A model generated the notes under the pieces. It was not told the origin of the DNA, searched no databases, and saw only the letters and a program-made list of their open reading frames with translations. Positions 1 to 60,945 of a stretch of 60,945 nucleotides of DNA are shown here, piece after piece. This stretch comes from a bacterium. GTDB taxonomy: Bacteria; Verrucomicrobiota; Kiritimatiellia; CAIKKV01; CAITUY01. The translations under genes were made by a program, and so were the position numbers. The stretch lies in NCBI GenBank assembly GCA_037143175.1, contig JBAWZF010000016.1, positions 1-60,945 on the forward strand. Direction: 5' to 3'. Within the stretch, counting starts at the first letter, position 1, and each line of letters opens with the position of its first letter.

Positions 1-105
1 TTACTGCTTACTGCTTACTGCTTACTGCTTACTGCTTACTGCTTACTGCTTACTGCTTACTGTTTACTGTTTACTGCGCACTGCGCACTGCGCACTGCGC
101 ACTGC
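1..105. repeat. tandem heptamer array at the 3' end of the corrinoid-activator gene
   Basis: The first 105 bases are fifteen exact 7-bp steps. Eight TTACTGC units are followed by two TTACTGT, one TTACTGC and four GCACTGC. The last repeat-like unit, CTACTCT (106-112), already contains the stop codon of the minus-strand gene, so the array starts directly behind that stop. Read on the coding strand of that gene the units are GCAGTAA and GCAGTGC. The array continues past the left window edge, so its length is unknown. Similar CAG-phased heptamers occur at 28322-28356 and 54761-54802. Confidence 0.95.
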
Positions 106-1965
106 CTACTCTCTATCCTCAAACTCACCCTCCGGCATCAACATGGCGTTTCCGAATTCTGCCTGGAACTCAGGGTCCAGGGAGAGATCCACATGACGGA
201 CCATTTCGATCAGCTTGGCGGCGGCGAGTTTTTCGTTTGATGACAAGAGCGCCCGCTTGGCCCCAAATGAGGCGGTATTTCCCACGAACCTGATTTTGCT
301 ACAGGCGATGGGGGGCAGCATTCCGATACGTCTGGCATGGTTGCGTCGGATAAAGTTCCCGAAGCCTCCGGCCAGAAGAATGGTCCCGAGTTGTTCTGGT
401 TGAAGCCCGGCGATTTTCAAGAGGATATTGATCCCTGCGCGAATGGCAGCATTTGCCAATTGAAGTTCCCTGATATCGCGCTGGTATAGAAGCAGGGGTG
501 CTCCGGTGGCAGAATCAGCAGCCGATGCGAGCAGGAAATGGGTTTCCCCGTTCTCCTCGATCAGCCTTACCCGAAGAGGGGCGGGGAGAGATGACGGAGC
601 CTCATCCGGGGGCAGGATCCGGCCGGTGAAATCGAGAATGCCCACACGCAGCAGCTCTGCGGCAACATCAATCAAAGCGCTTCCGCAAAGGCCTGCAGGC
701 TTGGTATTACCGATCACATTAAGGCGCACATCCCCATCAAGGATGATTTTCTCGATGGCCCCGTGGGTGGCTCGCATGCCATTGGCGATGCGGGCTCCTT
801 CAAAGGCCGGGCCGGCGGCAACCGAGGTCGCCAGCAGTTGGCCGTTGTGGGCCAGTACGATTTCACCATTGGTTCCGATATCCACCAGAAGGGTAGGGGC
901 GGTGGTCTGCTCCAGTCGTGTGGCGAGAATGCCGGCGGTGGTGTCGCCTCCGACGAAACCGCCGATTTGTGGAAAGATATAAAATTTTGCGCGGGGGTGA
1001 ACCTGGATCCGGAGGAGCGCGGCTTCACCTTCCAGCGCTTCCCGGAAGGCGGGCATGAAAGGCATTTCGCCCAGTGCGGAGGGGTTGATCCCGCAGAGGA
1101 TCTCCTGCATGGTGGTGTTGCCAGCGAAGACGACCTCATAGATGTTGTTGGGCGAAATGCGGGTTTTGCGGGCCAGATCATCTATAATTTTATTGACCCC
1201 CTCGATTACGGCGGTGTGGAGCTGAGACAGGCCGGACGGGTCTGTGCGGCATTTCTGGATCCGGGAGACCACATCATCCCCGAAGGAAGTCTGGGGGTTT
1301 ACTCGGGCCTCGACGGCGACATCCACGCCGGTTGTCAGATTGACCAGTGTGCCCACCATGGTGGTCGTGCCAATATCGAAGGCCAGTCCGTAGCAGGCGG
1401 CAGCGGTGTCCCCTGGTTCAACGGCAATTAATTCATCGTCCACCTGAACGGTGGTTACAGTGAAGCTAGAAGCACGGAGGGCATCGGGCAACGCCTGCAG
1501 GGCGGAGATGGCGACCGGACAGGCTCCTATCACCGTGCGTAGTCGTTCCAGGTCGGAGCCTTCATCATGTTGGCCCGGGGGCTGAAGCTGGATATATTTT
1601 TTAATAACGCGCGGGGTGACATCCATGTGACCGCCGGCATCCGTAATCAGAATTTGCTGCTGGGCCTGAAACAAGGAGGTTTCAGGAATCTCGATGGTGA
1701 GAGGGCCTGTCACCCGAGCCAGACAAGCCAGTCGGAAGCCCTCGGCCACGCGAACTTCACCCAGCACCGAAGTTTCCTCAGCACTGGGGGGGCATTTCCC
1801 ATGGCGGATGCGAACGACGCACTTGCCGCATTTCCCCGCACCGCCGCAGGGAGTGTGAATGATAAACCCGGCGCGGGCGGCAGTCTCAAGCAGAATGGTT
1901 CCCGGCAGAGCATGAACCGTCCTTCCTGAAGGTTCAAAAAGCACTTTTACTTCTTTTGTGATCAT
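106..1965 (-). CDS. ferredoxin-domain ASKHA protein, reductive activator of corrinoid enzymes (DUF4445 family)
   Basis: This 619-aa protein has an N-terminal plant-type 2Fe-2S ferredoxin domain with cysteines 40, 46, 49 and 81 (C-x5-C-x2-C then a distant C). A long C-terminal actin-like ATPase region follows, with DIGTTT near the middle and DIGTNGE and GGFGNF motifs further on. This architecture is that of RACE proteins, which use ATP to reduce inactive Co(II) corrinoid proteins back to Co(I) for methyl transfer. The frame extends upstream to 2046, but the ATG at 1965 has a GAGG about 9 bases ahead and begins at the usual ferredoxin start. No corrinoid protein or methyltransferase lies in the window, so its partner is unknown. 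The stop codon abuts the heptamer array at the left edge. Confidence 0.9.
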
Positions 1966-2100
1966 ATATTGGGCCTCGGTAAAATATCGGCAGACAATAT
2001 ACCAAATGCAGATGGAAGGCAAATCGTGTGTGACTCCTCTCAGCAATTCGCATATGAACTACTGTATCCGGCGAACGCATCATCGAGCCGTGGCTGGATG

Positions 2101-2241
2101 TCGAAGATCCGCCTGGGCGCCACCCATGATGAGGCGCTGGAAATGGTAAAGGATGCCATTGCCGGATGTCTGGAAGTCCGGTTCGAGATGGGAATGCCGC
2201 TCACCATCGAAACTGCCCGCGCGGCAGTCACATCATCATGA
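2101..2241 (+). pseudogene. hicB: hicB antitoxin remnant
   Basis: From about 2113 the reading GATHDEALEMVKDAIAGCLE matches the conserved helix of HicB antitoxins, followed by the usual short Pro-Leu segment and a stop at 2239-2241. The N-terminal part of HicB cannot be read in the same frame, although a neighbouring frame gives a VAGC just upstream where HicB has its LPGC motif, which suggests a frameshift. Together with the HicA fragment that overlaps it, this looks like the debris of a toxin-antitoxin module. The assignment rests on motif recognition only. Confidence 0.5.
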
Positions 2242-2312
2242 CCAAACCCGGCAGCATTGCCACGCTGTCAGTCCCAGACCACAAGGAAGTTGCCCGCGGC
2301 CCGGTTCAATGA
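2202..2312 (+). pseudogene. hicA: hicA toxin remnant
   Basis: In a frame shifted from the hicB fragment, 2223-2300 reads GSHIIMTKPG, then SIATLSVPDHKEVARG. This is the central part of HicA mRNA interferases including the catalytic His of the GSH motif. The N-terminal double-stranded-RNA-binding half is missing. The C-terminal helix (GTLR..I..AGL) is replaced by a stop at 2310. The order hicB-hicA, with HicB tail running straight into mid-HicA, implies an internal deletion that removed the toxin start. It should make no functional toxin. Confidence 0.6.
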
Positions 2313-2366
2313 CTGGCCCAACCTTGGGCTTGTCAGGGGAGGGAGCGCCATTTATCATGAGCCCCA

Positions 2367-3011
2367 ATGAAACCAAAGACCCTCTTGAAAATTGCGATTT
2401 TAGGTTCCGGGAAAGGGAGTAATGCCCAGGCCATATTTGATGCCATTGCTGCAAGGCGCTTAAACGCCCAGGTGGTTTGCGTTCTTTCTGATGTTGAAAA
2501 CGCCTATATTTTAGAGCGGGCGCGTCAGCAAGGCATTGTTGCCGGATATGTCAGCGCAGCCCCCTATAAGACGAAGCTGGATGGGGCGGGTGAGGCCAGA
2601 TATCTGGAGGCGCTGCAACGTTATGGTGCCGAGGTCATCGTTTTGGCCGGGTTCATGCGCATCATCAAAGGTGGCTTGCTGTCCGCCTTTTCAAATCGGA
2701 TTATCAATCTGCATCCGGCCCTGTTGCCAGCTTTTCCCGGCATGGAATCCTGGGCGCAGGCACTGGAGTATGGGGCCAAGGTTGCAGGCTGTACGGTTCA
2801 TTTTGTGGATGCGGGCACTGATACGGGGCCGATTATTTTACAGAAAGTGGTGCCGGTTTTGGATGATGACACGGCGGAATCCTTGCATGCTCGCATCCAG
2901 GAACAGGAACATATCGCTTTGCCTGAAGCGCTCGGGTTATTGGCTGGTGGGCAGCTGCAGGTTGAAGGGAGGCGGGTGCGTTTACGCCCCTCTTTCAGCA
3001 CCATAAGATAA
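2367..3011 (+). CDS. purN: phosphoribosylglycinamide formyltransferase
   Basis: The 214-aa product transfers a formyl group from 10-formyl-tetrahydrofolate to GAR in the third step of purine synthesis. It shows the N-terminal GSGKGSN phosphate-binding loop (usually SGxGSN), the NLHPALLPAFPG segment with the catalytic His, and VDAGTDTGPII with the conserved Asp. The length is typical. The ATG at 2367 is used; a GGGAGG stretch lies about 20 bases upstream, so the ribosome-binding site is not ideal and a start a few codons inside is possible. It leads a co-oriented run with hisG. Confidence 0.95.
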   Translation: MKPKTLLKIAILGSGKGSNAQAIFDAIAARRLNAQVVCVLSDVENAYILERARQQGIVAGYVSAAPYKTKLDGAGEARYLEALQRYGAEVIVLAGFMRIIKGGLLSAFSNRIINLHPALLPAFPGMESWAQALEYGAKVAGCTVHFVDAGTDTGPIILQKVVPVLDDDTAESLHARIQEQEHIALPEALGLLAGGQLQVEGRRVRLRPSFSTIR

Positions 3012-3094
3012 TGTTGGACTCTCGCCTCTTCTTCACCTAGTATCCACCCGCTTTTACCCAGAATGTGAAGGGGTTACGGAAGAAAGGCATGACT

Positions 3095-3967
3095 ATGAAA
3101 AAATTGATATTAGGATTACCCAAAGGCAGTCTTCAGGATTCCACGTTTGCCATGTTTCAGAAGGCGGGCTTCAAGGTGTCTGTAGGCTCCCGATCTTACT
3201 TGCCCACTGTGGATGATCCTGAAATTGAAGGGCGTCTGATCCGGGCGCAGGAAATCAGTCGTTATGTCGAGCTGGGCGTATTGGATGCCGGTATTACCGG
3301 TTTTGATTGGATTCAGGAAAATGGCTCTGATGTTCATGAGGTGGCTGACCTGATTTATGCCAAGCAGGGGATGCGTCCTGTGCGGTGGGTGTTGGCTGTT
3401 CATAATGATTCCACGGTCAAATCGGTAAAAGATTTACAAGGCAAGCGGATTGCCACCGAGGCGGTAGGATTGACCAGGCGGTATCTCGCCCAACATGGGG
3501 TGGAGGCTGAGGTAGAGTTTTCCTGGGGCGCCACTGAAGTGAAAGTGCCGGAACTGGTGGATGCCATTGTTGAGTTAACCGAGACCGGCTCCTCGCTGCG
3601 TGCCAATAACCTGCGTATTGTGGATGTGGTATTGCAGTCCACCACTAAGTTCATTGTCAACAAGGCGGCGTGGAAAGATGAGTTTAAGCGTGCGAAAGTG
3701 GAGCAGATTGCCATGCTGTTGCAGGGCGCCCTTGCTGCTGAGTCGCGGGTGTTGTTGAAAATGAATGCCCCGGTTGATAAGGTGGAGGCCGTATCCAAGA
3801 TTCTGCCAGCTTTGCATGCCCCGACGATTAATCATTTGAGTACAAATGGCTGGGTGGCCATTGAGTCAGTAGTTGAGGAAAAGATTGTCCGGGAGATTAT
3901 TCCGGAGTTGAAACGAGTCGGCGCTGAGGGCATAATCGAGTTGCCTTTGAACAAAGTAATCCGATAG
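3095..3967 (+). CDS. hisG: ATP phosphoribosyltransferase, long form
   Basis: HisG catalyses the first committed step of histidine synthesis, joining ATP and PRPP. The 290-aa protein has the N-terminal LGLPKGSL, the DAGITGFDW segment of the substrate domain and the [12 protein letters not shown] loop. The roughly 75 C-terminal residues correspond to the ACT-like histidine-binding domain of the long form, so it should work without HisZ and be feedback-inhibited. The frame opens at a GTG at 3065, but the ATG at 3095 is preferred because GAAAGG lies 7 bases before it. No other his genes are nearby. Confidence 0.95.
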
Positions 3968-4009
3968 AGTAATAATTCGTGTAGTTGTATAACGTAAAGG
4001 AGCAATACT

Positions 4010-4099
4010 GTGGGTTCTATTAAGAAAAAACGCCGGTCCAAAATGTCCAAACATAAGTACAAAAAACGCATGAAGGCCCTGCGGCATAAGAACAAGTAA
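4010..4099 (+). CDS. bS22-like (AURKAIP1/COX24-type) small ribosomal protein
   Basis: This 29-codon gene encodes a very basic peptide starting MGSIKKKRRSKMSKHK and ending LRHKNK. The pattern of lysines and arginines around a central MSKHKYKKR is that of the short bS22/mS38-like proteins found in Bacteroidota, Chlamydiae and relatives, which bind the small ribosomal subunit. The start is GTG, preceded by a perfect AAAGGAG at 3995-4001 with 8-base spacing. It sits between hisG and the TPR lipoprotein and is probably co-transcribed with them. It is easily missed by gene callers because of its size and GTG start. Confidence 0.8.
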   Translation: MGSIKKKRRSKMSKHKYKKRMKALRHKNK

Positions 4100-4115
4100 G
4101 GCAGGGAATTGGAAC

Positions 4116-5354
4116 ATGCGAGCGTTTACACAATGGCTCGCGCTGGCTCCACTCTTTGTTATTGCCGGTTGCAGTACGTTACAACAGACGTCTCGTTTGA
4201 CCAGTTCCGGATCAGCCCTTTCTTTATCGGTGGCTGATACGAATCTGGGCGAGGCGCTGGCTCATTATAGCCAGGGGCTCATTACAGAGGCCTCGCAGGG
4301 GACGTCGCAGTCGGCTTTTTTGCATTTTCGACAGGCAGCGGTCCTTGACCCTGACCATATCCCCATCAACCTCAAGGTTGCAGCTGATTTAATAGGGAGA
4401 AAGGATTATACGGGGGCGGTTGTCGTTCTGAAATCACTTCAATTATCCCATCCGGAATCCTCCGAAATACGATTATTATTGGGGTCGGTGTATCAGGTCC
4501 AGGGGAATCAGGATGAGGCGGTTCATCAGTTTCGATCGGTTGTCCGCATGGCGCCGGAACGACCTGAAGGATATCTGCGATGGGCTGCCCTTTTGGCGGT
4601 TGAGTTTGATGCGCGAAGGTCGCTGGCAGTCGTCCGAGATGGATTTCGTCATGTCAGTAATCCGCAACCCCTGCTTGAGTTTTGTGAGAGTGCGGGACGT
4701 CTTTTTGTTGCAGGGAAAGACATTCCCAGTGCCATTCTTTTCTTTGAACAGGTGCCCGATAATCCACAAGTTTCATACTGGCTCGGAGAGGCGTATGAAC
4801 TGCAGGGGAAGCGCGAAAAGGCACTGAAATCCTACACGCTTGCTGGCAAAGGCGATCCGTTCAAAGTGCCCGTGGCTTTGCGTAAGGCGAATCTTTATAT
4901 GCAAACAGAGCAGTTTGCCGAGGCTTTGACGCAGTTGGACCAAGTGGAGCGGCGGGTATCGCAGGATCCCGCCTGCACAAACCAGATACCTGCCATTTTT
5001 GACTTCTGGTATGGCATTACTTGTGAGCGGGTTGGCCGTATAGAGGATAGTGAAAAATATCTTGGTCGGTTTCTTGCCGTTCATCCGGATTCTGGTGAGG
5101 CCTTGAATTATCTGGCGTATATGTGGGCGGAGCAGGGGGTTAATCTTGTTCAGGCTGAGTCCAATATCACGAAAGCCTTGGCACAGGAGCCTGAAAATGG
5201 GGCCTATTTGGATACTCTGGGCTGGATTCAGTTTAAGCGGGGGGATACGATCAAAGCTTTATCGAGCCTGGAAAAGGCGTTACGGTTGGTTGGGAAAGAT
5301 CCGACCATTTTGGCGCATCTTCGTGCTGTACGGGCCGTATTAAAGAAAAGGTGA
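4116..5354 (+). CDS. TPR-repeat outer-membrane lipoprotein
   Basis: The 412-aa product begins with a signal peptide and a lipobox (VIAGC, lipidated Cys at residue 19). It then carries several tetratricopeptide repeats: segments such as GSVYQVQGNQDEAVHQF, GEAYELQGKREKALKSY and YLDTLGWIQFKRGDTIKAL show the 34-residue TPR spacing. It is therefore a lipid-anchored, protein-binding scaffold in the envelope. What it assembles cannot be read from the sequence. Its stop overlaps or nearly touches the start of the glycosyltransferase gene, so the two are probably translated together, which hints at a role in envelope or polysaccharide assembly. Confidence 0.85.
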   Translation: MRAFTQWLALAPLFVIAGCSTLQQTSRLTSSGSALSLSVADTNLGEALAHYSQGLITEASQGTSQSAFLHFRQAAVLDPDHIPINLKVAADLIGRKDYTGAVVVLKSLQLSHPESSEIRLLLGSVYQVQGNQDEAVHQFRSVVRMAPERPEGYLRWAALLAVEFDARRSLAVVRDGFRHVSNPQPLLEFCESAGRLFVAGKDIPSAILFFEQVPDNPQVSYWLGEAYELQGKREKALKSYTLAGKGDPFKVPVALRKANLYMQTEQFAEALTQLDQVERRVSQDPACTNQIPAIFDFWYGITCERVGRIEDSEKYLGRFLAVHPDSGEALNYLAYMWAEQGVNLVQAESNITKALAQEPENGAYLDTLGWIQFKRGDTIKALSSLEKALRLVGKDPTILAHLRAVRAVLKKR

Positions 5355-5359
5355 TTGTC

Positions 5360-6436
5360 ATGGCTTCCATACATCAACTAGTGGCGGGGTTTAGCCGGGG
5401 TGATGCGATAAGTAATGAGGCGATGGTTATGCGTGCCTTATTCCGGAGTTGGGGGTTCAATTCTGAGATTTATTGCGAGCGTCGCCGGATACTCCCTGAA
5501 TTACGCGCTGAGGCCTTTGATCTCAATGACTTGCGGAGCGGCTGTGAACCCGGTGATGTGGTATTGTTGCATCTCTCCATCGGCTCACAAGCCAATGAAG
5601 TGTTTAGGGATTTACCCGCTAAAAAGGCGATTTTGTACCATAACATTACGCCCCCTGACTATTATCAGCTTGTACAGCCTTCCACTGCCCTGGATCTGGC
5701 GCGTGGGCGGCAGCAGGCCGCCAGACTGGCCGGTGTGGCTTCTGTGAATTTAGCTGATAGTGAATTTAATTCCCGGGAGCTGGCGGCTTGGGGGTATCCC
5801 CCTTCAGCGGTGTTTCCCCTGATGTTGGATTTTGGCAAATTAGGGGGGGCTCCTGACCGTTCGGTGATGCGCCAGTTCGGTGATGGTAAAGTGAATATTT
5901 TGTTTGTAGGGCGCTGTGCCCCCAACAAAAAAATTGAAGATGTGATTTCAGCCTTTGCCTATTTTCAGCAAGGGGTTGAATCCAATTCACGTCTCATTTT
6001 GGCAGGTTCCTATGCTGGGACAGAGCGCTATCATCGACTGCTCATCACCATGGCTCGGGATCTTCAGCTTGAAAATGTGGTATTTACCGGATCGGTTCCG
6101 CAGCCCCAATTAAACGCCTGTTTTCAGAGTTCCCATGTTTTTTTGTGTATGAGCGAACATGAGGGATTTTGTATCCCGCTGGTTGAGAGTCTGGTGTACC
6201 GGGTTCCGGTGTTGGCCTATTCTGCCTGTGCCGTACCGGAAACTCTGGGTGGGGCAGGCGTGTTATTCCATGAAAAGAAATTTGAAGCAATTGCTGAAAT
6301 GATGGGGCGTATGACCCATCACTCAGCTTTGCGTACCTCTCTTCTGGCCGGCCAGGATAAGCGCCTACTTCAACTTAAGTCGCGTGACCTTGGTGTGGAG
6401 CTTCACGCTCACCTGTCCCCTTTACTGGGAAGTTAG
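5360..6436 (+). CDS. GT4-family glycosyltransferase
   Basis: The 358-aa protein has a GT-B fold signature: an N-terminal Rossmann region starting IHQLVAGFSRGDAIS, then the VNILFVGRCAPNKKIEDVI segment that opens the nucleotide-sugar domain. The GT4 EX7E motif follows, in EGFCIPLVE. The ATG at 5360 has AAAGG at 8-base spacing; a GTG at 5351 overlapping the previous stop is an alternative. The sugar donor and acceptor are unknown. The 3' end overlaps the convergent nrdJ stop by 4 bases. Confidence 0.85.
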   Translation: MASIHQLVAGFSRGDAISNEAMVMRALFRSWGFNSEIYCERRRILPELRAEAFDLNDLRSGCEPGDVVLLHLSIGSQANEVFRDLPAKKAILYHNITPPDYYQLVQPSTALDLARGRQQAARLAGVASVNLADSEFNSRELAAWGYPPSAVFPLMLDFGKLGGAPDRSVMRQFGDGKVNILFVGRCAPNKKIEDVISAFAYFQQGVESNSRLILAGSYAGTERYHRLLITMARDLQLENVVFTGSVPQPQLNACFQSSHVFLCMSEHEGFCIPLVESLVYRVPVLAYSACAVPETLGGAGVLFHEKKFEAIAEMMGRMTHHSALRTSLLAGQDKRLLQLKSRDLGVELHAHLSPLLGS

Positions 6437-9279
6437 GAACACCCCATGGAGTTGCCGCAGTTGTGGCAACGGTAGCAGGCGCCATTACGAGTGGTAATGT
6501 GTCCGCACTGGTCACAGACTGGAGAATCCTCCTGATTCTGAATCTGGCTAAGCATCTTTTCCGCATCCGACATTTCTGCGGGTACCTGTTGCGTCGGCAA
6601 GGCTGTTGTCGCTATCTTTTGGGCAAGAGTCCGTTCCGGGGTGGATCCGTTTGGGAACGTGAATTCCAGCCAGCGGAAGATATAATCCACAAGTGACTTG
6701 GCGATGGGAATGTCCGGGTTATTCGTGTATCCGCTGGGTTCAAAACGGCTATGCGAGAACTTTCCGACCAGTGCGCGCAGGGGGACCCCATATTGCAAGC
6801 ATAGCGAGATAGCTGTTCCGAAGGCGTTCATGATACCGCCCACGGTGCTGCCTTCCTTGGCCATGGTAATGAACAGTTCGCCCGGACGACCATCATCATA
6901 GAGGCCCACCGTCATGTAGCCCTCGTGTCCCGCGATGGCGAACTTATGGGTGATGGAACTGCGTGTAGCGGGCATGCGGGCCCGCAGGGTCGGCTTAACC
7001 TCGCTGTCGGGTTTGACCTCGCCTCCCTTGTCGCTTCCGTCAAAATCAGAACGACTGGTATTGAGAGGCTGTGTGCGTTTGGATCCATCGCGATAAATCG
7101 CAATAGCCTTCAGGCCCATTTTCCAGCCATCCATATAGGCTTGGATGATGTCCTCTACTTTGGCCTCCTTGGGCATATTGATGGTTTTACTGATGGCGCC
7201 GGAGAGGAAGGGCTGAACGGCAGCCATCATCTTGAGATGAGCCATGTAAGAGATGCAGCGGATCCCTTTCTTGGCCTTGAAGGCGCAGTCAAATACCGCC
7301 AGATGCTCATCCTTCAGATCGGGTGCGCCTTCTATGGTTTCTTCTGCATCGATGTATTTCAGGATATTTGCGATACTTCCGTTATAGCCGAGTTTGCGCA
7401 AACCGGATTCGACCGTCATGTTGATCAACTTCATAAGACCGCCGCCTGCCAGTTGCTTATATTTAATGAGCGCGAGGTCAGGTTCAATGCCGGTGGTGTC
7501 GCAATCCATCATAAATCCGATCGTCCCGGTGGGAGCCAGAAGCGTCACCTGAGCGTTGCGGAATCCTGTTTTTACGCCGTTACTTTGAACCTTGGCCCAG
7601 ATGGTGCCAGCCGCCTGATAGAGCTCTGGGGGGCACAATGAACTATCCATATCCACCAACGCATTGGCATGCATACGGATGACGTTCATCATGGGGTCGC
7701 GGTTCTTGGCATATTCGGAGAAGGTACCCTTGACCACGGCAAGTTCCGAGGAAGTGGCATAGGCGTGCCCCGTCATGATGGAGGTAACGACGGCGGCAAA
7801 GGCACGACCTTCATCACTGTCATAGGGGAGACCGAGACTCATGAGCACGGCACCGAGATTGGCATAGCCGAGGCCAAGAGGGCGAAAGAGGTGGGAATTT
7901 GTGGCAATCTCTTCAGTCGGATAGCTTGCGCAGCCGACCAGAATTTCCTGGGCAATGATAAAGATTCTGACGGCGGCACTAAAGCGCGCGACATCGAGGG
8001 TTCCATCATTGTTCATGAATTTCATGACATTCAGGGACGCGAGGTTGCAGGCACTGTTGTCAATGAACATGTATTCGGAGCAAGGGTTACTGGCGTTGAT
8101 TCTTCCACTGTTGATACAGGTGTGCCACTTGTTGATGGTGGTGTCATATTGCATCCCGGGATCACCGCAGAGATGGGTCCCCTCGGCCATCAGGTGCATC
8201 AGTTTGTTGGCCGAAAGAGATTCCGCGACTTCGCCGGTGGTGACGGAACGGGTTTGCCATTCGCTATCCGTTTCAACGGCCTTCATGAATTCATCGGTGA
8301 CGCGAACGGACAGGTTGGCGTTCTGGAACATGACAGATTCATAAGCCTCACCGCCGAACGAGCCATCATAACCCTGATCGATCAGCGCCCAGGCCTTTTT
8401 CTCCTCGGTGGTTTTGCAGGTGATGAAATCCATGATATCAGGATGCGAGATTTTCAGGCTTTGCATTTTGGCTGCGCGGCGGGTTTTGCCGCCCGACTTG
8501 ATGACAGCGGCCACCTGGTCGAAGACACGCATGAAGCTCAGGGGTCCGGAAGGGGTACCTCCGCCCGAGAGTTTTTCGCGGCTGCTTCGCAGAGTGCTCA
8601 GGTCGGTGCCGGTTCCTGAGCCGTATTTGAATAGCATGGCCTCCGTGCTGGCGAGGCGCATAATGTCTTCCATCGTGTCTTTAACGGACTGGATGAAACA
8701 GGCAGACGCCTGAGGGTGCTTATAGCTGTCGCGGGACGAAACGATTTTATCGACTTCTGAATTGTAATAGTAGCTTGAGCGGCTGTCTGAAGTGGCTCCA
8801 TAGGCCTGGTAAAGACCAACGTTGAACCACACGGGGCTATTGAACGATCCAAATTGGTTCACGCACAACCATGCCAAATCGCAATAGAAATTTTCAGCAT
8901 CTTCGGGCGTGGTAAAGTAACCCTCTGCTTTACCCCAGTCGGCGATGGTTCGGGCAACACGATCCACAAGTTGACGAACAGAGTTTTCCCGGATCTTGGT
9001 TTTGGCTCCGCCGTAGAAATACTTAGAGGCAACAATATTGGTTGCGAGCATCGACCATGCTTTGGGAACCTCGATATTATCCTGGATGAAAATAACCTTA
9101 CCCTTGTCGTCGGTAATCGACGCCTTGCGAAGGCTCCATTCCATTCCTTCATAGGGATTTGTCCCCTGCGGTGCAAAAGAACGACTGACAGACATTCCTT
9201 TTCGCTTATTTTTCGCTTTCGCGGAACGGGCGGCTTTTGAAGACTTCTGTTCGGCTAATTCTGTTTTATTTTCAATCAT
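6433..9279 (-). CDS. nrdJ: vitamin B12-dependent ribonucleotide reductase, class II
   Basis: This 948-aa enzyme reduces ribonucleotides to deoxyribonucleotides using adenosylcobalamin as radical source, with or without oxygen. It contains the ASACFIQSVKD segment with one active-site Cys, NPCSEYMFIDNSACNLASLN with further conserved residues, and LAPTGTIGFMMDCDTTG typical of NrdJ. The C-terminal region carries a Cys-rich zinc-finger-like tail (CDQCGH, then CYRCHNCGNSMGC) that includes the redox-shuttling cysteines. A short basic N-terminal tail precedes the reductase core. The start ATG has GGAG at suitable distance. No nrdA/B or nrdD is seen in the window, and the corrinoid activator at the left edge is another sign of cobalamin use. 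Confidence 0.97.
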   Translation of the reverse strand: MIENKTELAEQKSSKAARSAKAKNKRKGMSVSRSFAPQGTNPYEGMEWSLRKASITDDKGKVIFIQDNIEVPKAWSMLATNIVASKYFYGGAKTKIRENSVRQLVDRVARTIADWGKAEGYFTTPEDAENFYCDLAWLCVNQFGSFNSPVWFNVGLYQAYGATSDSRSSYYYNSEVDKIVSSRDSYKHPQASACFIQSVKDTMEDIMRLASTEAMLFKYGSGTGTDLSTLRSSREKLSGGGTPSGPLSFMRVFDQVAAVIKSGGKTRRAAKMQSLKISHPDIMDFITCKTTEEKKAWALIDQGYDGSFGGEAYESVMFQNANLSVRVTDEFMKAVETDSEWQTRSVTTGEVAESLSANKLMHLMAEGTHLCGDPGMQYDTTINKWHTCINSGRINASNPCSEYMFIDNSACNLASLNVMKFMNNDGTLDVARFSAAVRIFIIAQEILVGCASYPTEEIATNSHLFRPLGLGYANLGAVLMSLGLPYDSDEGRAFAAVVTSIMTGHAYATSSELAVVKGTFSEYAKNRDPMMNVIRMHANALVDMDSSLCPPELYQAAGTIWAKVQSNGVKTGFRNAQVTLLAPTGTIGFMMDCDTTGIEPDLALIKYKQLAGGGLMKLINMTVESGLRKLGYNGSIANILKYIDAEETIEGAPDLKDEHLAVFDCAFKAKKGIRCISYMAHLKMMAAVQPFLSGAISKTINMPKEAKVEDIIQAYMDGWKMGLKAIAIYRDGSKRTQPLNTSRSDFDGSDKGGEVKPDSEVKPTLRARMPATRSSITHKFAIAGHEGYMTVGLYDDGRPGELFITMAKEGSTVGGIMNAFGTAISLCLQYGVPLRALVGKFSHSRFEPSGYTNNPDIPIAKSLVDYIFRWLEFTFPNGSTPERTLAQKIATTALPTQQVPAEMSDAEKMLSQIQNQEDSPVCDQCGHITTRNGACYRCHNCGNSMGCS

Positions 9280-9340
9280 GACACACTGCTCCTAGAACTT
9301 ATATTTGTGAAAAAAAGGTTCGATGTCTTTTGAGTCATCA

Positions 9341-9398
9341 GCACAAAATATTGCGCCACCACAGCTAACTAGGTAATGGATACCACTACCCCTTGTGG
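9341..9398 (-). promoter_or_regulatory. pair of NrdR-box-like sites upstream of nrdJ
   Basis: Two 16-bp sites resemble the NrdR consensus (ACACTATATCTTGTGT or its complement). GCACAAAATATTGCGC at 9341-9356 matches 11 of 16 bases, and CCACTACCCCTTGTGG at 9383-9398 matches 11 of 16 including both half-sites CACTA and TTGTG. Their starts are 42 bp apart, about four helical turns, as expected for tandem NrdR boxes. They lie 62-119 bases ahead of the nrdJ start. The remaining part of this 312-base intergenic region (9399-9591) is AT-rich and holds a weaker ACCAC/TTGTGG site near 9548, but no gene. Confidence 0.45.
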
Positions 9399-9591
9399 TG
9401 TGCAATGAGAAAATAATAAAATTTTCGACTTTTCTGAAGAAAATCCTGATCAGATACGATCGTTATAACGTGTTAGTTATAAGTGATTTGTGAATTAATA
9501 CCTGAATCATTATTCGAAAAAAAGCTGTTTATAAGGGTTTTTTGCATACCACCCATTGTGGATATAAAATATCTCGCACACAACAGCTAGA

Positions 9592-10980
9592 TTATTTAGG
9601 TTTTGCCACAAATTGGGCTCTGGAACGCTCTTTTGCTATGAAAATGACGGGAGCGCCGAGAAGGCCGAAGGCTTTACGCATAGCATTCACCAGATATTCG
9701 CGATAAGTATCGGGGAGTCGTTTGGGGTCATTGACAAACAAGCCAATTCGTAAAGGTTTAACGCCAAGTTGGGTGGCGTAATAGATTTTGAAACGTTTGT
9801 TATTCATGACGGGGGGCTGCACCCGCTCGTAGGCTTTCATGATGGCGCGGTTTAACAGTCCGGTCGGGATTTTGGTTTGGATTTGCTCTGCTACCTGGTC
9901 GATGGCCTCAAGGCATTGGCGCATATTGTATCCCTCTTTAGCCGAGACAAAAAGGATCGGGACCCAGTGTAAAAAGGGGACTGTATGTGAGAGGGCGGTC
10001 AGGTATTCTTTTTGGGTGGTCTTATCAGACATAAGATCCCATTTATTAACGATCACTACGCATCCCTTATCGTTGTCCTTAATCAGGCTCGCGATGGTCT
10101 TGTCGTGTGCCGTGGGGCCTTGCGTGGCATCAAGTATCAGGGCGACAACATCAGCCCGCTCGATGCTAGCTTGGGCGCGGAATACGCTGTAGCGTTCCAC
10201 GGCGCCATCGACCTTGCCCATTTTGCGCATGCCGGCCGTATCCGTGAGCAGGTAATGCCGGGCGGTTGGGCCGCTACCGATAACCAGCGGAATATCAATG
10301 CTGTCGCGTGTTGTGCCGGGAACATCGGAAACAATGACCCGCTGCTTGCGAATGATACGGTTAATGAAGGAGGACTTGCCGACGTTGGGCCGACCGACGA
10401 TGGCGATTTTCAACGGTTCATGAACAGGTTCTGGCGGGGCGGTCGGAAGTTGGCTTGCAACATGGTCAAGCAATTCCTGTAGTCCGAGATTATGGAGTGC
10501 GGAAACGCTGAAAATCGGGAAGCCGAGGCGCTCAAACGGGGCGGCATCCAATTCGCCGCGTTCAGGATTATCACACTTATTGACCGCCACCACTGCGGGT
10601 GTGCCTTTCTGGTGGATCAGGCGTTCAACCTCCTTATCGATGGGGAGGATGCCATCTTCCACATTGACGACCAGGATGACGAGCGTGGCATCTTCAATGG
10701 CGGCTTCGGCTTGCTGTCGTGTTTCAGCCTCAATAATGTTGGTGTTGGTTGCCCGGTTGAATTTTGTGAGTCCACCCGTATCCACCAGATCGAAATTTTT
10801 GCCATTCCATTCCGAACGGGCAATGATGCGATCACGGGTGACACCGCATTCCTCATGTACAATGGCCAGACGGCGGCCAAGAATACGATTAAATAGGGCC
10901 GATTTTCCGACGTTGGGGCGCCCAACTAACGCCACAACAGGGTGAGTATTTTGAGGAATGGGATCAGATATGGTTTTCAT
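9592..10980 (-). CDS. der: ribosome-assembly GTPase Der (EngA)
   Basis: Der has two tandem GTPase domains and helps mature the 50S subunit. The 462-aa protein shows both: G1 motifs GRPNVGKSALFN near residue 20 and GRPNVGKSSFIN near 200, G3 motifs DTGGL and DTAGM, and G4 motifs NKCD and NKWD. The C-terminal KH-like domain is present (KAYERVQPPVMNNKRFKIYY). The frame extends upstream to a TTG at 11019; the ATG at 10980 is preferred because the protein then begins as usual for Der. It is divergent from the histidine kinase gene. Confidence 0.96.
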   Translation of the reverse strand: MKTISDPIPQNTHPVVALVGRPNVGKSALFNRILGRRLAIVHEECGVTRDRIIARSEWNGKNFDLVDTGGLTKFNRATNTNIIEAETRQQAEAAIEDATLVILVVNVEDGILPIDKEVERLIHQKGTPAVVAVNKCDNPERGELDAAPFERLGFPIFSVSALHNLGLQELLDHVASQLPTAPPEPVHEPLKIAIVGRPNVGKSSFINRIIRKQRVIVSDVPGTTRDSIDIPLVIGSGPTARHYLLTDTAGMRKMGKVDGAVERYSVFRAQASIERADVVALILDATQGPTAHDKTIASLIKDNDKGCVVIVNKWDLMSDKTTQKEYLTALSHTVPFLHWVPILFVSAKEGYNMRQCLEAIDQVAEQIQTKIPTGLLNRAIMKAYERVQPPVMNNKRFKIYYATQLGVKPLRIGLFVNDPKRLPDTYREYLVNAMRKAFGLLGAPVIFIAKERSRAQFVAKPK

Positions 10981-11118
10981 GAATATGTTTTCGTTCTTTC
11001 GTCGTGCAGGATACGTCAATTAGCCGCACAATGCAATCCATGTCGATAAGAGAGAATATACTGGCATTTGCAGCAAAATCACGATATTTTCTATTGGAAT
11101 TATGATTTCGTCATCCTA

Positions 11119-12918
11119 ATGAGAATACAAAAGCGCCATAACGAAACAATCTGGTATGCAAACCTGGAATTCCGGGAGTGGTTTGTGCTGGCTACGTCAC
11201 TGCTGGTGGCCTTCGCTGTAGCCATCATTGGGGTGATCATCAATTTCAATGAAAAATTAGCAAGGTTTTTCCGTCCTCATGCAGACTCGATATTGGTTCA
11301 ATTTGTGATCAACTTTCTCGTGTTATGGGTGATTATTCTATTAATTTCTTCATATATTCGATGGCGTCGAGCCGCCCTGAAAAATGAGGAGTTGGAGGAT
11401 ATTATTGCATCCATCAGTCCTGATGTGCTTCTGGTGGTGGATCCCAATCGGAACATTTTAACGACGAGTGTGTCTGTATTGCGTATGTTCGGGCATCATC
11501 CCCGAGAGGTGTTGGGACGCAAGACGGATCTGATTTATTCTGACCGGCGTAACTCGACAAGTAACAAACACGAAATTTATGATGCGCTGGAACGGGAAGG
11601 TTTTCATATAGGGTGGGCGACGGGGAAACGGAAAGACGGGCGAACCTTCCCTTTGGAGATCATTTCCGGAGTCTTGAAGCGACATGGCGGCAGTGTTTTG
11701 CTGCTTCGGGATATTACTGAACGGAAAAATGCTGAGGAATTATTGTTGGAAAGGGAAATGCAACTTCGCCAATCCCAGAAGATGGAAGCGTTGGGATTGT
11801 TGGCAGGCGGGGTGGCGCATGACTTTAATAATTTACTGACCTCCATTCTCGGGTTTGGATCATTGGCGGTGGAGGCCTTACCTGAAGGTCATTCTGCGAA
11901 GTTGGACGTTCAGGAGGTTCTCAACAGTGCCGAGCGAGCGGCAAAGTTGACGGCGCAACTGTTAGCGATCGGGCGACGACAAAGCCTGCAGATCCAATGC
12001 ATGAATCTGAATGAATCGGTGGCGGGAATGGTGTTGTTGTTAAAACGCACCTTGGGCGAGGATATTGCGCTTGATATTCAGATGAGTCCGGAACCTGAAT
12101 TCATTGAGGCGGATTCTGGAGGTATTGAACAGGTCATTCTCAATCTGGCCGTAAACGCCAGGGATGCCATGCCCAAAGGGGGCACCTTACGGATAAAAAC
12201 CCACTGCGTTACATTGGATAAAGGGTATTGTGATGCCCATGTGTCGGTTGAGCCCGGTCGCTATGGGGTGCTCGAAATAAAAGATTCCGGATGCGGTATG
12301 GCCCCGGCGGTTCAGGAACATATTTTTGAACCATTTTTTACAACCAAGGAGCGGGGGAGGGGAACCGGGCTTGGGCTGTCCATGGTCTATGGCATTGTGC
12401 GCCAGTGTCACGGGTATATTGAGGTGGATAGCCAAGTCAATGCGGGGACTGAATTCCGTATTTATTTACCCTCCGCTGAAGGGGTGACGGTAACGGGTGG
12501 GGGCGATTCCACAGCACAAGTTAAGGTGGGGTCAGAAACTATTCTGGTTGTGGAGGATGACGCCCCTGTGCGGGGTTGTACGCAACGGATTCTGACGGAA
12601 TTAGGATATCAGGTGCTGGCTGTTGCGAGCCCTGAAGAAGCACTGAAAATCTGTTCGGATGTTTCCAAATCGATTCATCTGATCATATCCGATATTGTCC
12701 TTCCGGGAATGAGCGGGTCTGTTCTCCTGAAGCAAATCAAGAGTTTCAGGCCGGATGTTAAGGTCCTTTATGTCACTGGTTTTGATCAGGAATCTGCAAT
12801 AAAATATGGGGTCGATCCCGTTTTTGACCATATTCTTGTGAAACCCTATAAACAGGCAGCCTTGGCTGGTAAATTGCGCGAAATCCTGAATACTGAAAGG
12901 ATCCCTGTTGAAGTATGA
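11119..12918 (+). CDS. hybrid membrane histidine kinase with PAS and receiver domains
   Basis: The 599-aa protein has two membrane helices (about residues 20-43 and 58-80) with a short loop, then a PAS domain (about 90-205). A DHp helix with the phospho-acceptor His 234 lies in [11 protein letters not shown]. An HATPase domain with N-box ([14 protein letters not shown]) and G-boxes ([20 protein letters not shown]) follows, then a C-terminal receiver with Asp 525 in [10 protein letters not shown]. It is an orphan-type hybrid kinase of the kind that senses through PAS. The frame opens at a TTG at 11068; ATG 11119 is the first ATG, without a strong ribosome site. Its stop overlaps the HPr start by 4 bases, and an NtrC-type activator follows. 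Confidence 0.92.
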
Positions 12919-13232
12919 TTGAGCGAACGGCCACAATTCGAAATGGGCAGGGGATTCATTGCCGGCCTTCAGCAAAAATTGTGACTGAGGCCAGCCGACA
13001 TCCCTGTCTAATTCGCGTTCTGGCAGAATCCGGTGAGGCGGATTTACGCTCCTTACTGTCACTTGTATCATTGGGACTTCAGGAGGGGAGTACAATTCGG
13101 ATTCAGGTTACTGGTGAAGATGAATCGGACGTCTGTAATCGTATTGTGGATTTATTTGAGACGCAATTTGATTTTCCGCCGCTATCCGCAGATGGCCGGA
13201 GTATGGTGCTTAATTCATTAAGCACTGACTAA
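12915..13232 (+). CDS. HPr/NPr-like phosphocarrier protein
   Basis: The 105-aa protein is an HPr fold: GIHCRPSAK places the phosphorylatable histidine exactly at residue 15, and LRSLLSLVSLGL places serine exactly at 46, the HPr-kinase site. Compared with ordinary HPr (about 85-90 aa) it has a C-terminal extension of about 15 residues. It overlaps the histidine kinase gene by 4 bases (ATGA), so the two are translationally coupled, and it lies 95 bases ahead of a sigma-54 activator gene. No enzyme I, IIA or HPr kinase gene is nearby. A regulatory NPr-like role is an inference from this setting. Confidence 0.88.
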   Translation: MIERTATIRNGQGIHCRPSAKIVTEASRHPCLIRVLAESGEADLRSLLSLVSLGLQEGSTIRIQVTGEDESDVCNRIVDLFETQFDFPPLSADGRSMVLNSLSTD

Positions 13233-13327
13233 TCTTAAAAATGAGAAAACATGTTGTTTCTTAGGAATATAGATTCTAGTATCACGTTCAATGTATCGTT
13301 GTGACCTTTTTCAAGGGGGAGTAAGCC

Positions 13328-14698
13328 ATGCCGCGAATTTTGCTTATTGATGATGAACCCAGGATGCTGAGTCTATTGAATACTATCCTTAAGGGAGAAG
13401 GGTATACCCTCACTCCCGTCCAAGATAGCAGCAAAGTTCCTGAGTTATTAAATACGGAAATCTTTGATCTCATGATCACGGATATTCGTATGACTCCTAT
13501 TGATGGCCTTGAGCTTCTCAAAAAGGCCCGGCAAGTTCGACCTTCAATGCCCGTCATTATTTTGACCGCCTACGGGTCTGTCGAAACGGCTATTGAGGCT
13601 ATGAAATTAGGGACCTTTGATTATGTCACCAAACCTTTCAAGATGGATGAGTTATTGATAACCATTCAGCGTGCTTTGGAATATAGCCGGGCACTTTCAG
13701 AGAACATTGAACTCAAGGAAGAATTGGTCGGGCGCTATAAATTCGAAAATATTGTAGCCGAAAGTGCGGCCATGCGGAACGTGTGTGAAATGATCAAGCG
13801 TGTTGCTCCTGCGGATACTACGGTTTTGATCACCGGGGAGAGTGGAACAGGGAAGGAGTTGGTAGCCAAGGCGATACACCTGAATAGTCGTCGAAAAGAT
13901 AAGCGTTTTGTGGCGGTCAATTGTGCGGCTCTTCCAGAAGCACTCCTTGAATCTGAAATGTTCGGGCATATGAAAGGGGCTTTTACGGGGGCTTCATCCA
14001 ATAAGGATGGACTTTTCGAGACAGCTAATGGGGGTACACTTTTTTTGGACGAGATCCCTTCCATGCCCCTCAGTATCCAAGGTAAGCTTTTGCGGGTTCT
14101 TCAGGAAAAGGAAATCCGGCGGGTGGGCGGAAATGATGATATTCAGGTTGATGTCCGTGTGATTGCGGCGACAAATACCAGTCTTGAGGCCATGATTAAA
14201 AAGGGAACATTTCGTGAGGATCTCTATTATCGTCTGAGTGTTATCCCTATTGATATTAAGCCTTTGCGTGAACGTCAGGAAGATGTTCTCCCTCTTGTCT
14301 ACCATGTCTTGCGTAATGAAACTGGAGAAGGGCGCGAAATTCCTAAATTGATGCCTGAAGTTCGCGATATACTGGAGCGTTATTCATGGCCGGGAAATGT
14401 GCGGGAACTTGAGAATGCCATGAAGCATGCAATCACTTTTGCGCAGGATAACAAAATCACACTGGAAGTTTTGCCGCCTCGGATTTTGAACCAAGTCAAA
14501 CCCGTCGAGCGTATGGGAGGGGCCCCGGAGGGAGCTGCAGATACCTTCAAAAATAAATCACTGAAAACCTTCCTGCGTGAGCGCGAAAAAGAATATCTTG
14601 AGCAGGTTTTGGCGGCATCAAAAGGGGATAAGGAAAAAGCGGCCAAATCGTTAAAGATCAGTTTGGCGACGCTTTATAGGAAATTACCTGAAGAATAA
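13328..14698 (+). CDS. NtrC-family sigma-54-dependent response regulator
   Basis: The 456-aa activator has an N-terminal receiver (Asp 52 in ITDIRM, Lys in VTKPF), then an AAA+ domain with Walker A GESGTGKE. The GAFTGA loop at residues 217-222 contacts sigma-54, and GGTLFLDEI is Walker B. The C-terminal Fis-type helix-turn-helix (EKAAKSLKISLATLYRKL) completes it. It should switch on sigma-54 promoters when phosphorylated, probably by the kinase two genes upstream. The next gene, the pilin, has such a promoter. An imperfect palindrome (13244-13261, AGAAA-N8-TTTCT) lies in its leader. Confidence 0.95.
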   Translation: MPRILLIDDEPRMLSLLNTILKGEGYTLTPVQDSSKVPELLNTEIFDLMITDIRMTPIDGLELLKKARQVRPSMPVIILTAYGSVETAIEAMKLGTFDYVTKPFKMDELLITIQRALEYSRALSENIELKEELVGRYKFENIVAESAAMRNVCEMIKRVAPADTTVLITGESGTGKELVAKAIHLNSRRKDKRFVAVNCAALPEALLESEMFGHMKGAFTGASSNKDGLFETANGGTLFLDEIPSMPLSIQGKLLRVLQEKEIRRVGGNDDIQVDVRVIAATNTSLEAMIKKGTFREDLYYRLSVIPIDIKPLRERQEDVLPLVYHVLRNETGEGREIPKLMPEVRDILERYSWPGNVRELENAMKHAITFAQDNKITLEVLPPRILNQVKPVERMGGAPEGAADTFKNKSLKTFLREREKEYLEQVLAASKGDKEKAAKSLKISLATLYRKLPEE

Positions 14699-14785
14699 GG
14701 CTGCCCCGGAATGATGAGACGGTTGAGATCGGCCTCTAGATGCCTCTATTACGAATTTTGGCCATGGAATCCAGACAAAAATCTA

Positions 14786-14812
14786 TAATTCTTATCTCAA
14801 AATCGAGAATTA
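14786..14812. promoter_or_regulatory. candidate activator-binding inverted repeat upstream of the pilin promoter
   Basis: TAATTCT at 14786-14792 and its exact complement AGAATTA at 14806-14812 are separated by 13 bases. The centre lies about 170 bases before the predicted pilin transcription start, the usual distance for enhancer sites of NtrC-type activators. The rest of the 323-base gap 14699-15021 is AT-rich and contains no gene that I can see. Confidence 0.35.
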
Positions 14813-14943
14813 ATTTGCTTTCCATGCAGTTTTGCACATGAACCTTTAACAATATTGAGAAAATAAGAGAGATTCATCTTGAAATGTGAGGCAAAAAAAG
14901 TGATAATACAAATAATTAGCGATTATAATCGCGAAATATAAAC

Positions 14944-14960
14944 TTGGCATGACTACTGCT
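14944..14960 (+). promoter_or_regulatory. sigma-54 promoter (-24/-12) of the pilin gene
   Basis: TTGGCATGACTACTGCT agrees with the sigma-54 consensus YTGGCACGRNNNTTGCW except at two positions. The invariant GG (14946-14947) and GC (14958-14959) have the required spacing. Transcription would start near 14971, leaving a leader of about 50 bases that contains the pilin ribosome site AGAAGGAG. Confidence 0.75.
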
Positions 14961-15021
14961 TATTATTAACAGTCGTGAGGAACAAGTTTTTTAGAAACAA
15001 ACAAAAGAAGGAGATGGTAAA

Positions 15022-15369
15022 ATGAAGAAGATGAAACAAGGTTTTACACTGGTGGAGATTATGATTGTGGTCGCGATCATCGGTTTGTTGGCCGCGATTG
15101 CAATTCCTTCATTCATGAAGGCCAGAACTACTTCTCAGGCCAATGCTTGTATCAATAACTTGCGCATGATTGAAGCCGGTAAGGAACAGTGGGCTTTGGC
15201 AACGAAGCAGCCGGCGAATGCTGATGCTGACGCTAATAAGGCGGCGGTTTTGGCCTATGTCAAGAATCCTGTTTCTGCGACGAACTGTCCTGGTGGCGGC
15301 ACGATTACCTTTAACGTTGTCGGCACCAATGCGGCCTGCAATCAGGCTGGACATGTTTTGGCGGACTAA
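15022..15369 (+). CDS. type IV pilin / type II pseudopilin
   Basis: The 115-aa prepilin has a short basic leader, a cleavage site after Gly 7 and a mature N-terminus FTLVE with Glu at +5, followed by the hydrophobic assembly helix ending in AIPSFMKAR. The CINNLRMIEAGKEQWAL segment is typical of the small pilins abundant in PVC bacteria. The C-terminal part has two cysteines that could form a disulfide loop. The gene stands alone between a sigma-54 promoter and a strong terminator, so it is probably highly expressed as the major pilin under control of the upstream NtrC-type regulator. No other pilus assembly gene is in the window. Confidence 0.93.
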   Translation: MKKMKQGFTLVEIMIVVAIIGLLAAIAIPSFMKARTTSQANACINNLRMIEAGKEQWALATKQPANADADANKAAVLAYVKNPVSATNCPGGGTITFNVVGTNAACNQAGHVLAD

Positions 15370-15392
15370 CCTGCTTTGTATAGCAAGGTTTG

Positions 15393-15426
15393 AAAACACA
15401 GCCCCATCAGTGGGCTGTGTTTTTTT
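15393..15426 (+). terminator. rho-independent terminator of the pilin gene
   Basis: ACACAGCCC (15396-15404) pairs with GGGCTGTGT (15412-15420) around a 7-base loop, followed by six more T residues. A run of A before the stem also makes it work in the opposite direction, so it may stop transcription of the convergent PAS gene as well. Confidence 0.92.
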
Positions 15427-15435
15427 ATCGTAACA

Positions 15436-16506
15436 TCATCTCGCGATCACATCTAAAATGCGGGATTCAGTTTGGCCGGGCGAGTCTTTACCATCGATGT
15501 ACGAGGTGGTCTTGTACTCAGTAATATCGTTGAGCTTATGCAGCATCTTGCGTAGTGATTCTGCGGCTTCAATACTGGAGGTAAGGAGTTCTTCCCCAAG
15601 GGCTTTATCGTTATCCTTGACCCTAGCCATTAACTCCAGGCTGGCCATTAGGACTGTGGCAGGTTGACCCAAGTGATGGCAGGCGGCTCCGAGACTTTCC
15701 ATCATGACGTTTTGACGTTCCGCTTGTTGATTGGCTTCTTGTGCCCGAATACGATCACTGATATCGAGGAATGAGAGAATCATGCTGGTTAACTCTTCGT
15801 CGGCGTTACGGTTAGGGGCCGCAGATACCTGCACATAAAGCGGAAATCCATTTTTCCGGGGCATAAGAACTTCTGCAGACCAGTTTGTTCCTGCTTTAAT
15901 GGCTGTAAGAATTACCGGGTAGGTTTCGCTTTCCGGGAACAAATCTTGAACATGATGTCCGGAAAGCGACTCAGTTTTTCCGCAAAGTTGCCCTGCGGCC
16001 TGATTAGCGTAATCAATTTGCCCATTCAAATCGGCAATGACAATTCCCGTGGCGGCATTTTGAATAGCCGTATGAATGGTTTTCAACATCTCTTCTGCCT
16101 GTTGCCGCCAGGTGATATCGCGGATAAAACAACAGAGATACTCGGTGCCCCCGACGGTTAAAGGGTTTACGGCAATTTCGACTGGGAAAAGCACCTTATC
16201 TTTGCGTGTGCAGTAAGCTTGGATGAGAATGAAGCGATCCTTTTTGACGCCAGCTTCAAGTGTCGTCAGGGTAGAGGCGTTGGCGCCTGAGATGATATTT
16301 GTCAGATTTAGGGAGAGTAACTCCTCGCGAGAGTACTTGAGGAAATTGATCGCTCGGACATTGGCGTCGACCATTTTTCCAGCCATAGTTGCGATAATTG
16401 CTCCGTCATAAACACTTTGAAAAAGTTCCTGGAAATCAGGGTCACCAAGGGTCGATTTTGCCTTGCCACGTATGGGGATTTGCGGGGAGGGTTCGGGCTG
16501 CGGCAT
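15436..16506 (-). CDS. double-PAS protein with histidine-kinase dimerisation helix but no ATPase domain
   Basis: The 356-aa soluble protein has two PAS domains (roughly residues 25-140 and 145-265, each ending in a PAC-like segment such as CCFIRDITWRQQAEEML). A helix with LGAACHHLGQPATVLMASLELM follows, resembling a DHp phospho-acceptor region with His. The protein then ends within about 70 residues, so no HATPase domain is present. The start at 16506 is chosen because GGGAG sits right upstream, although the frame opens at 16572. It may be phosphorylated by another kinase, or act as a scaffold. It is convergent with the pilin. Confidence 0.8.
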   Translation of the reverse strand: MPQPEPSPQIPIRGKAKSTLGDPDFQELFQSVYDGAIIATMAGKMVDANVRAINFLKYSREELLSLNLTNIISGANASTLTTLEAGVKKDRFILIQAYCTRKDKVLFPVEIAVNPLTVGGTEYLCCFIRDITWRQQAEEMLKTIHTAIQNAATGIVIADLNGQIDYANQAAGQLCGKTESLSGHHVQDLFPESETYPVILTAIKAGTNWSAEVLMPRKNGFPLYVQVSAAPNRNADEELTSMILSFLDISDRIRAQEANQQAERQNVMMESLGAACHHLGQPATVLMASLELMARVKDNDKALGEELLTSSIEAAESLRKMLHKLNDITEYKTTSYIDGKDSPGQTESRILDVIAR

Positions 16507-16692
16507 GACTCTCCCTTTATTATTGGTCAGTCGCTGCGCAAGCCTTATATCCGGCGGAATATCAATCCGCATTGTTTGAGATGCAAGCTTTATGTGTCTC
16601 CCCCCCCTCCCTGCTGAAACGTTCTATTGCACGAAATCTAACCCCATTGTTCGTGTGTGTCAAGCCGATCTGCCTGAATCCCAGACCCCATC

Positions 16693-18252
16693 TTAGTCGC
16701 AGGAACGGTCCCAGATCTTGCCGTCTTTAATTTCGAAAATTCGTGTGGCAAGCGACTTGATCAGCCGATGATCATGAGAGACAAAAATAACTGTATTTTC
16801 GAGCTTGGCCAAGGCGAAGTTCAGTGCTTCAATGGATTCCAAGTCCAGATGATTGGTGGGTTCATCCAGAATGGTCACATTTCCGCCCTCCAGCATCATC
16901 TTGGAAAGAATGAGCCGGGCTTTTTCACCACCACTCAGAACTTGGATGGGCTTAAACACATCGTCCTTGCTGAAAAGCATACGCCCCATAAAGGAGCGAA
17001 GTTCGGTCTCGGTGGCATCCTTATCGTCCGCAAAGCGACGCAGCCAGGTCAATGCTTGAGAACTCGGATCAAGAACTTCCCCAGGGTCTTGGGGGAAGAC
17101 ACTGAACTCAATGGTATCACCCAGGACAACAGTTCCTGAATCCGGTGGAAGGTGTCCGCACAGAATTTTCAGAAGCGTTGTTTTGCCGACGCCATTTTTA
17201 CCGATAATGGCGATTTTTTCCTTCGGCCCTATTTCGCAGCTAAAGTCTTTGAAAAGAGGAAGGTCGTAACCTTTTGAGATGTGATGGACCTGAATGACTT
17301 TGTCTCCCAGTCGGCGTTTGGGGGTGAATCGGATAAAGGGGGATACTCGGGAACTGGGCTTAACTTCTTCAAGTTCGATTTTGCCCAATAACTTCTGCCG
17401 TGATGTGGCTTGTTTGGCCTTGGATGCATTGGCGCTAAACCGACTGATGAAGGTTTTCAGATCGTGAATCTGCTTCTCCATCTTCTTATTAGCCTTTTCT
17501 CGCAGTTCACGGGATTCCAGACTTGCGATGGTGAAATCATCATAATTGCCCGTGAACATGCGGATCTCATGATAATCCAGGTCGGCGATATGTGTGCAAA
17601 CCTGATTCAGGAAAAACCGGTCATGAGAGATAACCACGACAGTGCCCTCATAGCGTTTCAAGAGATCCACCAGCCATTCGATGGAGTCCATATCCAGATG
17701 GTTGGTGGGTTCATCCAGCAGCAGGACATCAGGATGGGCGAACAAGACTTGAGCCAGCAGGACCCGGAGTTTAAATCCGCCCTGTAAGGTTCGCATTTCC
17801 TTGGTGAAAACGTCCTCACCGAAACCAAGACCATGTAGCAGTTTGGCCGCATCCGCCTCCATGGTGTAACCGCCTGCCTGCCCGAATTCGTCTTCGACCA
17901 AACCACTGCGTTCATGTTCGGCATCTGAAAGATCTGATTTTGAGTAAAGGGCTTCCCGTTCCAAATGGAGATCCCAGAGCTTCTTATTGCCCATGAAGAC
18001 GGTGTCCAAAATCGCCACATCATCAAATTCGGCATGATCCTGCCGCAAATAGCCAAGTGTGCAGTCACGGCCGATAGAGACTTCGCCCTGACTTGCGGGC
18101 ATGAGACCCGCCAGAATTTTAATAAATGTGGATTTCCCGGATCCATTGGCCCCGATCAGACCATAGCAGTTTCCCGGGTTAAATTGGACGCTGACGTCTT
18201 CAAATAAAATGTCCGGTCCAAATCTTTTGGTAAGTTTTGTTGTCGCAATCAC
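16693..18252 (-). CDS. ybiT: ABC-F ATPase, YbiT type
   Basis: The 519-aa protein has two ABC cassettes and no membrane helices: Walker A motifs GANGSGKST and GKNGVGKTT, signature regions LQGGFKLR and LSGGEKAR, and LLDEPTNHLD and ILDEPTNHLD Walker B motifs. The linker SRFSANASKAKQATSR is highly characteristic of YbiT. ABC-F proteins bind the ribosomal E site and relieve stalls. The C-terminus stops soon after the second cassette, a little shorter than in E. coli YbiT. Confidence 0.9.
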   Translation of the reverse strand: MIATTKLTKRFGPDILFEDVSVQFNPGNCYGLIGANGSGKSTFIKILAGLMPASQGEVSIGRDCTLGYLRQDHAEFDDVAILDTVFMGNKKLWDLHLEREALYSKSDLSDAEHERSGLVEDEFGQAGGYTMEADAAKLLHGLGFGEDVFTKEMRTLQGGFKLRVLLAQVLFAHPDVLLLDEPTNHLDMDSIEWLVDLLKRYEGTVVVISHDRFFLNQVCTHIADLDYHEIRMFTGNYDDFTIASLESRELREKANKKMEKQIHDLKTFISRFSANASKAKQATSRQKLLGKIELEEVKPSSRVSPFIRFTPKRRLGDKVIQVHHISKGYDLPLFKDFSCEIGPKEKIAIIGKNGVGKTTLLKILCGHLPPDSGTVVLGDTIEFSVFPQDPGEVLDPSSQALTWLRRFADDKDATETELRSFMGRMLFSKDDVFKPIQVLSGGEKARLILSKMMLEGGNVTILDEPTNHLDLESIEALNFALAKLENTVIFVSHDHRLIKSLATRIFEIKDGKIWDRSCD

Positions 18253-18468
18253 GGATTCATTCCAATCTCAAAATAAGTATCAATTCTCAATGGCGGGCAG
18301 ATATAATGCCCGACTGATCGAACTACGGCAAGTTTTTACGTAATAGGGTTCAATCGCGAAACTCTTCGCTTTTCTTATCCGAACCGAGAGAGTAAAAAGG
18401 GTGCTCAGTTTCTCCGTATGTCCACGGGGAATTTCGTGTCGTGTGAATTTTCTATATTTTGAGGTCTC

Positions 18469-19275
18469 ATGGATAATCTCGGAAAACCTAAAGAAGATGT
18501 TTTGGTGCGTATTGTGCGTGATCGACGTAAGGATATCGCGGCTGCGAAGCGTTCGGTTGCTGTGAATGAACTTTATTGTCTCATTGAGCAAAGAGTTGAC
18601 TATCGCAGCCTGTCAAAGGTCTTGCTCCATAGTCCCGCACCCCGGATTATTGCCGAGGTAAAAAAGGCAAGTCCTTCGTCCGGGCTGTTGCGTCCCTCAT
18701 TTGATCCTGCAGCACTGGCGCAAGCCTATGTGTCCGGAGGCGCTGTAGCGGTCTCGGTGTTAACTGAACCAAACTATTTCATGGGTTCTCAGGCGGATCT
18801 CAAGGCCGTCCGGCGATGTGTTACGGTTCCCGTGTTGCGCAAGGATTTCATGGTGGATATTTATCAGTTGATAGAGGCTGCAGCCTGGGGTGCCGATGTG
18901 ATTTTATTGATCGTCGCGGCGTTGAGTTCGCCGCAATTAAAGATCCTATACAAGGAGAGTCGGGAACTTGGATTGGAAGCCATTGTGGAAGTCCACACGG
19001 CGGAAGAATTGAAGGTCGCGTTAACTTGTGATGAGGCCATTATCGGGGTAAATAGCCGGAATCTGAAGACCCTGAAGACGGATTTGGCGGTAGCTTATGA
19101 GTTTGCAAAGATGATGCCGAAGGAGCGTATTTGTATTGCTGAAAGCGGGATCAAAACGAAAGACGATATTCGGGGCTTGCAGGATGCTGGCTATAAAGGT
19201 TTTTTGATTGGCGAATCGCTACTTCGTGAGACCTTTCCCGGAAAGGCTCTGAAAGCTTTACGGACACCGGGTTGA
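18469..19275 (+). CDS. trpC: indole-3-glycerol-phosphate synthase
   Basis: The 268-aa (beta/alpha)8 enzyme closes the indole ring in tryptophan synthesis. Conserved pieces include EVKKASPSSG with the catalytic Lys, VLRKDFMVD with the second Lys, EAIVEVHT, IGVNSRNLKT and IAESGI. The upstream gap 18253-18468 has a 6-bp hairpin at 18294-18312 but no T-run and no recognisable trp leader peptide. The trpF start lies about 40 bases beyond the trpC stop. Confidence 0.96.
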   Translation: MDNLGKPKEDVLVRIVRDRRKDIAAAKRSVAVNELYCLIEQRVDYRSLSKVLLHSPAPRIIAEVKKASPSSGLLRPSFDPAALAQAYVSGGAVAVSVLTEPNYFMGSQADLKAVRRCVTVPVLRKDFMVDIYQLIEAAAWGADVILLIVAALSSPQLKILYKESRELGLEAIVEVHTAEELKVALTCDEAIIGVNSRNLKTLKTDLAVAYEFAKMMPKERICIAESGIKTKDDIRGLQDAGYKGFLIGESLLRETFPGKALKALRTPG

Positions 19276-19316
19276 GCCCCTGGGGTAGGGGGCGCTTTTT
19301 GGGGAGAAGAGCGGCT

Positions 19317-19949
19317 ATGTTTACTGTGAAAATATGCGGTTTGACCAATATTGATGATGCGCGGTGGGCGTTGGAGGAAGGGGCCGATTATCTGGGCTTT
19401 GTTATGTATCCGAAGTCGTCCCGGTATGTTACGCCCGAGACTCTGGCACATATTGTGGACCATCTGCCGGAGCATGCCTGTCCTGTAGGCGTATTTGTAA
19501 ACGAGGAGCCTATTTTGGTAAAACAGATTGTTTCCGCCTGCCGGTTGGCCGCCGTGCAACTTAATGGGGATGAGGATTCTGCGGATTTTAAGGATTTAAG
19601 CGTTCCGTTATGGCGTGCCGTAAGGTTGGAGGAAGGGCGGTGGAGTCCAAGTCCGGAGCATTGGAAGGTGGATCGATTTGTCTTGGATGCCGCTTCTCCT
19701 GCCTATGGCGGAACCGGAGAAAAAATTGATTGGAAAGAGGGCCGAAACTTCGCCTCGCGGTGTCGGGCGATGCTGGCCGGTGGCCTCAGGCCTGAAACGG
19801 TGGCAGAGGCTATCAGGCAGGTTCGCCCCATCGGAGTTGATGTATCAAGTGGGGTGGAATCTTTGCCTGGAAAGAAAGATTTTCGTAAAGTAACTGCTTT
19901 TATCGCTCATGCCAGGGCCGCTGCAGAGGTCAATGAAGACAGGATGTGA
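19317..19949 (+). CDS. trpF: phosphoribosylanthranilate isomerase
   Basis: The 210-aa product catalyses the Amadori rearrangement before TrpC in tryptophan synthesis. It begins VKICGLTN with the catalytic Cys, has [12 protein letters not shown] and the later [17 protein letters not shown] segment with the catalytic Asp, then [10 protein letters not shown] and GVDVSSGVE. The frame opens at 19272, but the ATG at 19317, preceded by GGGGAG, gives the normal N-terminus. The stop is four bases before the preferred trpB start. Confidence 0.95.
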
Positions 19950-19953
19950 CAAG

Positions 19954-21156
19954 ATGAAAGATTTGAAATCAGGTCCGGATGAGATGGGGCATTTTGGGGT
20001 TTATGGCGGGCGCTATGTGGCGGAAACTTTGATGCCGGCATTGATTGAAGTCGAAACGGCATATCGGGCCGCTCAGGCTGACCCCGCGTTTGATGCGGAA
20101 TTTCGCGACTTGCTCAAGCACTATGTCGGGAGGCCTTCGCCCCTCTATTTTGCGCCGCGATTGACAGAAGCTTTTGGTGGAGCCCGGATATTCCTTAAAC
20201 GCGAGGATCTTAATCATACCGGGGCTCATAAGGTAAATAATACACTGGGGCAGGCGATATTAGCGCGACGGATGGGAAAAAAGAAATTGATGGCGGAGAC
20301 CGGTGCTGGTCAGCATGGTGTGGCTACCGCTACGGTGGCGGCACGCTTTGGTATGGAATGTGACGTTTATATGGGGGAGGAGGACATTCGGAGGCAGGCT
20401 CCCAATGTGACCCGGATGAAACTCCTGGGGGCGCGCGTGGTGCCTGTGACTAGTGGTACCAGGACGCTGAAGGATGCCATGAGCGAGGCGTTGCGTGCGT
20501 GGGTGGCGGAAGTGGATACCACGTTTTATGTTATCGGCACAGTGGCCGGGCCGCACCCCTATCCCATGATGGTCCGGGATTTTCAAAGCGTTATCGGAAT
20601 TGAGGCGCGGGAACAGTTTCTGGAACAGGTACAGCGTTTGCCCGACATGGTGATCGCCTGTGTGGGAGGCGGCAGTAATGCGGCTGGTATGTTCTATCCC
20701 TTCATCAATGACACCGCCGTCCGGTTGGTTGGGGTGGAGGCCGCGGGACATGGGCTGGCGTCAGGCCAACATGCGGCCAGTATCGAAGCCGGGCGGGCGG
20801 GGATTCTTCATGGCAGCAAATCCTATGTGCTTCAGGATAAAGACGGTCAGATTGTCAATGCCCACTCGATCAGTGCCGGGCTGGACTATCCTGGGGTGGG
20901 GCCCGAGCACGCTCTATGGGCGGATTTAAAACGTGTGGTCTACTCGGGGATTACTGATCGTGAGGCGGTAGCTGCATTTTATGATGTGACGTTGTTGGAA
21001 GGAATCATCCCTGCACTTGAATCCAGTCATGCCATTGCCGAGGCACGAAAACGTGCTCAGGAGATTGGGAAAGAGGGTACTATCGTGGTATGCCTTTCCG
21101 GGCGTGGAGATAAAGATTTGGAGAGTGTACTCGAATATCAATCCTTGAGAAAGTGA
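19954..21156 (+). CDS. trpB: tryptophan synthase beta subunit
   Basis: TrpB condenses indole with serine using pyridoxal phosphate. The 400-aa protein has [13 protein letters not shown] with the PLP lysine, [22 protein letters not shown] for the phosphate and LSGRGDKD near the end. The frame opens at 19909 and has ATGs at 19909, 19933 and 19954; the last gives a typical N-terminus (MKDL then [11 protein letters not shown]) and has AGGA about 9 bases upstream. It is the TrpB1 type that normally works with TrpA, yet trpA does not follow: the next gene is on the other strand. Confidence 0.96.
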
Positions 21157-21239
21157 GACCATAAGGCACATCAACCTGAGTGGTCCAGTGGGGCAAAGAG
21201 CTGGGCCAGCATCCATTCGACATCGGCCCGGTTAATGAG

Positions 21240-22316
21240 TTATTTCATCCAGATGGGTAGGAGTGCCTTTTCGAGCCAGTAACCAAGGATGGCGGTTACA
21301 GGAATGGTCAGTACCCAAGCCCAGACAATGCGGCCCACAATACCCCACTTTACAGCGCTGAGCCGCTTGGTGGCACCAACCCCCATGATCGAGGTGGAGA
21401 TGACGTGGGTGGTGGAGAGAGGGATACCCCAATGGGTGGCCACCGAAATGATGGCGGCAGCTGTGGTTTGAGCGGCAAAGCCATGAATGGGTTGCATCCG
21501 TACAATTTTATGTCCCATGGTGCGGATAATGCGCCAGCCTCCTGCCGCAGTGCCGGCAGCCATGGTTATGGCGCAGGTGACCTTGATCCAGGTGGCCACG
21601 GTGAATTCCGGAGTTCTCAGGAATTCCAGCCAGGGGGGGAGCGCTCCGAAGGCGTCACTTTTTGTGGTCGCCGTAAAAAGAATCAAGGCAATGATGCCCA
21701 TGGTTTTCTGGGCATCATTGGTGCCGTGACTGAAACTGATCCAGGCGGCGCTGGCCAATTGGAGTTTTGAAAAGATTTTATTGATTAGAAGCGGGCGCAT
21801 TTTGTGAAGGATGACGACCAGGAGCCCCATCAGCAGCGCACCGAAAACAAAGCCAACTGCAGGTGACGCGAACATAGGCATGATCACCTTGGGCCAGAGT
21901 CCTTCCGAGTGGCCTGTGGCAGGATTGTGTACGGCCCATTTAATAACGTGCCAGTTTCCATGGGACGATGCCAGCGTGGCTCCGCAGAGTCCGCCAATCA
22001 GGGCGTGGCTTGAACTGGAGGGGAGCCCCAGCCACCAGGTCAGCAGGTTCCAGATGATCGCCCCCAAAAGGGATGCCAATATGGTATCGATCCCCACATA
22101 AGCCGTATCCACCAAACCCTGTCCGATTGTTTTGGCTACTGAAATTCCAGCCATGGCACCCAGTAGATTGAAGCAGGTGGCCATGAACACGGCCTGACGC
22201 GGGCTAAGCACCTTGGTTGAAACCGTGGTGGCAATGGAATTGGCGGTATCGTGAAAGCCGTTGATATACTCAAAGGCCAATGCGATCAGCAGCACTATCA
22301 GAATGAGGGTGAGCAT
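21240..22316 (-). CDS. pit: PiT-family inorganic phosphate transporter
   Basis: This 358-aa multi-pass membrane protein imports phosphate with a cation. It carries the two signature repeats of the family, GFHDTANSIAT near the N-terminus and SHGTNDAQKTMG in the middle, and GLPSSSSHALIGG and GIPLSTTHVIST segments. Helices fill most of the sequence. It is 27 bases downstream of the DUF47 gene on the same strand, the usual pit pairing, and the phoBR genes are divergent to this pair. Confidence 0.95.
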   Translation of the reverse strand: MLTLILIVLLIALAFEYINGFHDTANSIATTVSTKVLSPRQAVFMATCFNLLGAMAGISVAKTIGQGLVDTAYVGIDTILASLLGAIIWNLLTWWLGLPSSSSHALIGGLCGATLASSHGNWHVIKWAVHNPATGHSEGLWPKVIMPMFASPAVGFVFGALLMGLLVVILHKMRPLLINKIFSKLQLASAAWISFSHGTNDAQKTMGIIALILFTATTKSDAFGALPPWLEFLRTPEFTVATWIKVTCAITMAAGTAAGGWRIIRTMGHKIVRMQPIHGFAAQTTAAAIISVATHWGIPLSTTHVISTSIMGVGATKRLSAVKWGIVGRIVWAWVLTIPVTAILGYWLEKALLPIWMK

Positions 22317-22343
22317 GCTTGTATTCTTGGGTGCGGGGTTCGG

Positions 22344-22976
22344 CTAGGAATACTTCAGAACGACCTGAAAGATGATATTCCCGACATCGCGACAGCGGTC
22401 TATAATTTTCTCAAGCGTCTCGTGCAGGTCGAGAATGATGATGACCTTTAAAGGGTCATGTTTGCCACTATACAAGTCCTTGACCAGATCGAGCATGAGT
22501 TTATCGGCCTCACCCTCGAGATAGTGGAGGCGGTTGTTGAATTCTTTGACCTCCTCAAGATGGGCTTTTGCACGGAGCTTTTTAACCATCTGGGCGACGG
22601 TATCGGTGGTTTTTTCAAGGATAGCCGCTTGTTCGAGAAAACTTACATCTTTCAGCATGCTCTTGCAGAGCATATATTTTTCGCTGAATTTTTCTGCAGT
22701 TTTCGGGATCTTATATAGCGCGAGGGAGAGGGACTCGATATCCTCACGTTCCAGCGGCGTCACAAAGGTTTTACATAATTCCTCGGTGATTTGTTCCGTA
22801 ATCCGCTTATCCTTGCGGCGGGATTGGATGAAATCACCCATGGATGTGGTGCTCTCCGGCGATTTGATCATGGTGAGTAGAAGCTGGACGCTGGCCTTGG
22901 CTTCGTCGGCACTGGCTTCCAGAAGGTTGAAGAACTTATCGTCATACCCGAGTAGTCGTCTGATGGCAGTTATCAT
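22344..22976 (-). CDS. DUF47 family PhoU-like protein
   Basis: The 210-aa, almost wholly helical protein belongs to the DUF47/PhoU-like family that accompanies Pit transporters and is thought to modulate them. Characteristic segments are the early FFNLLEASADEAKASV and the later LHETLEKIIDRCRDVGNIIF, which contains the metal-binding type E/DxxxD residues. It is the first gene of the dnr-like phosphate pair and lies back to back with phoB, with about 110 bases between the starts for the two promoters. I could not find a clear Pho box in that gap. Confidence 0.9.
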   Translation of the reverse strand: MITAIRRLLGYDDKFFNLLEASADEAKASVQLLLTMIKSPESTTSMGDFIQSRRKDKRITEQITEELCKTFVTPLEREDIESLSLALYKIPKTAEKFSEKYMLCKSMLKDVSFLEQAAILEKTTDTVAQMVKKLRAKAHLEEVKEFNNRLHYLEGEADKLMLDLVKDLYSGKHDPLKVIIILDLHETLEKIIDRCRDVGNIIFQVVLKYS

Positions 22977-23089
22977 GGGGAGAACTTATGCCATAAGAAG
23001 GTGAAAAAATCACGAAAATTTCCTCATGAACTTCTAACAAGAAACTTTTTCCCTTTACCGCGGAGTTTGCCTACTATGCTCAAAGGTAA

Positions 23090-23785
23090 ATGATGCAAAT
23101 GACTAAAACACACATTTTGGTTGTCGAGGATGAACGCGATATTCTGGATCTCCTGGTCTATAATTTGACACGGGAGGGGTTTGAGGTCACCGGCCTTGCC
23201 AACGGGGAGCAGGCACTGCAGGCGATTTCCCGGGAAAAGCCGCATCTGATATTGTTGGATTTGATGTTGCCGGGTGTGGGGGGGCTGGAAATCTGCCGGT
23301 TACTCAAGGCCGGACCCGAAACGGTGGGAATTCCCGTTATCATGGTCACCGCCAAGGGTGAAGAAGCGGATGTGGTCGTTGGGCTGGAAATGGGGGCGGA
23401 TGATTATGTTGCTAAGCCCTTCAGTATGAAGGTGTTGCTGGCGCGGATTCATACCGTGCTCCGACGTCACGAACAAATCCAGGCCAAACCCGATGTGACA
23501 CTCAAGGTGCATGACATCGTGATCAATCCAGGACGGCATGAAGTGTTGTGTGGAAGAACCTCAATTGAACTCACCGCCTCGGAATTCAGTTTGCTGCATT
23601 TTTTAGCGCAGCGTCCGGGTTGGGTATTTACCCGCGAGCAGATTGTCGACGGCGTGAAGGGTGAGGATTATGCGGTTACCGACCGTGCGGTGGATGTGCA
23701 GATGGTTTCGCTGCGGCGGAAACTTGGAAAACGGGGCGAATATATTGAAACCGTACGCGGGGTAGGGTACCGGTTTAAGGAGTGA
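23090..23785 (+). CDS. phoB: PhoB-type response regulator
   Basis: The 231-aa protein has a receiver domain with the acidic pair VVEDE, the phosphorylated Asp in LLDLMLPG and Lys in VAKPF, then an OmpR/PhoB winged helix (LTASEFSLLHFLA, RAVDVQMVSLRRKLG, IETVRGVGYRF). It should activate phosphate-starvation genes. Three in-frame ATGs (23090, 23093, 23099) follow an AAAGG at 23082; the second or first is most likely used. The gene is coupled to phoR and divergent to the pit pair. Confidence 0.9.
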   Translation: MMQMTKTHILVVEDERDILDLLVYNLTREGFEVTGLANGEQALQAISREKPHLILLDLMLPGVGGLEICRLLKAGPETVGIPVIMVTAKGEEADVVVGLEMGADDYVAKPFSMKVLLARIHTVLRRHEQIQAKPDVTLKVHDIVINPGRHEVLCGRTSIELTASEFSLLHFLAQRPGWVFTREQIVDGVKGEDYAVTDRAVDVQMVSLRRKLGKRGEYIETVRGVGYRFKE

Positions 23786-23787
23786 GT

Positions 23788-25560
23788 ATGCGACCAAAGC
23801 GATTGTTCTGGAGAATTTACACCTATTTTCTGATCGTAACCCTCGGTACTCTTGCGGCAACCGCCTGGTACGTTGATCGCTCATTGTACACGTTCCATCA
23901 GGATCAGGTTGCCTCTGACCTGTTGGCGCGAGCCAGGATCATTGCCCTGGAGCTTACGCCCCCCCTGGAGCAGAATGCGGCAGCTTTGAATCAACTGATC
24001 AACGATCTGGGACGGCTGACGCTGACCCGTGTCACGGTGATTCTGCCGGACGGCCGGGTCATTGCCGACTCTTCTGAAAGTCCGGCGGGCATGGAAAATC
24101 ATCAGAACAGGCCTGAGATTCGCGAGGCACTGGCGGGACGGACGGGTAAGGCTTCTCGTTATAGTGATACCTTGCGACGCCGTCTGATGTATCTGGCCAT
24201 TCCGGTTTGGCAGGAGGCGACCATTGCCGGGGTGGTGCGGGTTTCGCTCCCCATCGCGGTGATTGATGACGCGCTCAAGGCCCTCTATGGCACCATTGCT
24301 TTTGGGGGGGTAGTGGTGGCGACTTTGTTTGCCCTGTTGGCGCTGGCGCTCTCACGGCGGATTACCCGGCCACTGGAATATATGCGACAGGCTTCCGAAC
24401 AATTTGCCAATGGGGAGTTGCATGCCAGGATTCCCGTGCCGGACACTGCTGAGATGGGCGTATTGGCGAAGACCATGAATCAAATGGCGCTGCAACTTCA
24501 TGAACGGGTACGTACTGTGGCGCTTCAGCATAATGAGCAGCGGGCGGTGTTGGCGAATATGATGGAGGGCGTTCTGGCGGTAGATATGACGGAACGTGTG
24601 TTGCATATCAACCCTGCGGCTTGTCGCTTGTTGGGACTGAAGCCGGATGAAGGTCGTGGTCGCCATATTCTTGAAACGATCCGGAATATTGAGTTGCAGG
24701 AATTTCTGGCCGAGACCTTGGCCGCATCGGATCCTAAGGAACGGGAGATTGTGCTGCGTGGTGAGGAGGAACGCTTCATTCAATTGCATGGCACGGCGCT
24801 CAAAGACGCGGACGGGAAAAATATCGGGGCACTGGTAGTCATGAATGACATCACCCGGCTGAAAAGGCTGGAAACCATGCGGCGTGATTTCGTCGCCAAT
24901 GTTTCACACGAATTGAAGACGCCCATCACAACATTGAAGGGGTGTGTTGAAACCTTGTCTGACGGGGCGGTGAATCGGCCCGAGGAAGCGAAGCATTTTC
25001 TCGATATGATGGAACGTCATGTGAACCGGCTTGAACTGATGGTGGAGGATCTTCTCGCACTGTCCCGGTTGGAGTTTGAATCGGAGCGCGGGGTGATCGT
25101 ATTGGGGCCGGGCTCTGTGCAGGATGTTGTTGCCCGTGCCGTTCAGTCGTTTTCAAAGCGGGCTGAGGCCAAAGAAATTCTGCTGGTCATGGATTTCCCG
25201 GATGCCTGTCAGGCGCTTATCAATGCTCCGTTATTGGAGCAGGCGGTTGGTAACCTGCTGGACAATGCCATCAAATACAGCCCCGAAGAAACGCGTATTA
25301 CGGTAACTGGTGTTCGGGCTCAGGACTTCGTTGAGATTCGGGTGACGGATCAGGGTGGGGGGATCGAGCGACAGCACTGGACGCGTATTTTTGAGCGCTT
25401 CTACCGGGTGGATCAGGCGCGGAGTCGTGCCCTGGGCGGGACCGGCCTGGGGTTGGCGATTGTCAAACATATCGCCCTCGCCCATCATGGCAGCGTCTCT
25501 GTCGAAAGTGTTCCCGGTCAGGGCAGCACTTTTCATCTTCGCATTCCGCGGGCGGGGTGA
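23788..25560 (+). CDS. phoR: PhoR-type membrane sensor histidine kinase
   Basis: The 590-aa kinase has an N-terminal membrane helix (about residues 8-28), a periplasmic domain of about 130 residues and a second helix near 165-190. HAMP, PAS (MMEGVLAVDMTERVLHINPAA), a DHp helix with His in FVANVSHELKTPITTLKG and an HATPase domain (NLLDNAIKYSPEE, DQGGGI, GTGLGLAIVKHI) follow. This is the standard order of PhoR with a periplasmic sensor. AAGGAG is 5 bases ahead of the ATG at 23788; a GTG at 23782 overlapping the phoB stop is less likely. Confidence 0.9.
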   Translation: MRPKRLFWRIYTYFLIVTLGTLAATAWYVDRSLYTFHQDQVASDLLARARIIALELTPPLEQNAAALNQLINDLGRLTLTRVTVILPDGRVIADSSESPAGMENHQNRPEIREALAGRTGKASRYSDTLRRRLMYLAIPVWQEATIAGVVRVSLPIAVIDDALKALYGTIAFGGVVVATLFALLALALSRRITRPLEYMRQASEQFANGELHARIPVPDTAEMGVLAKTMNQMALQLHERVRTVALQHNEQRAVLANMMEGVLAVDMTERVLHINPAACRLLGLKPDEGRGRHILETIRNIELQEFLAETLAASDPKEREIVLRGEEERFIQLHGTALKDADGKNIGALVVMNDITRLKRLETMRRDFVANVSHELKTPITTLKGCVETLSDGAVNRPEEAKHFLDMMERHVNRLELMVEDLLALSRLEFESERGVIVLGPGSVQDVVARAVQSFSKRAEAKEILLVMDFPDACQALINAPLLEQAVGNLLDNAIKYSPEETRITVTGVRAQDFVEIRVTDQGGGIERQHWTRIFERFYRVDQARSRALGGTGLGLAIVKHIALAHHGSVSVESVPGQGSTFHLRIPRAG

Positions 25561-25599
25561 GCAGCCAGGAACCGATAACAATTAACGGATAATCATTCC

Positions 25600-26544
25600 A
25601 TGAACGCTCAACAGATAGGTGAAGACAACTTGATCCGGCGTCTGAAACGGTTGGTGCCGGGGCGTGCGGATGTGATCGCTGGCATTGGAGATGACTGTGC
25701 CGTGGTGCGGACGGGGCGTCGCGATCCTTATGATTTGTTGCTGAAAAGTGATCCTGTAATTGAGGGGATCCATTTTGGGGCGGATACGGCGGGGGCGGCC
25801 ATTGGACATAAAGCCTTGGGGCGGGTCTTAAGCGATATCGCAGCAATGGGTGGCGAACCGTTGTGGATTCTTGTGGATCTGGTTTCCCCTCCAACGGAAT
25901 CGGTAGCCCGCATTGAGTCGATCTATCGGGGTATGGCGCGATTGGCCCGCCGGCATAGTGCGGCGATTGTCGGGGGTGATACCAGTAGCGGGAACGTTCT
26001 GGAGGTGCATGTTTTTGCCGTGGGGCGCGTGTCCCGTGGACAGGCGGTGTTGCGCTCAGGAGCCCGGACTGATGACCTTCTCTATGTGACGGGCGCTCTT
26101 GGCGGGAGTTTACTGGGGCGCCATCTGCGCTTCGAACCTCGTCTGGTCGAGGGACAATGGCTGCGCGAGTCTGGTGTGGTTACCGCCATGATGGATATCA
26201 GCGATGGGTTAACCACGGACTTGCGGCGGTTGGCTGCCGCAAGCAGAGCCGGAGCGGTGCTGGATGCAGGCTGCATTCCTGTGTCGGCGGCCGCCCGGCG
26301 AATGAAGGATAAACGCCCGGCACTTGAACATGCACTTGCCGACGGCGAGGATTTTGAATTACTCTTCTCAGTTCAACGCCGGAAAGCGGCGTCTTTTGAA
26401 TCTGCATGGCGAAAAGCGTTTTGTCTGCCTTGCTCCAGGATCGGGGCGATGACAGCGAAGCCAGGGCTTGTAGAATTGCGTGATGGGCAAGTTTCCAAGG
26501 AATTGATGCTTCATGGATATGAGCACTTTAGTCGTCGTCTCTAA
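25600..26544 (+). CDS. thiL: thiamine-monophosphate kinase
   Basis: ThiL makes thiamine diphosphate, the cofactor, from the monophosphate. The 314-aa protein of the PurM/AIR-synthase fold has GIGDDCAVV, LLKSDPVIEGIHF, GRVLSDIAAMGG, VGGDTSSG and the substrate-end MDISDGLTTDL. ALADGEDFELLF is the nucleotide loop. The gene overlaps tsaE by 32 bases and may share a transcript with the phosphate regulators 40 bases upstream. There is no TPP riboswitch in front. Confidence 0.93.
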   Translation: MNAQQIGEDNLIRRLKRLVPGRADVIAGIGDDCAVVRTGRRDPYDLLLKSDPVIEGIHFGADTAGAAIGHKALGRVLSDIAAMGGEPLWILVDLVSPPTESVARIESIYRGMARLARRHSAAIVGGDTSSGNVLEVHVFAVGRVSRGQAVLRSGARTDDLLYVTGALGGSLLGRHLRFEPRLVEGQWLRESGVVTAMMDISDGLTTDLRRLAAASRAGAVLDAGCIPVSAAARRMKDKRPALEHALADGEDFELLFSVQRRKAASFESAWRKAFCLPCSRIGAMTAKPGLVELRDGQVSKELMLHGYEHFSRRL

Positions 26545-26959
26545 TAGCGTGAAAGATACGCATAAGTTGGCCAGGCATTTGTTGAAGCAATTGCCGGGGC
26601 CTCAGATACTGGCTTTGCATGGCGATCTGGGAAGCGGCAAGACCTGTTTTGTGCAAGGTCTTGCGGCGGCACTGGGAGTGGATCGCCCAGTAACCAGTCC
26701 CACGTTTACACTTGTTCATGAATACCGTGGGACCCGCTCACTAGTTCATGTGGATCTCTATCGGTTACGCGATTCGCTCGATGCCCTGATGCTGGGACTC
26801 GAAGAATATTTTGAATCGGACGGAATTACGGCCATTGAGTGGGCGGATCGGGCTGAAGATATCTTTCCGCCACAAACGATTCACATTTCCTTCCAAACCA
26901 TGACCTCCTCGCATTCCCGACAAATTACAATTACCTCGCCAATGAAATTGAAGCCCTGA
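26513..26959 (+). CDS. tsaE: tRNA threonylcarbamoyladenosine synthesis ATPase TsaE
   Basis: The 148-aa P-loop protein has [11 protein letters not shown] as Walker [12 protein letters not shown] and VDLYRL motifs, and ITAIEWADR near the C-terminus, all characteristic of TsaE, which drives the TsaB/TsaD/TsaE complex making t6A at position 37 of ANN-decoding tRNAs. tsaB and tsaD are not in the window. A second in-frame ATG at 26519 is an alternative start. Confidence 0.92.
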
Positions 26960-27057
26960 TATGCAAATCAAATTAAGCCTTTCTTCCATCATTGCATCCT
27001 GCCGTTAGCTTCGCTAGCATCATCCCACTTTTAATGAACCAACCATTGGGGTGAGTT

Positions 27058-29742
<2,685 letters not shown>

Positions 29743-29813
29743 TCCGCTTGTGCTAGGGCTGGGGCGGGGCTAATATTTAGATTCACTTTGTCAAACCTTA
29801 GTAAGGAGTTTTT

Positions 29814-30395
29814 ATGAGTGTAAATAAATGGATGTTGGGAATGGTGGCGTTTGTGGCGACCTCGTTGACGGTTCAGGCTGCTTCTGAGGAATTTTATTTT
29901 GTAAAGACTAAGGGTCTGGATAAACAAATCGAAGTGAAGACGATGTCGGCGACAGAATACAAGGCGCTCGAGGCGGTTATCAAACTTGAACAGAAATATT
30001 TACCGGCGGCCGTGGCAGAGGCGGCGAAAGAGTGGCGCGCGGATGAACTCAACAAAGGCACTCCTTTTCTCGGGAATCGATTGACGCCCCGTACGATCCT
30101 GACCTCGATGAAATATTCAACCTCAGAAAAAGCCGAAGAGGCGCTCTCAAAATATGAGGAGCTCCAGTCGAAGAAAGAGGAGCGGGAGTTCAAGAAGAAT
30201 AAAACAAAGGGCAAGGGCAAAGATAAGGATAACAAGGACGCAGATCTTCAGGCAGCCTTGGATCTGGTTCAGCCCAAACTTGATGCCTTGATTGCCAAAG
30301 CAGGCGGTGCGGGTGGTGGCAAAGATGCCGCCCCGGGTCTCGAAGTCCCTGGTGGTGCCAAGGTAGGTGCCGCTGTTGAAAAGGTGGGCAAATAA
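29814..30395 (+). CDS. small secreted lysine-rich protein of unknown function
   Basis: I do not recognise this 193-aa protein. It has a signal peptide ending near VQAASEE. A moderately conserved-looking globular part with helices follows (residues 25-105). Next come a strongly basic stretch rich in Lys/Glu (about 110-140) and a Gly/Ala/Pro-rich tail. It is likely periplasmic or surface-exposed. GGAG lies 6 bases before the ATG. It is followed after 47 bases by the MscS-type channel gene on the same strand and may be part of that operon. Confidence 0.7.
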   Translation: MSVNKWMLGMVAFVATSLTVQAASEEFYFVKTKGLDKQIEVKTMSATEYKALEAVIKLEQKYLPAAVAEAAKEWRADELNKGTPFLGNRLTPRTILTSMKYSTSEKAEEALSKYEELQSKKEEREFKKNKTKGKGKDKDNKDADLQAALDLVQPKLDALIAKAGGAGGGKDAAPGLEVPGGAKVGAAVEKVGK

Positions 30396-30442
30396 CCTGC
30401 TTCTGATAACTGCCCTCCTCTTTTTTTATTGCCGGAGACGTC

Positions 30443-31987
30443 ATGATGGAATTAGCAATGTGGACGTTGGTGCAGGAGGGGGGGCGGTTCGACTCCGTCA
30501 GTCTTCTGGTCCGGTTTGGTTTATTTATTTCGGCATATCTGGTCTTTTCGGTGGCCCAGCGATTCTGGATCCAGCAACGGCTTCTCCGCAATGTCAGCTT
30601 TCCCTTGAATTTGTTGATGATGGTGTTGCTGCTGTTGGTGTGCTTTAAGCCGCTCCTCAGTCAGTTGAATCCTTACGTTCTTAATGCGATTCTTGCGGCT
30701 GCGATTTTTCTTGGAGCCTCTATCGGTCTTAAAGGTGCTGATGTTTTTCTTTTTGATGTGATGGCCCAGTGGAGGAAGCGCCCCCAAGTACCGCTCCTAT
30801 TGCGCGATATCGGGCGTTGGGTGCTCTCCCTGGTGGCACTGATCCTGATCATTCGCGGTTTTTTCCCCGGAGTGAATCTCGATATTTTCGCCATGTCGTC
30901 GCTGGTCGTTGGCTATATTGTTGGTAATGCGACGCAGGACACATTGGGGAATTTATTTGCCGGTCTGGCGCTGAATACTGAGCGTCCATTTCAAATTGGC
31001 GATTGGGTGACGGTGAGCGGCAATACGGGGCGCGTGGTGGATACAACCTGGCGTGCGACGAGGTTGCGCACCAAGTCCGAGGATTACATTATTATTCCTA
31101 ATGCTTCCATCGCACGGGACGCGATTATCAATTATTCCAGGCCTACCACGCAGCATGGGTGCTATCTTCCCATCGGTGTGGATTATGAGAGTCCGCCTAA
31201 TGCGGTAAGGAGCGCCATACTGAGTGTATTGGCGGATATCCCGGAGGTGTTGAGTTCCCCCGCCCCTGTCGCTAATCTTACGGGGTATGGTGATTTTTCG
31301 ATGAATTTTACGATTAAGTTTTTCATCGCAGATTATTCTCAACTTGATCCAATTCAAAGCATGGTCATGGATCGGCTTTGGTATGTGTTTAAACGCCAGG
31401 GAATTGGAATCCCCTATCCCATTCAGGATGTGAGACTCAGCAATCGGGTGGTAAGTGAGCGAAATATCCTTGAGGTCAATCGCAAGGCGGTGCGGGACCT
31501 CGTGAAGCGGGTGGAGTTGTTTCAATCCTTGTCTGATGCCGAATGTGAAGGGTTGGTTGCTTCGGTGGATACTGTGCCCTTTGCAGCAGGAGAAACTCTT
31601 TGTCGTGAGGGGGACCCCGGTGATTCGTTTTATGTGATCCGGTCTGGAACAGTGGTGGTGAAAATCCGCGGTACTGATGGGGTCTCAGTTGAAGTGGCGC
31701 GACTGTCAAAAGGCCAATTTTTCGGTGAGATGTCATTGCTTACCGGAGAGCGACGTATGGCCTCGGTGGTGGCTGATGAAGATGTAGAGGTGGTGCGGGT
31801 GTCGAGTCAGGACTTTGCCGCTTTGCTCAAGGCGAATTCCGAGTTGGCCAGCAAACTTGCGGCTGCGCTTGAAAAGCGGTTAGCCGGGCGCCAGGCCCAT
31901 CTGGCGATCTCATCAACGAAAATGCCTGTGCCGGAGAATCAATCTATGCTTGCCGCGCGGATCCGGCGATTTTTTGGGCTCGTTTAA
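30443..31987 (+). CDS. MscS-family mechanosensitive channel with C-terminal cyclic-nucleotide-binding domain
   Basis: The 514-aa protein has about four to five N-terminal membrane helices, then the MscS pore helix and beta domain (SSLVVGYIVGNATQDTLGNLFAGL, then ERPFQIGDWVTVSG). About 130 residues of cytoplasmic vestibule follow. From residue ~350 it carries a CAP_ED domain: LFQSLSDAE, EGDPGDSFYVIRSGTVVV and the phosphate-binding cassette FGEMSLLTGERRMASV. Such channels can couple turgor sensing to cyclic nucleotide levels. The next gene starts 13 bases after its stop. Confidence 0.92.
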   Translation: MMELAMWTLVQEGGRFDSVSLLVRFGLFISAYLVFSVAQRFWIQQRLLRNVSFPLNLLMMVLLLLVCFKPLLSQLNPYVLNAILAAAIFLGASIGLKGADVFLFDVMAQWRKRPQVPLLLRDIGRWVLSLVALILIIRGFFPGVNLDIFAMSSLVVGYIVGNATQDTLGNLFAGLALNTERPFQIGDWVTVSGNTGRVVDTTWRATRLRTKSEDYIIIPNASIARDAIINYSRPTTQHGCYLPIGVDYESPPNAVRSAILSVLADIPEVLSSPAPVANLTGYGDFSMNFTIKFFIADYSQLDPIQSMVMDRLWYVFKRQGIGIPYPIQDVRLSNRVVSERNILEVNRKAVRDLVKRVELFQSLSDAECEGLVASVDTVPFAAGETLCREGDPGDSFYVIRSGTVVVKIRGTDGVSVEVARLSKGQFFGEMSLLTGERRMASVVADEDVEVVRVSSQDFAALLKANSELASKLAAALEKRLAGRQAHLAISSTKMPVPENQSMLAARIRRFFGLV

Positions 31988-32000
31988 AAGAATTTGGATC

Positions 32001-35000
32001 ATGAGAAAAATTCTAGTTATTGGGCTCCTGTCCGCCTTATGTGTTTCGCGCTCTGCTTTCCCGGATGATGGCGCTTTAAGCCATGCGTCTCAGCAAGGTG
32101 TTTTTCAGATTGCGGGTGCCTCAGCCTCACTCACTCAATCCAATCGGGCATGGCAATTTCAATTTTCCCTGCCTCCCGGGGCGGCGGCAGGTATTTGGGC
32201 CAAATATACGGAAACGGATGGGCTTCCATCCAAGGCTCATGTATTGCGTTATGACTATGAACTTGCCCGCGATACCCCGATTCCTTTGCGTGTCAGTTGG
32301 GAAATCAAGGGATCATCAGGGGTACAGACTATTCCGCTGGTACTGCGGAAGCGGCAAGGGCAGGGGAAGCTGCTCATTGATGCCGCCCGCATCGGTTCCT
32401 GGAATGAAACCGTGTTGGTTGTCGCGCATCCCGGGGGGGCAACCGCTCTTTCAGGTGGACTTGGGATTAAAACCAAACTCGTGGTTTGGGCGCCTTGGCG
32501 GCTGGTGTTGGCCAGTCCCTTCGGACGCTGGCTTTGCTTGCTAGCGACCGCGCTTCTGGCGGCCGCCGTGGCGGGCGTCATGCGGCGCGCAAGGGACTGC
32601 GCACCCTGTGCACACCCCGACAAAGTCGGACTCAAACAGGGCTGGCAGCGGGATCTCATTTTCGGATTAGCCTGTGTCCTGGGCGTAGGGGCGATGCTCG
32701 CCATGTTGGCAAACGCCAATACGAGCCCTGGGCGGTCTCCGTTAACAATTATAGGGGTGTCGTTAGCCGGGGCCTTGATGGCCGCCTTATTCACCCGGCT
32801 TTGGGCGGGACGCGGGCCTACTGCGGCGGAGTCTTTTCAACATGTGATCATTCCCGGCCTCTTGATGGTGGCAGCGAGTGATCCGGCAATTTGGACGGCC
32901 GCTACAGAATGGGGTGATCTGGGGCAAATGACCCGGTTGAGCGCTGTTGTGTTCTGGGCGCTGTACCATGTGACCCATGTGCGACGTCTGTTGGCAACGC
33001 AGCATCCGTTGGATGCTGTAACGGGATTGCGTCTGGTTTCGATCCCCTTTCTATTTGGGCTCCTGCTGGCTCTTCCCAATCGCGACCTGATGCTGCAGGC
33101 TGGTTCACTACTGCTGCCCGGCGTGTGGGGCGGGTATGAGCTCAGAGTGGTTGTGGGCCGGATGTTGATGTTAATGATATTTAACCTTGGGGCCGCCGCA
33201 GCATGTGGCCGGAGGGCGACCACCGCCGGTGGAGGGGGAAACCTATGGGGGGCAGGCTCAGCCAAAGTGTTGGTGGCCGTTGCACTGGCCGTTGCCGTCT
33301 CTCCCATCATTGCCAATATGGGGGCTGGCCTCTATGACCTTCCTGGTTTCCTGCAGCCGCTCGCTTCTGTTGTCGCCACCATGCTGTCACAAGGATTGTT
33401 ATGGGCTGAAGCCTACCTGTTAACCGGCATGCTGTTAGATGCCATGCATCGCAGGACGCTACAATCGTTCGCCTTGACGGATTCTGCTCATAAAGGATTT
33501 CGTAATGGCCTCGTTTTCAGCGGGTGGTTCATGGGGTTGTTGCAATTGGGACAACTGTTAGCAGCCTCTTCCCTCTGGATGCAGGCCTATACTGCTGCTC
33601 CTTATTTAGCATGGGCATGTTTGGGTGCCATTACGTTTCCATTGATCAAAACGATTATTGAGAGTTTTGACGGGAGCCCCTCGTTTGTCCGGCGCTTGTT
33701 CCGTAATTATTGCAGGCCAGCCCTGACATTGCGCGGAGCGACGGTTGGCCTCGTCATTGTCTGGGCCTGGAGCCACCAGTTTATTGACTGGGATCTCCCC
33801 GAACGGGCCGGGGCGGGGTTTGTAGCCGGGGTATTGGTTTATGCCGGCATGAGTATTTTGAGTGATGTGGGGCGTGTGGCTGTCGGGCGTGGGAGCCTGG
33901 CAGGGTGGCGGCTTTATGGGGTGGAGGCGGTATTGGGGGGGCTGGTAGGGGCGGCCTTGGGCTTCTATTTCGATGCGGCGCAAACTCCGGTGGTGGCCAC
34001 GAAGTTGGCGGTTTACTGTGGATATGGAAAGGCCTCCATGCCCTACGATGTGTATCCGCTTTTAAGTCGTTGGGGTTTTCTGAGTTTGGGTGACTATATG
34101 GGCGGGGCAAGGCTGTTATGGAATGAGGCCTTGGCTGGTGTCATTTCCTGGGGCGTGGCAGCCTGGCTGTTTGCAATCAATAAGTCCTTCCTGCTGGCTG
34201 TGTTTCAACGCGAGTGGGCGCCGGTACGTCGTCTGGCATCGCGTGAGGGGGTGGCGGAACTGGCGGATGGGACCATTTTTGTCCTCCGCTGGGGATTATG
34301 GATGGCACCTGTTATTTTTACGTTCCTGCGCCAGATGCCCGTGCCTACCTGGTATAATCAGGACGGTGCGATTCGCACAATTTTTTGCGTGGCACAAACC
34401 GGCCTTTTGGATGGATCTGCCTTTACGGCCTGGAGTTTGAAAGTATTCATGTGGGTTTTGGCCTATGATACGTTTCGCGTGTTGATCTGGCTGGATCATA
34501 TGGGTTTGAGGGTGGCCACGCTTGTGAACCTCAGCTTTCTCGGTATGGATCGGCTGGATGAGCGTGTATCACGCTTCCTTGGTTCCCACGCTGCTGCCCG
34601 CTTTATTCCGGAGGGGATCAAACGATTTACCACATGGGCTCCCTTATTGCTTCCCTTTTACATTCCCGCCGGGGCGGCTTGGGATCAGGTTTGGGATCAG
34701 TCAAAAGCCCTGCAGTTATCTGCGACACCGTTAGTTGAACGTATTTGGGGACAGTCGATTGGTGCCGGCTTGCTTGAAGGTGGTGTGATTTTTGTGGCTG
34801 TTGTGTTGTTGGCTTCCGCTTGGCGTATCATGCGTGCCCGGGGAGAGATTCCTGCTGACGTGCCGGAGTTACAGAATAGCGTCTATGCGTTTTCCATACA
34901 GCCTGGAGGGGCACCCCGTGCCGAGTATCTGACGCAACAATTTGATGTCCATCGGCGTTCATATGAAGGTCGTGATCCTGCGGGGCGCGCATTTTTCTTA

Positions 35001-38000
35001 GTGGATGAAATTCCGGATGCCTCCGGGAAACACCGGGTTTGGCCGGTGTTGGGTAACTTCCCGGCGGAGATCGGGCCACAGCCTGAGGTGCTGGATGAGG
35101 GCGACCATCTGCGGTTCCTGCATGCTCAGCATGAAATTAAAGCCAATATCAGCGTAACCTTGCCGGATGAGGGGTTGTCGCTTGAAGCCTGGACGGTGAC
35201 GGTTCGTAATACGGATGAGAGGGTCCGCTCTCTATGTTTGGTTCCCTATGTGGAATGGTCGCTGAACAGCATGGATGCTGATCGCGGGCATACCCAATAT
35301 AACAGGTTGTTTCCGGATGTGTCTTTCCTGCCTGAGTTGAACGCTGTGGTCGCGGTGCATCATACCAGTAAGTTGGCTGGATTTCTGGCCGCAGATCGTG
35401 CTCCGGAGGGGGTGCATGTGGCACGTGTTGAATTCATTGGGCGAGCGGGCTCGTTGTGGGCACCCGAAGCCCTGCACGAAATGCAGTGGCGTGAGCCTGT
35501 GGCCCTGGCACCATGCCCCATGTTCGATTGTATCGGGAGTTTGGCCTTGCGGTTGGAACTTCCGCCCGGCGGCGAGTTGACGGTGCGTCTATGGGTGGGC
35601 TGTGCGACGTCGCGTCAGGCTGCCGAGGCCATGGTAAAAGCCGCTTGCCCGCCTGGTCTTCCACGTCCAGTATCCCCGGCCACCGGATTGCGCATCGGGC
35701 ATGGGCGACCCCCGCGGGGTATGGTGGGACCCTATACCCGCTTCGATGAGGGGGGGCGTGTGATGCGGGTGCTGACGCCCTTTACGCCGCGTCCGTTTGA
35801 TCACACCTTGGCAAATGCATTGGGCCATGTGATGGCGGTTACGAATCGTGGTTTACATACTTCATCCAGTGTGAATTCCCAGCAGAACCGGCTGACTCCT
35901 GACTGGGCGGATACCACGACCCGTGAGTTACCGGGTGAGGCCATCTATCTGTATGATCGCGATAACAATCAGTGGTACTCGCCTACTTATGAGCCCCTGC
36001 GTTCGCCGGGTGCTGAATATGAGGCCGATTTTCGGACTGATGGCACGGCGGTGTTCCATATGCGGCACGGGACGTTGAGCAGCGAATTGACGGTGTTTGT
36101 TCCGCCTGATGAGGCAATCGGTGTGTATCAGTTGAAGTTGCGTAATGAGGGTGACCAGGTGCGGCGTTTTTATTGTGCCCCATATTTCCAGATTACTTTG
36201 GCGGCTCAGCCTGAACACTCCGGGGTGTTACATCGTTATCCGGCCTCGGTAGGGCATGGCTGGTTGTTTGAGAATCCCCGAAATACATTCCGCTCAGGGC
36301 CCGCCTATGTGGCGGTGACGCCGGGGCCCGAGGCGAGTACGACCCGGCGAGGTGAATTTTTCGGGGCTGGCAGGACAGTCGCTCATCCAGTCTGGGTGGA
36401 GGGTGCGGTTGGCTTGCTTTTAGATCGAGATGATCAGGCTGTTGTCGCATTCAGAATCGCGCTGGATATCCCGCCTCATTCTGAGCGTGAAGTGGTTGTG
36501 GTACTGGGGCAGGCTGGATCCCGTGTGGAGGCCGAACGGCTGATTATTCGCTATGGTGAGACCGGACATGCGGCAAGTCAGCTTGAGGCGACCCGCCGCT
36601 GGTGGAACGGGTTTATGGGGACGCTGGTGGTAGAAACCTCCGATCCGGCCCTGGATAGCTATTTGTACTGGCTACGTTACCAGGCGCTGGCCGAGCGCAT
36701 CTGGGCGCGTAAAGGGTTCTATCAGGCCAGTGGTGCTTTCGGGTTCCGTGATCAGTTACAGGATTCGGTAAATCTGATCTGGGTGGATCCGGCATTGGCA
36801 CGGCGTCAGATTCTGCTCCATGCCGCTCAGCAGTTTGTCGAGGGGGATACCGTGCATTGGTTCTTCCTGCAACAGGACGGGCGCTCCAGTTTTTCCAGCC
36901 GCTCACATGCCTGTGACAATCTGTTGTGGTTGGGCTGGGCGGTAGCGGAATATGTCCGTATGACAGGGGATGAAACGCTGTTGGATGAAACGGTGCCGTA
37001 CCTGGATGCCGAGATTCCCCTGTTACCGTTGCCTGAGGGCAAACAGGGTATGGGATTCTTTCCCCTTCGATCCACCCGGGCAGACTCTGTTCTGGATCAC
37101 GTGCGACGGGCGTTGGATCTGGTCTTGCACAAGCGGATGGGGGCGCATGGCTTGCCCTTGATGGGAACTGGCGATTGGAATGACGGACTGGATGAAATTG
37201 GCAGTGAGGGGCGTGGTGAAAGTGTGTGGATGGGCTTCTTCCTCTACTACATTTTGCGCGAGTTGATGCCCTTGCTGGAGCGACACTGTAAGCCGCGTCA
37301 TGCCGCGGAGTACCGGCAGCGTAGGGAGGTGTTAGGGGTGGCCATTAACGCGATGTGGCGGGAGGATCGGTATTTGCGAGCCATTCACGATGATGGTACC
37401 GAGATCGGGGTTAAAGGGAGTGGGATTTGGGAAGTGGATGCCCTGACAGCTGCCTGGGCGGTTTTTTCCGGTATTGATAAGGAGCGGGGAAGGACGATGT
37501 TTGATACCGCGCTTCGGACATTGGAGCGGGATAACGTGATTTTACTCGGTTGGCCGGCCCTGAATGAGCAGACCAAACCATTTCTCGGGCGGAGTTGTCG
37601 CTATCCTGAAGGTGTGCGCGAGAATGGGATGTACTGCCATGGGGTCCAGTGGATGGTGGGGGCGGCCCGGCAGTTGTCGGAAGAATGGGCGGCAGCGGGG
37701 GATGAGGTTGCTGCAAAACAATACCGGGAAACGGCGATACGGTTGTGGCGTAAGATTTCACCGCTGGAACACACAACGCCCGACCAGATCGAGCGTTATG
37801 GAGGGCAGCCGAATAAACAGGCGGCAGATTTCCTGACGACTTATGAGCCCGGACGGATGATATGGAATGGCTATACCGGGGCGGCCGCCTGGATGTTGAG
37901 GCAGGCGCTGGAAGGTGTTGTGGGGGCGAAACTAAAGGACAACCAAGTACACCTGCCGATTGATTTTACGGAACCTCGTGGTGAGTTGCGGGTGTTGAAG

Positions 38001-38033
38001 GTGTCGCGCAATTTGACGGAAAGTCCCCTTTGA
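32001..38033 (+). CDS. giant membrane protein with C-terminal GH94 glucan phosphorylase module, NdvB-like without synthase domain
   Basis: This 2010-aa protein starts with a signal peptide and a beta-rich domain (to about residue 160). Roughly 790 residues crowded with membrane helices follow, then two consecutive GH94-type beta-sandwich domains (about 957-1215 and 1250-1490) and an alpha-helical barrel domain (about 1520-2010). The barrel contains FRDQLQDSV, HWFFLQQDGRSSFSSRSH and GTGDWNDG with Asp 1725 and 1728, as in GH94 phosphorylases and the C-terminus of cyclic beta-1,2-glucan synthase. I see no GT84/GT2 synthase domain. The downstream gene overlaps its stop by one base (TGATG). The start at 32001 is chosen over 31950 because a signal peptide begins there. 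Confidence 0.85.
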   Translation: MRKILVIGLLSALCVSRSAFPDDGALSHASQQGVFQIAGASASLTQSNRAWQFQFSLPPGAAAGIWAKYTETDGLPSKAHVLRYDYELARDTPIPLRVSWEIKGSSGVQTIPLVLRKRQGQGKLLIDAARIGSWNETVLVVAHPGGATALSGGLGIKTKLVVWAPWRLVLASPFGRWLCLLATALLAAAVAGVMRRARDCAPCAHPDKVGLKQGWQRDLIFGLACVLGVGAMLAMLANANTSPGRSPLTIIGVSLAGALMAALFTRLWAGRGPTAAESFQHVIIPGLLMVAASDPAIWTAATEWGDLGQMTRLSAVVFWALYHVTHVRRLLATQHPLDAVTGLRLVSIPFLFGLLLALPNRDLMLQAGSLLLPGVWGGYELRVVVGRMLMLMIFNLGAAAACGRRATTAGGGGNLWGAGSAKVLVAVALAVAVSPIIANMGAGLYDLPGFLQPLASVVATMLSQGLLWAEAYLLTGMLLDAMHRRTLQSFALTDSAHKGFRNGLVFSGWFMGLLQLGQLLAASSLWMQAYTAAPYLAWACLGAITFPLIKTIIESFDGSPSFVRRLFRNYCRPALTLRGATVGLVIVWAWSHQFIDWDLPERAGAGFVAGVLVYAGMSILSDVGRVAVGRGSLAGWRLYGVEAVLGGLVGAALGFYFDAAQTPVVATKLAVYCGYGKASMPYDVYPLLSRWGFLSLGDYMGGARLLWNEALAGVISWGVAAWLFAINKSFLLAVFQREWAPVRRLASREGVAELADGTIFVLRWGLWMAPVIFTFLRQMPVPTWYNQDGAIRTIFCVAQTGLLDGSAFTAWSLKVFMWVLAYDTFRVLIWLDHMGLRVATLVNLSFLGMDRLDERVSRFLGSHAAARFIPEGIKRFTTWAPLLLPFYIPAGAAWDQVWDQSKALQLSATPLVERIWGQSIGAGLLEGGVIFVAVVLLASAWRIMRARGEIPADVPELQNSVYAFSIQPGGAPRAEYLTQQFDVHRRSYEGRDPAGRAFFLVDEIPDASGKHRVWPVLGNFPAEIGPQPEVLDEGDHLRFLHAQHEIKANISVTLPDEGLSLEAWTVTVRNTDERVRSLCLVPYVEWSLNSMDADRGHTQYNRLFPDVSFLPELNAVVAVHHTSKLAGFLAADRAPEGVHVARVEFIGRAGSLWAPEALHEMQWREPVALAPCPMFDCIGSLALRLELPPGGELTVRLWVGCATSRQAAEAMVKAACPPGLPRPVSPATGLRIGHGRPPRGMVGPYTRFDEGGRVMRVLTPFTPRPFDHTLANALGHVMAVTNRGLHTSSSVNSQQNRLTPDWADTTTRELPGEAIYLYDRDNNQWYSPTYEPLRSPGAEYEADFRTDGTAVFHMRHGTLSSELTVFVPPDEAIGVYQLKLRNEGDQVRRFYCAPYFQITLAAQPEHSGVLHRYPASVGHGWLFENPRNTFRSGPAYVAVTPGPEASTTRRGEFFGAGRTVAHPVWVEGAVGLLLDRDDQAVVAFRIALDIPPHSEREVVVVLGQAGSRVEAERLIIRYGETGHAASQLEATRRWWNGFMGTLVVETSDPALDSYLYWLRYQALAERIWARKGFYQASGAFGFRDQLQDSVNLIWVDPALARRQILLHAAQQFVEGDTVHWFFLQQDGRSSFSSRSHACDNLLWLGWAVAEYVRMTGDETLLDETVPYLDAEIPLLPLPEGKQGMGFFPLRSTRADSVLDHVRRALDLVLHKRMGAHGLPLMGTGDWNDGLDEIGSEGRGESVWMGFFLYYILRELMPLLERHCKPRHAAEYRQRREVLGVAINAMWREDRYLRAIHDDGTEIGVKGSGIWEVDALTAAWAVFSGIDKERGRTMFDTALRTLERDNVILLGWPALNEQTKPFLGRSCRYPEGVRENGMYCHGVQWMVGAARQLSEEWAAAGDEVAAKQYRETAIRLWRKISPLEHTTPDQIERYGGQPNKQAADFLTTYEPGRMIWNGYTGAAAWMLRQALEGVVGAKLKDNQVHLPIDFTEPRGELRVLKVSRNLTESPL

Positions 38034-40102
38034 TGAAACGAACCTTGCATATTTGTATTGTCGGTCTGGCACTGGTTGCCAGAGGTGTTATAGGTAGTGA
38101 TCCGGCACCTTCTCAATTTTCTTTGCCCACCATCAAGCCGCAACATATTCACATGCGGCAATTGGTTAAGAATGCCTTGGGCTATATCAAGCCGGGGCAG
38201 GGGTTGTTTGACGAGGTGTCAGGATATCCGGTTGAGGGGTGGAATGATGACGATCAGTCCGGCCTCCAATTACGTGGATTTACCCAGCTTACCACGGTAG
38301 GTGAATGGCTGGAATTGCTGGCCCATATTGCGGCAGGCTGTGCCGATCAACCTTATTTGTCGAGGGGCGAAGCCCTTATCCAGCTTGATCGTGTGACTCG
38401 ATCTCTGCTTCATGATCAGGCGGATCCTAATCTCAGTGATCGTGGGTTATTGTGCAACTTTATCGGATTCGACAAAGGTCGCCGTATGGCACCACTGGCC
38501 TCTGATGCTTATAAGCAGGATTTTGTTGAAGCGTACGGAGCGCAAGAGGGGCTAGAGGTTTGGCGGGCCCTTGAAAAATGCGGTTGGGTTCGGCCATGGG
38601 CGAATGACGAACAGGGCGAGATTATCCGTGGGCCGGGATTTGGCTATGGGCAGGCATGCTTTAAGGGCGTATTGGCTCCGTATGCGTCACATGATGGCCA
38701 GATCAAAATCATGACGATGCTTGATCGGCGCGTGGTGCAGGTAGTTTTTGGTGATAACGCCAACTTAAGCGCTTCAGTAGCAAAGACCATAGGGGTACTT
38801 TTGAAGCCGGAAGTAGCAAATAATCCCTTGGCTAAGAGCATCCGGGGGAGATTGGAACAGTTTTTAGATGCCCAGCGGCCTGGTTATCAGTATCTCTATG
38901 ATTCCAAGCGGGGGCTTTTTCGCTTTGGGTGGAATGCCACCCATAAACAGTATCTGGGGTGGGGTGATCCCTCAGGAGTGTGGCAGGTTGCGTTTGCTGA
39001 TTATTACGTCAACGAATTCCGGGGCCCCCTCCAATTTGTTCTGATCCGGTTCGGTTTTCCGGATGACCCACTGCGGTATCAGGCGTTTAAGGTAAAATCC
39101 CGGGTCATGACCAGTGGGCAGGAACTCTTTACGCTGGGCTTGTGGGAGGGTTCAGCCTTCCAGGCTCTTGGCCTTTCGTTGTTTATGGGTGAGCGCTCCA
39201 TTCCCGGATGGCGGGCGAATCTTGAAAATACCGTGCGGATCAATTTGGACTATTCCCGTGAACATAAGTTGCCGGGATTTCTGTCAGAGGCCTACAGTGG
39301 GAATGGCAATCAGTACAGTGGCAAGATTGGGGTACCGGAACTTACGGTCGTTAATGACCCTCGAATCACTAATGCCCCGTCAATTTACACACTGGGGGTG
39401 GCCTACAGTATCTTACCAGATGAGATGGAGTCTTTCTTGCTAGACAACTGGTCTGCAATCTCATCCCTTTTTACGCAACATGGGCCCTGGGAGGGGACCC
39501 ACATGGTAACACAGCTACCCATTAAGTGTCAGACGGCCGTGCATGTCATGTCTCTGATTGTGGGTGGCTTGGGGGCGGGGGACGAGGCTATGGCACGATA
39601 TCTTGAACAGCGAGGGATGCTCGAGCGGTTGCGTGTGGTTTATCCCCGCGGTGAACCGGTAGATCTATTGGTTCCAGCGGTTCGCACAGTGGTTTGGTCG
39701 CCGGATGAAAGCAGGCTGGAGCTGAGTCGTGGGAACAGCGGATTTCGCCTGATGGGTGAAAACGTCCGGCAGGCAGCGGTGACTTGGATGGTAGATCAGC
39801 CAGTACAAGGGGTGTCGTTATCGGGCAATGTATTGCGGATCCGCTATCGGAATCGGGAGGCTGATCTAAAGGCAGTGATAAGTCTTGAGCGGCCTGTTTC
39901 AGATGGTCGAAGTGTATCTCAGGAAATATTTGTTAACCTCCGGCATACCCGCTGGCTTACGCAGGAACTTTGTATCCCTCTTCCCGCAACGCCAAGTCTG
40001 CTCAACATTCAAAAAGTGACACTTTTGTTGGGCTGTAAGGAGGGAAGGCAGAAGGTTGACTTGCAACTGACGCAGTTTAAAGCAGTATTATGCGCGGAGT
40101 AA
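38033..40102 (+). CDS. secreted (alpha/alpha)6-type enzyme candidate, coupled to the GH94 gene
   Basis: The 689-aa protein has a signal peptide. A helical catalytic-looking region follows, with aromatic and acidic clusters such as GWNDDDQSGLQLRGFTQ, FGYGQACFKGVLAPYASHDGQ, LWEGSAFQALGLSLFM and SEAYSGNGNQYSGK. A C-terminal beta domain of about 130 residues completes it. These patterns recall glycoamylase-like (GH144/GH189-type) glucan enzymes, but I cannot name the family with certainty. Translational coupling (TGATG) to the GH94 membrane protein strongly links their functions, probably on the same beta-glucan in the periplasm. Confidence 0.6.
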   Translation: MKRTLHICIVGLALVARGVIGSDPAPSQFSLPTIKPQHIHMRQLVKNALGYIKPGQGLFDEVSGYPVEGWNDDDQSGLQLRGFTQLTTVGEWLELLAHIAAGCADQPYLSRGEALIQLDRVTRSLLHDQADPNLSDRGLLCNFIGFDKGRRMAPLASDAYKQDFVEAYGAQEGLEVWRALEKCGWVRPWANDEQGEIIRGPGFGYGQACFKGVLAPYASHDGQIKIMTMLDRRVVQVVFGDNANLSASVAKTIGVLLKPEVANNPLAKSIRGRLEQFLDAQRPGYQYLYDSKRGLFRFGWNATHKQYLGWGDPSGVWQVAFADYYVNEFRGPLQFVLIRFGFPDDPLRYQAFKVKSRVMTSGQELFTLGLWEGSAFQALGLSLFMGERSIPGWRANLENTVRINLDYSREHKLPGFLSEAYSGNGNQYSGKIGVPELTVVNDPRITNAPSIYTLGVAYSILPDEMESFLLDNWSAISSLFTQHGPWEGTHMVTQLPIKCQTAVHVMSLIVGGLGAGDEAMARYLEQRGMLERLRVVYPRGEPVDLLVPAVRTVVWSPDESRLELSRGNSGFRLMGENVRQAAVTWMVDQPVQGVSLSGNVLRIRYRNREADLKAVISLERPVSDGRSVSQEIFVNLRHTRWLTQELCIPLPATPSLLNIQKVTLLLGCKEGRQKVDLQLTQFKAVLCAE

Positions 40103-40103
40103 C

Positions 40104-40241
40104 TTATTTCTTCCTGCCTACCTCGGATGGAATTTGATCCACTCTGCCGCCCGAAACCTTTGATTTCCAACGAATCTCATCATGATTGGTATCAAATTTC
40201 TGCTTGTCAACTGGTCTCGGTTTATCCCCTTTTCCATTCAT
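40104..40241 (-). CDS. 45-aa small protein of the GKGDxPRP type, unknown function
   Basis: A complete small frame begins MNGKGDKPRPVDKQKF and ends in a basic GRKK tail. GGAG lies about 7 bases before the ATG at 40241. The MNGKGDxPRP opening followed by D-x-I-x-W (DEIRW here) is, to my memory, shared by a set of tiny uncharacterised proteins in diverse bacteria and phages, which argues that it is real. It is convergent with the secreted enzyme gene, its stop lying one base past that gene's stop. Confidence 0.5.
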   Translation of the reverse strand: MNGKGDKPRPVDKQKFDTNHDEIRWKSKVSGGRVDQIPSEVGRKK

Positions 40242-40594
40242 TTCCATCTCCGGTTCTTGCCATTAATTAAGCTCTATCCCTTTGGTTCCTGAAACCGCCA
40301 TCCGCTCTTGGACAGACAGGACGCGGAAAGTCGGCATATATAATTGCATCCTCACCTTGTTCTTCTCAAGCTGAATCGTTCAAAGGAGATGCCTGTTTAC
40401 TGCTTCTTGCCTGCAGTCATATGTCGGGAAATCGCCCACTAGTTCAAATTTCGCTATCAGGTAATCCCTGATGGGGTTTTCAGGTAATCCCTGATTCCTT
40501 TTGTCGGGCATTCCTTCTAGCATCCCCCGCTCGCAAACGATTAGACGTTTTAAGAAACACGATGGTTCTATGGATAGTTGAATGGGATACCGGG
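40242..40594. other. 353-base gap without a recognised gene
   Basis: This stretch between the small minus-strand gene and the second HPr gene shows no coding frame I can support. It contains two CTG-phased heptamers (CTGTTTA, CTGCTTC at 40393-40406), a pair of direct repeats (40457-40495) and presumably the promoters of both flanking genes. Confidence 0.6.
40457..40495. repeat. two direct copies of a 16-bp near-palindrome upstream of HPr
   Basis: TCAGGTAATCCCTGAT occurs at 40457-40472 and again, identically, at 40480-40495, a 23-base period. Each copy is itself an imperfect palindrome (TCAGG against CCTGA). The pair lies about 100 bases ahead of the HPr start and could be a regulator-binding site or a small duplication. 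Confidence 0.75.
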
Positions 40595-40873
40595 ATGATG
40601 GCTAAACAAACACAACGCAAAGTGAATCTGCTCATTTCTAACGAGTTAGGGCTGCATGCACGTCCGGCAGCAAAGATTGCAAAGTTAGCCGTGACTTTTG
40701 ATGCGGCGATTCATATCGGCACCAAGCATAAAAAGGTGAAAGCCAAAAGCATTCTTGGGCTTTTGTCACTGGATGCCTCGGAGGGAACCGAGGTAACTGT
40801 GTTTGCCGATGGACGTGATGCGGATGAGGCGATTCAGGCCTTCAAAGATCTTTTTTCCCGTTCTTTCAATTAG
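40595..40873 (+). CDS. ptsH: HPr phosphocarrier protein
   Basis: The 92-aa protein has GLHARPAAK with the phospho-histidine at residue 21 and KAKSILGLLSL with serine 52, the same 31-residue spacing as His15/Ser46 of HPr. It is thus a canonical HPr able to be phosphorylated at both sites. The frame opens at 40562; the ATG pair at 40595/40598 is preferred since HPr has little N-terminal extension. No PTS enzyme I or IIA genes follow. It is the second HPr in the window. Confidence 0.93.
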   Translation: MMAKQTQRKVNLLISNELGLHARPAAKIAKLAVTFDAAIHIGTKHKKVKAKSILGLLSLDASEGTEVTVFADGRDADEAIQAFKDLFSRSFN

Positions 40874-40930
40874 CAGGCAGCCTGTGGGGTGATTTTAGTG
40901 CAGCTGTCTGCAAACTGTTTTCTGGCATTT

Positions 40931-41386
40931 CTACTTCTGGCTTTTGTCCCCAGATTCTTTTTCAAATTCATCAGAGGCCTCTTTGCCCATTTTCTCGCCC
41001 CATTTCTGGCCGATCGTCAGGCTCTCTTGAAAGATTTGCGGTGAAGTGGATAAGACTTTCTGGCCGGTTGGGCTCTGATAAAACGCATTTATGGACTTCA
41101 AGTCTTCCAGTGTGTAGTACTTGTCGTACAGGGGAATGATCTGTTCGATCAATGTCGCCATGTCCATTTTCGTTTCGAACTTGGACCAAAATGCATCCGG
41201 GATCTTAGTCATGGAGGTTTTCAGGCCATTCATCATTTGAGTTTTGATTCCCTTCAGAATTTTCTCCGTGCCGGTGATTTGAAGCATTTTCACAATCTCC
41301 TGGTGTTTTTCTGCGGGGATTTCGGTCTGTGCGAAGGAGTTGCAGGACACCACTATAATTACCGCGAGCAAAAATATTATCTTCAT
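40931..41386 (-). CDS. secreted DUF2059 domain protein
   Basis: The 151-aa product has a signal peptide (MKIIFLLAVIIVVSCNSFAQ) and a helical domain with YYTLEDLKSINAFYQSPTGQKVL. That segment is the hallmark of DUF2059, a periplasmic domain of unknown function. The Cys in the signal region (VVSCNS) could be a lipobox, but the fit is poor. It is divergent from the SIMPL gene. Confidence 0.85.
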   Translation of the reverse strand: MKIIFLLAVIIVVSCNSFAQTEIPAEKHQEIVKMLQITGTEKILKGIKTQMMNGLKTSMTKIPDAFWSKFETKMDMATLIEQIIPLYDKYYTLEDLKSINAFYQSPTGQKVLSTSPQIFQESLTIGQKWGEKMGKEASDEFEKESGDKSQK

Positions 41387-41548
41387 ATTTGGCTTACCTC
41401 ATTGGGGTTGTTAATCAGTCCCATTACTCTACTCCACCCTCCCGTGGCCTGTCCACCGCCCATTGCGCAGGGTACTGAATATTACGCTTCTGAACAATGG
41501 CTGAAACGGTTATATTCCCGGGCATCACATAAAGAATAGGAATGGATC

Positions 41549-42286
41549 ATGAATAATCTGATGAAGTCTTCGTTGATAGCGGCCATTTTGGTGGTGGGAA
41601 TGATTCTTTCGGCCTCCATACTTTCCAAATTATTTCTCCGCGTTCGCCATGAACAGGCGATTACGGTGAAGGGATATGCTGAAACGGACATCATGTCGGA
41701 TGTCGGCAAGTTTTCCAGCAGATGTAACGTACGCGGTGACAGCCTTAAGGATGCCTATGATAAGCTGCAGGTAAGCCGCAATGCCACTCTCGCGCTCTTA
41801 AAGCAGATGGGCCTGCGGGAGGATGAGACGGTCGTTCATACGATCGAGATTGGGAAAATCCCCAGGCGTGACAGCCAGGGGAAGGAAATGAATGAAATCG
41901 AATTTTACGACGTCTCCCAGGAAATCATGGTTACCTCTACCAATGTTGCGCTTATTCGTGATACTGCCACCCGCATCACGGAACTGATTCGGGACGGTGT
42001 GGATATCCAAGCCGCCCCTCCCATGTTTTTGGTTTCCGATCTAAAGGATACAAAACTCAGATTGCTGGCGCAGGCGACCGAGGATGGCTATCGACGCGCC
42101 CTGGCGCTCGCCCAGGGAAGCAAGGGTAAGATTGGTGCTTTGACCTCCGCCCAGCAGGGTGTTTTCCAGATTACCGAACGGCACTCAACCGACACCTCCG
42201 GCGGGGGGGAATATGATACTTCGGCCATAGAAAAAACCGCCAAAGCCGTCGTGACGCTGGAATACGCCATCGAGTCCGCCAAATAA
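41549..42286 (+). CDS. SIMPL (DUF541) domain envelope protein
   Basis: The 245-aa protein has one N-terminal membrane helix acting as anchor (residues 8-28) and an extracytoplasmic SIMPL domain. VKGYAETDIMSDVGKFS is its first strand, and LALAQGSKGKIGALTSAQQGVF is the helix-turn typical of DUF541/BP26 proteins. Relatives form channel-like or adhesin-like oligomers; the role here is unknown. A good AGGA precedes the ATG. Pyruvate kinase follows after 21 bases. Confidence 0.9.
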   Translation: MNNLMKSSLIAAILVVGMILSASILSKLFLRVRHEQAITVKGYAETDIMSDVGKFSSRCNVRGDSLKDAYDKLQVSRNATLALLKQMGLREDETVVHTIEIGKIPRRDSQGKEMNEIEFYDVSQEIMVTSTNVALIRDTATRITELIRDGVDIQAAPPMFLVSDLKDTKLRLLAQATEDGYRRALALAQGSKGKIGALTSAQQGVFQITERHSTDTSGGGEYDTSAIEKTAKAVVTLEYAIESAK

Positions 42287-42307
42287 ATAGAGTGCAAAGA
42301 GGAGTTT

Positions 42308-43336
42308 ATGGTCAGAACTAAAATTATTTGTACACTGGGCCCTGCGTCTTCAAACATGACGGTATTGCGCAAGATGATGCTTGCCGGCATGGATGTGGCA
42401 CGGATCAATTTCTCACATGGATCCCTTGATGAACACCTTGAGCGAATCCGCATGATCCGCCATCTGAATAAGAAATACCGTCGTCGTATACGGATTATGG
42501 GGGACTTGGAGGGGCATCGTATCCGCATAGGTCTCATGAAGGATAAAAAGCCTATTGAGGTCAAAAAACGAAAGATCCTCTGGCTGACAACCCGGGATGT
42601 TCGCGGGGAAGGAGATGTGGTGCCGTTTGATTATCATGGTCCTTTATCCGTTTTCCGCAAGGGACATGAGATTTTCATCGATGACGGGAATATCGCATTG
42701 ACGGTTGAAAGTGTTGGGAAGGATCGATTGAAGACCCGTGTTCTGATTGGAGGGGCGATTAAGGAGCGTAAGGGAGTCAATGCGCCGGAAGTTCATCTTC
42801 CCTTTAAGGGTGTGGCAGAGCACGATCGGCCCAATATCGATTTCTGCCTTGAACAGGAATTGGATTTCATGGCGTTATCTTTTGTCCGCGAGCCTGCGGA
42901 CGTTCTGGCTGTTCGGGCTTTGATGAAGGGGGCTGCATCGAGTCCGAAGGTGATCGCCAAGATCGAGAACCGGGAGGGAATCCGCAATATCAACGGCATC
43001 ATTAAAGTTGTGGACGGTGTTATGGTTGCCCGTGGGGATATGGGGGTTTCACTGCCGATCTGGGAAGTGCCGATCATGCAGAAACAAATCATCAACGCCT
43101 GTAATGTGGCGGGTAAACCGGTTATCACCGCTACCCAGATGCTTGAGAGCATGGTTGAGAACCGTCTGCCGACACGAGCCGAGACGACGGATGTGGCCAA
43201 TGCCATAATCGATGGGACGGACTTCGTGATGCTGTCTGCGGAGAGCGCGGTAGGCCTCGATCCGGCTGGGGTTGTCACGATGATGAATAGAATTATCGGG
43301 TTTACGGAGAAGAATTGGCGAGGGAACAAGAGGTGA
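42308..43336 (+). CDS. pyk: pyruvate kinase lacking the C-terminal domain
   Basis: The enzyme makes pyruvate and ATP from phosphoenolpyruvate and ADP. The 342-aa protein holds the barrel and the inserted B domain: [25 protein letters not shown] with the catalytic Lys 218, [10 protein letters not shown] and ATQMLESM. It ends right after the barrel ([11 protein letters not shown] then about 25 residues). The usual C-terminal allosteric domain of about 120 residues is missing, and no frameshifted continuation is visible downstream. It is therefore a single-domain version, probably not regulated by sugar phosphates. Confidence 0.9.
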
Positions 43337-43382
43337 TAAGTAACTGAATCTCAAGGAGAATGGGGGAGACACTGAGAATGAT

Positions 43383-43400
43383 GTGACATCACTATGTGAT
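43383..43400. promoter_or_regulatory. overlapping inverted repeats in the antitoxin promoter
   Basis: GTGACATCAC (43383-43392) and ATCACTATGTGAT (43388-43400) are two overlapping inverted repeats 50-65 bases ahead of the antitoxin start. Ribbon-helix-helix antitoxins of this kind usually repress their own operon from such sites, so this is a candidate autoregulatory operator. Confidence 0.4.
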
Positions 43401-43450
43401 TGCTAGTGAAGTCGTTTTGTGGAATCATATTTTCTCAAAAGGAAGTCACT

Positions 43451-43708
43451 ATGAGCACGTTGACCATTCGAGGTGTTGATGAAGAAGCTTTTGGGCAACT
43501 CAAGAAGCAAGCAAAAAGCAATCATTCCAGTGTGAATAAATTTGTGGTGGAGGCGCTCAGGAAGATTGCCTTTCCAGGTGAGCCTGGAAAAGTGCGGGAG
43601 TGGCATGACTTGGATGTTTTTTTTGGCAGTTGGTCTGAAGAGGATGCCCGGGAGGTCGCTGCGCATTGCAGGGAGTGCCGAAAGATTGATGAGGAGCTCT
43701 GGAAATGA
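43451..43708 (+). CDS. vapB: ribbon-helix-helix antitoxin, FitA/VapB type
   Basis: The 85-aa protein begins STLTIRGVDEEAFGQLKKQA, the beta strand and helix of FitA-like ribbon-helix-helix DNA-binding domains. Its acidic and aromatic C-terminal tail would wrap around the toxin. AAAAGGAAG precedes the ATG at 43451. It overlaps the PIN toxin by 4 bases. The frame opens at 43400 but that start lacks a ribosome site. Confidence 0.85.
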   Translation: MSTLTIRGVDEEAFGQLKKQAKSNHSSVNKFVVEALRKIAFPGEPGKVREWHDLDVFFGSWSEEDAREVAAHCRECRKIDEELWK

Positions 43709-44100
43709 AGGCGCTTGTCATTGATACCAATGTCTATTGCAATGCCATGCGGGGGGATTCCGAGGCGGTAAAGCTGTTGCGGCAGGCGGAGCGAATTCTA
43801 GTGCCCGTGGTTGTGTTTGGTGAACTTCTGGCGGGTTTCAAAGGGGGGAACCGTGAGCGGGCGAATACGGAACAACTGGTCGCTTTTACAACGACGGAGC
43901 GGGTTCAAGTGGCTTTGATAACAACCGTCACGGCGGAGTTCTATTCGCTCATCATCAATCAATTGAGGCAGAAGGGGACGCCCATTCCAACCAATGATAT
44001 TTGGATCGCTGCGATCACCATGGAACACGGCGCCAACCTGGCCACCGAAGACAGTCATTTCAGCAGGATAGAAGGTATCATCCTTCGCACGCAAGGGTAG
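43705..44100 (+). CDS. vapC: PIN-domain ribonuclease toxin, VapC type
   Basis: The 131-aa PIN protein has the four-acid active site of VapC: Asp 7 in VIDTNV, Glu 40 in FGELLAG, and later acids in PTNDIWIAA and ATEDSHF. VapC toxins cut tRNA or rRNA when free of their antitoxin. It is translationally coupled (ATGA) to the antitoxin gene just upstream. Its stop codon is part of a duplicated 16-mer. Confidence 0.92.
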   Translation: MKALVIDTNVYCNAMRGDSEAVKLLRQAERILVPVVVFGELLAGFKGGNRERANTEQLVAFTTTERVQVALITTVTAEFYSLIINQLRQKGTPIPTNDIWIAAITMEHGANLATEDSHFSRIEGIILRTQG

Positions 44101-44126
44101 AACGCTCACAGGGTAGACCGCTCACA
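44095..44126 (+). repeat. tandem 16-bp duplication covering the vapC stop codon
   Basis: GGGTAGAACGCTCACA (44095-44110) is followed directly by GGGTAGACCGCTCACA, differing at one base. The first copy contains the TAG stop of vapC. It is a third type of short tandem duplication located exactly at a gene end in this window. Confidence 0.85.
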
Positions 44127-44172
44127 CTAAACCCGGAAGAACAAATTAATTTATAATTTCGCGCCTTGGTCT

Positions 44173-45324
44173 TCACCGGCGGATAATGTCGCCGTTCCAC
44201 AGCATGCTGAGGAACTCGGCCGCGGGCAGCACGAGAACGTCATCAAGCAGTGCCCGACGTTCGCCAAGGTAAACGCCAAAAGTATGCACCGGCGCCGGTG
44301 ATAACTCTGCGCGTAATCGTCGCAGTCCACCCGAAAACCTCTTTTGCCACTGTATGGCCGCCTTCATTTCGATGGCGACGAATCCTTCGCGCGTTTCGCA
44401 CAACAGGTCGACTTCTGCCCCATCGTAACTGCGCCAGAAATGGAGGTTGTAGTGAAGCTTCGAATAGCCCAAAAACGCACGTATCTCATGGAAGAGATAG
44501 GTTTCCAGCAGGGGGCCGGTCTCTTCCTGAGATGGGGGGTAAGGCAAACGACCCGAAAGCGCGCGCGCGACTCCCGTATCAAATAGGTAGAATTTTGGAT
44601 GGGAAACCTGCTTTGTTGCGCGCTTGAGTTTCCAAGGTTCAATCCAATAACCGAGTAAAGTATCGGAGATGATTTCAAAGTAATTCTGTACAGTCGAACG
44701 GGCAACGGCCGCATCGCGGGAAATATTGCTCAGGTTGGTGACCTGCGCGTTCTGTCTGGCTGCGATTTCCAGAAACCGTGAAAAAGACGCCACGTTGCGG
44801 GTCACGGCTTCGGCGCGGATTTCCTCGTTCAGATAGGTATGTGCGTAGGTTGTGAGAAACCCGACGGGATCGGTGCCAGTCACCGCCAGCGGGATCGTGC
44901 CGGTTGCGATGGCCGCATGCAAATCGAAATTCGGTCCAAGTTCGGCCGACACGAGCGGGAACATACGGGCTTCGATCGCCCGTCCGGCCAACAGGTTCAC
45001 GCCGGAACGCTTGAGTTTTCGTGCGCTGGATCCGCACAGGATGAAACGCAGTCCGCAACTCTCGATCAAGCGTTGCACTTCGTCGAGAAGTGCCGGCACT
45101 TTTTGCACTTCGTCGAGCACGATCCATTTTCCGGCAGGTACTGTTCTTAACTCGTTGTATAATCTACTTGGCTCACGTTCAAGACGCAGTGCTTCCCTTG
45201 TGTCGAGCAGGTCATAGCGTGTGGCCTCAGCGAAATGCTTCGAGATCCAAGTTGATTTTCCTGTCCCTCTTGGACCCAGCAGGAGAATGGATGTATCGGG
45301 CATCTTTAGTAATCTTGAATACAT
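44173..45324 (-). CDS. AAA ATPase with DUF4143 domain
   Basis: The 383-aa protein has an AAA_14 domain (Walker A GPRGTGKS, Walker B IVLDEVQKV, sensor ILCGSSARKL) and a C-terminal DUF4143 domain with a PD-(D/E)XK-like stretch (DGAEVDLLCETREGFVAIEMKAA). These ATPases are widespread, often as solitary accessory genes, and of unclear role. It is convergent with vapC and has no obvious partner. An 18-bp palindrome lies about 110 bases upstream. Confidence 0.88.
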   Translation of the reverse strand: MYSRLLKMPDTSILLLGPRGTGKSTWISKHFAEATRYDLLDTREALRLEREPSRLYNELRTVPAGKWIVLDEVQKVPALLDEVQRLIESCGLRFILCGSSARKLKRSGVNLLAGRAIEARMFPLVSAELGPNFDLHAAIATGTIPLAVTGTDPVGFLTTYAHTYLNEEIRAEAVTRNVASFSRFLEIAARQNAQVTNLSNISRDAAVARSTVQNYFEIISDTLLGYWIEPWKLKRATKQVSHPKFYLFDTGVARALSGRLPYPPSQEETGPLLETYLFHEIRAFLGYSKLHYNLHFWRSYDGAEVDLLCETREGFVAIEMKAAIQWQKRFSGGLRRLRAELSPAPVHTFGVYLGERRALLDDVLVLPAAEFLSMLWNGDIIRR

Positions 45325-45434
45325 AGTTGTAAAAAATACGGTAATTCTTACATGTAGACAAGCATAAAATAGGAAGAAAGGCTAATCCGTTTAGGGGCAG
45401 GATATCAGTGTGAAAATTGGCGCTGTAAACAGTG

Positions 45435-45452
45435 TGCTAAACCTGTTTAGCA
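45435..45452. promoter_or_regulatory. perfect 8-bp-arm palindrome between the DUF4143 ATPase and addA
   Basis: TGCTAAACCTGTTTAGCA has eight-base arms that are exact complements around a CT centre. It is LacI-like in appearance (TGxAAAC against GTTTxCA). It lies about 110 bases ahead of the ATPase gene and about 90 bases after the addA stop. There is no T-run, so it is not a terminator on either strand. GTTTAG also occurs near 45390 and 45502. Confidence 0.5.
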
Positions 45453-45540
45453 TTGGATATTTTGAAGTGGGTTCAATTACATGGAACATATTTCGTTACC
45501 TATGATCCGGCAGTTTAGACCACTACGAAACATGCGAAAA

Positions 45541-48500
45541 TCACGGCAGGGCGGGCGTGGCTTCGCCACGACAGATTGTTGGCATAGCTCTGCTCAGGAA
45601 TCGAGCTGCGTTGATTAGATGGGCGGCGATGTTGCCCGGGGCCTGAGCGGTCACATCCACCACCGTACAGTCTCCTGTAGAGGTGATTCCGAGCAGGGTG
45701 AGGGTGAAAGTGGCCGGTGTTTTGATGTTGGTCTCAAAGCGGGGAGAGTAATGGGATCCATCGGCGTCGGGTGTGAAGAGTGACTCGCGGTAGGTGGCAA
45801 GCTGGAGGGCATAGCGCTCGGTCAGTTCCTCGGACGTATGGGACGAGAATTTGTAATCGAGTATGTGCCAGGCTTCATTCTTGAAGTAGAGTAGATCAAC
45901 TTTTCCGTCGACAATCACTTCCGCCCCATCATGGCGGAATCGGGCTGCGAAGGGTAGTTCCCTGATCAGGTTTTTCGCCGGTACTCCCTCTAGAAGTATG
46001 GCTATGCGTGAGGCAGCTGCCGTTACGCCGGAGATAAGCGTGCTTCTTTCAGCAGGGGCGAGCGCTTCAAACTCCAAGGCTTGTGAAATTTGCCCCTCCA
46101 GGGTGGGGCCGGAATGATAGTCCAGGGTCTCCAAAATCCGGTGCGCGACGGTTCCCAGTTGCGATTTACTAAAGGTGGGCTCATCGTCTTCTTCAGCTAT
46201 GAATTCGGGTTCGGCGGCGGATTCATGGTTGTCGGCGGTTTTGGTGGTTACGCTCACGGATGCCAGTCGGATTTGCGGGGTAGGGCGTACCAATAGGGTG
46301 ACTGGATAACGATACTGCTCTTTCGCAGAAAGGGTCTCTGCCTGATTAAGACATTGTGTCAATTGAAGGGGGGATACCGGGGCCTTATCAGAGGGCATAG
46401 CACCCAATCCCCTCCAGGCCGTTTCCACCTCACTGTAGGGGCGGAGTCGAACCAGTTCAGGTTTAAAGTCACAGGCAAAGAGATGCTGGTTGAGCCAGCT
46501 CCGCCAGGAACCCCCGCTCCCTGCATTAGGGTTTTCTCCTGAGAAAATCAGGAGATCCCGGGCGCGGGTGGCGGCTACATAAAACAATCGACGTGATTCC
46601 TGATCGCGCGCGATTTTATTTTGCTCCACTTCTTCGGCATAGCCCTCGGAATCCACTTTCTCCTGAAGCGTGTCGTCCTCGTTGTAAAACTTTAATCGGG
46701 CCGCAATCGTGGAGCCCTGGTCGTTCTCGCTGCGAAGAACTTGGATCCACCGGCTGTCATTGCGCGGCGTACGGCGGAGGTCAGGTACAATCACAACTGG
46801 GCTGGACAGGCCTTTGGCGGCATGAACGGTGTTAATGCGCACAGAGTCATCATCGGGGTCGAGAACAGCGGCATCCGGGGCTTCGCGGCCATCAAGAATT
46901 TCGCCGGACAATCGGATGGCAACAGACTGGAAGTCGAGGTTTTCGGAGCGCTCCAGTTCCTGAATCCAGGAAAGTAATTTCTGAAGATTAGCCAGCCGCT
47001 GGACCCCATGAAATGTGCCGGTGAGGATGGCGTCATAACCGGTAAGGCGTACCGCCTCTCGCACCAATTCCACGGCGCTAACACGGCCTGCTAGTTCACA
47101 GAGTCGGCGTAGGAGGTTTGCAGTACGGAGAAAGGACGAGGCGTCATGTGTAGACGACCTGGTGGTCAGATCCTTGGAAATGCTTTGAGCGACCTCCCCG
47201 TCGGCCGTGACAATGCTTCGCAATGACGGGTCGGCGACATTGGCTGACAGAATGGCGACGGCGTTGTCCGACAAGGCACAGAATGGAGAGCGCAGTACGG
47301 CAAGCAGCGTCTGGCGATCGAGTGGGAAGGCCAGCCATGAGAGAAGATTGGAAATATCCTGGACTTCCTGACGCAAGAAAAAACCGCGGCCGGCACCATC
47401 TGTGGTGAAGGGAATTTGCTCTTCTTGAAGTGCCTGCTCATAAAGGTCCTGTCGTTGAGTGGCGCGTAAAAGAATAAGGATGTCCCGGAATCGGTAAGGT
47501 TGGCCGGAGGGCGTGCCCCACTCCTGTTTGGTGGAATCCCACACACGCGGGGGGTGCCAGTGGCCACCGCGTGTGGGCGTCGTCAGTAGGCGTATGCGGC
47601 GTGCCACGGCCCGTGCCTCGAGGGCGAGGGCTTGTTCCGCCAGTTTAGCCATCTGTTCCCAGTCCGTAGCCGCAAGGGTTGACCCTTCAGCGGCCAATTT
47701 GCTGATATCGCTTTTCTTGATTGTAATCCGGGCGCAGGCGTCACTGGTTTCGCTTCCCGTTTTGGACTTTTTCCCGGGGATGGTAATCTGATCCTTGGGG
47801 GACGGCAGGAGTTCCCAGTCCGGTAGGAGACATTCAACTGCGGGGCCCTCGCTGGCTTTCGCCGCCGGGCAGGGGAGTAGTTCCTCGGTTTCGCCATAGA
47901 GTTCCGTACCCATCACCACTCCGGCGAAGATATCATTCACCCAGTTCAGTATTCCCATTTGGCTGCGATAACTGGTGCGGAGGGGGATTGGGTTGAGATG
48001 CAGATCTTTTCCCAGTCGATCGAGTCCATCAGGATCGGCGCCGCGCCAACTGTAGATGGTTTGCTTCGTATCGCCGCAGGCCGCTACGGCTGCCTGGCTG
48101 GCTTTTTGCACAAGCCGGATGAGTTCATTTTGCAGGCGGGAATTATCCTGCGCCTCATCCACGATAATGACGTCCGTGGCGGGTACCGCATCCGGGTTGC
48201 GCTGGATCAGTTCGCGCGCCCGGAATAACAGGTCATCGAAATCCAGCACTCCCTGGGCATTTTTCCGGGCTCGGATCCCAAGCGCACAATCTTGTGCCAG
48301 GGTAACGAAGGAAATTAACAGGCGGGCGGCTTCCTTTCGTTCAGTATAGGTCGCCAAATGGATGAGGGTGGCCTGCACCGAGACGCGCAGGGCTTTGACA
48401 TCCTCAGTTTTCCCCCAGGCCTTCTGGGTGAGTGGTATGAGTTTCCCGGCTGCCTGCGCGACGGCGTCTGGCGTAGGGGCGGTGCCGAGAAGTCGAAGCG

Positions 48501-49242
48501 TCACACGCAATTCTGAAGCCATGGCTTTGATGGTATTACCGGTGACTGCGTCAGCTTTCAGTTGGAGTGGCCCGGACAGGGCTTGCAGGTCATGGAGACA
48601 GGGCTCTGCGGGTTGACGCACCAGCAGGGAGGGATCCGCCTGTTCCAGATCAATGCCCCAGGTAGCACATTGGGTGATGGTTTGCAGGGCAGCCCTCTCG
48701 ATTTGCTCCACGCCATGGCCTTCGCATAGGGTCTCAAGATCATGGATATAAGCCGGGCAGCCATTCCGGAGTGCTTCGCGCAGGGCTGATTGTGCGGCGT
48801 CGTTTCTCAGGATGGCGGCATCGGCCTCCTCCAGAACCGTGAGCGTGGGTGACAATCCAAGTTCCAATGTGTGGCGTGCCAACAATTGCTGGGCGAAGGC
48901 GTGAATGGTTGAAATGGTGGCCCCCGATAGACGGCGCAGCAGGCTCCAGCAGAAGGCTTCGTTATCTGGATTCCCTGTGGCGAGTTCCTTCTCGATGGCC
49001 TCGGTGACGCGCGAACGCATTTCGGCGGCAGCGTTCCGGGTGAACGTCAGCATCAGAATCCGGTCGGGCGGAATGCGCTGGTTTCCATCAAAGACGGAAC
49101 CTTTAGCGGCGCCGGGTAGAGCGTTATCATCGGGTGGGTAGGGGCGTCCCAGCAGCAGGGCCTGATAGAGGCTGACCACTTGATGGGTTTTTCCGGTGCC
49201 GGCTGAGGCAATGAAACGGATATTCTGGCAGACTTGGCTCAT
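45541..49242 (-). CDS. addA: AddA-like helicase-nuclease
   Basis: The 1233-aa protein is a UvrD/RecB-type enzyme for double-strand break resection. It has Walker A SAGTGKT at residues 13-19, LTFTRNAAAEM (Ia), VDEAQD (II), the later helicase motifs VHAAKGLSSPVVIV and YVAATRARDLL, and a C-terminal nuclease with GKVDLLYFKNEAWHILDYK. Together with AddB it would process broken ends for RecA. It overlaps addB by 4 bases. Sequence outside the motifs is divergent from model AddA, so the symbol is by architecture. Confidence 0.88.
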   Translation of the reverse strand: MSQVCQNIRFIASAGTGKTHQVVSLYQALLLGRPYPPDDNALPGAAKGSVFDGNQRIPPDRILMLTFTRNAAAEMRSRVTEAIEKELATGNPDNEAFCWSLLRRLSGATISTIHAFAQQLLARHTLELGLSPTLTVLEEADAAILRNDAAQSALREALRNGCPAYIHDLETLCEGHGVEQIERAALQTITQCATWGIDLEQADPSLLVRQPAEPCLHDLQALSGPLQLKADAVTGNTIKAMASELRVTLRLLGTAPTPDAVAQAAGKLIPLTQKAWGKTEDVKALRVSVQATLIHLATYTERKEAARLLISFVTLAQDCALGIRARKNAQGVLDFDDLLFRARELIQRNPDAVPATDVIIVDEAQDNSRLQNELIRLVQKASQAAVAACGDTKQTIYSWRGADPDGLDRLGKDLHLNPIPLRTSYRSQMGILNWVNDIFAGVVMGTELYGETEELLPCPAAKASEGPAVECLLPDWELLPSPKDQITIPGKKSKTGSETSDACARITIKKSDISKLAAEGSTLAATDWEQMAKLAEQALALEARAVARRIRLLTTPTRGGHWHPPRVWDSTKQEWGTPSGQPYRFRDILILLRATQRQDLYEQALQEEQIPFTTDGAGRGFFLRQEVQDISNLLSWLAFPLDRQTLLAVLRSPFCALSDNAVAILSANVADPSLRSIVTADGEVAQSISKDLTTRSSTHDASSFLRTANLLRRLCELAGRVSAVELVREAVRLTGYDAILTGTFHGVQRLANLQKLLSWIQELERSENLDFQSVAIRLSGEILDGREAPDAAVLDPDDDSVRINTVHAAKGLSSPVVIVPDLRRTPRNDSRWIQVLRSENDQGSTIAARLKFYNEDDTLQEKVDSEGYAEEVEQNKIARDQESRRLFYVAATRARDLLIFSGENPNAGSGGSWRSWLNQHLFACDFKPELVRLRPYSEVETAWRGLGAMPSDKAPVSPLQLTQCLNQAETLSAKEQYRYPVTLLVRPTPQIRLASVSVTTKTADNHESAAEPEFIAEEDDEPTFSKSQLGTVAHRILETLDYHSGPTLEGQISQALEFEALAPAERSTLISGVTAAASRIAILLEGVPAKNLIRELPFAARFRHDGAEVIVDGKVDLLYFKNEAWHILDYKFSSHTSEELTERYALQLATYRESLFTPDADGSHYSPRFETNIKTPATFTLTLLGITSTGDCTVVDVTAQAPGNIAAHLINAARFLSRAMPTICRGEATPALP

Positions 49243-52200
49243 GAGGCGTCCTCCGTTTTATCGGCGTCAGGAGTCAGTTGGCTGGCGTAGTGGCGGCAAC
49301 ATCCGGCAAAGGCGCAAAACTTGCATTCAATGGGGGACACGGCGAATTCACCCCGCTCATATTTCGCCAAAGCGGTGAAGACACTAGTGGAAAAAGCATC
49401 CATTAATGATGAGGCATCGCCGATGATGGCTGCTAGTTTTTCCTCCTCCAGTGGGTGCCCATCCATGGTGAGCCAGCGTTTCTGGCAATCCTTGATCATC
49501 TCCTCGGCGGAGAGTGAATAGGATAGATACTGCATGAAGACCGGCAAAGGGCTTTGGGCTCGGGAGGCAAAGCGGGATGAGGCGGCGAGGGCGTAGGCTG
49601 GCAGTTGGCAGTCCTCAGCCTTGGCGATATTGGCCGCAAGAGTGGCTGGGGTCAGGGTTCCCTTGGATTTCCCCTTATAGTCCACGACGATCATAGCTCG
49701 CAGGATCTTATCGGAATCGAACACCAGATCGACCCGGTCGATTTTGCCGTGGAGTCGAACCGTGTGGCTGGAGTTAACAGGGTCACTCAGTTCGACGGAA
49801 GGGGCCGCGGCACGTTTCGACTGACTGTTGAAACCAAATTCCAGCAGACAGGGGAAACGGCGGAAGGTCTGACCGTCACCGGTATCTTCCAGAAATGCTT
49901 GGGGCAGGGCGGCGGGTTCCAGGGTGGTTCGAACCATGTTGCGGATCGCACGCTGAATCCGATGGTACTGAATGGTGAGTTGTTCGGGAGCGCCCAGCAT
50001 CCATTTGGCATTTCCGCTAGTGGCCCATTTGAGAATCACGGAAGACAGTGAGTCGAAAAATGCAAGGACCCTTTCCGTCGCGGCGGGGTTCAGTGATACG
50101 AGTGGCAAAGCATCCGGCGAGGGGCGGGCTTCCCCCTCCTGGAGATGCCAGACGCCTTTGGGATCCAGAATAGACCAGTCCGGTGACATGAGTTCGGCAA
50201 AAGTCTCCGTGACCGTAATGAGGCCGGGAATGTAATTTGGGGCGGGGAATCCCTGCAACAGGCGGAAGCCCTCATGCATGATGAAATGAAGTGCGGTGCC
50301 GAAATCGCGGGGACTGGCCTCAAGTTCATTACGTTCTATCGGTTCCACACCGGCAATGTACTGGAGATAATATTTATAAGGACAAGCTATCAGCTGCTCA
50401 AGTTGGGTGGGACTGAAGTCCATGGGCCCCTCTTTTGCTGGCTTGATTTTAGCCCACAATTCCGGCGACAGAATTCCCGCATATTCTCCGCCGGTCGTGA
50501 TGGCGTGGAGTGGCTTCTCAAGTTCTCCCTGGGCCTGGCGGGTAAAGAAAGCCTGGCGGTCGTGTTCCATACTGATGCCATGGGCGACATGGATGGCCAG
50601 ATCTTTAGGGGCTGCCTGAGTCTCCGTTTTAGGTGCGGCAGTAACCTCGTCGGGATGGTGGGCGCAGCGTTGCCAGCGTTCATCATTAGCACGGCACAGG
50701 GCAAGAGGAATCGTCCCCAGAAACGACTCACCCGGGAAGGGGCGGCGCTTATGCGTGGTGATGGCACGATGATTCTGCCAGTGATCAAGCAAATGGGGTG
50801 CACCTTGAGCGAGACGCCAGCGGTCATAGGGGTCAGGAGGCGCCTCCGGGAGGGACGGCCAGGTTGGCCAACCGGTGAGACGCCACAAAGTACTGAAAAA
50901 GACGGAGGGCGTCAGTTCTTTGCCATCCTCTCCATGGCGGCGATAGGAAAACACGATTCGTTCTTTGGCGGCGGCCAACGTTGTCAGGAAAAGTAAATTC
51001 TCCTGGCTGTTACGCACTTTTGAAGCTGCCAGGGAGGAGGCGGGGAGGGGTCCCTTTTTCAATAGGCGTTCACGAAAGGTCATTAATTCCGCGTCAGGGA
51101 ACAGCGGGCTGGGGGTGGGGAGCTGGGGAAATTCCCCGGAATTCATACCGGCCAGAAGAACCACTTTGAAGTGAAGGCCGGCCATATCGAAAGGATTGAG
51201 AATCCACACACCGGATTCATCGGAGGGGCCAGGTGAGACGGTGATATTTTCAAGGGCACGGCTAATCAGATCCACAATGGTCGCCCAATTGATTTGATTG
51301 TCTGCCACCAGAATATGGCGGCGCAGGGTGTTAAGCGTATCGAGCGCCACTTCACAGGCCTTGGTGTTTAAAATTCCGGCACGGGCAGAAAGGGTATCTT
51401 CAGACGGTGTGGAGTCAAGTGTGAGAAGTTCACAGCGTGTGAGCAGGTCTGTAATGCCTTCTTTGAGGGTTTGGATAGAGGATTGGCCCAGGACAGTTTT
51501 GTAAAGGTCACTGACAAGATTTGCCTGGGTCTCGGCCTGTTCGAGGGTCGGGAACTGACGATTCTTGGAATGGGGGGCAAGGTAGTAACTGACAAGACGG
51601 CGGGCGAGGCGCTTGGGGTCATCAAGAGTCGGTTCCGCTCCAGAGCGGAGAATATCGTCTGCAAGTGAGGCGGGGTCTGCAAGCCCTTTGCTTGGCCAAT
51701 TGATCCAGGGGCTTTCCAGAAGGGCACAGAAGACTTCTCTATTTCGGGTTGCTGAAAACCGCGCCATATTGAGGATTGTTTTAATAATGGGGATGGCCAG
51801 TAGTGGGACGCCACGGCGGAAGTAATAGGGAATATTAAAACGGCTGAAGACGTCCATGATGGCATCCGAACAGGTGCCGAGGTTGCGGGTGACGAGACAG
51901 ATATCTTCAGGGCGCAGGGGGGCAGCCCGGTCGTGGAGTTCCCAGGCGATACGGCGGGCCAGATCTTCGATTTCACCATAGAGGCCGACGGAGGTGGAGA
52001 ACCCGATGCAGGCGCGTGCGGGTTCTGCCAGGGCCCGATCCTGCATAGCATAACCTTCACGCAGGCTTGTCAGTTCTTCGATGGCGCCCCGGGTTGAAGG
52101 GGCTTGAAAGGTGAGCCCGTTGATGTCTTCGGGGCCGTTGGATCCTTCAAAGAGGAGGCGCCCCGTTTGTGTCATCAGATCTTGACCCCACCAATCCTGT

Positions 52201-52889
52201 TCATGTTCTGACAGAATGTGATGAACATGAACGTGAGCCTGCCCGAATTGGGTAGAGAGGGCGTGGATGACGGATTCCTGAAAAGGGGCCACCCAGCGGA
52301 CGGAGAGGAAGGCGATAGTGGTGGCATGTTGCAGTGGTTGCGGCCATTTGGAACGCGGGCCATGGAGCAGGGCGAGAATGGCAGTGTTGACGGTGGTGTC
52401 GTCGGCGACAAGGAGGCTTTGGCAGACGGTGGTATAGGCATTGTAGAGGGCGGCCAGATCGGGGTTTTTAGGGGAGTGTTTGTCCTTGGCTAGAAGGGCA
52501 ATGAATTCGGGGGCACGGTTGGCAAGCGGTGCGACAGTGTCTGTCAGTTCCTCAAGGGTTTCCTCCAGCGCGGCAGGAGTGAGAGCGGTAAGAATGGAGT
52601 TATCGGGGTGCGAGGAAACGAGAAACTTTGAGACGGCCTCCACGATGGCGAGTTCCCGGTCAAGATCGGTGATCGGACGCAGGGATTGTCCTGCGGCGTT
52701 TTTAAGAAGTCCGGCCTGGGCGGCGGATTCGGCGCAAAGGCGCAGAAAAGAGGCCTGGGTAAGATGACGCCGTCCATCAAAGAAACCGTCCCGCTTCAGG
52801 GTGCGGCGCTGAACCTGACGCAGGGCGACGGCGGTCGGGTAGATCAGCAGGTCGGGGCACTGGGATCGGGTTGTCGGTTGAGCGGTCAT
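49239..52889 (-). CDS. addB: AddB-like nuclease subunit
   Basis: The 1216-aa partner of AddA has an inactivated-helicase-like N-terminal half and a C-terminal PD-(D/E)XK nuclease (DRVDLVF, then VVDYKGKSKG). It carries the iron-sulfur cluster cysteines: one in LIACPYKYYL and the triplet Cys 1189, 1192 and 1198, with the same C-x2-C-x5-C spacing as AddB. It sits between addA and a sialate-O-acetylesterase-like gene, overlapping each by 4 bases. Confidence 0.87.
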   Translation of the reverse strand: MTAQPTTRSQCPDLLIYPTAVALRQVQRRTLKRDGFFDGRRHLTQASFLRLCAESAAQAGLLKNAAGQSLRPITDLDRELAIVEAVSKFLVSSHPDNSILTALTPAALEETLEELTDTVAPLANRAPEFIALLAKDKHSPKNPDLAALYNAYTTVCQSLLVADDTTVNTAILALLHGPRSKWPQPLQHATTIAFLSVRWVAPFQESVIHALSTQFGQAHVHVHHILSEHEQDWWGQDLMTQTGRLLFEGSNGPEDINGLTFQAPSTRGAIEELTSLREGYAMQDRALAEPARACIGFSTSVGLYGEIEDLARRIAWELHDRAAPLRPEDICLVTRNLGTCSDAIMDVFSRFNIPYYFRRGVPLLAIPIIKTILNMARFSATRNREVFCALLESPWINWPSKGLADPASLADDILRSGAEPTLDDPKRLARRLVSYYLAPHSKNRQFPTLEQAETQANLVSDLYKTVLGQSSIQTLKEGITDLLTRCELLTLDSTPSEDTLSARAGILNTKACEVALDTLNTLRRHILVADNQINWATIVDLISRALENITVSPGPSDESGVWILNPFDMAGLHFKVVLLAGMNSGEFPQLPTPSPLFPDAELMTFRERLLKKGPLPASSLAASKVRNSQENLLFLTTLAAAKERIVFSYRRHGEDGKELTPSVFFSTLWRLTGWPTWPSLPEAPPDPYDRWRLAQGAPHLLDHWQNHRAITTHKRRPFPGESFLGTIPLALCRANDERWQRCAHHPDEVTAAPKTETQAAPKDLAIHVAHGISMEHDRQAFFTRQAQGELEKPLHAITTGGEYAGILSPELWAKIKPAKEGPMDFSPTQLEQLIACPYKYYLQYIAGVEPIERNELEASPRDFGTALHFIMHEGFRLLQGFPAPNYIPGLITVTETFAELMSPDWSILDPKGVWHLQEGEARPSPDALPLVSLNPAATERVLAFFDSLSSVILKWATSGNAKWMLGAPEQLTIQYHRIQRAIRNMVRTTLEPAALPQAFLEDTGDGQTFRRFPCLLEFGFNSQSKRAAAPSVELSDPVNSSHTVRLHGKIDRVDLVFDSDKILRAMIVVDYKGKSKGTLTPATLAANIAKAEDCQLPAYALAASSRFASRAQSPLPVFMQYLSYSLSAEEMIKDCQKRWLTMDGHPLEEEKLAAIIGDASSLMDAFSTSVFTALAKYERGEFAVSPIECKFCAFAGCCRHYASQLTPDADKTEDAS

Positions 52890-54748
52890 GGGAGGATTTC
52901 AGGCATGACATAATTTCCGGGTCCGCTGATGAGAAGCTTTTTGGATACGCCAAAGCGTTCGAGTCTGAGGAAGATCCCCCAGGCTGCGCCACTGTTGGTG
53001 CCTAGTGCGACGATGACCTCATGTTCGCCTGCGGTGCTTTCAAACTTTGCCGTTCCTTTATCGACCGTGGCGGGATTAATGCCGTTCGGGTCTTGAAACA
53101 GTAATTTGCCATCCAGCCAGGCTTTGACGGGGCCATCATAGCCAAGAACCAGAGATAACGGCATGGGCTCTTTGCAGGAGAAACGGAAGGCGAAATAAAC
53201 CAGCTCATCCGTGTTTCCGTGCTGGGCGATTTCCGGGTGCAGATTGCAGAAGTTTTCAGCAAACTTACGCGGCGTCATATGCAAGCCGTCAAGACTGGCG
53301 GGACATTCCAACTCATCAAGTCTGCCTGCAGAGGGTTGAAAAGCGCTGACTTTTAACTGTTTGATAAACGGTGTGATGGAGCGGGGAACGCCCATGGCAA
53401 TGGGGCCCAACACAGGTAATGATCGCCCGCCTTCATCCGTGATGTTGCAGTAGGGGTCAGTGCCGAAACCGTAGTGAACAGCTGCTCCCATCAGGTCGGT
53501 GGCAGACATTCCCGTGCGGATCCGCACTCGCGGGCCGTCCAACTGGATATCGAAAGGACTACTGGCTCCACTGGGGGTAACGATGGTGAAACCGCTGGGT
53601 CGGTCACCTGTGCGTAGCTTGCCCACTACATTCTCGAACTCCGCCACGACCACGCCCAGGCCGCGGACCGTTTCGACACTAACTTTTTTCAAGGTGATGG
53701 GGGGGAGGCCCGCTTTACGTCCCAGGCGCAAAACCTGCATAGCCTGCGCCATGCGAACGGCCAGCACATAATGGCCTGCGCCGCTGATATGAATGCCGTC
53801 ATCCAGCGGCAAATCGATCGCCGGTACGGTCTCCAGATTTTTGATAACCAGCGGCAGGCGACGCTCCTGATCCTGGATTGAATTCCAGTGCACAGCATTC
53901 TCCGCACCCCAGCCCACCACGCGTGCGATTTGTACAATCACAATGGGAAGTGTCTTGTCCCCGCAATCGCGCCGTAAGGAACTGGCAAATTCTTTCATGC
54001 GCGCTGTGTAGAGTTTGGCAGCCTCGAGACTGGCGTCGCTGCAGCCCTGATACCAGAGCAAGCCCGCCACGCGGCCGCCGTTTTTCTTGAGCCGGCGGAT
54101 CATGGCGCCATAGAGGCTCTTGCCTCCCTCGTTTTTGCGTTTGGGATCCCACTGTGTCATCGTTGTGCCACCATGGGCAGCGGCGATCAGACCTTGAGGA
54201 ACGCCATTCAGGCGGAGCATTTCATTCCCGAACGCCGGGCCGGGACAGACGCCCCAATCGGCGTCAGGTTTTCCCGGGTGCGCCCCGCCATTAAGATCCA
54301 CATGCACCTGATCCACGCACTCCCACATGTTATGTAAGGGATCCTTCGCAATATCCCAGCGATCGTTCATAAAGAAGGCGCGTACTTGCGGGGCGACAGC
54401 CAGGCGCGGTTTCGGGAAGAGCCCACAGCCCTGCATATTGGATTGTCCGCCCCGCAGCCACACATCGCCCACCAGAATATCTTTGATGCCCAGGGACTCG
54501 GAGCCGGCCTTGAGTTCGATGTCGTAAGGACCGCCCACGGGTATTCCCTTCAGGCAACCACTCATCTTGCCGCGGGAGGCAGTGCCGACTTTTATGCCAG
54601 CACATCCCTTTATCGTTTTCCCCCCTTGCCGAACAGTGGCCGTTACGGGTCCCTGGGCGTCACATGCCCCTGAAAAACCGGCTTCACTGACATTCTTTTT
54701 ATTCCGCTGCACAACCATATGGCTAAAAAGCCCTGTTTCGATTTTCAT
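52886..54748 (-). CDS. sialate-O-acetylesterase-like SGNH hydrolase
   Basis: The 620-aa protein resembles sialate-O-acetylesterases: an N-terminal beta domain, GGQSNMQG with the nucleophile Ser, the AAHGGTTMTQWDPKR block, GLLWYQGCSDA and DDGIHISGAGH with the Asp-His pair. A C-terminal region follows, ending in a beta-sandwich. A signal peptide is not evident, so it may be cytoplasmic or exported by another route. It removes acetyl groups from sugars, substrate unknown. Its stop overlaps the addB start, an unusual pairing. Confidence 0.8.
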   Translation of the reverse strand: MKIETGLFSHMVVQRNKKNVSEAGFSGACDAQGPVTATVRQGGKTIKGCAGIKVGTASRGKMSGCLKGIPVGGPYDIELKAGSESLGIKDILVGDVWLRGGQSNMQGCGLFPKPRLAVAPQVRAFFMNDRWDIAKDPLHNMWECVDQVHVDLNGGAHPGKPDADWGVCPGPAFGNEMLRLNGVPQGLIAAAHGGTTMTQWDPKRKNEGGKSLYGAMIRRLKKNGGRVAGLLWYQGCSDASLEAAKLYTARMKEFASSLRRDCGDKTLPIVIVQIARVVGWGAENAVHWNSIQDQERRLPLVIKNLETVPAIDLPLDDGIHISGAGHYVLAVRMAQAMQVLRLGRKAGLPPITLKKVSVETVRGLGVVVAEFENVVGKLRTGDRPSGFTIVTPSGASSPFDIQLDGPRVRIRTGMSATDLMGAAVHYGFGTDPYCNITDEGGRSLPVLGPIAMGVPRSITPFIKQLKVSAFQPSAGRLDELECPASLDGLHMTPRKFAENFCNLHPEIAQHGNTDELVYFAFRFSCKEPMPLSLVLGYDGPVKAWLDGKLLFQDPNGINPATVDKGTAKFESTAGEHEVIVALGTNSGAAWGIFLRLERFGVSKKLLISGPGNYVMPEILP

Positions 54749-54760
54749 ACGAGTTCCTTG

Positions 54761-54802
54761 CTGAAATCTGTCTTCTGAATCCTGACTACTGAATCCTGTT
54801 CT
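54761..54802 (-). repeat. three 14-bp (six 7-bp) repeats directly behind the SGNH gene
   Basis: On the plus strand the units are CTGAAATCTGTCTT, CTGAATCCTGACTA and CTGAATCCTGTTCT, ending at 54802, immediately before the stop codon of the minus-strand SGNH gene (54803-54805). Each 14-mer splits into two heptamers beginning CTG. On the coding strand these are NNNNCAG units, as in the arrays at 1-105 and 28322-28356. The AddAB-side gene begins only 12 bases further on. Confidence 0.8.
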
Positions 54803-55450
54803 CTACCATTTGAAGCCGAGCGCATCGACAAATGCTTTGGCCATGACCATGTGTCCAACCTGATTGGGATGGACGCGATCCCAGGCGAGCGTGCCGGAGT
54901 ATTGGGTGTTCAGGATCTTGTCGATGGCGGCCTGGGTGTCGACTAGGACAGTCTTATTTTCCCTGGCGATTTTTTTGACGACGGCACCATATTTATCCAT
55001 GGTGGCCCGCATGGGATCCCGCCTGTTGGCTTCAATATAGTACGGGGTCACCAGGATCAGGCCTTTGACCTTGGGCAGAGTGGACTTAACCAGTTCCCGC
55101 AGCGTCGCTTCGTATTCCTTGATCGGAACGTGCCATTCCGTTTGAAGCGGGCAATCATATTGGCGCCAGACGTCGTTAATACCGATCATGATGGAAACCC
55201 AGTCGGGCTTGAGATCAACGACGTCGGTCTGCCAGCGGGCCTTGAGATCACGGACGGTATTGCCGCTGCATCCCATGTTGACTACACGGATTCCCAACTC
55301 AGGATAGGATGAACCGAGGAGCGCATTGACGAGGCAGGAATAGCCGCGTCCAAGCGGATCGAACAATCCCTCGGCAACGGGGCGAGTGCGCCCGGCGTCA
55401 GTAATGGAATCCCCGATCATCACCAGTTTCGAACCCTTTTGTAATTTCAT
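54803..55450 (-). CDS. GDSL/SGNH esterase
   Basis: The 215-aa hydrolase has the four SGNH blocks: MIGDSITDAGR with the nucleophile, NMGCSGNTV, MIGINDVW and WDRVHPNQVGH with the Asp-His pair. No signal peptide is seen. Relatives act as carbohydrate deacetylases or lipases. AAGGAAC precedes the ATG. It heads the minus-strand run SGNH, sialate-O-acetylesterase-like, addB, addA, and lies back to back with glcD; the 275-base gap has an inverted repeat AGCATG/CATGCT at 55540-55554. Confidence 0.9.
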   Translation of the reverse strand: MKLQKGSKLVMIGDSITDAGRTRPVAEGLFDPLGRGYSCLVNALLGSSYPELGIRVVNMGCSGNTVRDLKARWQTDVVDLKPDWVSIMIGINDVWRQYDCPLQTEWHVPIKEYEATLRELVKSTLPKVKGLILVTPYYIEANRRDPMRATMDKYGAVVKKIARENKTVLVDTQAAIDKILNTQYSGTLAWDRVHPNQVGHMVMAKAFVDALGFKW

Positions 55451-55725
55451 AGAATACGTTCCTTGTAAAATTTGTACGCGTGCCTATCGCACACGGAATA
55501 AGGGGCGTCAATCAGAAATTATTGGCTGAAAGTAGTTCAAGCATGGGTCATGCTGTTTTAAGTTTGACCTTGATCCCCACATGCGTTTCCATCACGGTGT
55601 TTGGCAATCATAACTACTAGGATTAAGTGGATGTAAAACTGTGAAAACACTTGAAACTTCATCTTTACTCAAGGCACGTCTGCTGGCTGACGGCCAAATC
55701 CTTTGAAGAGCGAAAGGATATTGTA

Positions 55726-57240
55726 ATGAAATCGGGCCTTATTCAAAGCTTTGGTGAAAACCACGTTGATTATTTGCATGATGAATCCCGCTTCAGTGGG
55801 AGAGCGGAGACGATTGCGTTTCCCGCCAATGAAAACGAGGTCCGGCATGTGGTGGCGGCCGTTTGTGCCGCGGGCGGCACCCTTACTGTTCAAGGTGCAC
55901 GTACCGGTATTGCGGGAGGGGCTGTGCCGAGAGGAGGCACTGTACTCAATCTCAGCCGCTTGAATATTGTCGGGTATTGTACTCCCTGTAAGGGATTCCT
56001 GAAGGCGCAGGCTGGAGTGCTTCTGACAGACGTGCGGGCAGTAGCCGATGAAAATAATTTATTTTTTCCGCCGGACCCAACGGAAACTTCCGCCTCGATT
56101 GGCGGGATGATTGCCACCAATGCCTCAGGCGCCTTGTCGTTTTTTTATGGATCCACCCGGAAATGGATTGAGGCACTACGGATTGTCCTTGCTGATGGAT
56201 CCATGTTGGCGCTCCAGCGGGGTGACGCGATCGTGTCGGGGCGAGAATTTCGTGTTGCCACTGAGGATGGTCGGGAAATCTGCGGGATATTGCCCGGTTA
56301 CACCATGCCACCCGTCAAGAGTGCCGCTGGGTATTATGCGGCTGATAACATGGATTTGATCGACCTTTTTATGGGCATGGAGGGGACGCTGGGCATCATT
56401 ACCGAGGCGAAGCTCCGCCTGATTCCACGGCCAGCAGTGGTTTGCGGGCTCACTGTTTTTCTGCCTTCCACGGCAGCGGCGTTAACGTTTGTAAGGCTGG
56501 TACGCGGTGAAAGCGTGGGCCTTCAGACCGGCTTACTGGCCCGGCCGGTGGCGATCGAATTTTTCAATCATGACACCTTGGAGCTGTTGCGTCAGATGAA
56601 GCGGGAGGGGAAAGGGGGGGGCTCCATACCGCCACTTCGGTCGCATTACCATACTGCCGTCTATCTTGAGTTCCATGGAGAAGTTGAGGAGGCGTTGGAA
56701 AGTGCCGCCATGGCGGCGATTGAGACCGCCTCGGCGTTGGGGGGGAGCGGTGAAGACTCCTGGTTCGCATCGACCCCACGCGATCTGGAGCCACAAAAGG
56801 CCTTCCGGCATGCCATTCCCGAAGCGGTGAATCTGCTCATCGGCGAAAGGCAGCGGATAGACCCTGCTATCACTAAATTGGGAACGGATATGTCCGTCCC
56901 TGATGCCGCATTAGAACAGGTCATGGACATGTATCAAGAGGGATTAAAAGCCGCCAGATTGGAGTCGGTTATTTTTGGGCACATTGGGAATAACCATGTG
57001 CACGTCAATATCCTCCCGCGCAGCATGGAGGAATATGAACGTGGCAAAGCCCTCTATCAGGTTTGGGCCCGGCGTGTTGTGGAAATGGGTGGGTCAGTCT
57101 CTGCAGAGCATGGGATAGGTCGACTGAAAACCTCGTTATTGGAACTGATGGTGGGTAAACACGGGGTTGCGCAGATGCGTGCCCTTAAGCAACTTTTTGA
57201 TCCCGGGATGAAATTGAACCCCGGGGTGCTGTTTGACTGA
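55726..57240 (+). CDS. FAD-linked 2-hydroxyacid oxidase/dehydrogenase, GlcD type
   Basis: The 504-aa flavoprotein has a PCMH-type FAD domain (VQGARTGIAGGAVP, FFPPDPTETSASIGGMIATNASG, GMEGTLGIITEAKLRL) and a C-terminal oxidase cap with FGHIGNNHVHVNI and SAEHGIGRLK. Relatives oxidise glycolate or D-lactate. The partner iron-sulfur subunit (GlcF) is absent. The frame opens at 55651, but the ATG at 55726 has GAAAGGAT at correct spacing. A dehydrogenase gene follows after 12 bases. Confidence 0.88.
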   Translation: MKSGLIQSFGENHVDYLHDESRFSGRAETIAFPANENEVRHVVAAVCAAGGTLTVQGARTGIAGGAVPRGGTVLNLSRLNIVGYCTPCKGFLKAQAGVLLTDVRAVADENNLFFPPDPTETSASIGGMIATNASGALSFFYGSTRKWIEALRIVLADGSMLALQRGDAIVSGREFRVATEDGREICGILPGYTMPPVKSAAGYYAADNMDLIDLFMGMEGTLGIITEAKLRLIPRPAVVCGLTVFLPSTAAALTFVRLVRGESVGLQTGLLARPVAIEFFNHDTLELLRQMKREGKGGGSIPPLRSHYHTAVYLEFHGEVEEALESAAMAAIETASALGGSGEDSWFASTPRDLEPQKAFRHAIPEAVNLLIGERQRIDPAITKLGTDMSVPDAALEQVMDMYQEGLKAARLESVIFGHIGNNHVHVNILPRSMEEYERGKALYQVWARRVVEMGGSVSAEHGIGRLKTSLLELMVGKHGVAQMRALKQLFDPGMKLNPGVLFD

Positions 57241-57252
57241 TAGGAGAGCAAT

Positions 57253-58290
57253 ATGAAAGCAATGAGACTGACTGGAATTCGTGCCATGGCAATGCAGACG
57301 GTTCCCACACCTGCTGTCACGCAAGACAATGAGATCCTGATTCAGATGACGCGGGTTGGGGTTTGTGGCTCTGATGTGCATTACTACACAGAAGGCAAGA
57401 TTGGGTCCCAGGTGGTGCAGTATCCCTTTACGGTTGGCCATGAGGGGGCGGGAATTATCAAACAGGTCGGGGCCGCGGTTTCAAAATTCAGGCCGGGTGA
57501 CCATGTCGCCATCGAGCCAGCCATGCCCTGCTGGGGGTGTGACCAATGTCTGGCGGGGCGGCCGCATACTTGTCGTAAACTTAAGTTTCTGGGCTGTCCG
57601 GAGCAAGCGGAAGGCTGTCTCTCTGAATACGTGGTCATGCCGGAGACCAGTTGCGTTGCCTTGTCCCCTTCGATCAGTGACGATGAGGGCGCGCTTTCCG
57701 AGCCACTCGCGATTGGGGTCTATGCCGTGAAAACTTCGATTCCCATGCGGGGAGCGAAGGTGGGAATCCTTGGGTCCGGCCCCATCGGGTTGAGTATCCT
57801 GTTTGCCGCCCGTGCACAGGGTGCGGGTTGCATTTATGTCACCGACAAAATTAAGGCGCGCCTGGCAATGGCGCGTCGCGCCGGTGCCGATTGGGGCGGC
57901 AATCCCGAAGCCTGTGATGTAGTTAAGGAGATTTGTCAACGGGAGCCAGCGCAGCTCGATGTGGTCTTTGAATGCTGCGGCAAGCAGGAAGCATTGGATC
58001 AGGGAATAGAGCTTCTGAAACCGGGTGGCAAATTAATGGTGGTTGGAATCCCGCCGACCCTTGACCGTGTCTCCTTTAAGATCGATCTCCTACGGCGTAA
58101 AGAACTCTGCATTCAGAACGTGCGGCGGCAGAATCACTGTGTTCAGCCTGCTCTCGATATGATTGCCCGCCGTGAATTCGATGTAAATGTCATGGTCACC
58201 CACCGGTTCCCCTTCAGCCAAACCCAGGCGGCTTTTGATCTGGTGGCTGGCTATGAAAATGGCGTGGTCAAGGCGATGATTGATTTTTGA
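57253..58290 (+). CDS. zinc-dependent sorbitol/xylitol-type dehydrogenase
   Basis: The 345-aa MDR enzyme has the catalytic zinc Cys in GVCGSDVHYY and His in VGHEGAG. The structural zinc site is CWGCDQCLAGRPHTC (C-x2-C-x2-C-x7-C), and the NAD-binding GILGSGPIGLS completes the picture. HYYTEGKIG is typical of sorbitol and xylitol dehydrogenases. It shares an operon with the GlcD-like oxidase and overlaps the convergent AraC gene end by 23 bases. Confidence 0.9.
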   Translation: MKAMRLTGIRAMAMQTVPTPAVTQDNEILIQMTRVGVCGSDVHYYTEGKIGSQVVQYPFTVGHEGAGIIKQVGAAVSKFRPGDHVAIEPAMPCWGCDQCLAGRPHTCRKLKFLGCPEQAEGCLSEYVVMPETSCVALSPSISDDEGALSEPLAIGVYAVKTSIPMRGAKVGILGSGPIGLSILFAARAQGAGCIYVTDKIKARLAMARRAGADWGGNPEACDVVKEICQREPAQLDVVFECCGKQEALDQGIELLKPGGKLMVVGIPPTLDRVSFKIDLLRRKELCIQNVRRQNHCVQPALDMIARREFDVNVMVTHRFPFSQTQAAFDLVAGYENGVVKAMIDF

Positions 58291-59074
58291 TGGTGGCATA
58301 AGTCTGCTGGCGGAATTCAGCCGGGGGGACGCCCCGGATACGGGTGAAGACTCGGGTGAAGTGGTACCGGTCGCAAAAGCCCGTTCGTTCGGCTATTTCT
58401 TTGATCCCAAGCGAGGAGTGATGCAGGAGAAGGCAGGCCTGCTCAACCCGTTTGGACGTGCTATAGGCCTGTGGGCTTACCCCTGTTTGCCGCTTGAATA
58501 AGCGAATAAAGGCATTGGTATTCATGCGAGCGATCCGGGCTAAGGTGTCGTTGGATGGGGGAGTTTGATGGGATTGTTCCATGAGCCGCATGGCGTCCAG
58601 GATACATGTGTTGCAGTTCTCATGCTTTAAGAGTTCATCCGGGACCTGGGCAAGCGCCTGATGGATGAGGGAGAATGCCAGCATGACGCCCCGATTACAT
58701 AGGGGGGTGCCTTCCTCGCTGTAATTGTAAAGCTCACCTGCCCGCTTTTGTGTGGCATTGTCGATGGGAATGCAGAATACGGATGGCGGTAATCCGGTAT
58801 AGGGCGGCGGGGTGACGAAATGCATATAGAGATGCTCCATCACCTTGGAATGGTGCGATGCAAAAGGGGTATTCGGCGAGATTAAGACAAGATGGCCGGG
58901 ATCCAGGGGCGTGATCCGGTCGGAGAGGCGCACTTGCGCCCCTACATTTCGGTTCCAGTAGAGCCTCCAATACGGCGCTGAAAGATTGGGATTATTCCAT
59001 TGTCTGAGCGATGCTGCGATACAGGTTGTCATTCGGATGCCGGAACTGTGATATTCATTTATCATGCATGCCAT
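58268..59074 (-). CDS. AraC-family transcriptional regulator
   Basis: The protein (about 268 aa from the ATG at 59074; a GTG at 59080 and an ATG at 59065 are other options, none with a clear ribosome site) has a cupin-like N-terminal ligand domain. A C-terminal double helix-turn-helix follows (LARIARMNTNAFIRLFKRQTG and LGIKEIAERTGFCDRYHFTRVFTR). Such proteins activate sugar-utilisation genes. It is divergent from the GHL6 glycosidase, and a 9-bp-arm inverted repeat lies between them, so it probably controls that gene. Confidence 0.9.
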   Translation of the reverse strand: MACMINEYHSSGIRMTTCIAASLRQWNNPNLSAPYWRLYWNRNVGAQVRLSDRITPLDPGHLVLISPNTPFASHHSKVMEHLYMHFVTPPPYTGLPPSVFCIPIDNATQKRAGELYNYSEEGTPLCNRGVMLAFSLIHQALAQVPDELLKHENCNTCILDAMRLMEQSHQTPPSNDTLARIARMNTNAFIRLFKRQTGVSPQAYSTSKRVEQACLLLHHSSLGIKEIAERTGFCDRYHFTRVFTRIRGVPPAEFRQQTYATIKNQSSP

Positions 59075-59092
59075 ACTCACTCAAAACGGATA

Positions 59093-59122
59093 AATATTCA
59101 AGGTCTTGCGTCTTTGAATATT
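59093..59122. promoter_or_regulatory. inverted repeat in the araC-GHL6 intergenic region
   Basis: AATATTCAA (59093-59101) and its exact complement TTGAATATT (59114-59122) are separated by 12 bases, giving two half-sites 21 bp apart, two helical turns. The site is immediately upstream of the AraC gene and about 130 bases ahead of the glycosidase start. It is a plausible operator for a dimeric regulator. Confidence 0.5.
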
Positions 59123-59248
59123 CCTAAGTGCGAGAAAAGTACACAACCCAGGCGTATTTAATCCATTGCTCACAACGCAGAGTGAGCCTAGGATTCCATG
59201 ATTGTTTTAAACACAGGAGCGGTTGTCGCTTCCTAGAGAGGAAATTGA

Positions 59249-60945
59249 ATGAAGATCAAGAAGGTATCGAAGAGTCCAATCACGTGTTCGGGGCCGGATC
59301 TGGTGGCCTCACGATTTCGTCAAATCCATCTGGATTTCCACACCTCGGAACTCATCCCTGATGTAGGTGCGGAATTTGACGCCGATACATTTGGAAACAT
59401 CCTTGACGAGGCGCGGGTCAATTGGATCACCCTGTTTGCCAAGTGCCATCACGGGATGAGCTATTATCCGACTCAGGCGGGGGCCATCCATCCGAGCATG
59501 AAAATCGATTTGCTGGGTGAGCAAATTGAAGCCTGCCGTAAGCGGGGGATTGTGACCCCGGCCTACATCAGCGTCCGGGTCGATGAACACAATGCCAAGA
59601 TTCATCATGACTGGATTGGCCACCTTAAGGACAACAAGTACTGGAAGTGGGGCGATACCCTGTCGGCTGGTTGGTATAACCATTGCATGAACAACACCGA
59701 CTACATTGACCAGTTGGAAGCGCAGGCCGAAGAAGTGCTGAAATGGTACGATGTCGAGGGCCTGTTCTTTGACATGTGCTACTGCCCTGATCCCGGTTGT
59801 TACTGTCCCCGCTGCTATGACAGCATGAAGCGACGTGGAATGGACTTCGCCAGTGATGAGGATCATCGCAAGCATGAGTTCCTGATTACCCGTGAGTATA
59901 CGCAACGCCTCACCAAGGCCATCCGGAAGATCAAGAAGAATGCCACGATCTTTTTCAACGGCCGCATGCGGCCTGGCATTACTGAGGAGTTGGATGTCTT
60001 TACGCACATTGAGATCGAGGCGCTTCCCACGGGAGGCTGGGGGTATGCCTTCTTCCCGATCCATGCCCGCTATGGGCGCGTTCTGCCGCGTCCGCTGCAG
60101 GGGATGACGGCCCGTTTCCACAAGAGCTGGGCCGACTTTGGCGGCGTGAAGACCTCGGACCAGTTGCTGTTTGAGGCTGGCACGATTTTGTCCGCCACGG
60201 CCGTCATGAACGTTGGCGATCAATGCCACCCGCGTGGGACGCTGGACAAAGGGGCCTACGAAGTGATCGGTACCTCCTTCAAGCACGTTGAAAAATGTGA
60301 GCCCTGGTGCGTGGGGGCCAAGGCGGCGGCGGAGATCGGTGTGATGATGCTGCCTGCTGAAGAGGTGGCTGGAAAAGCGGTTGGTGCGGGACATATGGCT
60401 GGCATTCAGGAATCTGTGGACGGTGCCGGGCGGATGCTCCTGGAGCTTAAGCAGCAGTTTAACCTGATCTACCCCAATACGGATTTGAAGGATTACAAGG
60501 TTGTGATTCTGCCGGACAGTGGTGCAGTTGACGTCCCGTTGCAAAAGGCCCTGAAGGCCTTTATGGATCAAGGGGGCGCGGTGATTGCCTCGCATAAGGC
60601 TTCGTTGCAGGACGGCAAGTTTCATTGTCCCGGGCTGCCGGTGAGCTATGTGAGTGAGAACCCGAGCACGCCCTGCTATCTGGATTTGGGCAAGGAGCTT
60701 GGGCAAGGCTGGCCGCAAAGCAAATTTGTGTTTTATGATGCGAGCACTTTCGTGAAGCCGGTTGCAGGCGCGGTGAAGATGGGGCATTTGGTCAGCTCGT
60801 ATTTTAATCGTGAATACGATCATTTCTGTTCGCATAACCAGACTCCTGATGACAAGGTGACGCCGTATCCCGTGGCCGTGGTCAAGGGTCGTGTTGCTTA
60901 TATTTCTACGGAAGTGTTCAAGGCGTATCGGAACCACGCATACTC
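59249..60945 (+). CDS. GHL6-type glycoside hydrolase with beta-galactosidase trimerisation-like domain, partial at right edge
   Basis: An uninterrupted frame runs from the ATG at 59249 (GAGGAAAT 8 bases upstream) off the right edge, about 565 residues so far. The first 330 or so residues form a TIM barrel: RQIHLDFHTSELIPDVG, WITLFAKCHHGMSYYP, CRKRGIVTPAYISVRVDEHN and GLFFDMCYCPDPGCYCPRC. These are features of hypothetical glycosyl hydrolase family 6. A trimerisation-like alpha/beta domain follows (DYKVVILPDSGAVD). It was missed by simple frame listing because no stop is in the window; the long minus-strand frame opposite is its shadow. Confidence 0.85.
   Translation, partial: MKIKKVSKSPITCSGPDLVASRFRQIHLDFHTSELIPDVGAEFDADTFGNILDEARVNWITLFAKCHHGMSYYPTQAGAIHPSMKIDLLGEQIEACRKRGIVTPAYISVRVDEHNAKIHHDWIGHLKDNKYWKWGDTLSAGWYNHCMNNTDYIDQLEAQAEEVLKWYDVEGLFFDMCYCPDPGCYCPRCYDSMKRRGMDFASDEDHRKHEFLITREYTQRLTKAIRKIKKNATIFFNGRMRPGITEELDVFTHIEIEALPTGGWGYAFFPIHARYGRVLPRPLQGMTARFHKSWADFGGVKTSDQLLFEAGTILSATAVMNVGDQCHPRGTLDKGAYEVIGTSFKHVEKCEPWCVGAKAAAEIGVMMLPAEEVAGKAVGAGHMAGIQESVDGAGRMLLELKQQFNLIYPNTDLKDYKVVILPDSGAVDVPLQKALKAFMDQGGAVIASHKASLQDGKFHCPGLPVSYVSENPSTPCYLDLGKELGQGWPQSKFVFYDASTFVKPVAGAVKMGHLVSSYFNREYDHFCSHNQTPDDKVTPYPVAVVKGRVAYISTEVFKAYRNHAY

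Follow-up and report, generated by a model that had tools for sequence, protein, structure and literature searches.

The question raised by this locus is whether three closely packed forward-strand genes, lying in a window of 60,945 nucleotides (the whole stretch of DNA that was analysed), encode a single system, and what such a system would do. A preliminary description had read them, as an MscS channel, a giant membrane GH94 protein and a secreted protein, to be a candidate osmoadaptation system resembling a split glucan synthase. All three open reading frames are present in the sequence. The channel gene (30443..31987) carries, by Pfam, MscS channel domains and a cNMP_binding domain. The mechanical start of the next gene, TTG 31950, overlaps the channel gene; its likely start is ATG 32001, which opens a signal-peptide-like sequence, MRKILVIGLLSALCVSRSA, giving a protein of 2010 residues (32001..38033) and leaving a gap of exactly 13 bases to the end of the channel gene (31987), the same spacing as previously reported. 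The third gene (38033..40102; 689 residues) starts at ATG 38033 (alternative TTG 38030), inside the TGATG stop/start overlap (38031..38035) that had also been noted and that couples it to the membrane GH94 gene. Scans of the locus for promoters and terminators gave nothing in excess of shuffled sequence.

Pfam recognised two GH94 supersandwich domains (34971..35600 and 35799..36509) and a GH94 catalytic barrel (36600..37925; PF17167, 203.6 bits against a cut-off of 27) in the membrane protein, so that the guess of a giant membrane GH94 protein held. The best solved relative of this half was the phosphorylase part of cyclic beta-1,2-glucan synthase (CGS) at 344 bits, compared with ~111 bits for cellobiose phosphorylase and 21.5 bits for SOGP. 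D1584 and D1728 of the barrel, both invariant among homologues, align with D2393 and D2528 of Agrobacterium CGS (counted along the alignment, with an offset of 19 between two CGS entries), which are the residues mutated in that enzyme, and the phosphorylase motifs FRD, GDWND, CHG and YTG are kept in the alignment. In a phylogenetic tree the membrane-GH94 domains formed one group (97/96) on a long stem, apart from both CGS (96/99) and the soluble phosphorylases, and we therefore assign the protein, on its sequence, to a GH94 subfamily of its own and not to broken CGS. The long stem would leave room for another specificity; phosphorolysis of a beta-1,2-oligoglucan by this part is suggested by genomic context.

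The resemblance to CGS (PDB 8rf9, PMC10901819) is nonetheless considerable, as both are membrane proteins whose C-terminal GH94 part comprises two supersandwich domains and a barrel, the catalytic Asp residues are conserved, and the set includes an SGL-clan activity. Unlike CGS, the membrane GH94 protein has neither a GT84 domain nor a GH189 cyclase domain on the same chain, a short linker seems to replace the Rossmann-like insert, the membrane region is different and much larger, a CBM-like head has been added, the SGL part is a separate secreted protein, and the GH94 part belongs to its own clade. The synthase domain had been described as missing, and indeed GT84 was absent from the protein and detected nowhere in the genome; a search of the window's genome (assembly 95% complete) with the GT84 region of CGS returned nothing, and no CGS, SOGP or PF10091 protein was detected there. 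A GT84 domain hidden in the membrane region was also considered and rejected, since BLAST against the GT84 region of a congeneric CGS gave no significant alignment.

The N-terminal half of the membrane protein begins with a signal peptide followed by a CBM-like beta-sandwich (aa 18-165; 32052..32495), identified by an AF2 model of the 956-residue N-terminal stretch (pLDDT 80.6) and structure comparison. Among solved folds it comes nearest, for the most part, to carbohydrate-binding modules (Z ~9-12.6 to CBM11, CBM29 and other CBMs), and since a signal peptide precedes it, the sandwich is predicted to lie outside the inner membrane and is probably periplasmic. The membrane domain that follows (aa 173-946; 32517..34838) has approximately 18-19 crossings, a count based on predicted helices and charge pattern and uncertain by one; its ~775 residues include more than 90 positions that are invariant across phyla, among which Trp, Tyr, Arg and Asp are frequent. 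This domain had no Pfam match, and a profile of it run against PDB sequences gave nothing. Foldseek and VIA, queried with a stretch that included the N-terminal sandwich, recognised no transporter fold, the rows being filled by CBM domains matching the sandwich, and a BFVD search likewise yielded alignments that were for the most part short and that we take to reflect the N-terminal domain. The lack of a fold match is no proof of a new fold, as the modelled membrane domain was searched only with the sandwich attached. SIDT1 was examined as a fold relative and was not credible (rmsd ~25). GH94 phosphorylases and the soluble domains of CGS are cytosolic; the segment after the last membrane helix is rich in Arg and Lys, and an SOGP that stands in for the barrel in one genus (G220/G236/G336) has, by eye, no signal peptide. 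For these reasons the GH94 part is probably cytosolic.

The secreted protein matched nothing in Pfam or NCBIfam, and a sequence search of the PDB gave EeSGL1 (E 3e-10), a biochemically demonstrated beta-1,2-glucanase of Group 1, named GH192 (PMC12102758). Its AF2 model (pLDDT 82.5) superposed upon EeSGL1 with Z 35.9 and rmsd 2.6 over 378 aligned residues, followed by the GH189 domain of CGS (Z 33.2), GH144/GH162 (Z 28-30) and PgSGL3 (23.6), with the next unrelated fold at Z 16.9. The model thus places the protein among the (alpha/alpha)6 barrels of the SGL clan, and the 'glycoamylase-like' label of the preliminary description is borne out by structure and not by Pfam. D241 and E328, invariant in 13 homologues, align with the general base D149 and general acid E221 of EeSGL1. 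With regard to the residues that define the clan, E328 fits the Glu (E239 of XcSGL) in the profile alignment, F376 aligns with the Phe (F286 of XcSGL) and is invariant in the 13 homologues, and the Tyr (Y367 of XcSGL) has two candidates, Y452 and Y458, both left by the sequence alignment. The protein is therefore predicted from its model to have beta-1,2-glucanase activity, having the fold and the catalytic pair of these enzymes. EeSGL1 (GH192; PMC12102758) is its nearest relative, sharing fold, general acid Glu, general base Asp and the conserved Phe; GH192 was the best match by both sequence and structure, although identity is low (~15-19%) and the secreted protein has an additional C-terminal CBM-like domain (aa 540-689, Z ~13). 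Judged by sequence, the protein may represent a new family of the SGL clan. Several of its homologues have lipoprotein-type signals, as read from their sequences.

We searched 388 genomes of the phylum for the membrane domain and for this SGL protein, and found the former in 11 and the latter in 10, each of these 10 being among the 11 (Fisher p 6e-19 by genome and 2e-9 by genus, uncorrected for kinship). Homologues of the pair lie together in the sister species (G004), in G003, in the three genomes of the genus mentioned above and in loci L042 and L054. One gene separates them in G055 and two small ORFs in G395, the SGL gene is ~41 kb distant in G032 and on another contig in G166, and G136 has a membrane GH94 gene without an SGL of this type. 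The pair is also carried by plasmids of a common replicon type in three Isosphaeraceae-type planctomycetes, Planctomyces sp. SH-PL62, Paludisphaera borealis and Aquisphaera giovannonii (L088-L090), with overlapping genes in two of the three (L088, L089). Both genes are annotated as 'hypothetical protein' in the plasmid records, and a GH94 gene on Isosphaeraceae plasmids has been mentioned, unanalysed, before (PMC5352709). Loci with membrane GH94 genes were labelled Verrucomicrobiota, Planctomycetota, Lentisphaerota, Omnitrophota, Elusimicrobiota, Auribacterota, Sumerlaeota and, in one case, as a gammaproteobacterium. Because homologues of the two enzyme genes stand side by side in several phyla, their arrangement is not due to chance, and the true unit is the pair of membrane GH94 protein and SGL protein.

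A wider set comprised 46 related loci from genome contigs, mostly of Omnitrophota. An SGL-clan gene was present in 38 of the 39 genomes reached through related loci, a count that alone is weak evidence since PF10091 genes are common in Omnitrophota genomes; in several Omnitrophota loci, a PF10091-type gene lies directly downstream of the membrane-GH94 gene. The relatives come mostly from MAGs, and in some of these the genes are interrupted by frame breaks or contig ends. No related gene was confirmed in viral contigs, and literature searches found no published description of this two-gene system. As a separate observation, Omnitrophota-type genomes of 1-3 Mb (those behind L043-L087) contain up to 7 PF10091 matches, some of them in open frames of several thousand residues.

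Beta-1,2-glucan is well supported as the probable substrate of the pair by three independent lines of evidence, and the refuting case named in the preliminary description, two enzymes with unrelated substrates, is not what was seen, as both point to beta-1,2-glucan. The first line is the SGL clan itself. The second comes from the genus G220/G236/G336 (L091, L092, L093), in which the membrane protein lacks the GH94 barrel and keeps a supersandwich remnant, and the adjacent gene encodes an SOGP, with the SGL gene alongside; SOGP_N was over cut-off in all three genomes, the G236 gene scored 753 bits to 5h3z, and L092 and L093 also have a PF10091 gene. SOGP (PDB 5h3z) is, like the membrane GH94 protein, a GH94 phosphorylase and has a close relative adjoining the barrel-less protein, whereas SOGP itself is soluble and very distant in sequence. 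The third is G166, where an OpgG (GH186) gene immediately precedes the membrane-GH94 gene. Across genomes the association of OpgG with the membrane GH94 protein is only suggestive, with opgG in 6 of the 11 genomes that have the membrane domain and 74 of 377 others (p 0.012), a difference that is not significant by genus (p 0.15).

The OpgG/OpgD-OpgH system (GH186 and GT2; PMC10514313, PMC11842490) likewise concerns envelope beta-1,2-glucan; OpgH is a GT2 synthase, in which no homology to the membrane GH94 protein was seen. The window's genome has opgG, a conserved 200-residue gene and opgH on another contig, and can therefore probably make beta-1,2-glucan. The ORF of ~200 residues, without Pfam or NCBIfam match, stands right after opgG and mostly between opgG and opgH (L102:7295-7894; L104-L109, L111, L112, L114); it was found in most related genomes looked at and is possibly an unrecognised OPG gene. 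In several Omnitrophota loci the membrane-GH94 gene lies among ABC-permease-like and phosphorylase or glycoamylase genes, and the G236 locus includes an MFS_2 sugar transporter gene. Five Omnitrophota loci (L045, L046, L052, L065, L072) combine membrane-GH94 and ABC-permease-like genes with regulators and PF10091 proteins, three of them with a soluble GH94 as well, and loci of this type are likely beta-1,2-glucan utilisation loci.

On the domain identities, catalytic residues and conserved pairing established by computation we base a reading that we consider narrowly probable, namely a two-gene system for beta-1,2-glucan turnover, that is, depolymerisation and recovery. The secreted SGL-clan enzyme, with its barrel and CBM-like domain, would cut beta-1,2-glucan on the outer side of the inner membrane. 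The fragments would be held by the CBM-like head of the membrane protein, moved inward through its domain of 18-19 helices and phosphorolysed to glucose-1-phosphate by the GH94 part at the cytosolic face, so that some of the bond energy would be kept. Of substrate, cytosolic placement and inward transport, which we infer, the last is the least secure; as an ABC- or MFS-type transporter is already encoded in some clusters, import need not be the task of the membrane domain. In the window's genome, with its opgG-opgH genes, the pair may act on osmoregulated periplasmic glucan of the cell itself or, equally, on foreign beta-1,2-glucan that is taken up. More tentatively, and with less expectation of being right, we propose that the membrane domain represents a new glucan translocase family, physically joined to a cytosolic phosphorylase in an arrangement that would carry out vectorial phosphorolysis of emerging fragments without ATP or PTS. 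If true, such a translocase-phosphorylase would pull fragments of beta-1,2-glucan across the inner membrane and turn them into glucose-1-phosphate on emergence. Beta-1,2-glucans matter both in the cell envelope and in interaction with hosts and, to our knowledge, their recovery and turnover are poorly known beyond a few model gene clusters. A pair conserved in at least eight phyla is a direct candidate for their uptake or recycling, and in its membrane partner a single chain carries both a phosphorylase and a large membrane domain that falls in no recognised sequence family.

A serious rival, unlikely as we judge it overall, is that the pair synthesises or tailors glucan as an analogue of CGS without GT84, in which GH94, in the cytosol, would either polymerise from glucose-1-phosphate or trim a growing chain, the membrane domain would export the product, and the SGL enzyme would set its length or close rings in the periplasm. 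It is serious because phosphorylases are reversible, which makes synthesis possible, and because the membrane-GH94 gene of G166 follows the OpgG gene, the slot of opgH in opgG-opgH operons. The parts also mirror those of CGS (a membrane part, an SGL-clan domain and GH94), which the window's genome lacks among its detected genes, and SOGP-type phosphorylases run backwards in vitro, SOGP having been used in this way to make beta-1,2-glucan (PMC11842490). Set against this are the opgG-opgH genes already in the genome, the fact that EeSGL1 (GH192), which matched best among SGL relatives, is an inverting hydrolase, the catabolic appearance of several clusters, and the probable separation of the two enzymes by the membrane, an arrangement better suited to turnover than to synthesis. 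The earlier comparison with CGS stands with regard to separate membrane GH94 and glycoamylase-like parts, while a 'split synthase' is doubtful because the GH94 clade lies apart from CGS and the enzymes are probably on opposite membrane sides.

Less probable again is that the enzymes act as in the turnover reading and the membrane domain is a mere anchor or scaffold, placing the phosphorylase beside a separate transporter. The ABC-permease-like genes of Omnitrophota clusters and the MFS_2 gene of G236 would suit this, as would the persistence of the membrane protein without its catalytic barrel in G220/G236/G336; the number of invariant positions in the membrane domain is, however, much constraint for an anchor, and no annotated transporter gene adjoins the pair in the plasmid loci L088-L090.

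The channel, in contrast to the two enzymes, we judge to be a neighbour. A cNMP-MscS channel was present in 9 of 9 genomes searched of the same bacterial family, five of which (G001, G002, G006, G007, G008) lack the membrane-GH94 family, their GH94 matches being CGS-type or soluble. In G003 the channel is on another contig than the pair, and the pair is likewise without an adjoining channel in G055, L042, L054, L088-L090 and G220/G236/G336. Only here and in the sister species G004 does the channel adjoin the membrane GH94 gene, and its position is a local accident or a recent association common to G004. On this separate distribution, which the preliminary description had itself named as refuting, we reject the MscS channel as a component of the enzyme system, and the proposed set of channel and enzymes was not conserved together. 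An osmoadaptation system of all three proteins is thus highly improbable: the gene order kept in G004 and the 13-base spacing here speak for it, against a channel that occurs family-wide without the pair, a pair that occurs in several phyla without the channel, a channel-to-GH94 gap of ~0.3-0.4 kb in G004, and a channel with an upstream neighbour of its own, apparently also in G003. What endures of the original proposal is its envelope-glucan theme, through the genome's own opgG-opgH and the OpgG gene upstream in G166, and not the osmotic-channel link, which the distribution contradicts.

Domain searches and structure comparison otherwise agreed with that proposal, finding GH94 in the membrane protein, no GT84, and an SGL-clan fold in the secreted protein. 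The upstream neighbour of the channel is a secreted-looking protein of 193 residues and unrecognised family (window 29814-30395), which also precedes the channel in G004 and has a counterpart by position and size before that of G003 (L103:4204-4788); it is the probable real partner of the channel. Downstream of the enzyme pair lies a SIMPL-domain (DUF541) gene (window 41549-42286), and an ORF resembling it by eye follows the membrane-GH94 gene in another locus (L070:7098-7790).
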